Shown here: positions 1 through 29,159 of the stretch, piece after piece
How the letters are laid out: each line of letters opens with the position of its first letter
Position numbering within the stretch: position 1 is the stretch's first letter
From: a virus
Length of the DNA stretch: 29,159 nt
Reading direction: 5' to 3' (one strand)
Virus record (IMG/VR): IMGVR_UViG_3300037963_001250
Location: 1 to 29,159 of that record
Position numbers and translations under genes: made by a program
The notes under the pieces: generated by a model
What the model was told of the DNA's origin: nothing
The model's input: the letters and a program-made list of their open reading frames with translations, nothing else
Databases searched by the model: none

Positions 1-98
1 AATTTTATAAAATGTAAAATATTTTTATATAAATTAGGCACAATGAAAAAATCAATACTAGCTTCTACACCTTTTTTAATTTTAAACAAATGTCTTCT
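1..98. repeat. Terminal direct repeat, copy 1 (circular closure)
   Basis: Bases 1-98 are identical to 29061-29158; the next base differs (c at 99, t at 29159). The repeat covers the 5' flank and first codons of the replication gene at 43. A repeat of this size at the ends of an assembled contig most simply means the molecule is circular or circularly permuted, with a unit length of about 29,060 bp. The final mismatching base is probably an assembly-end error. Confidence 0.9.
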
Positions 99-840
99 CG
101 TTAATTTAGGAGTAGAGGCTAGTTTAGTTTTATCTGACCTTTTACAAAAAGAACAATATTTTAAAGAAAGCTGTCAAAATAATGATGGCTTTTTTTTTAA
201 TGTAACAAATGATATTAGTTGTAGTACCACCCTTTCTTACTATCAAATTAAACAAGCGTTATCTGTGCTTGAAAAGTGGGGCATAATTCAGGTAGTGTTA
301 AAGGGTGTACCAGCTAAAAAACATTTTAAGATAGACCATACTCAGATATTAAATTTTTTAAATACTAGAATTGAAAAAAATGAAGAACTAGATTGTAAAA
401 ATTTTAATAACAAGATGTTAAATAATTTTAAAACTATTAATAATAATAAAGAAATAAGAATTAAAAATAATAATGATATACTAGCTAGAGGAATGCTTTT
501 TAGTAAAAGTATAGCTGAAATGGATTTAGATATAGACCAAAATATTATAAAAGATTTTATAGATTATTGGACAGAGGATAATGGAAAAAAAATGAGGTTT
601 GAAATGGAAAAAACTTGGAACACAAATTTAAGGCTTAAACGTTGGGTAAGAAACCAAAAGAATTTTAGTAGAGGAAGTAGTGCAAATAATATGCCTGACT
701 TTTTAGATAGTGCATATTTAAATAGAATTAAAGACGACCAAGCACAAGTAAATAAGTTTTACAAACACTTAGTTGAAAATTGTGGTTACGAAAGGGTAGA
801 AACAGCAACAGGATATATTAGATACAGGAAAAGAGTATGA
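43..840 (+). CDS. Replication initiation / replisome organiser-like protein
   Basis: 265 residues. The N-terminal part (about 8-100) looks like a winged helix: a hydrophobic helix near 10-36, then a stretch around 63-80 ending in LEKWGII, typical of phage replication proteins. A poorly conserved Asn/Lys-rich linker follows. The C-terminal block around 172-208 carries an FIDYW segment, a KMRFEMEKTW segment and LRLKRWVRN, a pattern common in DnaD/DnaT-like primosomal proteins of Bacteroidota phages. It probably recruits the host replicative helicase at the phage origin, since no phage helicase or polymerase is present. Its stop overlaps the next gene by 4 nt. The start codon lies inside the terminal repeat. 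The family assignment is by remembered motif and is fairly secure in role only. Confidence 0.65.
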   Translation: MKKSILASTPFLILNKCLLVNLGVEASLVLSDLLQKEQYFKESCQNNDGFFFNVTNDISCSTTLSYYQIKQALSVLEKWGIIQVVLKGVPAKKHFKIDHTQILNFLNTRIEKNEELDCKNFNNKMLNNFKTINNNKEIRIKNNNDILARGMLFSKSIAEMDLDIDQNIIKDFIDYWTEDNGKKMRFEMEKTWNTNLRLKRWVRNQKNFSRGSSANNMPDFLDSAYLNRIKDDQAQVNKFYKHLVENCGYERVETATGYIRYRKRV

Positions 841-1505
841 AAGTATTAGAATTATTTGCAGGTAGTAGAAGCTTTAGCAAGGTTGCTAAAGAAATGGGTA
901 TGCAAACATTTACAACAGATATTAAAGATTTTGAGAAAATAGATTTGGTAATAGATATATTAGAATTAGATAATGATTTATTAATGAAAAAATTATTTGA
1001 AAAAGGTTTAGATAATATAGATTGTGTTTGGGCAAGTCCACCGTGTACTTATTTTAGTGTAGCAAGTATCGGACATCATTGGCACAAAGACCATACACCT
1101 AAAACAGAACAGGCAAAACACGGAGTAAAAATAATTAAAAAAACATTAGACATAATAAATTTTTTAAAACCAGATTATTATTTTATAGAAAACCCAAGAG
1201 GAAAATTAAGAAAATTAGATGTAGTTAAAGGAATACCAAGAACTACTGTTACCTATTGTCAATATGGAGATACAAGAATGAAGCCTACAGATATTTGGAG
1301 TAATTTTATTTTTAAAGAACAAACATTATTAAGTGATAATAATAAATTACAAGGCTGGAAACCTAGACCAATGTGTAAAAATGGTATGTCATGTCACGAA
1401 CCAGCACCAAGAGGTTCACAAACAGGTACACAGGGAATAAAAGGAAATTATTTAAGATCAATAGTTCCACAACAATTATGTCAAGAAATTCTAGAAAGTT
1501 TATGA
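837..1505 (+). CDS. DNA (cytosine-5) methyltransferase, phage type
   Basis: 222 residues. It transfers a methyl group from S-adenosylmethionine to cytosine in DNA. Motif I, LELFAGS, is at residues 4-10. Motif IV, ASPPC, is at 66-70 with catalytic Cys70. An ENP triplet at 118-120 stands in the place of the usual ENV of motif VI. A TDIWSN segment at 151-156 lies in the target-recognition half. At 222 residues it is shorter than typical bacterial C5 enzymes, as many phage orphan methyltransferases are. No cognate restriction endonuclease is adjacent, so protection against host restriction or epigenetic control is the likely role. It overlaps its neighbours by ATGA-type junctions. Confidence 0.8.
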   Translation: MKVLELFAGSRSFSKVAKEMGMQTFTTDIKDFEKIDLVIDILELDNDLLMKKLFEKGLDNIDCVWASPPCTYFSVASIGHHWHKDHTPKTEQAKHGVKIIKKTLDIINFLKPDYYFIENPRGKLRKLDVVKGIPRTTVTYCQYGDTRMKPTDIWSNFIFKEQTLLSDNNKLQGWKPRPMCKNGMSCHEPAPRGSQTGTQGIKGNYLRSIVPQQLCQEILESL

Positions 1506-1660
1506 TGTTTATTACTATAATAAGAAACGGTATAATGTTAGGAGTTAGGCACTTTGAACCCGACGAGATTAGAAGTTATTACGAAATTCATATATACTTA
1601 ATATTATTTCAAATTAATATATTTATAACAAATAAAATTAATGAAAATGAAAACAGTTAA
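1502..1660 (+). CDS. Small uncharacterised protein (52 aa)
   Basis: An ORF starting at the ATG at 1502 overlaps the methyltransferase stop in an ATGA junction and ends 20 nt inside the next gene. The peptide starts MMFITIIRNGIMLGVRHFEP and has an acidic stretch, then a hydrophobic stretch around residues 28-44. The tight coupling on both sides, and the fact that it fills the only gap in this operon, support translation. The reading frame is open upstream to 1391, but that part runs through the methyltransferase gene and is probably not used. Function is unknown. The hydrophobic tail could be a membrane anchor or a buried beta-strand. Confidence 0.5.
   Translation: MMFITIIRNGIMLGVRHFEPDEIRSYYEIHIYLILFQINIFITNKINENENS
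1618..1628 (+). promoter_or_regulatory. TATATTTATAA element (partial copy of the late motif)
   Basis: An exact TATATTTATAA sits 12 nt before the ATG at 1641. This is the downstream half of the two-part motif seen at 6208, 14730, 15781 and 18335. Here the upstream GAACAA half is absent at the expected 18-nt offset (positions 1600-1605 read aatatt). It may be a degenerate promoter or chance in AT-rich DNA. Confidence 0.25.
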
Positions 1661-2537
1661 CAGCGTAAGTGGTGGTCAAACATCAGCATATATATCAGCT
1701 AAATATCCTGCTGATTATAATATTTTTGCTTTAGTAAGAATTGAAGCAGAAAGAACAATTAAGGATAAAAAAGTAATACAATACATAGAAGATAAAATAC
1801 AGAAACCTTTTATAGCTACAGCAGAAGATGATATTATAATAAAAACTATGATAGATTTAGAACAGTATATAGGAAAAGAGATAATTTGGGTAGCAGGTGA
1901 TACTTTTGATGAAGTAATAAAAAACCATAATGGTAATGTACCTAATTTATTTCGTAGGTGGTGTACTGTATTACTAAAATTAGAACCAATGTTTAATTGG
2001 TGGCTAAAAAATATTAATGAAGTAGTTGAAATGAGAATTGGTTTTAGGGCTAATGAAACAAGAAGAAAAGACAATCAAACTAAAAGATTAAATAAACAGG
2101 GTTATTTAGAATATAAACACATAGTAGGTAAACATAAATCAGGTAGAAATAAATGGGGAATGACAGCTTGGCAAAAACCTAGATACCCTTTAATAGAAGA
2201 TAATATATATAAAGATAACGTACAGAAATTTTGGTCAGACAAACCAGTAAAGTTTGCACCTATTAATAATTGTGTTGGTTGTTTTCATCAACAGCTAGTA
2301 TTATTAAGAAAAAGATTTGATTGGTTTCCTGAAAAAATGAAATGGTTTACTGACAAAGAGGGTAATAAAAATTTAATAAAAAAAACAGAAAACAATAAAC
2401 ATCACAAAAATTTATGGAGAGCAGGATATGATAATATACCTTTAAAAAAAGCTTCAAAATTATTTAAACAAACAAGTTTATTTGATATAAACGAAACTGA
2501 TTTTAATGAATGTGATAGTGGTTATTGTGGACTATAG
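1641..2537 (+). CDS. PP-loop ATPase, PAPS reductase-like family
   Basis: 298 residues. The N-terminus carries a PP-loop, SGGQTS, at residues 10-15, the ATP-pyrophosphatase signature of the PAPS reductase/DndC-like superfamily. An RRWCT..LK segment around 105-113 resembles the substrate-binding Arg-Cys-Thr of these enzymes. Cys211 and Cys214 form a CxxC and Cys291/Cys296 a CxxxxC near the C-terminus; with Cys108 they could bind a metal or an Fe-S cluster. The family includes sulfate-assimilation reductases, tRNA thiolases and DNA phosphorothioation enzymes; the sequence does not say which applies here. Its position right behind the methyltransferase makes nucleic-acid modification an attractive guess. 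A second ATG lies two codons downstream at 1647. Confidence 0.7.
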   Translation: MKMKTVNSVSGGQTSAYISAKYPADYNIFALVRIEAERTIKDKKVIQYIEDKIQKPFIATAEDDIIIKTMIDLEQYIGKEIIWVAGDTFDEVIKNHNGNVPNLFRRWCTVLLKLEPMFNWWLKNINEVVEMRIGFRANETRRKDNQTKRLNKQGYLEYKHIVGKHKSGRNKWGMTAWQKPRYPLIEDNIYKDNVQKFWSDKPVKFAPINNCVGCFHQQLVLLRKRFDWFPEKMKWFTDKEGNKNLIKKTENNKHHKNLWRAGYDNIPLKKASKLFKQTSLFDINETDFNECDSGYCGL

Positions 2538-2546
2538 ACAAAAATT

Positions 2547-2645
2547 ATGATTGAAATAAGTAACATAAGTTTAGCAACATTAATATTAGCAGTATTTACA
2601 TTAGGTATTATGACTGCTTTATATATACAAAGCCAAATAAAATGA
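2547..2645 (+). CDS. Small single-pass membrane peptide (32 aa)
   Basis: A 32-codon ORF beginning MIEISNISLATLILAVF contains one hydrophobic helix (about residues 8-27) and a short polar tail. Its TGA stop overlaps the ATG of the nuclease gene at 2642 (ATGA), and it fills an otherwise empty 104-nt gap. Coupling and composition support a real gene. Function is unknown. Confidence 0.5.
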   Translation: MIEISNISLATLILAVFTLGIMTALYIQSQIK

Positions 2646-2986
2646 AAGAACAAGAATTACATAATAGCATAGTAGCTTTATTAGATTGCTACCCTTTTAT
2701 TTTATATACATCTACACTAGGTGGTGTGTATTTAGGTAGAGGCAATTATAAACAAAAAGCATTAGTAAAAAGACATTATAAAAAAGGTGTGCCTGATATA
2801 CTAATATTTGAACCTAATGCAGAGTATAAAGGTTTAATGATAGAGCTTAAAGTAGGATATAATAAACCTAGCATATACCAACAAAAATGGATAGATAATT
2901 TAAATGCAAGAGGATATAAAGCAGTAATATGTTACTCTTTAGAAGAATTTGCAGAAGTATTTACAGAATATATTAAAACGATATGA
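2642..2986 (+). CDS. VRR-NUC domain nuclease
   Basis: 114 residues, the usual size of a stand-alone VRR-NUC protein of the PD-(D/E)xK nuclease fold. The catalytic core is visible: GVPD at 49-52 (Asp52), IELK at 67-70 (Glu68, Lys70), and a YQQKW helix at 79-83 with the conserved Gln. A beta strand plus SLEEF end the domain. Such proteins cut branched or structured DNA and often replace a Holliday-junction resolvase in phage replication modules. It starts in an ATGA overlap with the membrane peptide and ends 4 nt inside the next gene. Confidence 0.8.
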   Translation: MKEQELHNSIVALLDCYPFILYTSTLGGVYLGRGNYKQKALVKRHYKKGVPDILIFEPNAEYKGLMIELKVGYNKPSIYQQKWIDNLNARGYKAVICYSLEEFAEVFTEYIKTI

Positions 2987-3267
2987 GAAAAAAACACGAA
3001 GCACCAAAAAACATTAGAAGAACTGACGAACATTTTAGATACTTTTTATTTGAAGTAGATCGAGGTGTAACAAATGATGTATATATACATAAGGAAACAC
3101 AAAAAATAGAAAGTGAAGACGAATATATACTAAACAAAATAGATTTTATACAAGACCAATATACACCACAAATGGTAGTAGTAGAAATATCACCTTTAGG
3201 TAAATGGGAGTACAATGCTTTAAAACAAACAGGGGTTAATTTATTTACTGAACTTTGGAAAAACTGA
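2983..3267 (+). CDS. Uncharacterised phage protein (94 aa)
   Basis: 94 residues, basic at the N-terminus and acidic in the middle, with no motif I recognise. It overlaps the nuclease gene by 4 nt (ATGA) and the sigma-like gene by 13 nt, so it belongs to the same early operon. An antisense ORF over the same bases is a shadow. The protein has no membrane segment or signal peptide. Confidence 0.65.
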   Translation: MRKKHEAPKNIRRTDEHFRYFLFEVDRGVTNDVYIHKETQKIESEDEYILNKIDFIQDQYTPQMVVVEISPLGKWEYNALKQTGVNLFTELWKN

Positions 3268-3782
3268 ACATATATTTAGAAAAAAGTTATAGTAATTTGT
3301 TAGATATATCTAAACGTATAACTAGCAATAGACACCCTGACTATGAAGATTTGCTACACGAAACAATATTAGCTTTATACAATTCTGATAAAGAAAAAAT
3401 AAAATATATAATAGAGCAAAAAAAACTTACATTTTACATAGTAAGAATAATGATGAATCAATACCATAGTAATACAAGTCCTTATCACAAAAAGTACAGA
3501 AAGCAATACAACCAAAAACAATTAAAAGATTTTTATATTTATACTAAAGAACCACTAACTAAAGAAAAAATGAAACAGTTAGAGGAGCAGGAGGATAGGT
3601 TACAATGGATAGAAGACAAATTAAAACATTTAAGTTGGTTTGACGTAGAGGTGTTTAAAATATATTATAGAGAAAACTATAGTTTAAATACAATGAGTAA
3701 AGCGACAAAAATAAATAGAAGTACATTAGGTAAGTCAATAAGGTATATAAAAAACTATTTAAAAGGTCAAAAAAATGATTGA
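3255..3782 (+). CDS. Sigma-70/ECF-like RNA polymerase sigma factor
   Basis: 175 residues, the size of an ECF sigma factor. The N-terminal part has a DYEDLLHETILALYN segment (29-43), which resembles region 2. The charged middle (80-120) is a linker. The C-terminal part (about 124-170) has a region 4-like helix-turn-helix: a HLSWFDVEVFKIYY helix, then SLNTMSKATKINRSTLGKSI. It would redirect host RNA polymerase to phage promoters. The start is a TTG at 3255; no in-frame ATG lies nearby, so the first residues are uncertain. The conserved two-part motif upstream of the late genes is a natural candidate target. The match to region 2 is weaker than to region 4, so a plain HTH regulator is an alternative. 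Confidence 0.6.
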   Translation: MEKLNIYLEKSYSNLLDISKRITSNRHPDYEDLLHETILALYNSDKEKIKYIIEQKKLTFYIVRIMMNQYHSNTSPYHKKYRKQYNQKQLKDFYIYTKEPLTKEKMKQLEEQEDRLQWIEDKLKHLSWFDVEVFKIYYRENYSLNTMSKATKINRSTLGKSIRYIKNYLKGQKND

Positions 3783-3894
3783 ATTTATAAAACACTTATT
3801 TGGTTTGTGTGGTGAACCTCATTTAAACATATTCACTATAATGATGAGTACACCAATAATTAGTTACATAATATATAAATTTATAAAGTTATGA
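3775..3894 (+). CDS. Small membrane protein (39 aa)
   Basis: A 39-codon ORF begins MIEFIKHLFGLCGEPHLN and has one hydrophobic segment (about 19-36) with a short basic end. It starts 8 nt before the sigma-like gene stops and overlaps the next gene start in ATGA (3891-3894). The pattern of a HLFGLCGEPH segment followed by a membrane helix is one I associate with small proteins in other Bacteroidota phages. Function is unknown. Confidence 0.6.
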   Translation: MIEFIKHLFGLCGEPHLNIFTIMMSTPIISYIIYKFIKL

Positions 3895-4256
3895 CAAAAA
3901 GTAAAGGACTAGGAGATGACATAGCAAAGTTTACAAAAGCTACTGGTATAGACAAGTTAGCTAAAAAAGTATTAGGAGAAGATTGTGGTTGTGAAGAACG
4001 TAGGCAAAAGCTAAACCAAATGTTTCCAAGATTTAAAAACATAAGACAGTTTACACAAGACGAAATAAAGATATATGAAGAAGTAGTACCTAAAATAGAA
4101 AAAACACAAACAATAAACAGGGAACAAAAAACTATAGTAAACGCTTTATATAAAGGTGTGTTTGGTAATAATCCTACATGGAAATCTTGTAGTCCTTGTA
4201 ATAAAGAAATAATGAATAATCTAAAAAAAGTATATGAAAAAAGTTGCAAAATTTAA
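3891..4256 (+). CDS. Cys-containing conserved phage protein (121 aa)
   Basis: 121 residues. It starts with a GLGDDIAKFTKATGIDKLAK segment, followed by a CGCEERR motif (32-38) and a LNQMFPRF stretch. Four more polar helices and an SCSPCNK pair of cysteines near 100 follow. Proteins with the same GLGD..TKATGI..CGC order are frequent in Bacteroidota phages but have no assigned role. The CxC and CxxC pairs suggest metal binding. It is coupled to the gene before it (ATGA) and overlaps the small gene at 4234 by 23 nt. A long antisense ORF here is a shadow. Confidence 0.65.
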   Translation: MTKSKGLGDDIAKFTKATGIDKLAKKVLGEDCGCEERRQKLNQMFPRFKNIRQFTQDEIKIYEEVVPKIEKTQTINREQKTIVNALYKGVFGNNPTWKSCSPCNKEIMNNLKKVYEKSCKI

Positions 4257-4377
4257 TTTAAACTACAAAAGTTTAGAGCTAACTGTTTTAACTGAAAAAG
4301 GTGTTAAAGAAATGATAGATAAAAAAATTGCTAAAGCAATAAAAAAATTAAAAAATGAAAAAAAAAGTATGGTTTGA
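4234..4377 (+). CDS. Small basic protein (47 aa)
   Basis: A 47-codon ORF starts MKKVAKFNLNYKSLELTVL. It has a beta-like first half and a lysine-rich helix (IDKKIAKAIKKLK) at the end. It bridges the gap between 4256 and 4355 and overlaps both neighbours by 23 nt. The amphipathic helix and packing argue for a real gene, possibly DNA-binding. No family is recognised. Confidence 0.45.
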   Translation: MKKVAKFNLNYKSLELTVLTEKGVKEMIDKKIAKAIKKLKNEKKSMV

Positions 4378-4690
4378 AAAAATGATGTCAGATGTTGAGG
4401 AATTATTATATAAAGATATAAGATATAAATATATGAAGAAGTATGTAAAAATATATATGGACTTTCACGATTATGTTATAGATGATGTTATACTATGTGA
4501 GCATTGTTCTAAACAAGCAGTAGATATACATCACATAGACGCTAGGGGTTTAGGTGGTGATCCTAGAGGGCATAGAAACCAAATAGAAAACCTAATAGCC
4601 TTATGTAGAAGTTGTCATATAAAAGCAGAAACAAATAAAGACTTTAACAACCAACTAAGAGAATACAATAAACAAAAACATAACGTATAA
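4355..4690 (+). CDS. HNH endonuclease
   Basis: 111 residues. The HNH fold is clear: a zinc-type pair CEHC at 48-51, DIHHID with His59/His60, an ENL with Asn79, and LCRSCH with a second CxxC (84-87) and His88. The protein is a free-standing phage HNH enzyme. It sits directly before the terminase genes, the location of the HNH proteins that assist terminase cleavage in cos-type phages. That would suggest defined, cohesive ends for this phage, but the evidence is only positional. Confidence 0.85.
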   Translation: MKKKVWFEKMMSDVEELLYKDIRYKYMKKYVKIYMDFHDYVIDDVILCEHCSKQAVDIHHIDARGLGGDPRGHRNQIENLIALCRSCHIKAETNKDFNNQLREYNKQKHNV

Positions 4691-4705
4691 AATAAATTTA
4701 ATAAA

Positions 4706-5089
4706 ATGGGCAAAAAAGAACACAACCTAAAGAAAGAAACATTACTACAAGCGTTAGAGAGTAGTTTAGGAATAGTTAGTACAGCTTGTAGTAGGTCAGG
4801 TATAAGTAGAAGTAGTTTTTATAAATGGTATAAAGAAGATAAGGAGTTTAGAAAAAAGGTAGATGAGATAGATAACCTAAAACTAGATTTTGTAGAAAGC
4901 AAACTATTTAAGAATATAGAAAACGAAAAAGAGAAAAGTATAATATTTTACTTACAACACAAAGGACACAAAAGAGGATATATACAAAGACAGAATATTA
5001 ACCTAACATCAAACGAAGAAGACATAAAGAAAATAGAAATTGAAATTATTGAATCTAAAGGGAACAGTAGTTCTACAAAAGAATCTTAA
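4706..5089 (+). CDS. Terminase small subunit
   Basis: 127 residues. An N-terminal helix-turn-helix (about 8-42) has an LESSLGIVSTACSRSGISRS pattern followed by FYKWYKED, as in DNA-recognising small terminases. A central helical region with EKSIIFYLQHKG and an acidic tail follow. It would bind the packaging site and load the large subunit. Its 3' end overlaps the large-subunit gene by 50 nt. Confidence 0.75.
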   Translation: MGKKEHNLKKETLLQALESSLGIVSTACSRSGISRSSFYKWYKEDKEFRKKVDEIDNLKLDFVESKLFKNIENEKEKSIIFYLQHKGHKRGYIQRQNINLTSNEEDIKKIEIEIIESKGNSSSTKES

Positions 5090-6209
5090 TGCTAATACAA
5101 GAATTGTAGTTAATCAAGGTGGTACAAGAAGCAGTAAGACCTATAGTTTAGCACAACTTATAATACTAAAAGCATTACAATCAAAAGGTAAAGTATATAC
5201 AATTTGTAGAAAAACATTACCTGCCCTTAAATCTTCTGCGTATAGAGATTTCTTTAATATATTAGAAAGTCACAATTTATACAATCCTGATAATCACAAT
5301 AAGTCTGAGCTTACATATAAGTTAAACAACAATACAATAGAGTTTATTAGTGTTGACCAACCTGCAAAGGTAAGAGGTCGTAAAAGAAACTATGTTTGGT
5401 TAAATGAAGCTAACGAGTTTAGTTTTGAGGATTGGGTACAGCTAACACTAAGAACTACAGAAAAAATATACTTAGACTTTAACCCCTCTGATCCGTACAG
5501 TTGGATATATGACAATGTTATAAATAGAGATGATTGTACTTTTATTAAATCAACTTATTTAGACAATCCTTTTTTACCTGATGAAACAATAAAGGAAATA
5601 GAAAGGCTAAAACAATTAGATAGTAACTATTGGCAAGTTTATGGAAAGGGTGAAATTGGTAGTATGTCTGAGCAGGTTTTTAGGCAATTTGAACTATGTA
5701 ACAATATACCAACAGAAGCTAATTTAGTGGCTATAGGTATGGACTTTGGCTATTCTAACGATCCGACAGCTATAGTAGAGGTATATAAGCTAAATGATGA
5801 TTTATTTATAAATGAATTATTATATAGTAAAGGACTAACAAACCAAGATATAGCAAACAAATTAAGAGAATTAGGAATTACAAGACAGACAGAAATTATA
5901 GCAGATAGTGCAGAACCTAAAAGTATAGAAGAAATACATAGACTAGGCTTTAATGTTAAAGGAGCAAAGAAAGGAGCAGATAGCATTAACATGGGTATAG
6001 ATATTTTAAGAAGATATAAAATACATATAACAAAGAAAAGTACAAACGCAATAAATGAGTTTAAGTATTATAAGTGGCTTGTAGATAAAAATGGTCAAGT
6101 AATAAACAAACCTGCTACAAATCAATTAGACCACCTTATAGACGCTGTAAGATATGTTGCATTAAATAAGCTAACTACTAATTATAGTGGTAAGTATTAT
6201 ATATTATGA
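5040..6209 (+). CDS. Terminase large subunit
   Basis: 389 residues, an ATP-driven packaging motor and nuclease. The Walker A is GGTRSSKT at 27-34. A Walker B-like segment, VWLNEANE, is near 117-124. The C-terminal RNase H-like nuclease shows a GMDFGYSNDPTA segment near 232 with its first Asp, an IADSAEPKS segment near 285, and NQLDHLIDAVRY near 365 with the last metal ligands. This matches the PBSX/terminase_3-like group. No in-frame ATG exists upstream of the ATPase: an in-frame TAG at 5034 leaves TTG at 5040 (or 5049) as the start. A late-promoter motif overlaps the stop. Confidence 0.92.
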   Translation: MKLLNLKGTVVLQKNLNANTRIVVNQGGTRSSKTYSLAQLIILKALQSKGKVYTICRKTLPALKSSAYRDFFNILESHNLYNPDNHNKSELTYKLNNNTIEFISVDQPAKVRGRKRNYVWLNEANEFSFEDWVQLTLRTTEKIYLDFNPSDPYSWIYDNVINRDDCTFIKSTYLDNPFLPDETIKEIERLKQLDSNYWQVYGKGEIGSMSEQVFRQFELCNNIPTEANLVAIGMDFGYSNDPTAIVEVYKLNDDLFINELLYSKGLTNQDIANKLRELGITRQTEIIADSAEPKSIEEIHRLGFNVKGAKKGADSINMGIDILRRYKIHITKKSTNAINEFKYYKWLVDKNGQVINKPATNQLDHLIDAVRYVALNKLTTNYSGKYYIL

Positions 6210-6236
6210 ACAAAAACAACAATTTTATATTTATAA
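6208..6236 (+). promoter_or_regulatory. Late promoter motif, copy A (tail module)
   Basis: GAACAA (6208-6213), 12 nt, then TATATTTATAA (6226-6236), ending 3 nt before the ATG of the tail chaperone gene. Three other copies in the window keep exactly the same spacing. If it is a promoter, the transcript would start at or next to the start codon, so translation would be leaderless or nearly so. It overlaps the end of the terminase gene. Confidence 0.55.
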
Positions 6237-6239
6237 CAA

Positions 6240-6821
6240 ATGGCTAGAGAACAAATACAGGTTATAGTACCTACTGATTGGAATGACATTACTATTGCAG
6301 AATATCAAAGATATTTACAATTAGCAAAGACAAATAGAAAAACAAAAGATGATGAGATTATTGCTATGTTTTGTAAAGTAAATAAGGAGCTTATAAAAAG
6401 TGTAAAGCTAAAAGATAAAAAAGTATTAGTAGAAAAAATAAACAAATTTGTAAATAGCAAAAATGAAAGAGAGTTAGAGAAAAGAATAAAGTTTAAAGGT
6501 AAGCAATATGGCTTTTTACCTAACCTTAGTAAAATAACAACAGGTGAGTTTGTAGATATAGAAGAATATGGTAAAGATATAAACGCTAATTTACACAGAA
6601 TAATGAGTGTATTGTATAGAGAAGTAGATAGAGAAGTAGGAAAGTATTATAGTGTAAAACCTTACGATCCTGATGAGCTTGAAATAGATAAGTTTAAGGA
6701 CTTACCAATGAGTACAACACTATCTGCGATAGATTTTTTTTTTCGTTTAGGGAAAGACTTATTAGAAGATTTAAACAACTATTCGAGGGTGGTGATGAAG
6801 AACAAGGAGATAAAACACTAG
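6240..6821 (+). CDS. Tail assembly chaperone, unshifted (gpG-like) product
   Basis: 193 residues. A Bacteroidota-phage family with a VPTDWNDITIAEYQRYLQL start, a YGFLPNLSKITTGEFVDIEEY middle and a FFFRLGKDLLEDLNNYS end. I read it as the short form of the tail assembly chaperone, which holds the tape measure while the tube is built. Evidence for that role is mainly the programmed frameshift described separately and its place as first gene of the tail block. The last 14 codons after the slip site are a short, basic, unconserved-looking tail that ends at TAG 6819-6821. Confidence 0.7.
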   Translation: MAREQIQVIVPTDWNDITIAEYQRYLQLAKTNRKTKDDEIIAMFCKVNKELIKSVKLKDKKVLVEKINKFVNSKNERELEKRIKFKGKQYGFLPNLSKITTGEFVDIEEYGKDINANLHRIMSVLYREVDREVGKYYSVKPYDPDELEIDKFKDLPMSTTLSAIDFFFRLGKDLLEDLNNYSRVVMKNKEIKH

Positions 6822-6985
6822 CAGGAAAGTGGGGTTGGTATAATATAATATTTAGTTTAGCTAATGAAAATATACTAAACGTAGACAAGGTAACTAAAAC
6901 AGAGATTGCTTTAGTTTTGACATATTTAAGCTACCAACAAGATAAAGGAAATATAGAAAGAAATAATTATAACAAATATAAATGA
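6240..6985 (+). CDS. Tail assembly chaperone, -1 frameshift (gpGT-like) product
   Basis: The -1 frame is open from 6698 and runs without a stop to TGA 6983-6985, which overlaps the next ATG as ATGA. Read from the slip site it gives a protein-like extension: an acidic EGGDEEQGDK linker, then KWGWYNIIFSLANENIL, VTKTEIALVLTYLSYQQDK and a polar end. Joining both frames gives about 248 residues. The block between 6822 and 6981 has no other gene, which the extension explains. A short N-terminal form plus a frameshifted long form is the classical arrangement of siphophage tail chaperones (lambda G/GT). Frameshift efficiency cannot be judged from sequence. Confidence 0.7.
6770..6776 (+). other. Slippery heptamer T TTA AAC for -1 frameshifting
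   Basis: In the frame of the chaperone gene the codons read gaT TTA AAC, an exact X XXY YYZ heptamer of the efficient UUUAAAC type. Slippage by -1 moves ribosomes into the downstream frame that ends at 6985. I could not identify a convincing stimulatory hairpin or pseudoknot downstream by eye. The conserved LGKDLLEDLN lies in the zero frame just before the site, so slippage must occur here or later, not at the 10-T run at 6734-6743. Confidence 0.7.
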
Positions 6986-7491
6986 TAACATATAAAAACA
7001 TAATAGACGATTTTAATACTATAGCTACTAATCATTTTTTAATAAATTCTTTCCACAGTGGTATGTTAGATGAAGTCGATATAGACAAATTAGACCAATC
7101 AGATTTTCCTATTTTATATATAGAACCAGGTAACACTAATATAGATAAAGGTGTACTAACTTATACATTTACTGTGTTTACTATGAATTTAGTAAAAGAA
7201 GATTTATCTAATCGTGAGGTTGTTTGGTCTGAAATGTTACAAATAATGCAAGATATAATAGCAGAGTTTAGACAAAATCTGTCAGTACAAACTGCCGACG
7301 ATCCTGGGAAAAAGTTTAGTTATATACCTAACGAAGTTGTTTTAAATTTACCTATAAGTGCAGAACCATTTACAGTACGGTTTGCTAATATGCTAACAGG
7401 TTGGTCAGCTAGTTTTACAATGCAAGTTAATAACCATAATTCACTATGTGACGCACCTATTGAACCTAGTGACGAAGATAGAAATACATAA
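6982..7491 (+). CDS. Probable tail completion / terminator-like protein
   Basis: 169 residues. It has an alpha-beta pattern: an N-terminal helix with FNTIATNHFLINSF, a FPILYIEPGN strand-turn, a GVLTYTFTVFTMNLV strand and a long helix with EMLQIMQDIIAEF. This order recalls tail-terminator or neck proteins of Bacteroidota siphophages, which close the tail tube at the head end. It begins in an ATGA overlap with the frameshifted chaperone frame and abuts the next structural gene. The precise role is inferred from context. Confidence 0.5.
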   Translation: MITYKNIIDDFNTIATNHFLINSFHSGMLDEVDIDKLDQSDFPILYIEPGNTNIDKGVLTYTFTVFTMNLVKEDLSNREVVWSEMLQIMQDIIAEFRQNLSVQTADDPGKKFSYIPNEVVLNLPISAEPFTVRFANMLTGWSASFTMQVNNHNSLCDAPIEPSDEDRNT

Positions 7492-8057
7492 TGGAATTAA
7501 AAACAGAAGCATTAGAAGAAGTATTAAGTAGTTTTGGTAGTAAGCTTATAGAAAAAGCTAGAGCTAACCTAAACAAAAAAGATAAAAGAGCAAAGGGTAC
7601 ATTATTTGACCAAATGAGTTATGATATAGAAAAAACTGACACAGGTGTTAAGTTTGTTATGAACTTTGGTAGTGCAGAAGACTATTGGGTATTTGTAGAT
7701 GAGGGTGTAGAGGGTGCAGGTGGTTTTAAAGGTAGTGGTAAAAAAAGAGGTCAGGGTAGTCCGTTTAAATTTACAAACAAACAACCACCTTTAAGTGCCA
7801 TAATACCATGGATAAAATTAAAAGGTATAAAAGGTAGAGATAAAAAAGGTAGATTTATAACAGACAAAAGTTTAGGTTTTTTAATAGCAAGAAGTATAAA
7901 ACAAAAAGGTTTAGAACGAACAAGATTTATAAGTAAACCCTATGACGATATGATAGACGATTTAAAACAAGATTTAACTACAGCTATGGCAGAAGATATT
8001 GATAACTCATTAACAATAGAAGAACAACCAAAATTGGAAATAAATTTAAGTAAATAA
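7491..8057 (+). CDS. Probable head-tail connector / tail completion protein (HK97 gp10-like)
   Basis: 188 residues. An N-terminal amphipathic helix (EVLSSFGSKLIEKARANL) is followed by a YWVFVDEG strand-turn around 66-73, a Gly-rich loop with SPFKF, then PPLSAIIPWI and a KGRDKKGRF segment followed by LGFLIARSIKQKG. The order 'YxxFVDEG ... WI ... G ... ARSI...G' is that of gp10-type neck proteins. It overlaps both neighbours by one base, so it is co-translated with the tail genes. Confidence 0.55.
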   Translation: MELKTEALEEVLSSFGSKLIEKARANLNKKDKRAKGTLFDQMSYDIEKTDTGVKFVMNFGSAEDYWVFVDEGVEGAGGFKGSGKKRGQGSPFKFTNKQPPLSAIIPWIKLKGIKGRDKKGRFITDKSLGFLIARSIKQKGLERTRFISKPYDDMIDDLKQDLTTAMAEDIDNSLTIEEQPKLEINLSK

Positions 8058-9508
8058 TGGCAACAACAATAGAACAAAAACCAAACTTATTAAGTGCGGT
8101 AAATACACCGCTTATATATATGCTAAAAGAAAGTACTCCATCAATATATAATGGTTTTAAATTTAGATATGTTTTAAAAGTACAAGTGAATGGTACTGAA
8201 ATAGCTGTTCTTAAAGTACATAAAAATCAACAAAACATAGGCATATTTAACATTAGCCATATACTAAAAACATATTTAGATACACAATTAACAAATACAA
8301 ACAGTACAGCATATAGTGTACATACATTAGGAGTACAACAAACCAATAAACCATTTGGACAAAACGACAATCAATTAATTACAGTAAGAGTAGATGCTTT
8401 TCACGAAGTTGCTTCTTCTGCAACTACTTCACCTGTTTTAGCACCTTCTTCTGGACAAGATAATGCAACAAATTACGTAATACCAGCTACTACACCATTT
8501 GAAAAAACAGCTTCTAATGTAGGTGGTTTAGATATTAATGGAACTAACTTTCCTTTAACTTTTTATATGAATAGCACAAGTGCACCTGACACTCATTCAT
8601 TTTTAACTAATGCACCCACAGTACAATTTGTAAGAGGTTCTTCAACAAGTGCAGACAATATAGATTTACAAACTATATGCTTTAAACAAGGAGATAGTAG
8701 TGATGGTATACTAAATCAAGGAGCAAAAATAGAACAAATAGCAATTCAATATTTAGATAGTTCAGGTAACTTAATAACAGGTACAGGAGGACAAGATGTA
8801 GAATTTTTTGCAAACACAACTACAAATGGTGGAGCAAATGCTGCACAAAGTACAAGTGTAGATAAAGCCATATTGTATTTTGGTTGTGGCACTAAAAACT
8901 TAGAAGAACAAATTAGAAATGCAGATGCACAACCTAGTAAATTTGCTAATTGGGCATACTATAGAATATTTGGTTGTACTTCTGCTGATATAGCAAATAG
9001 GTGTACACAATATTATAATTTTTATAGATATGGAGCAAGTAGAACAGGCATAGACGATAGACACCAAAGTTGCACAAGATATGACAATATTAGATTGGCA
9101 TGGAGAAATAGATTAGGTGCATGGGATTATATGAACTTTAGAGGAAAGTCAATAGAAAGTTTAGACATAAAGTCAGAAGAAATGGAAAGAGTAGTAGGTA
9201 ATTGGGATATAGCAAGTGATACAGTAGATTTTAATTACAATAATTGGGATAGGGGTAGAGAAACACTTTTTACAAAAGCACAAAAAAAATTAGTTATAAA
9301 TTCTGATTATTTAAATGAAGAAGAAGCAGTGTGGCTACAAGAATTATTTACATCAGTAAACGTGCATATATTAGATGACAATGGTATAGAGTTTCCTGTT
9401 ATAATAACTAATAAAAGTTATACAAAAAAAACAAGTGTAAACGATAAAATAAAAATACAATACACTATAAATTTAGAACACGCAAACACAGAAAGAACAA
9501 ATAGTTAA
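8057..9508 (+). CDS. Putative tail / baseplate structural protein (483 aa)
   Basis: 483 residues, no signal peptide or membrane helix. The N-terminal region (1-120) is beta-rich and resembles structural proteins that precede the large tail protein in Bacteroidota phages. The middle (about 120-280) is rich in Thr, Ser, Asn and Ala, like a surface or repeat domain. The C-terminal half contains aromatic-rich stretches (WAYYRIFG, NLAWRNRLGAWDYMNF-like) and ends in a beta strand. It is tightly packed between the connector and the 1116-residue tail protein. It may be a distal tail or fibre-attachment protein; the exact part is unknown. Confidence 0.5.
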   Translation: MATTIEQKPNLLSAVNTPLIYMLKESTPSIYNGFKFRYVLKVQVNGTEIAVLKVHKNQQNIGIFNISHILKTYLDTQLTNTNSTAYSVHTLGVQQTNKPFGQNDNQLITVRVDAFHEVASSATTSPVLAPSSGQDNATNYVIPATTPFEKTASNVGGLDINGTNFPLTFYMNSTSAPDTHSFLTNAPTVQFVRGSSTSADNIDLQTICFKQGDSSDGILNQGAKIEQIAIQYLDSSGNLITGTGGQDVEFFANTTTNGGANAAQSTSVDKAILYFGCGTKNLEEQIRNADAQPSKFANWAYYRIFGCTSADIANRCTQYYNFYRYGASRTGIDDRHQSCTRYDNIRLAWRNRLGAWDYMNFRGKSIESLDIKSEEMERVVGNWDIASDTVDFNYNNWDRGRETLFTKAQKKLVINSDYLNEEEAVWLQELFTSVNVHILDDNGIEFPVIITNKSYTKKTSVNDKIKIQYTINLEHANTERTNS

Positions 9509-12500
9509 TGAAAGTAAGATTAGTAGCATATCGTCGAGAAAACACAGGTTCTGACACTTATGATTTAGACCAATTTGAACTTGATTTACAAAAAGAACCT
9601 AATGTGGTGGTAAATTATAATTGGTTAGATTTAAAAAACCCTTCGCAAAGAAAATCTAGTTATTCACAAACTTTAAAATTACCTTTTTCAAATGCTAATA
9701 ATAAATTCTTTGAAAATTATTTCGATGTTAATTTAGATACTTTAGTTTATAATGCTAAGTTTAAATTTCCTGCTGTTTTATATATAGATAGTATTCCACA
9801 ATTAAAAGGTTTTATACAATTAAAATCTATATACTTAAATGCAAGATTGTACGAAGTAGTTATATTTGGAGATACAGCAGATTTTTTTACTGATATAAAA
9901 GATAAACAATTAAAAGACACTTTTACTGAAACAGATATTAACAATCCTGATTTAAACTTACAGAATTTAGCTTATGACCATAAACTTACTTTAGCAAATG
10001 TATTAGCTAGTTGGACAACAGGATTAACAAATATTTTAGGTGGAACAACTAATGATGTTATGTACCCTGTATTCGACTATGGACATACATTTAATCCTTA
10101 TTCAACTGCAATGTTTTGGAATCCTAGTGATTGGTCTAGTGATGTAAATGAATTAGGTCAAGTCAATGGAGTTGCAGCTATGAATTACTATGGATTAGTT
10201 AAAATAGGTAATTTAAAACCTGCATTTAGAATACAAAGATTATTTTATTTAATTGCTGCAAAAGCAGGTTATCAAATAAAAAGTACATTTTTAGGTATAG
10301 ACGGTGATACAATTACTGATACAAATTTTTTCAGTAGAATATTTATGACACTATCTACAGAAAATCAAAAAGTACAAACTTTATTTAATGTTAGTGCAGG
10401 TAGTGAAGCTCCTTTTATTGGTTTTGAAGCTAATATGACTGCAACACAAGCTGAAACAATAACTATAGCAAATAATTTAGATGCAGATAGTTGTTTTATA
10501 CAAAATGTAATTGTAAACAATGAGGTTTACGATCCTAACAATTTATTTGTTGCAACTACATTAACAGCAATTTCAGTAATGGGTTCACCAGCAGTAACTA
10601 TAAATTGCCCTAGTATTCAGTTTCCAGCAGATGATGGTGTAGAAACTTTACTACCTACAGGAACAATGCAAGTTGAAACAACTTTAGAATTAACATTACC
10701 TCCACAAACTAATACTTCTTCTAATTATAATGCTCAATTAACTTGTAGGTGGTATTCTCAAACAGAAATAGATAATTTAAATTGGGGTGGGTATGCTCAA
10801 AATGTTACAAATGCACCTTATCAAAGTCAAGACCAAATTACAGTAACTCCTAATTCTACTTTAGAATATACATTTACTAATAATATTACACCTATACCAG
10901 GAGAAATTTATTTTTGTGTTTTTACTTTACAAGATTTAAGTTTAGGAGCAGGCAATACAGTTGCAGCCACAATACAAAATTGTACTGTTAGAACTTTACA
11001 AACTGACGAAATAGGTTTAATGGGTGGTGGTGAAAATGGTACTGTACAAATGATACATAATATGCCTAATATATCACAAGCTGATTTTGTTAAAGATATT
11101 CTTAATAAGTTTAATTTAATTGTTAAAACTAACCCAGAGAATGAAAAACAACTAATAATAGAACCTTATCAAGATTTTATAACACAAGGCTCTGTTAACT
11201 ATTGGACAGATAAATTAGATTTATCAAAAGAACAAGTTATAAAAACTACTAATGAAATGCAATCTAAGTTTTTAGAATTTGGAGATTTAGAAGATGAAGA
11301 TATATTCAATCAAAGATATAATAGTGCATACAATATAGTATATGGAACATATAAAGAAAAAAGAGATAATGATTTTTCTAAAGAAGAATTTAGAAACTTT
11401 TCTGTAATGTCACCACTAATAGCACAAGGTATTTCATTATGGGATAACAATGGTATTGGAACACCTATGCCACAGGCAAATATTGCAACAGCTTATTTAT
11501 TTAAATCTGACATTAATGAACCTGGAGTACCATTAGAAAGTCAAAAACCTAAAATATTTTATTATAGTGGAACACCTGTTGATGTAACAGGAGGTAATCC
11601 AAGTGAAGGTGGTTCAACTTATGCTTTTCATTTATACTCTAATCATTATTTACAAAACAATGATGCATTAAGTACAAATAATAAATTTCCATTATGCACA
11701 CAATATAATTTAGATAATTTAAACACAGGGGTAACAGCAAGTACAAAAATACTACATTGGACTTATTATAATCCAACATTTAATTCAGGCTTTTGTTTTA
11801 ATTATTTTGGTAATGTATATTCTGAACACGGTTTTTATTACGACTATTGGGTACAATATATAAACGAAATATATTCAGATGAAGCACGAATTATGGAATG
11901 TTATGTGAATCTATCACCTTCTGATATAGAAACTTTTGCAGGAAATGGCTTTCAAAATACTTATTTTATAAAAAATTGTTTATGGAGGGTTATAAGTATT
12001 GATAATTATTTAGTAGGTGGTGATAAATCTACAAAAGTTACACTATTGAAAGTAATAGAAAAACTACCTTCTACTTGTGATGCAACACCAACGATTAATC
12101 CTAACACAGGTTTAATGACGTGGACAGATAATGGAACAGGAGCAGCAACAACTATTACAAATGAATGTTGTGAAGAGCAAAACGAAAATTGGACTTTTGT
12201 GCAACAAAATACTACAACAGGTGTAGGTCAATGTTATGCAACAGGGGGTAACGGTACTACAACTACAACAAATGTTGATTTTAGTGATTTTGATTTTGGT
12301 GGTGCTAGTCCTTTACCTGCATTAATGCCAAATATAACAAGTAATAACTTATTACAAAGTAGTACAGGTTATGCACAAACAATGAATTTTGTTTTAGAAG
12401 CTACAACAAATGGAACTGCAACTACAACATTTAATTATGGAGGCATAACAAAAAAAATATTACAAGTTAAATTCTTGACTATCAGCTTTATTAAAATACA

Positions 12501-12858
12501 ATTATTAGGTACAGTTAAAAATGGTATTAATTTTCAGAAAGCAGGTTATTTTGAATATGATACAATTATAGGATTAAGTTATGGTGGTTTAAAAAATATA
12601 GGTGGTACTACATTAACAAAAACAAATAAAGATGCAGCATTTACAACCCCTACGTTAGATATAACTACAACAGATGCTAATGGATATTGGCAACCTACAA
12701 TTACTGGTGGTGCAGCAAATGAAGTTTGTAATTGGATATGTAAAGTTAGTGTTATAAGTAAATCCCAACATTTATTTAATGCATCAAGCACAAGGGCAAT
12801 ATATCAAAACGCAGAAAATATATTATTTCAAGATTTAGATTATTTATTATGGAATTAG
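9508..12858 (+). CDS. Large tail / baseplate protein (1116 aa)
   Basis: 1116 residues, the largest gene of the genome. Residues 30-140 have a conserved-looking block: NWLDLKNPSQRKSSYSQTLK, then LPFSNANNKFFENYF, a FPAVLYIDSIPQLKGFIQL strand pair and a VVIFGDTADFF. I associate this block with baseplate-hub-like proteins of Bacteroidota phages. A helical DILNKFNLIV segment lies near 530. The last 250 residues are Thr/Asn/Gly-rich and look like a receptor-facing or repeat domain. It probably forms the tail tip or central hub. No enzymatic motif was seen. It starts at the last base of the previous stop and overlaps the next gene by 10 nt. Confidence 0.6.
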   Translation: MKVRLVAYRRENTGSDTYDLDQFELDLQKEPNVVVNYNWLDLKNPSQRKSSYSQTLKLPFSNANNKFFENYFDVNLDTLVYNAKFKFPAVLYIDSIPQLKGFIQLKSIYLNARLYEVVIFGDTADFFTDIKDKQLKDTFTETDINNPDLNLQNLAYDHKLTLANVLASWTTGLTNILGGTTNDVMYPVFDYGHTFNPYSTAMFWNPSDWSSDVNELGQVNGVAAMNYYGLVKIGNLKPAFRIQRLFYLIAAKAGYQIKSTFLGIDGDTITDTNFFSRIFMTLSTENQKVQTLFNVSAGSEAPFIGFEANMTATQAETITIANNLDADSCFIQNVIVNNEVYDPNNLFVATTLTAISVMGSPAVTINCPSIQFPADDGVETLLPTGTMQVETTLELTLPPQTNTSSNYNAQLTCRWYSQTEIDNLNWGGYAQNVTNAPYQSQDQITVTPNSTLEYTFTNNITPIPGEIYFCVFTLQDLSLGAGNTVAATIQNCTVRTLQTDEIGLMGGGENGTVQMIHNMPNISQADFVKDILNKFNLIVKTNPENEKQLIIEPYQDFITQGSVNYWTDKLDLSKEQVIKTTNEMQSKFLEFGDLEDEDIFNQRYNSAYNIVYGTYKEKRDNDFSKEEFRNFSVMSPLIAQGISLWDNNGIGTPMPQANIATAYLFKSDINEPGVPLESQKPKIFYYSGTPVDVTGGNPSEGGSTYAFHLYSNHYLQNNDALSTNNKFPLCTQYNLDNLNTGVTASTKILHWTYYNPTFNSGFCFNYFGNVYSEHGFYYDYWVQYINEIYSDEARIMECYVNLSPSDIETFAGNGFQNTYFIKNCLWRVISIDNYLVGGDKSTKVTLLKVIEKLPSTCDATPTINPNTGLMTWTDNGTGAATTITNECCEEQNENWTFVQQNTTTGVGQCYATGGNGTTTTTNVDFSDFDFGGASPLPALMPNITSNNLLQSSTGYAQTMNFVLEATTNGTATTTFNYGGITKKILQVKFLTISFIKIQLLGTVKNGINFQKAGYFEYDTIIGLSYGGLKNIGGTTLTKTNKDAAFTTPTLDITTTDANGYWQPTITGGAANEVCNWICKVSVISKSQHLFNASSTRAIYQNAENILFQDLDYLLWN

Positions 12859-13022
12859 AAAAATACATACAAGAAGTAGGTAAACTAATGCCTATATCAA
12901 TAAATCTACTTACTGATTTACAAGCGTCAGGTAGTAAGTATGATTTTGCTACAGGATTACAAGAGTACCCTACAACATTTAAAGAACTATTTAATAAAAT
13001 AAAATTATGGCAGAAAAAGTAA
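12849..13022 (+). CDS. Small tail-module protein (57 aa)
   Basis: 57 residues, beginning MELEKYIQEVGKLMPISINL. It overlaps the large tail gene by 10 nt and the tape measure gene by 16 nt, which strongly suggests coupled translation. It is mostly helical with a YDFATGLQEYPTTFKELF segment. No membrane helix or known motif. A role as a small tail-assembly factor is only positional. Confidence 0.55.
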   Translation: MELEKYIQEVGKLMPISINLLTDLQASGSKYDFATGLQEYPTTFKELFNKIKLWQKK

Positions 13023-14731
13023 CAATAGAAGTAGAGGCAGATATAAAAGGTGCTATAGATAGCATTGGAAAAATAGAAGAGGGTGTTAAAGATATAGGGC
13101 AAACTGCAAAAAAACAAAAAGGTGCAATAGAGGGTTTAGCTAAAGGTTTTAGGGGTGTAGGACTTGCTATGAAAGCAATAGGTATAGGAATAGTTTTAAA
13201 ACTTGTAGACCAATTAGGTCAAGCTATGATGAAAAACCAAGAAATAGCTGACACAGTATCAACTGCATTTAATATGGTTGGTTTAGTATTTAATAAAATT
13301 ATTAGAACAGTAAAAACAGTATTTGATAGAATTACAGGACTAACTGATAACTTTGACGCTTTAGGTAGAATAATGTCAAACTTAATGACATTAGCAATAA
13401 CACCACTAAAATTAGCTTTTAATAGTGTAGCGTTAGTAATTAAAGAAGTACAGTTAGCTTGGGAGAAATCCTGGTTAGGTAAAGGTGACCAACAAAGAAT
13501 AGCAGAACTAACAGCACAAATTACAGGATATAAAGAAGAAATAAGAATAGCAGGAGAAGAGGCTATAAAAGCAGGTCAAGGTATTATAGTTGATTTTAGA
13601 GAAGGTATTAATGAAATAACTAACATGGGTAAAGTAGTTGTTGAAGAGTTTAACAATACTTTTAAAGGTGTTACAGTTAGTAGTTTAAAAGATCAAGCTG
13701 AAGCAATAACACAAGCTACAAATAATTTAAGTTTGTTAGAAGCTAAACACGAAAAAATAATAAAAGAATTTGAAATACAAGCAGAAGTACAAAGAAAAAT
13801 AAGAGACGATGTTAGTAACAGCATACAAGATAGAATAAAAGCTAATGATAAACTATTAGAAATATCAAAAGAACAAGCAGACGCAGAAATAAAAGCCCTA
13901 AAGGAACAACAAGGAGCTTTATCTGCACAATTAGCTATAGAAGTTGACAATGTAGAAATTAAAGCACAAATAGAAAGGTTAAATAATGCAATATTAGAAA
14001 CAGAATTTAGAAAGACACAATTAGAAAAAGAAAGTGGTGAGCAAAAAAATGCCTTATTAGCAGAAGAAAGAGCTAATAAACAAGAGTTAGCTAAAATAGG
14101 TGTAGACGAAGTAGAAAGACAAAAAAAAGAATTTGAAAATGAAAGAGATAGATTAGTTAAAATGGCAGAACTGACTATATCTAACGAAGAAGAAAGAAAT
14201 GCAAAGATTTTGCAAATTAAAGAAGAGTTTAATGCTAAAATAAATAAAATAGACGCTGACGAAAAAGATAAACAAGACGCAATAGATAAACAAGAATTAG
14301 CTGATAAAATAGCTTTAGAAGACGCTAAAAGACAAGCAATACAAAGTGGTTTGTCTGGTATAGGAGCATTAGTAGGTGAAAGTAGTAAGGCAGGTAAGGC
14401 AATAGCTGTAGCAAATGCAACAATAGATACTTTTGCAGGAGCAAATAAAGCTATAGCACAAGGAGGTATAGTAGGTATAGCTAGTGCAGTAGGAATTATA
14501 GCTACAGGTTTAGCAAATGTTAGAAGTATATTACAAACAGATATACCAGGTGAAAGTGGTGGGGGTACAGCACCTGCTACACCAGAAGTAGTAGATAATA
14601 CTGTACCTGTAGCACCAACATTTGGAGCAATAACAGCAGACGCACCACCTGTACAAGCCTTTGTAGTAGAAAGTGATGTTAGTAGTAGTCAGGCTTTACA
14701 GAACGATTTAAATTTACAAGCTACGTTATAA
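13007..14731 (+). CDS. Tape measure protein
   Basis: 574 residues. The N-terminus (1-60) is Ala/Gly/Lys-rich and helical. Hydrophobic stretches follow around 60-145 (including GIGIVLKLVDQL and LAITPLKLAFNSVALVI). Residues 215-440 are a long, charged coiled-coil-like region. A Gly/Ala-rich, membrane-like segment near 450-500 and an Ala/Pro/Val-rich tail end the protein. This composition and the position behind the tail chaperone and tail genes are typical of tape measures, which set tail length and line the tube. By the rule of about 0.15 nm per residue, a tail near 85 nm is expected. Confidence 0.8.
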   Translation: MAEKVTIEVEADIKGAIDSIGKIEEGVKDIGQTAKKQKGAIEGLAKGFRGVGLAMKAIGIGIVLKLVDQLGQAMMKNQEIADTVSTAFNMVGLVFNKIIRTVKTVFDRITGLTDNFDALGRIMSNLMTLAITPLKLAFNSVALVIKEVQLAWEKSWLGKGDQQRIAELTAQITGYKEEIRIAGEEAIKAGQGIIVDFREGINEITNMGKVVVEEFNNTFKGVTVSSLKDQAEAITQATNNLSLLEAKHEKIIKEFEIQAEVQRKIRDDVSNSIQDRIKANDKLLEISKEQADAEIKALKEQQGALSAQLAIEVDNVEIKAQIERLNNAILETEFRKTQLEKESGEQKNALLAEERANKQELAKIGVDEVERQKKEFENERDRLVKMAELTISNEEERNAKILQIKEEFNAKINKIDADEKDKQDAIDKQELADKIALEDAKRQAIQSGLSGIGALVGESSKAGKAIAVANATIDTFAGANKAIAQGGIVGIASAVGIIATGLANVRSILQTDIPGESGGGTAPATPEVVDNTVPVAPTFGAITADAPPVQAFVVESDVSSSQALQNDLNLQATL

Positions 14732-14758
14732 ACAATTTTAAACAATTTATATTTATAA
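14730..14758 (+). promoter_or_regulatory. Late promoter motif, copy B (head module)
   Basis: AAACAA (14730-14735, one base off the GAACAA form), 12 nt, TATATTTATAA (14748-14758). It lies in the 29-nt gap after the tape measure stop and ends 2 nt before the ATG of the protease gene. Spacing equals the other copies. As in copy A, a promoter here would give a leaderless or almost leaderless transcript. Confidence 0.5.
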
Positions 14759-14760
14759 GT

Positions 14761-15774
14761 ATGAGCAAAGAAAAACTAAAAAAAGTAGAACTAATTATTG
14801 ATGAACAAGAAGAAAGGTTTGGTGTAGAGGCTATAAGTTTAGTAGAGTTTCCTGCTATAGAAGAAAATTGGGTATTTTTTAATAAAGATCAATTTTTAAC
14901 ATTAGCTAAATTAGACGAAGAGCAAAAAACTTTAGTAGGAGCTGTATTAATACCTAATAAAGAAATACCTAGATACGACCAGGAAAAAGACGAAAAATAT
15001 ATTGTGTTTTTTACAGAAGATACTATAAAACAAGCACAAGAATTGTTTATGTCAAGTTTAAGAAACAATAACGCTACTTATGAGCATAAAGTACCAGTAG
15101 AGGGTATGACAGTTGTAGAATCTTGGATTAAAGAAGATAAAAAAAATGATAAATCTAATTCTTATGGTTTTAATAAATTACCTGTAGGTACTTGGTTTGT
15201 AAAAATGAAAGTAAACAATGATGAAATTTGGGATAGTGTAAAAGAGGGTAAAGTAAGAGGTTTTAGTATTGAGGGTTATTTTACAGACAAGTTAATAGAA
15301 GCGTCAAAGCCTAAAGATATTATAGATTTAGCAGAAGAATGTACGGATTGCCCTGATGAGGTTACACTAGGAAAAATTAAAGATATTATACTTGAAAATG
15401 AATTATCTGTTGTAGGAACTTTAGACGGTGAACCTTTGTTTGCTACTAAAGAAGAAGCTGAAATATATGCAGAAATGTTTAAAGGTTGTAAAGGTTTTCA
15501 TACTCATAGAGTAAACGGAGTAGTACGATATATGGCTTGTGAAACTCACGAAGATAGTACAAAGGTAGAATACAAAGAAAATGAGTTAGGTAAAAAACGT
15601 AAAAAGTATAAGAAAAAATATAAATATGTAGAGTATGCTGACTTTGTTAATAATCAAGCATTAGCAAAGTACCCTTTTGAACAATGTTTAAGAGATATGG
15701 TTAAGCAATATGGTAATAAACAAACTGCTGTAAAAGTATGTTCTGCTATAAAAAATAGGACAGTAAAACGCTGA
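14761..15774 (+). CDS. Prohead protease-like protein (XkdF-type domain)
   Basis: 337 residues. The XkdF-type core spans about 15-175: GVEAISLVEFPAIEENWVFF, a VGAVLIPNKEIPRYD strand, EHKVPVEGMTVVESWI, then a GTWFVKMKVNND segment and GKVRGFSIEGYF. Proteins with this core sit just before scaffold and capsid and are thought to mature the prohead. The C-terminal third adds two extra modules: GCKGFHTHRVNG..MACETH near 242-262, and YPFEQCLRDMVKQYGNKQTA followed by VCSAIKNR near 305-335. These look like accessory domains also present in other phage structural proteins. Catalytic residues were not assigned. Confidence 0.7.
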   Translation: MSKEKLKKVELIIDEQEERFGVEAISLVEFPAIEENWVFFNKDQFLTLAKLDEEQKTLVGAVLIPNKEIPRYDQEKDEKYIVFFTEDTIKQAQELFMSSLRNNNATYEHKVPVEGMTVVESWIKEDKKNDKSNSYGFNKLPVGTWFVKMKVNNDEIWDSVKEGKVRGFSIEGYFTDKLIEASKPKDIIDLAEECTDCPDEVTLGKIKDIILENELSVVGTLDGEPLFATKEEAEIYAEMFKGCKGFHTHRVNGVVRYMACETHEDSTKVEYKENELGKKRKKYKKKYKYVEYADFVNNQALAKYPFEQCLRDMVKQYGNKQTAVKVCSAIKNRTVKR

Positions 15775-15780
15775 GCCTGT

Positions 15781-15809
15781 GAACAATAATTTAAGTTTAA
15801 TATTTATAA
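15781..15809 (+). promoter_or_regulatory. Late promoter motif, copy C (scaffold/capsid)
   Basis: GAACAA (15781-15786), 12 nt, AATATTTATAA (15799-15809, first base differs from the other copies). It lies wholly in the gap between the protease stop and the scaffold ATG at 15823. This would leave a leader of roughly 10 nt. A dedicated promoter in front of the scaffold and capsid genes fits the need for high expression. Confidence 0.55.
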
Positions 15810-15822
15810 AAAAAAGATAACA

Positions 15823-16536
15823 ATGACTACAATAGAAAAAATCAAAAACCTCTTATTATCAAAAGAGGAAAGCAAAGAAGTAAAAATGTATGCTGAAATG
15901 ATTTTAGATGACGGTAGAGTATTAGCAACCGAAGATGACCAGTTTATGATTGGTTCTACTGTAATGGTTGTTGGTGATGACGGTGAAACTTCACCATTAG
16001 GTGCAGGTTCTTATACTATGTCTGACGGAATGAAATTAACTATAGATGAAAATTCTAAAATACTTGACATGGGAGAAGATAAAGACGCAGAAGCAGTAGA
16101 AAACGAAGAGGAAAAAGAAGAGATGAAAGAAGAAGAAAAAGAAATGGAAGAAATAGACGAAGAAAAACTATCTAAAGCTATATTTGACCATACACCTGAC
16201 CATGTAGACGAAGACAAAGCTAGAGAAATGGCTAAGAAAGTTAAAGAAATGGCTTATGGTGATAAAGAAGAAATGTCAGAAGAAGTAGAAGAAGAAGTAC
16301 AAGAGGAAATTAAAGAAGAAGAAAAAGAAGAAGAAATGGTAGAAATGTCTAAAGATATGATTTCTTCATTAGTAGAAGAAGTGGAGGAGCTAAAATCACA
16401 AATTATAGAACTAGAAAAAACACCAGGATCAGATGGTTTTACTCATAACCCTGAAGTATATAATAAATCTGAAAAAGAAGATTTGTCAAAAATGTCTGTT
16501 TCACAAAGAGCAGCATATTACATTAATAATAAATAA
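15823..16536 (+). CDS. Probable head scaffolding protein
   Basis: 237 residues, extremely rich in Glu, Lys and Met between about 85 and 200, and predicted helical/coiled coil. A short N-terminal beta part (about 20-80) is followed by the acidic region and a KEDLSKMSVSQRAAYYINNK end. An acidic helical protein located between protease and major capsid is the classical scaffold arrangement. It has no enzymatic motif. A transcript could start at motif copy C just upstream. Confidence 0.65.
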   Translation: MTTIEKIKNLLLSKEESKEVKMYAEMILDDGRVLATEDDQFMIGSTVMVVGDDGETSPLGAGSYTMSDGMKLTIDENSKILDMGEDKDAEAVENEEEKEEMKEEEKEMEEIDEEKLSKAIFDHTPDHVDEDKAREMAKKVKEMAYGDKEEMSEEVEEEVQEEIKEEEKEEEMVEMSKDMISSLVEEVEELKSQIIELEKTPGSDGFTHNPEVYNKSEKEDLSKMSVSQRAAYYINNK

Positions 16537-16546
16537 ATAAATAACA
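16522..16546 (+). promoter_or_regulatory. A/T-rich start-site leader shared with the major tail gene
   Basis: Upstream of the capsid ATG the sequence has ATTAATAATA followed by AAATAAATAACA. Nearly the same string occurs at 17576-17599 just before the major tail protein gene. Neither has a Shine-Dalgarno sequence. The two genes are expected to be the most highly translated, so the shared leader may be a strong flavobacterial translation-initiation element. It overlaps the last codons of the scaffold gene. Confidence 0.35.
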
Positions 16547-16549
16547 AAA

Positions 16550-17530
16550 ATGAAAAAGTACAATTTATCAAAAGATTATCAATTTGACATTGATGCTTCA
16601 GCATATACATCGTATGCTGGTAAATTAGCATTGCCTTATGTAACTGCTGCTGTTAAAACACCTGATACAATAGCAAATGGGTATGTAAGAGTAATTGATG
16701 GTCTTAACAAATCAGGTAGAATTACAAATGTAGGTATAACAGATCCAGTTCAATCAGCAAGTGGCTGTAGTTTTCAAGATGGTTCTAACTCATCACTAAC
16801 TGAGCAAGTAGTTACATTAACTGATATGAAAGTTAATGAGGAAATTTGTAGAGGAACTATATTTCCTACATGGATTGGAGAAAATATGGATAGAAATGGT
16901 AACTTACCAGGAACTTTTCAAGATTTCTTATTACAAACAATTGCTGCTAAAGCTGCATCACATATTGAAAATATTATTTGGAAAGGCTCTGGCGATCCTG
17001 CATTAGTTGGTTTTCAATCAGATGATGGTTCTTTAGATGATACAGGGATTAATGCATCTGCAATGAAAAGTTTCCACGAAGTAGATTTCTCTGCAGGAGC
17101 AATAGACACTTCTAACGTAATATCAAGATTGAATGAAGTTTTAGACAAAGTAAATGCAAGTACAAATATTATCAACGCACCAGGCTTTGGTTTTTATATG
17201 AATAGAAAAACTTACTCTATTTATGCACAGGCTTTAGCTGCAGCAACTACTTTCCAACAATTAGGTGCAGCAGGTAACTTTACTTCATTAACATTTATGG
17301 GATTTCCTATTTATGTTTGTCCAGGAATGTTCAACGATACTATTGTTGCTACATATCCTGAAAATTTAGTTGTAGGTACTAACTTACTAACTGACTATAC
17401 TGAGGCTAATGTAATTCCAACATTCCAATATGACGGTTCTGACAATGTTAGAGTTGTTATGAGGTTTGCAATGGGAGTACAAACAGCAGTTGCAGATGAT
17501 GGTGTATTTGGAACTAATGCACATGCATAA
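16550..17530 (+). CDS. Major capsid protein (HK97-fold type)
   Basis: 326 residues. No signal peptide. The N-terminal arm is followed by a stretch with KVNEEICRGTIFPTW, a long helix-rich region with FQDFLLQTIAAKAASHIENIIWKG (residues about 123-147), and a C-terminal beta-rich part with TFMGFPIYVCPGMF and VGTNLLTDY. These are typical of capsid proteins of Bacteroidota siphophages. Location after protease and scaffold and before a strong terminator supports the call. The fold name is inferred from family resemblance. Confidence 0.8.
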   Translation: MKKYNLSKDYQFDIDASAYTSYAGKLALPYVTAAVKTPDTIANGYVRVIDGLNKSGRITNVGITDPVQSASGCSFQDGSNSSLTEQVVTLTDMKVNEEICRGTIFPTWIGENMDRNGNLPGTFQDFLLQTIAAKAASHIENIIWKGSGDPALVGFQSDDGSLDDTGINASAMKSFHEVDFSAGAIDTSNVISRLNEVLDKVNASTNIINAPGFGFYMNRKTYSIYAQALAAATTFQQLGAAGNFTSLTFMGFPIYVCPGMFNDTIVATYPENLVVGTNLLTDYTEANVIPTFQYDGSDNVRVVMRFAMGVQTAVADDGVFGTNAHA

Positions 17531-17542
17531 TTGAATTAAATT

Positions 17543-17572
17543 AAGGGGTATGAAATACTACCCCTTTTTTTT
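17543..17572 (+). terminator. Rho-independent terminator after the capsid gene
   Basis: An 8-bp stem AAGGGGTA / TACCCCTT (17543-17550 with 17559-17566) with loop TGAAATAC is followed by a run of eight T (17565-17572). It lies 12 nt after the capsid stop. It should end or attenuate the transcript between capsid and major tail genes. Confidence 0.85.
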
Positions 17573-17598
17573 AGTATTAATAATATAAAATAAATAAC

Positions 17599-18216
17599 AT
17601 GGCTTGTAATTTAACAAAAGGTTTATTAGTAGATTGTAAAGACCAAATAGGTGGTTTAAAGCGTATATACTTTGTTAAGTCATATTGTTCAGACATTAGA
17701 GCTAATGCTGTTTTTGACGGTACAGATACTAATGTTATAGATACTGCAAATTTTGCTAATTGGGATATACAAAGTGGTGGAGCTGTAACAGTATTTCAAT
17801 ATGATTTAAGACCAAACTTATCCTCTATGACAGTAAACTTTACTAGCGATCCTGCAACAGGTACTACATTTTTTGAACAAACGTTATCTATTTCTATGCA
17901 AAAATTAAGTGTTGCACAATCAAACGAACTTAAACTAATTTCTTACAATAGAAGTCAAGTTTTTGTTCTTGATAACAACGATAACTTATTTTTGTTAGGT
18001 ATGGATAATGGTATGGACGTAAGTGCTGGTACTGCTGTTAGTGGTGATGCTAAAGGAAGTATGACAGGGTTTACTTTAGAACTAAGAGGTGAGGAAAAAG
18101 AACCATTAATTTGGATAAATGCTACAGCAGGAGTTGGCACAGGTGGAACACCTACAGCTAAATATCCGTTTGACGGATTAACTGACGAAGCAAATTTAAC
18201 TATCACTACTGGATAA
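17599..18216 (+). CDS. Major tail (tube) protein
   Basis: 205 residues. It starts MACNLTKGLLVDCKDQIGG, followed by LKRIYFV; two early Cys and a beta-rich body follow. A GTTFFEQTLSISMQKLSVAQ segment around 92-111 and an LFLLGMDNGMDV segment near 132-143 are typical of a Bacteroidota-phage major tail protein group. It is expressed as a single-gene block bounded by terminators on both sides (17543-17572 and 18241-18271), as expected of an abundant protein. The Gly/Thr-rich end (about 175-205) is more variable. Confidence 0.75.
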   Translation: MACNLTKGLLVDCKDQIGGLKRIYFVKSYCSDIRANAVFDGTDTNVIDTANFANWDIQSGGAVTVFQYDLRPNLSSMTVNFTSDPATGTTFFEQTLSISMQKLSVAQSNELKLISYNRSQVFVLDNNDNLFLLGMDNGMDVSAGTAVSGDAKGSMTGFTLELRGEEKEPLIWINATAGVGTGGTPTAKYPFDGLTDEANLTITTG

Positions 18217-18240
18217 TTAATAAATCGTTACTCAATTTAA

Positions 18241-18271
18241 AAGAGGGTTATCTATTTGGTAACCCTTTTTT
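18241..18271 (+). terminator. Rho-independent terminator after the major tail gene
   Basis: Stem AGGGTTA / TAACCCT (18244-18250 with 18260-18266), extendable to about 10 bp with A-T and G-U pairs. The loop is 9 nt and a run of T follows (18266-18271). It ends the tail-protein transcript ahead of promoter copy D. Confidence 0.8.
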
Positions 18272-18334
18272 ATTAACTAAACTTTACAATTATTATAATT
18301 ATATAAAAAAACTTTTATAAAATATACAAGTTGT

Positions 18335-18363
18335 GAACAATATAATGACTTTTATATTTATAA
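18335..18363 (+). promoter_or_regulatory. Late promoter motif, copy D (portal block)
   Basis: GAACAA (18335-18340), 12 nt, TATATTTATAA (18353-18363). It lies in a 231-nt intergenic region, after a terminator, with no gene overlapping it. This isolation is the best evidence that the motif is a promoter and not a coding coincidence. The expected start point lies at the foot of the hairpin at 18366. Confidence 0.65.
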
Positions 18364-18365
18364 TT

Positions 18366-18426
18366 GTAATAGTGTTATTTAGGTAAAGCCACGCACGTAA
18401 ACGCCCTGTTTTACCTACACTATTAC
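18366..18426 (+). ncRNA. Candidate structured 5' leader RNA
   Basis: A nested hairpin: an outer 10-bp perfect stem GTAATAGTGT (18366-18375) with ACACTATTAC (18417-18426), a one-sided 5-nt bulge (TATTT), then an inner perfect 7-bp stem AGGTAAA (18381-18387) with TTTACCT (18410-18416), extendable by G-U and C-G pairs. The apical loop (18388-18409) is about two-thirds G+C in a genome of roughly 30% G+C. It begins 2 nt after promoter copy D and ends 21 nt before the ATG at 18448. No T-run follows, so it is probably a leader rather than a free sRNA or terminator. I do not recognise it as a known RNA family. Confidence 0.5.
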
Positions 18427-18447
18427 TTAATAAAAATAAACTATATT

Positions 18448-18648
18448 ATGGCTTGGAAAGTAAAAGACGAATACAAAGACTACAAACCCTTAAATATGAA
18501 CTTATCATTTGGTGAGCTTAAGCCTCATCAAGTAAATAATTTAAGTGAAGAAGTAAAGAAAAAATATTTTACAAACACAACTAAATCAAAAAAGAAAAAA
18601 AAAGTAGTAGAAGATGATTTAGATTTTATAGGTGGTCACAATGAGTAA
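18448..18648 (+). CDS. Small uncharacterised protein (66 aa)
   Basis: 66 residues: an N-terminal segment with Lys, Asp and Tyr, a LSFGELKPHQVNNLSEEVKK stretch, then a poly-lysine run (KSKKKKK) and an acidic VVEDDLDFIGG end. It is the first gene after the structured leader and is coupled to the next gene by an 8-nt overlap. The strong basic-then-acidic tail suggests a small structural or assembly factor. No family recognised. Confidence 0.55.
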   Translation: MAWKVKDEYKDYKPLNMNLSFGELKPHQVNNLSEEVKKKYFTNTTKSKKKKKVVEDDLDFIGGHNE

Positions 18649-18784
18649 AACAAAAGGTATAATGGTAGATATAGATTTACTAAAGGAGTTTAATATAAAA
18701 TACGAAAAAGCAGAAACAATAGAAGATAAATTAAAGCTAGAAAAAGAATATTTAAAACAAATTTATAAATATGGGAGTATATAA
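18641..18784 (+). CDS. Small uncharacterised protein (47 aa)
   Basis: A 47-codon ORF beginning MSKTKGIMVDIDLLKEFNIK. It is charged and helical, and overlaps both neighbours (8 and 14 nt), as expected in a coupled operon. No motif. It is supported by packing only. Confidence 0.5.
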   Translation: MSKTKGIMVDIDLLKEFNIKYEKAETIEDKLKLEKEYLKQIYKYGSI

Positions 18785-19451
18785 TTTTAATTGGGACTCT
18801 TCACTTGGTGTTGTTTCTCTATATCCTATTGTTTTTAGAGAAAATATTAGCAGTAATGTTGATCCTACATTAATTGATAATGGTGTAGCAGGTTCAGGCA
18901 AAAAAACTTTACTAGGTTTAGCAAGAGGTAGAAAAACTAATTTTATTAGAGCCTTTTCTTTTCAATCTACTATAGACAATGCTACTTATCAACCTACATA
19001 TACTCATAACGATAGATATTGGGAGTTTAGGGTACAATTATGGTATCCTACAACTACTAATATAAGTATTGCTGACATAGGAAATAACAGAGTTTTAGGT
19101 AATTTTGTTGCTCCTGTTGGTGAAACTTATGATATTACAATGTATTATGGTGAAAGAGATTTAAGACTTTCTACTAAAACATTAATACCTAATGTAAATA
19201 TAGTTTTAAATGTAACAGTAGACCAAGCTTATCAAAATTTAGAAGCAAATAATCCCTTATCTTATTACACACAATATACAAATAATGACCAAGTACCTTT
19301 ATTAACAGCAGGTTTTTGCAATACTAGACAAAACATACAGGGTTTACCTGCTTCTAACGCTGAAACAGCAACACCATGTGATAATATAGTAGATATTAAT
19401 CAAGATGTACAATACGGTGTACAAACTTGGACTCCAACATACGAATTATAA
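18771..19451 (+). CDS. Uncharacterised structural-region protein (226 aa)
   Basis: 226 residues, no signal peptide. It is beta-rich, with blocks such as GKKTLLGLARGRKTNFIRAF, EFRVQLWYPTTT, and ETYDITMYYGERDLRLSTKT. It lies between small genes and the portal, so a virion part is likely. Its stop overlaps the ATG of the portal gene (TAATG). No family recognised. Confidence 0.5.
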   Translation: MGVYNFNWDSSLGVVSLYPIVFRENISSNVDPTLIDNGVAGSGKKTLLGLARGRKTNFIRAFSFQSTIDNATYQPTYTHNDRYWEFRVQLWYPTTTNISIADIGNNRVLGNFVAPVGETYDITMYYGERDLRLSTKTLIPNVNIVLNVTVDQAYQNLEANNPLSYYTQYTNNDQVPLLTAGFCNTRQNIQGLPASNAETATPCDNIVDINQDVQYGVQTWTPTYEL

Positions 19452-21625
19452 TGAAGAAAAAAGACAATATATCAGTAATACATTTAGCAGAATATAACCT
19501 GCCTACTATTACAGAAACTAATAACAAAGACTATATACAATTTGGTTCTGATAATTTATACCCTCAATATTTATTAGAATTATACAATGGTAGTAGTATA
19601 AACAACGCAATTATAAAAGGTGTTAGTAGTATGATATATGGTGAGGGTTTAGACGCTACAGATAGACAAGAAAGTGACGCTAAAAAAGAAAGTTGGTTAG
19701 CTTTAAGTAGTCTGTTACACAATTCACCAAAAGATACTTTAAAATGTTTAGCATTTGACCTTAAATTATTTGGTATGTGCTATGTAAACACAATATGGAA
19801 TAGACCAAGAACAAAAATAGTAGAAGTTAGACACATACCTGCACAATATATAAGAAGCGGTAAAGCTGACGCTTATGGTAAAGTAAATGAATATTACTAT
19901 AGTGCAGATTGGGAAAACACAAGAAAGCACAAGCCTAGGTACTATAAAGCATTTGACTTAAAAGATAGGTCAGACGCTAACCAAGTATTATGTATAAAAG
20001 ATTACTCTCCTGGTTCTTATTATTATGCTACTCCTGACTATCAGGGTTCTACTAGCTACATACAATTAGATATGGAAATAGCACAATTTCATTTATCTAA
20101 TATAAAATCAGGTATGTTTCCTAGCATGGCTATTAATATGGCTAACGGAATACCTACAAGAGAAGAAAGAAGAACTATAGAACGTCAAATAAATGCAAAG
20201 TTTGGTGGTTCAGGTAATGCAGGTAAAATACTATTAACGTTTAATGACGGTAAAGATACTGCTCCTGAAATAGTACCGATAAATGCTAATGACAATTCTG
20301 ATAGTTACCAATTTTTATCACAAGAAACTACAAGAAAAGTTTTAACAGGACATAGAGTTACAAGTCCTTTATTATTTGGTGTAAAAGGTGACGGTAGTGG
20401 CTTTGGAAATAATGCAGATGAACTAAGAGATAGTTACAGCTTATTTAACAATACAGTTATAAAACCATTTCAAAATACGCTTTTAGAGGGTTTAGAGCCA
20501 ATATTTCACGCTAACGGTATAGACCTTGATTTATATTTCAAAACGCTTAAACCAGCTGATTTTATTGACATTAGTAATGTTGGTAAATTAGACGAAGATG
20601 AACAAGAGAAAGAGGGAATAGATACAGGCAATAATGAGCCAATAAAAAAAGAATTTAAATCATTAGAAGATATAGACACTAAACCTACTAAAGGTATGGT
20701 AGAAGAAGCAAAAATGGGTTTAGAAATGCGTAAAGAACATGGCAGAGGTGGAACTATGGTTGCTGTAGCTCGTGCTAGGTCAATAGTTAACGGACAAAAT
20801 TTAAGTTTAGACACGATTAAGAGAATGAATAGTTTTTTTGCAAGGCATGAAGTAGATAAAAAAGCAGAGGGTTTTAGTCCAGGTGAAGAGGGCTATCCGT
20901 CAGCAGGTAGAATAGCTTGGGCATTGTGGGGTGGTGACGCAGGGCAAAGTTGGGCAAAAAAAAAAGTCCAAGAAATAGAAAACGTTGAAGAATTAACTGA
21001 ACTATCTGACGAAAGTTACAATAGTATAATAGAAAATTTAGAAGGTCAAAAAATAAATAGCGAAGAATGGGAAATTGTAGAAGAAAGAGATTATGGTAGT
21101 GATGAAAGCTATGAAGATTGGGCAAATAGATTGATACAAAAAAAAGAGAATTTTGCAGTAAATGAAATAAAATCTAATGAGGACAAGTTTAGTTATTTAG
21201 ACAAGTCTATATATAGAGTTAGGTTTAAGTATGCAGTAGGATCGACAAAGGCTAAAAAAACAGGCAATAAATCTAGACCATTTTGTGAAAATATGATGAG
21301 GTTAAGTAGAGGTGGTTTTGTTTGGAGAATAGAAGATATTGATAAAGCAAGTCAAGCAGGAGTTAACAAACAATTAGGACATAAAGGTAGAAAGTACGAT
21401 TTGTTTAAATTTAAGGGTGGTATATACTGTAGACATAAATGGAAAGAGATATTATATAGACTAAAAGCAGGAACAGAATTAAAAAACGGTCAAAGCTTAG
21501 ACAATGACTATAATAAAGTTAATAGCATACCAAAAAGTTATGTTAGAAACCCTAGAGGAATAAAAGAAAGTAAAATAGCACCTGTAAATATGCCTAATCA
21601 AGGAGCATACCCAGGAGCAAAATAA
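19451..21625 (+). CDS. Portal protein with extra C-terminal domains
   Basis: 724 residues from the ATG at 19451. A TTG at 19427 would add 8 residues, but the ATG gives the tidy TAATG junction. Residues 1-390 are a portal body: DYIQFGSDNLYPQYLLELY, SSMIYGEGL, IPAQYIRSG and a SFGNNADELRDSYSLF-like stem. Residues about 413-505 hold a second module with GMVEEAKMGLEMRKEHGRGG and YPSAGRIAWALWGGDAGQSW. Residues about 582-672 hold a third, Cys-containing module with RPFCENMMRLSRGGFVW and GGIYCRHKWKEILYRL. The two extra modules resemble domains found in phage head proteins. The portal is unusual in being about 13 kb from the terminase and behind the capsid gene. Confidence 0.78.
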   Translation: MKKKDNISVIHLAEYNLPTITETNNKDYIQFGSDNLYPQYLLELYNGSSINNAIIKGVSSMIYGEGLDATDRQESDAKKESWLALSSLLHNSPKDTLKCLAFDLKLFGMCYVNTIWNRPRTKIVEVRHIPAQYIRSGKADAYGKVNEYYYSADWENTRKHKPRYYKAFDLKDRSDANQVLCIKDYSPGSYYYATPDYQGSTSYIQLDMEIAQFHLSNIKSGMFPSMAINMANGIPTREERRTIERQINAKFGGSGNAGKILLTFNDGKDTAPEIVPINANDNSDSYQFLSQETTRKVLTGHRVTSPLLFGVKGDGSGFGNNADELRDSYSLFNNTVIKPFQNTLLEGLEPIFHANGIDLDLYFKTLKPADFIDISNVGKLDEDEQEKEGIDTGNNEPIKKEFKSLEDIDTKPTKGMVEEAKMGLEMRKEHGRGGTMVAVARARSIVNGQNLSLDTIKRMNSFFARHEVDKKAEGFSPGEEGYPSAGRIAWALWGGDAGQSWAKKKVQEIENVEELTELSDESYNSIIENLEGQKINSEEWEIVEERDYGSDESYEDWANRLIQKKENFAVNEIKSNEDKFSYLDKSIYRVRFKYAVGSTKAKKTGNKSRPFCENMMRLSRGGFVWRIEDIDKASQAGVNKQLGHKGRKYDLFKFKGGIYCRHKWKEILYRLKAGTELKNGQSLDNDYNKVNSIPKSYVRNPRGIKESKIAPVNMPNQGAYPGAK

Positions 21626-21633
21626 TTTAAAAT

Positions 21634-22212
21634 ATGGCAGTACAACATACATTATTTATAAGTACAAATAGACTAAAAAAAGATAGTGCTTTAGGTGGTT
21701 CAGTAGATGATAATTTACTATTACCATATATACTAATGGCACAAGATAGATATATATTACCTGTTTTAGGTACTGACTTGCAAGATAAATTAATTTCAGA
21801 TATTCAGGGTGGTAGTTTAACTGGTAATTATTTAACGCTTTTACAAAAATATATACAACCTGCTTTAGTGCAGTTTGCTTTTGCTACTGTACTTCCGTTT
21901 TTGCGTTTAAGAATGGTTAATAATAGTATTGTAACAATGTCAAGTGAGCAGGGTGGTACTGTAAGCCATGACGAATTAAAACCTCTTATAAATGCTAGTA
22001 TTGACCAAGGAGAATTTTATAGAAAAAGATTAATAGATTATTTAACAGGTAATACAGCTAATTTTCCAGAATATTCTACTAATCAAACTAATGAAGGTGA
22101 TGTAGTACCAAATGCACAAACATATTATGCAGGATTAAATTTAGATACAGCACCTTTAAGCAATAAAACTAAATCTTTTTTAGAGGGTGCGGATATAACT
22201 ATATGTTGTTAA
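21634..22212 (+). CDS. Head-tail adaptor-like protein
   Basis: 192 residues, mostly helical. It starts with LFISTNRLKKDSALGGSVDD, then YILMAQDRYILPVLGTDLQD, a LTLLQKYIQPALVQFAFATV helix and DQGEFYRKRLIDYLTGN. This pattern is common in Bacteroidota phages behind the portal and fits a head-completion or adaptor protein (gp6/gp15-like role). It follows the portal by 8 nt. The role is from context plus remembered family resemblance. Confidence 0.6.
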   Translation: MAVQHTLFISTNRLKKDSALGGSVDDNLLLPYILMAQDRYILPVLGTDLQDKLISDIQGGSLTGNYLTLLQKYIQPALVQFAFATVLPFLRLRMVNNSIVTMSSEQGGTVSHDELKPLINASIDQGEFYRKRLIDYLTGNTANFPEYSTNQTNEGDVVPNAQTYYAGLNLDTAPLSNKTKSFLEGADITICC

Positions 22213-22213
22213 A

Positions 22214-22336
22214 ATGATAACTAAACAAAAAGTCAAAGAAAGACAAAAAAACATAACAAAATTAAAAACTTATTTAAAGAAAAATGGCAGGACAAAGACT
22301 AACAGACAAAACAGCACTTGCAGAAAACACAGCTAA
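22214..22336 (+). CDS. Possible small basic protein (40 aa)
   Basis: A 40-codon ORF starts MITKQKVKERQKNITKLKTY, is strongly basic, and fills the gap after the adaptor stop. It overlaps the following gene by 53 nt, more than other overlaps here, which weakens the case. The second half reads through the next gene in another frame. Only the N-terminal part has a protein-like look. Confidence 0.25.
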   Translation: MITKQKVKERQKNITKLKTYLKKNGRTKTNRQNSTCRKHS

Positions 22337-22832
22337 TGATGATAAATTAATGGTTGTAGACACGTCTGATACTACAGGTAGTAGTGCAGGTACAAGTAAA
22401 AAAATAGACTCTAAATACATTATACAAACTGATAAAATAGCAGTTTCTAACGCAGAACTACAAGCTATGGACAATTCAGGTAGTGCAGGTACTTTTAAAC
22501 AATTAGTATCAGCTCCAGGTAGTGGTTATTTTATTTTACCTTTAAGTGTACAGATACATTGTACTTATGCTTCTACTACTGAAACATCTAATAATAATAT
22601 GTTTGTTAGCTTTGATCCCACAGATAGTACAAATTATTGGGGGCAAGTAGGTAGAATAATGAGTAGCAGAACAACAAACTATGTTTATATGACGTTTTTT
22701 AGAACATCTAACTCACTTGCTTTATATGACGCTAGTATACAAAATTTACCTTTAAAATTATCTTCTAGTGGCAACTTTAATGGTGGTTGGTCTGCTAATG
22801 TTTATGTAACTTATCAAATAGTAAAGGCATAA
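22284..22832 (+). CDS. Putative tail fibre / receptor-binding protein
   Basis: 182 residues. The N-terminal part (RLTDKTALAENTANDDKLMV, then VDTSDTTGSSAGTSKKI) resembles the linker domain by which flavophage fibres start. The rest is beta-rich with many Ser, Thr, Asn and aromatic residues and no signal peptide. It opens the surface-module genes and is fused by a 1-nt overlap to a predicted outer-membrane protein. Short size suggests a tip or collar decoration rather than a long fibre. Confidence 0.45.
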   Translation: MAGQRLTDKTALAENTANDDKLMVVDTSDTTGSSAGTSKKIDSKYIIQTDKIAVSNAELQAMDNSGSAGTFKQLVSAPGSGYFILPLSVQIHCTYASTTETSNNNMFVSFDPTDSTNYWGQVGRIMSSRTTNYVYMTFFRTSNSLALYDASIQNLPLKLSSSGNFNGGWSANVYVTYQIVKA

Positions 22833-23860
22833 TGGAAACATCTAAATATATATACGCTTTACTAATAATTTGCATATTAGGATTAGGAACTTGTCAAGCA
22901 CAGTTTTTTAAATACGCTACTTTTTATACGTCAATGAGTATGAATACTAGCATGGTAGAAGATGAAGATTTTAGAGCAATAAACAAAGGTTATGAAGAAA
23001 CTACACAAATTAACCCATACGATTATAATTTTACTATTGGAATACGCAAAATTGCTAGGTTTGACTTTGAACAAAAAGTTAAAACTTGGTACTATGGTAA
23101 TGAGCAAAGTGTTAGCGATTATACTACTATTGGTAATAATAATGGGTGGGAGTATTTACTTAATTACTCTTTTATCCGTCATAGGTCTGAAAAATTTACT
23201 AATCAGGATTTTTGGCTTAGATATTTAGGGCATAATGGAGTAACAAAAATACAAGTAAAAAATGACGAAGCTAGAGATTTACAATTTACATCATTTGACA
23301 CTAGACACAGAATAAATAAGGGTAGGTGGGATTTTACTATTGGTGTAGTAGGTAGAAGTCACCCTGTTTATGGTTATAATCCTATAGCTGACACTTGGGA
23401 AAGTGGAGAACAAAGTTTTTTTGATTTAGCAGAAGATTTTGGTTATTCAAGTCAATTTGTTAACGGTAGATTTCATTGGTTTAAAAATGGTCAATTATTA
23501 GCAACGTCAAATGATGAGTTTTTTAAGCATTATTTTGGTTCAGCAATAGCAGAGTATAACAGAAACGAAATAAATGCGTTAGGTAACGTCTATGAGCTTT
23601 CTGCTGTGCTTGGAATATCTTACTATAAGTACAGTAATGACTTTTGGTTATTAAGTTGGTTAAATGTAATGCCTTATCACTACGGTTTAAATGAATATAG
23701 CTATGAATATGAGCAATTACCTATAGATTTAGATTTAGGTTTAGTAACTGGTTGGAAAATTACAAAGTCACTAGGAATATTTATAGAGGGTACTTATTTA
23801 CGATATTGGGAAAAGCCAATATACGAGTGTAAATTAGGGTTTAATTATTTAATATTTTAG
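22832..23860 (+). CDS. Predicted outer-membrane beta-barrel protein
   Basis: 342 residues. Residues 1-23 form a signal peptide (YALLIICILGLGTCQA before QFF). The mature part alternates polar and aromatic residues in short strands (YNFTIGIRKIARFDFEQ, RWDFTIGVVG, ELSAVLGISYYKYS, LDLGLVTGWKITKSLGIFIE) and ends in Phe, the normal end of an outer-membrane beta barrel. It is therefore expected in the host outer membrane, not in the virion. Phage-encoded barrels are unusual; receptor masking, superinfection exclusion or envelope remodelling are possible roles. The gene is in tight overlap with its upstream neighbour. Confidence 0.6.
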   Translation: METSKYIYALLIICILGLGTCQAQFFKYATFYTSMSMNTSMVEDEDFRAINKGYEETTQINPYDYNFTIGIRKIARFDFEQKVKTWYYGNEQSVSDYTTIGNNNGWEYLLNYSFIRHRSEKFTNQDFWLRYLGHNGVTKIQVKNDEARDLQFTSFDTRHRINKGRWDFTIGVVGRSHPVYGYNPIADTWESGEQSFFDLAEDFGYSSQFVNGRFHWFKNGQLLATSNDEFFKHYFGSAIAEYNRNEINALGNVYELSAVLGISYYKYSNDFWLLSWLNVMPYHYGLNEYSYEYEQLPIDLDLGLVTGWKITKSLGIFIEGTYLRYWEKPIYECKLGFNYLIF

Positions 23861-23862
23861 TT

Positions 23863-24375
23863 ATGAAAAAGTTGTTATTAATATTTTTAGTATTTAGTTA
23901 TGGAATTAGTCAGACAAATTGTGAATTATGCGTTGAGCAGGGAGGGTTTTATTGTGGTGATGATGAGTCTAATTGGACTCAATATAGCCCTAATGGGTGT
24001 GTACCTAATGGTTTAAATAATTTGTTTTATCTAAATGACGGTTGGCTTGATTGCGTAGACGGAGCAGATGAAGCAGACGCAGTTCCGACTACTTTAGCTG
24101 ATTGTGATATATACAATATGAATGATACTATATTTATAACTGATACTTTGTACATAAATGTTATAGATACTTTGTATATAAACACAATAGATACCTTAAC
24201 TATAACAGAATATTTAGATTGTATTACAGGTTTACCGTGTAATAATACAGGTATAATAGAGATACTAAAAAACTCTCAAAATAAAAATAAAATATATAAC
24301 ATTGAGGGTAAGGAAATTTATAGACGTAAAGGGTTATATATAGAAAATGGAAAAATAAATTTTAAATTAAAATAA
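23863..24375 (+). CDS. Secreted protein with LDLa-like motif and T9SS-like tail
   Basis: 170 residues. Residues 1-17 are a signal peptide (KKLLLIFLVFSYGIS). Cys20, 23, 31, 46 and 64 lie around a calcium-site pattern, LNDGWLDCVDGADE (57-70), as in LDL-receptor class A repeats. Residues 88-115 hold imperfect 8-residue repeats built on DTLYIN. The last 38 residues (about 133-170) with KIYNIEGKEIYRRKGLYIEN resemble the final strands of a type A sorting domain of the type IX secretion system, though shorter than a full one. This would let host machinery carry the protein to the cell surface or medium. It follows the barrel gene by 2 nt. Confidence 0.5.
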   Translation: MKKLLLIFLVFSYGISQTNCELCVEQGGFYCGDDESNWTQYSPNGCVPNGLNNLFYLNDGWLDCVDGADEADAVPTTLADCDIYNMNDTIFITDTLYINVIDTLYINTIDTLTITEYLDCITGLPCNNTGIIEILKNSQNKNKIYNIEGKEIYRRKGLYIENGKINFKLK

Positions 24376-24377
24376 AT

Positions 24378-24566
24378 ATGAAAGAAGTAATAAATAAAAT
24401 TGTAAACAGTAGAAAATTTTGGTATGGTTTTTCTATACTAATGGTTATAATGTTTTCAGAAGATTTAGGAATAAGTGAAACTAAGATGAATAGTTTGCTA
24501 GTTGTTGGTGTGGCTTTAATTATAGGTCAGGGTTTAGCAGACAAATCTTGTAATATGAAAAGATAA
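24378..24566 (+). CDS. Small membrane protein, possible holin
   Basis: 62 residues with two hydrophobic segments (about 13-27 and 40-53) separated by a polar EDLGISETKMN turn, ending in a short basic tail. The SRKFW...VVGVALIIGQGLAD order is seen in small phage membrane proteins often listed as holin-like. It starts the lysis and accessory block and ends in a 1-nt overlap with the next gene. Confidence 0.45.
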   Translation: MKEVINKIVNSRKFWYGFSILMVIMFSEDLGISETKMNSLLVVGVALIIGQGLADKSCNMKR

Positions 24567-24841
24567 TGGCTGTAGAAGTTTCTGAATCAAGTAAATTTAC
24601 TCTATCATTAAAAAGTATTATAGCTATAGTTGTATTAGTTAGTAGCTTTGTAGGACAATACTATGTTTTAAGTAATGAAATAGAACTAGCAAAACGATTA
24701 CCAGAAAGTGAAATATCGCGATCTGAGTTAGATTTAAAGCTAGAATTAATTAGTAAAACGGTTATGTCAAACGCTGAAAAACTAAACAAAATGGAAAGCA
24801 CAGTAGATAAGATAGAGGAAAGAGTTTACAAATTAAAATGA
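24566..24841 (+). CDS. Membrane-anchored coiled-coil protein (91 aa)
   Basis: 91 residues. One membrane helix lies at about 16-36 (IIAIVVLVSSFVGQYYVL). A helical, heptad-like tail follows (ELDLKLELISKTVMSNAEKL and further Lys/Glu turns). The layout of one anchor and a coiled coil is that of spanin-like or other lysis accessory proteins, but no lipoprotein partner was found. It overlaps the next gene by 4 nt. Confidence 0.5.
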   Translation: MAVEVSESSKFTLSLKSIIAIVVLVSSFVGQYYVLSNEIELAKRLPESEISRSELDLKLELISKTVMSNAEKLNKMESTVDKIEERVYKLK

Positions 24842-25188
24842 AATTTCTAAAATACATAGTATTATTGTTGGTAAGCGGATATTGTTTTAGTCAAGAAATT
24901 AGAGAGTCTAATGGAATATTAGTCGTAGAGTTTTACGCTGATTGGAATAAACATAATTCTTGTAAATATTTAGAACAACTAAAAGAGTGCAAAACTCTAA
25001 AAGTAAATATAGATAAAAAAAAGGATTTACAAGAAGAATATAATATAGAGGTCTTACCAACTTTAATACTTTTTAACAACTCAGTTGAAATATGCCGATT
25101 TAAAGGTAATTTATTATTTCAATTAAATGTTGAAAAGAAAGAAGTACAAGCTAAAATAGATAGTATAATAATAAGTAAATTTAAATAA
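24838..25188 (+). CDS. Exported thioredoxin-fold protein lacking CxxC
   Basis: 116 residues. Signal peptide 1-19 (KFLKYIVLLLVSGYCFS). The mature protein has the thioredoxin layout: ILVVEFYADW strand (27-36), a helix, LKVNID strand, then EVLPTLILFNN with the conserved cis-Pro and an FKGN turn. Where thioredoxins have WCGPC, this one has WNKHNSC, so only a single Cys is left and dithiol chemistry is unlikely. Similar proteins lie near lysis genes of other Bacteroidota phages, which hints at a structural or inhibitory role in the periplasm. Confidence 0.6.
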   Translation: MKFLKYIVLLLVSGYCFSQEIRESNGILVVEFYADWNKHNSCKYLEQLKECKTLKVNIDKKKDLQEEYNIEVLPTLILFNNSVEICRFKGNLLFQLNVEKKEVQAKIDSIIISKFK

Positions 25189-25802
25189 TGAATTTAACAC
25201 GAAAACTTATAGAACAAACAGTAAAAGACAAAGGTTATAATTGGTTTGAAAAAGGTGATTATAATTTAAACATTGTAGGTGTTAGAAATAGTGCGACAGG
25301 AGATGAGGTTACTAATAAGTTTGATGATAAAATTACACTATCATATAAAGTAGACGGAGAGTGGAAGTTTTACAGTTTTGACGCTACTACCGATCCTGGT
25401 AGATATTGGGTAGAAAATATTATGCGTGTTGAGGGTGTAGCTTGTTTAAAGCCAGGACAATATAAGTCATATAAAATAGACAAACACAGAAAAACTTATG
25501 ACGCCTTATGCCAAAGAATTTCAGAGGTCACGGTATATAGAGATAGTAACAGAGACGGTTGTTATGATTTAGACGATAACAATACACAAACAGGTTTTTT
25601 TGGTATAAACATACATAGAGCTACTGCAAGAGCAGGAAAGAAATCTACACAAGTAGATAAATGGTCAGCAGGGTGTCAAGTTATTGCAGATAATGACGAT
25701 TGGTCAGAGTTTATATTTGCTTGTTATAAAGCAAGAGAAATTTGGGGTAACAAGTTTACATATACATTAATAAATAGTGAAGATATAAATGGGCATATTT
25801 AA
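25188..25802 (+). CDS. Probable peptidoglycan hydrolase (endolysin candidate)
   Basis: 204 residues, no signal peptide. A domain from about 25 to 195 ends with FGINIHRA, a spacer and a KWSAGCQVI segment (near 173-181). The His ... Ser-x-Gly-Cys pairing is like that of L,D-transpeptidase-fold peptidases. It sits directly before a holin gene, as an endolysin would. The reaction is not shown by the sequence. It starts at the last base of the thioredoxin-like gene stop. Confidence 0.55.
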   Translation: MNLTRKLIEQTVKDKGYNWFEKGDYNLNIVGVRNSATGDEVTNKFDDKITLSYKVDGEWKFYSFDATTDPGRYWVENIMRVEGVACLKPGQYKSYKIDKHRKTYDALCQRISEVTVYRDSNRDGCYDLDDNNTQTGFFGINIHRATARAGKKSTQVDKWSAGCQVIADNDDWSEFIFACYKAREIWGNKFTYTLINSEDINGHI

Positions 25803-26175
25803 AAAATTATTAGGTACTGATAAAGTTATAGACAGCGTAGGTGAAATTATAGACGGTGTTGTAACTAACAAAGAAGAAAAGCTTAACGCAAAAGCAAAAA
25901 TAAAAGAAATAATGAACTCTTATAAAATAGAGTTAGAAAAAAATATTACTGCACGTTGGGAAGCAGACGCAAATGGTAATGTACTAACAAGATCCGTTAG
26001 ACCACTTGTTTTAATATTTCTTATTGTCTGTACTATGTTACTTGTATTTATAGATAGTGGTTCTATAGCATTTGAAGTAGCAGATAAATGGACAGACTTA
26101 CTACAACTTACATTAATAACGGTGATAGGAGCATACTTTGGTGGTAGAAGTGTGGAAAAACTTAAAAAAAATTAA
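25789..26175 (+). CDS. Holin (3TM-like family)
   Basis: 128 residues. An N-terminal amphipathic part (1-60) precedes an ITARWEADANG..LTRSVRP segment, the usual lead-in to this holin type. Two membrane segments follow (about 70-88 and 100-118), and a basic YFGGRSVEKLKKN end faces the cytoplasm. It would permeabilise the inner membrane at lysis. It overlaps the hydrolase stop by 14 nt. Confidence 0.65.
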   Translation: MGIFKKLLGTDKVIDSVGEIIDGVVTNKEEKLNAKAKIKEIMNSYKIELEKNITARWEADANGNVLTRSVRPLVLIFLIVCTMLLVFIDSGSIAFEVADKWTDLLQLTLITVIGAYFGGRSVEKLKKN

Positions 26176-26911
26176 AAAAGACTATAGACTTAGACTAACT
26201 AAAGCAGAACACGATTTAATAAAAGAAATGCGTGTATCTAATGGTGGTGTAGTAAATAATGTGCTTATTGTAGGTGATATTCATGCACCCTTTGAACTAA
26301 AATACAATAAATACTTAGAGTTTTGTTTGTCAAAATATGAGCAATTTGACTGCACAGAGGTTGTGATGATTGGTGATATTATCGATAACCATTATTCCTC
26401 ATATTGGGAAACAAGCATAGACGCTGAACATACAGGTAAGCAAGAATTAGATGTAGCTATAAGTAGAATAGCAGATTGGTATAAAGCATTTCCAAAAGCA
26501 ACTGTAATTATAGGAAACCACGATAGGATAATAATGCGTAAAGCACAAACATCAGCAATACCTAGCAAGTGGATAAAAAGCTACAAAGAAGTGTTAGAAG
26601 TACCTGGTTGGGAATTTGTAGAAAGATATGTAAAAGACGGAGTACAATATTTACATGGTGAGGGTGGTACAGCACGAACAAAATGCAGAGCAGATATGAT
26701 GAACACAGTACAGGGGCATTTACATACACAAGCATATTGTGAGCATTATGTAGGTCAAAATTTTAGAGTGTTTGGTATGCAGGTAGGTTGTGGTATAGAC
26801 CACGAAAGTTATGCTATGGCTTATGCTAAATACGGTAAAAAACCTGCTATAGGTTGTGGTGTTGTTTTAAACAATGGAAAGTTACCTATAAATCTACTAA
26901 TGGAACTATAA
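26150..26911 (+). CDS. Calcineurin-like metallophosphoesterase
   Basis: 253 residues from GTG 26150; the frame is also open from a TTG at 26138, and no ATG lies nearby. All blocks of the family are present: GDIHAPFE, GDIIDNH, GNHD, LHGE and a late GHLH. These hold the two-metal centre that cleaves phosphate esters. The substrate cannot be told; phage members act on nucleotides, RNA ends or cyclic nucleotides, including some defence signals. It overlaps the holin gene and ends the rightward block before the bidirectional hairpin. Confidence 0.8.
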   Translation: MWKNLKKIKKDYRLRLTKAEHDLIKEMRVSNGGVVNNVLIVGDIHAPFELKYNKYLEFCLSKYEQFDCTEVVMIGDIIDNHYSSYWETSIDAEHTGKQELDVAISRIADWYKAFPKATVIIGNHDRIIMRKAQTSAIPSKWIKSYKEVLEVPGWEFVERYVKDGVQYLHGEGGTARTKCRADMMNTVQGHLHTQAYCEHYVGQNFRVFGMQVGCGIDHESYAMAYAKYGKKPAIGCGVVLNNGKLPINLLMEL

Positions 26912-26914
26912 AAA

Positions 26915-26967
26915 AATAAGGGCAAAAATACTACTATGTTATCCCTAATAGTATAATTACCCTTATT
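26915..26967. terminator. Bidirectional hairpin between convergent units
   Basis: AATAAGGG (26915-26922) pairs with CCCTTATT (26960-26967), and inside it ATACTA (26928-26933) with TAGTAT (26949-26954). On the minus strand the stem is followed by a run of seven T, a good terminator for the leftward genes; the plus-strand T-run is weaker. A second stem GAGTAGC (26970-26976) / GCTACTC (26993-26999) overlaps the last gene stop. Confidence 0.7.
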
Positions 26968-26993
26968 CCGAGTAGCAAAGTAATGAAAAAAAG

Positions 26994-27266
26994 CTACTCT
27001 AAAACAATACCTTTAAGTACCTCTCTTTCTCTTTCAAAATTTTCATAGTCTATAGCAGATTGTATTAAGTAATATCTTTTAAATTTTTTTACATCACCGT
27101 ATATGTTTTTTCTGCTCATATAAAAACTTTCTATTCTATGTCCGTCTTGCTTAACGTCCCTTATAATTCCCTGTAAATCTAGAATCATAAGTTTTTGCAT
27201 ACATTCTAAAGTAGTTATACTAAAGTTATCTTGCAAGTATTTAATTAGTTGTTGTTTTTGGTTCAT
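26994..27266 (-). CDS. Helix-turn-helix protein (90 aa)
   Basis: 90 residues. The first 50 have a QLIKYLQDNFSITTLECMQK, LMILDLQGIIRDVKQ, GHRIES layout, the common phage winged-helix pattern (start of a helix, turn, recognition helix, wing). The rest is helical and basic. It is the last gene of the leftward operon and overlaps the gene upstream by 26 nt. A regulator of phage gene expression is likely; the site it binds is unknown. Confidence 0.6.
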   Translation of the reverse strand: MNQKQQLIKYLQDNFSITTLECMQKLMILDLQGIIRDVKQDGHRIESFYMSRKNIYGDVKKFKRYYLIQSAIDYENFEREREVLKGIVLE

Positions 27267-27465
27267 TGCTTAATTCTATTATTATGTTATAAAAATATTT
27301 GTAGTATTTATCAAAGTCTTTCTGTGCCTGATTAGTGTACTTAAAACTCCTAAATTCATCATAGTTGTTTATAGTATATTCTATGTTTAAGTCAGAATAC
27401 TTTTTATCTACTTTATTATGTGCTAATGCTATTGCTAAAGTATCAGCGTCTATAGTTATGTTCAT
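27241..27465 (-). CDS. Uncharacterised early protein (74 aa)
   Basis: 74 residues, acidic at the start and with a Tyr-rich middle (FDKYYKYFYNIIIEL). No motif recognised, no signal or membrane segment. It is packed 3 nt after the upstream gene and overlaps the HTH gene, so it is part of the leftward operon. Such small early genes often target host functions, but nothing here proves it. Confidence 0.5.
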   Translation of the reverse strand: MNITIDADTLAIALAHNKVDKKYSDLNIEYTINNYDEFRSFKYTNQAQKDFDKYYKYFYNIIIELSNEPKTTTN

Positions 27466-27468
27466 AGT

Positions 27469-27678
27469 TTAAGTATTTATTTGATGTGCTAAATCATTTA
27501 CTAATTCTGGATAATTGTCTGTTATTTGTTCTAATTCTTTACGATTTAAAGCAGAACCGTCTACAAATGTTGCAAAACAAACATAAGCGTCACAATATTC
27601 TGGAAAATCCCAAGAATATACACCGTCAATTTTTATAGTATCTAAATTAACCTTTTTATTATTTATTATTATTTCCAT
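27469..27678 (-). CDS. Small conserved-type phage protein (69 aa)
   Basis: 69 residues with an IDGVYSWDFPEYCDAYVCFA segment and a RKELEQITDNYPEL helix. A pattern of 'DG..xxDYPDFCDAY' followed by 'eLxxL' is common in small Bacteroidota phage proteins. Function is unknown. Its ATG overlaps the TAA of the upstream membrane peptide (TAATG). Confidence 0.55.
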   Translation of the reverse strand: MEIIINNKKVNLDTIKIDGVYSWDFPEYCDAYVCFATFVDGSALNRKELEQITDNYPELVNDLAHQINT

Positions 27679-27755
27679 TATTTATATCCTTTATTATTTG
27701 CGTATTGACATACATATAATGTTAATGCAAATGTTGTTAAAATTATTAAGTCCAT
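27678..27755 (-). CDS. Tiny membrane peptide (25 aa)
   Basis: A 25-codon ORF, MDLIILTTFALTLYVCQYAN and a short basic end, has one hydrophobic helix. Its TAA overlaps the next ATG, and it starts 1 nt after the upstream gene ends. It exactly fills a 78-nt gap. Support is from packing and composition only. Confidence 0.4.
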   Translation of the reverse strand: MDLIILTTFALTLYVCQYANNKGYK

Positions 27756-27756
27756 G

Positions 27757-27942
27757 TTATATGTTTTTTATAATTAAACCTTGTACTGCATACCATTGAC
27801 TTTGTAACTCCAATATTCTATTTTGTATGTTAGAATAAATAGCATAATTATCAACGTATAATTTTTGTTCTTCTTCTAACTCTTTTATTCTATTGTCTAA
27901 AATAGTTTTGTATTCTTCTAATAGTGTTATATCTTTTTTCAT
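27757..27942 (-). CDS. Small coiled-coil protein (61 aa)
   Basis: 61 residues, almost entirely helical with heptad-like spacing (EYKTILDNRIKELEEEQKLY, then NIQNRILELQSQW). No known family. It is part of the leftward operon of small genes and may act as an oligomerisation module or an inhibitor. Confidence 0.5.
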   Translation of the reverse strand: MKKDITLLEEYKTILDNRIKELEEEQKLYVDNYAIYSNIQNRILELQSQWYAVQGLIIKNI

Positions 27943-27953
27943 TACTTATTTTT

Positions 27954-28256
27954 TTAATTATTAATACAATATTCTAACAATGCTATCATATAAAATTGTT
28001 TATCTGATGTTTGTTCTTCTTGTTTCCAAGATATATAATCAATTGCGTCTTCTAGTTCTTCAGTTCTTTTTCTTGTTTTATCAATTCTTGATAAAAAATA
28101 ATTAATTAAAGTATGAGTATAGTATTTTTCATCTGTTGATAATTCATCTATAAATCCATGAGTCAAAAAAAAGTTTACTGACTCTTTACAAAGTTTTACA
28201 TTTTTATTTCTTTCTTTTAATTTATTTCTTTTTGTATTTATATTATTTGTTTTCAT
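27954..28256 (-). CDS. First gene of the leftward operon (100 aa)
   Basis: 100 residues, basic N-terminus (RNKLKERNKNVKL), then helical segments such as TDEKYYTHTLINYFLSRIDK. No family recognised. It is the promoter-proximal leftward gene, about 15 nt after the predicted start of transcription from the promoter at 28278-28310, so it is probably made very early. Confidence 0.5.
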   Translation of the reverse strand: MKTNNINTKRNKLKERNKNVKLCKESVNFFLTHGFIDELSTDEKYYTHTLINYFLSRIDKTRKRTEELEDAIDYISWKQEEQTSDKQFYMIALLEYCINN

Positions 28257-28277
28257 TACTTATTGTTTTTGTTTACA

Positions 28278-28310
28278 CAAATATATGTAAAATAAATTTA
28301 ATAAAACAAA
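28278..28310 (-). promoter_or_regulatory. Leftward early promoter (host sigma type)
   Basis: On the minus strand: TTTG (28310-28307), 21 nt, TATATTTG (28285-28278). This is an exact match to the Bacteroidota housekeeping consensus TTTG-N19-21-TAnnTTTG. Start of transcription is expected near 28272, about 15 nt before the ATG at 28256. Confidence 0.75.
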
Positions 28311-28325
28311 TAAATAATTTATACT

Positions 28326-28373
28326 TTGTTAACAATAGCTTTGTTAATATCTTTTTATTTTTGTAAAGATATT
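28326..28373. promoter_or_regulatory. Operator-like inverted repeats in the divergent control region
   Basis: A perfect 10-bp palindrome TTGTTAACAA (28326-28335) is followed by another half-site TTGTTAA (28341-28347). Next, AATATCTTT (28346-28354) and AAAGATATT (28365-28373) form a perfect 9-bp inverted repeat around a TATTTTTG box (28356-28363). A further TATCTT lies at 28379-28384. These are likely binding sites for the repressor at 28403, covering the rightward promoter. No well-spaced -33 box was found for that promoter. Confidence 0.55.
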
Positions 28374-28402
28374 TTAACTATCTTGCATAAAATTTATTTT
28401 TT

Positions 28403-28627
28403 ATGAAATTTACACAATTTAAAAAGCAGGAAGATGTAAGAGATACATTGATCCTTGAAATGATGAAAAATAAAGTTAGAAAAAATCATTTAGCAAAAGA
28501 ATTAGGTTTGTCTTATCCAACTATGTTGGCAAAATTAGATAGTCCTTTTAGCTTTAAGGTTAGTGAGCTTTTACTACTTTGTGAAATAGTCAAACTTGAT
28601 ATTAACGATTTATTAATTAAATACTAA
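28403..28627 (+). CDS. Cro-like HTH repressor (74 aa)
   Basis: 74 residues. An XRE/Cro-type helix-turn-helix is visible: KNHLAKELGLSYPTMLAKLD (28-47) followed by SFKVSELLLLCEIVKLDIND. The size is that of a Cro protein rather than a full CI. It lies next to the divergent promoter/operator region and probably controls both early operons. Four nucleotides separate it from the next gene. Confidence 0.7.
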   Translation: MKFTQFKKQEDVRDTLILEMMKNKVRKNHLAKELGLSYPTMLAKLDSPFSFKVSELLLLCEIVKLDINDLLIKY

Positions 28628-28631
28628 AAAA

Positions 28632-29033
28632 ATGGAAACTAAAAAATCTAAAATTACAGAACTTAATTTACAAAACGAAAAATTTAACGATATGTATATT
28701 TTTACTATTGTCTTTGAAAACGGTGATATTGGTAAATTATATAAAAAGAAAGATAAAACTTTTGAGCAAGTAGGTGATACAGTAGAATACACGATTACAG
28801 AAAAAGGTACTGTTAAAATTGCTTTTAAAGGTGATACATCTTTTAGTAAAAAGTCACCTAATTATTCTAACAGTAGTAATGACGCAAAAGAAGACATAAG
28901 GTTTAGCGTAGCTTTCAAAGGTGCTATAGATTTAGCTAGTGCAGGTAAAATAGGCATAGATGAAGTAGAAAAATTTACTATTATGTATGATGAATTTTTA
29001 AAAGACAAAAAGTCTGTAGAAATACCTTTTTAA
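28632..29033 (+). CDS. OB-fold / single-stranded DNA-binding-like protein
   Basis: 133 residues. The first 70 show a beta-barrel-like pattern (MYIFTIVFENGDIGKLYKKK, VGDTVEYTI, GTVKIAFKG). A polar Ser/Asn linker and a helix follow. The protein ends in EIPF, as do SSB proteins, whose acidic-Ile-Pro-Phe tip binds replication partners. It is located just before the replication initiator gene across the circle junction. No direct family match is claimed. Confidence 0.4.
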   Translation: METKKSKITELNLQNEKFNDMYIFTIVFENGDIGKLYKKKDKTFEQVGDTVEYTITEKGTVKIAFKGDTSFSKKSPNYSNSSNDAKEDIRFSVAFKGAIDLASAGKIGIDEVEKFTIMYDEFLKDKKSVEIPF

Positions 29034-29060
29034 CTATTGTGTGTTAATAACTAATAATTT

Positions 29061-29158
29061 AATTTTATAAAATGTAAAATATTTTTATATAAATTAGGCA
29101 CAATGAAAAAATCAATACTAGCTTCTACACCTTTTTTAATTTTAAACAAATGTCTTCT
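29061..29158. repeat. Terminal direct repeat, copy 2 (circular closure)
   Basis: Exact copy of bases 1-98. It should be collapsed with the first copy when the genome is closed. Confidence 0.9.
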
Positions 29159-29159
29159 T
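29103..29159 (+). CDS. Partial second copy of the replication gene start
   Basis: The ATG and first codons of the replication initiator gene at 43, repeated by the terminal overlap and cut by the end of the window. Not a separate gene. Confidence 0.85.
   Translation, partial: MKKSILASTPFLILNKCLL

Follow-up and report, generated by a model that had tools for sequence, protein, structure and literature searches.

Stem-loops joined to promoters are known from T4-type phages, in which PeSL promoter-stem-loop cassettes were reportedly described by Arbiol in 2010 and by Comeau in 2014. In PMC4503421, PeSLs appear, like the element presented here, as promoter-joined stem-loops and are linked to the shuffling of phage genes, but they are treated there as promoter-terminator motifs, whereas at the locus under study the promoter stays in place and a non-terminator hairpin with a constant loop is added to it. 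The gene 43 operator of phages T4 and RB69 is an mRNA hairpin whose top and loop are conserved between phages, and it shares with our element the position 5' of a start codon on a phage mRNA as well as a conserved top or loop (PMC3014915). However, this operator regulates one gene, is bound by the product of that gene and overlaps the ribosome-binding site (PMC3014915), while the element described below is unrelated to it in loop, stem and downstream genes, and comes and goes among phages. The put RNA of phage HK022 is a cis-acting phage RNA of about 70 nt located directly behind its promoter, as is our hairpin, but it is composed of two stem-loops with a known polymerase contact (PMC9378689), in contrast to the one stem-loop with a constant loop found here. 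Racrs are likewise solitary small phage RNA elements, often placed directly behind a promoter; they copy CRISPR repeats, whereas the family reported here has a variable stem and a loop that occurs in no matching host genome (PMC10651486 for Racrs).

The window, that is the whole stretch of 29,159 nucleotides analysed, carries an exact 98-nt terminal repeat (1-98 = 29061-29158) and probably represents a complete genome that is circular or terminally redundant. Its host is tentatively assigned from the likeness of the terminase to those of Flavobacterium phages (about 39% identity) together with the promoter type. That the hairpin in the window and its kin are a structured RNA is well supported. 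Refolding upheld the geometry proposed in the sequence-only reading, namely an outer stem of 10 bp, a 5-nt bulge, an inner stem of 7-9 bp and a GC-rich loop (Table 1). The inner stem has seven Watson-Crick pairs (AGGTAAA/TTTACCT), which a G-T and a C-G pair extend to nine, and the 20-nt loop region has a G+C content of 65% as compared to 29% for the genome. Folding of 18335-18448 gives a minimum free energy of -26.0 kcal/mol, as compared to -12.3 +/- 2.85 kcal/mol for shuffled sequences (z = -4.81); none of 200 shuffles of the whole leader and none of 1000 flank shuffles in the window folded as well, which rules out a chance fold. The same reading had held that the hairpin is not a terminator, that it ends 21 nt before the ATG at 18448 and that a TAG at 18370 lies in the frame of this ATG, and each of these points was borne out, since the T-run expected of an intrinsic terminator is absent 3' of the window hairpin and both the distance and the frame are as given.

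Table 1. Positions of the hairpin, its neighbourhood in the window and further family members in their own records
Feature	Position	Strand	Details
Promoter copy D, Bacteroidota type	18331-18364	+	-33 TTG at 18331-18333; -7 box TATATTTA at 18353-18360; motif conserved in relatives
Insertion of 73 nt containing the hairpin	18365-18437	+	missing from all aligned relatives, which read TATAATAAACTATATTATG
Outer stem, 5' arm	18366-18375	+	GTAATAGTGT; pairs perfectly with 18417-18426, 10 bp
Bulge, 5 nt	18376-18380	+	TATTT
Inner stem, 5' arm	18381-18388	+	AGGTAAAG
Family loop with closing pair 18389-18408	18389-18408	+	CCACGCACGTAAACGCCCTG
Inner stem, 3' arm	18409-18416	+	TTTTACCT
Outer stem, 3' arm	18417-18426	+	ACACTATTAC
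First gene 3' of the hairpin, 66 aa	18448-18648	+	no family match; present in hairpin-free relatives
Portal protein gene of the block	19445-21625	+	PHROG portal family, E 3.9e-78; Pfam Phage_portal just below cut-off
Loop copy in L083	1583-1602	minus	exact 20 nt
Loop copy in L084	1645-1664	plus	exact 20 nt
L244, fifth member	1635-1713		found among L084 relatives by whole-region likeness; diverged loop

Promoter copy D is one of four copies of its motif in the window (6204, 14726, about 15777 and 18331), each of which combines TKRTRAACAA-like letters with a spacer and a TATATTTATAA-like box. The -7 box TAnnTTTG of Flavobacterium psychrophilum spans -12 to -5 (PMC9723704), so the box of copy D places the predicted +1 at 18365, which would be the first inserted base. 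As the left edge of the insert falls on this predicted start, the portal-block mRNA would begin with the hairpin, and its leader would have grown from about 10 nt originally to about 83 nt with the hairpin at the 5' end. The earlier proposal that the transcript begins at the hairpin foot agrees with this within one base, the foot lying at +2 of the start predicted from the -7 box. Two other copies (6204-6239 and 14726-14760) end 2-3 nt 5' of an ATG, and hence their transcripts would be nearly leaderless. A base-paired 5' end protects the ompA mRNA from 5'-end-dependent decay, and a foot at the very start of the predicted transcript combined with a strong fold would suit a 5' stability element of this kind, in which the paired end shields the mRNA and the loop is of little importance. 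This explanation seems quite improbable to us, as it leaves the constant loop unexplained and as the copies in three other family members (L084, L244 and L106, see below) lie away from any predicted 5' end. An antitermination or processive antipausing RNA like put, in which the nascent hairpin binds RNA polymerase, would match the location just 3' of a promoter and 5' of a long block of genes as well as the size of about 70 nt, but put has a second stem-loop (PMC9378689), the other members are without a predicted promoter upstream and two of them are terminator-like, all of which makes such a function highly improbable.

The hairpin is not an original part of this promoter region. Among the relatives, which were collected via the portal protein (80 related contigs) and many of which are 92-98% identical over the promoter, TTTATATTTATAAT joins AAACTATATTATG directly, and the window has 73 additional bases between them. 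With a simple pattern the contiguous empty site was observed in 39 related loci, and a covariance search of 79 related loci revealed the hairpin in none. The insert is shared only with 3300037961_000320, a contig from another metagenome with 99.745% identity over 12,174 bases; an assembly artefact is unlikely, since this independent contig has the same hairpin despite 31 other differences over that length. The simplest reading would be that the hairpin was gained in the lineage of the window. At the edges of the insert a 3-nt repeat is present, AAT at 18362-18364 recurring at 18435-18437. An ancestral leader of promoter D is ruled out by the relatives without hairpin. Thus, of the structured RNA leader suggested earlier, the structured RNA stands by virtue of its fold and of stem covariation, while a leader proper to promoter D is refuted by the insertion and by the location of the other members elsewhere; a packaging signal, also suggested, is contradicted by the near-identical phages that lack the hairpin.

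Several further features of this region and genome were noted in their own right. The slot from the terminator to promoter D (18217-18330) holds lineage-specific stretches in many relatives (L009, L029, L030, L035, L037, L038, L052 and L065), several of which read as small opposite-strand genes and mark an accessory-gene hot spot, and in L007, L011 and L016 the direct repeat TAGCTAGTCTACGACAATTACGCTAT occurs twice between terminator and promoter. Between convergent genes, 26910-26972 forms a strong hairpin of -25 kcal/mol, which is probably a two-way terminator and is kept, with its top shortened or changed, in L009, L011, L017, L028 and L052. Evolution is mosaic, as the portal of L003 is 99% identical to that of the window, with 63% for 16550-17530 (head protein) and 23% for gene 18771.

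Searching IMG/VR with the loop alone retrieved all 20 bases in two more AT-rich phage contigs, L083 and L084, and a subsequent search with a 16-base pattern retrieved a third such contig, L106, whose loop TCACGCACGTAAACGCCCTA has 18 of the 20 bases and differs by replacement of the closing C-G with T-A. The 18 loop bases between the closing pair are identical in the window, L083, L084 and L106, and in each of the latter three the loop caps a stem of unrelated sequence. Including L244, five members have the family loop pattern CAYGCACGWAAACGCMCY on a stable stem, three of which (L083, L084 and L106) came from searching with the loop itself. Flank shuffles folded as well as the natural sequence in 0/1000 cases for L084, 1/1000 for L083 and 29/1000 for L106, the fold of L106 on its own being weak. 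Other matches to the 20-base loop and 16-base patterns were without the family hairpin, and broader loop patterns gave many further stretches, with no family hairpin among the matches listed. In L084 the hairpin is an insertion too, because in L232, whose terminase is 97% identical to that of L084, the same two genes adjoin with no hairpin between them (AAACTAGAAGACAATGG); no edge repeat is evident at this site.

The sites occupied by the other members are intergenic, downstream of a gene or within a divergent region. The hairpin of L244 occupies a different gene border from that of L084, with a DUF5681 gene downstream, that of L106 follows a VRR-NUC gene and that of L083 is in a divergent region; the latter two are terminator-like, each with a T-run, located 3' of the hairpin in L106. 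A noncoding stretch of about 180 nt behind the hairpin of L106 (155-340, minus strand; TTAGCGGGGAGATATATTTGGCAACTAACCC...) also looks structured. All five copies are sense to the next gene and lie outside genes, except that the one of L084 overlaps the end of the preceding gene. The genes downstream vary among members, which argues against one cis-regulated target. Comparison of strand strength as a sign of RNA function gave a mixed result: the sense strand has the better fold in L083, L084 and L244 and the poorer one in L106, and in the window the two strands are equal.

Covariation was examined in the homologous stems of L084 and L244, where 16 of 17 pairs are kept, four having changed on both sides and four compatibly on one side. 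Under equally many random substitutions in the arms, P is 4e-5 for the pairs kept and 0.0099 for the double changes, and the share of paired cells, 95.5%, falls to 25-43% when the partner is slid; column shuffles of the two-row alignment (17/500 and 35/500) are weak. Within the loop, positions 4 and 17 have changed jointly from C-C to U-A. A covariance model from only L084 and L244 recovers the window (E 0.003-0.004), L083 (0.009) and L106 (0.07), and nothing beyond these over 1.5 Mb; since the three share the loop, this recovery serves as a specificity check and not as independent proof. A MAFFT alignment of the five members leaves the stems unaligned and was excluded from the pair counts, and the window stem is without alignable homologue. 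The covariation that the sequence-only reading had proposed to look for was unobtainable in the clade of the window, whose relatives lack the hairpin, and was instead found as compensatory changes in L084/L244 and in the closing pair of L106 (T-A vs C-G). The sense orientation and the stem covariation together point to RNA. Identical loops on unalignable stems (window, L083 and L084) stand against homologous stems with four loop differences (L084/L244), two patterns that one rate of change would not give; either the loop is fitted to a target that differs between hosts, or separate stems were each provided with a loop. A loop that stays constant letter for letter while its stems vary freely suggests that the loop is recognised by a protein or another RNA, and points to what may be an undescribed RNA element recognised by something.

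No Rfam 15 family matched the window at the gathering score, and only chance-level matches were obtained for 18300-18470, in line with the earlier remark that no named RNA resembles the hairpin. A riboswitch or small ribozyme could account for the strong conservation of the loop, in which a GC/GC step and a GWAA turn occur, but with neither an Rfam match to such classes nor a shared downstream gene, and with an 18-nt apical loop that is small for a ribozyme, we give this explanation the least credence of all. A presumed likeness between the loop and stretches of 16S rRNA was also considered. No family hairpin was found in named phages and plasmids, and weak blastn matches to Flavobacterium phage FCL-2, a filamentous phage and a Vibrio phage were without it. 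Within the species genome collection, three GC-rich genomes (L085-L087) alone contain the exact loop 19-mer, without the stem, and the AT-rich Bacteroidota-type genomes lack it; these matches were taken as chance and a host-borne repeat or REP-like element was rejected. No second copy with up to three mismatches exists in four member records (window, L083, L084 and L106, one copy each), nor any copy at this threshold in 39 related records. As to elements of the REP or MITE type, multiple copies and a consistent target-site duplication were lacking and the ends are unrelated between members. A mobile DNA hairpin, acting as a single-stranded substrate of a recombinase or transposase with no role in expression, would explain the insertion at two sites empty in close relatives (window and L084) and the AAT repeat at one of them, yet it is very unlikely in view of the single copy per member record searched, the lack of constant ends, of a repeat at the L084 site and of any bacterial genome copy with this stem, and the invariable sense orientation to the next gene.

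The presence and absence of the hairpin among close relatives points to an accessory and not an essential part. With this sporadic pattern a trans-acting decoy RNA, which would titrate a host factor such as a defence protein, an RNA-binding protein or a small RNA and whose genome position would only secure expression, agrees nearly as well as a cis-acting element; the single copy in member records, variable position, letter-exact loop and site behind a promoter also suit it, and Racrs, frequently located directly behind a promoter, demonstrate the use of such RNAs by phages (PMC10651486). We nevertheless regard a decoy as unlikely, as nothing points to a separate small RNA. As far as the species genome collection shows, the hairpin is not a CRISPR-repeat mimic in particular, its exact 19-mer occurring in none of the AT-rich Bacteroidota-type genomes there, and a mimic would have a constant stem. 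Rather unlikely, too, is that the family represents a new class of accessory phage RNA, with a constant 18-nt loop on exchangeable stems, passed among Bacteroidota phages in leaders and at gene borders and serving as host-factor decoy or in counter-defence.

The explanation towards which we lean, tentatively and short of thinking it probable, is an accessory cis-acting RNA recognition hairpin that Bacteroidota-type phages gain and lose, with a near-invariant loop of 18-20 nt and a freely varying stem. Following its insertion at the start point of the late-type promoter D, the portal-block mRNA would have acquired a 5'-terminal hairpin, whose loop may be bound by a putative host or phage protein, and this binding would modulate translation or stability of the downstream message in cis. 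By analogy with phage operators, the hairpin is probably protein-bound and operator-like, its action would be at the RNA level and in cis, and a cis-acting protein-bound hairpin may be considered the most economical mechanism. The terminator-like look of two members counts against this explanation, as does a sample of five members with three obtained via the loop.

The structured RNAs of Bacteroidota phages have been charted only sparsely. Here, pairs of near-identical phages, one carrying and one lacking the hairpin, constitute a natural experiment on the downstream message or on phage fitness, and the exact loop on unrelated stems shows which bases matter.
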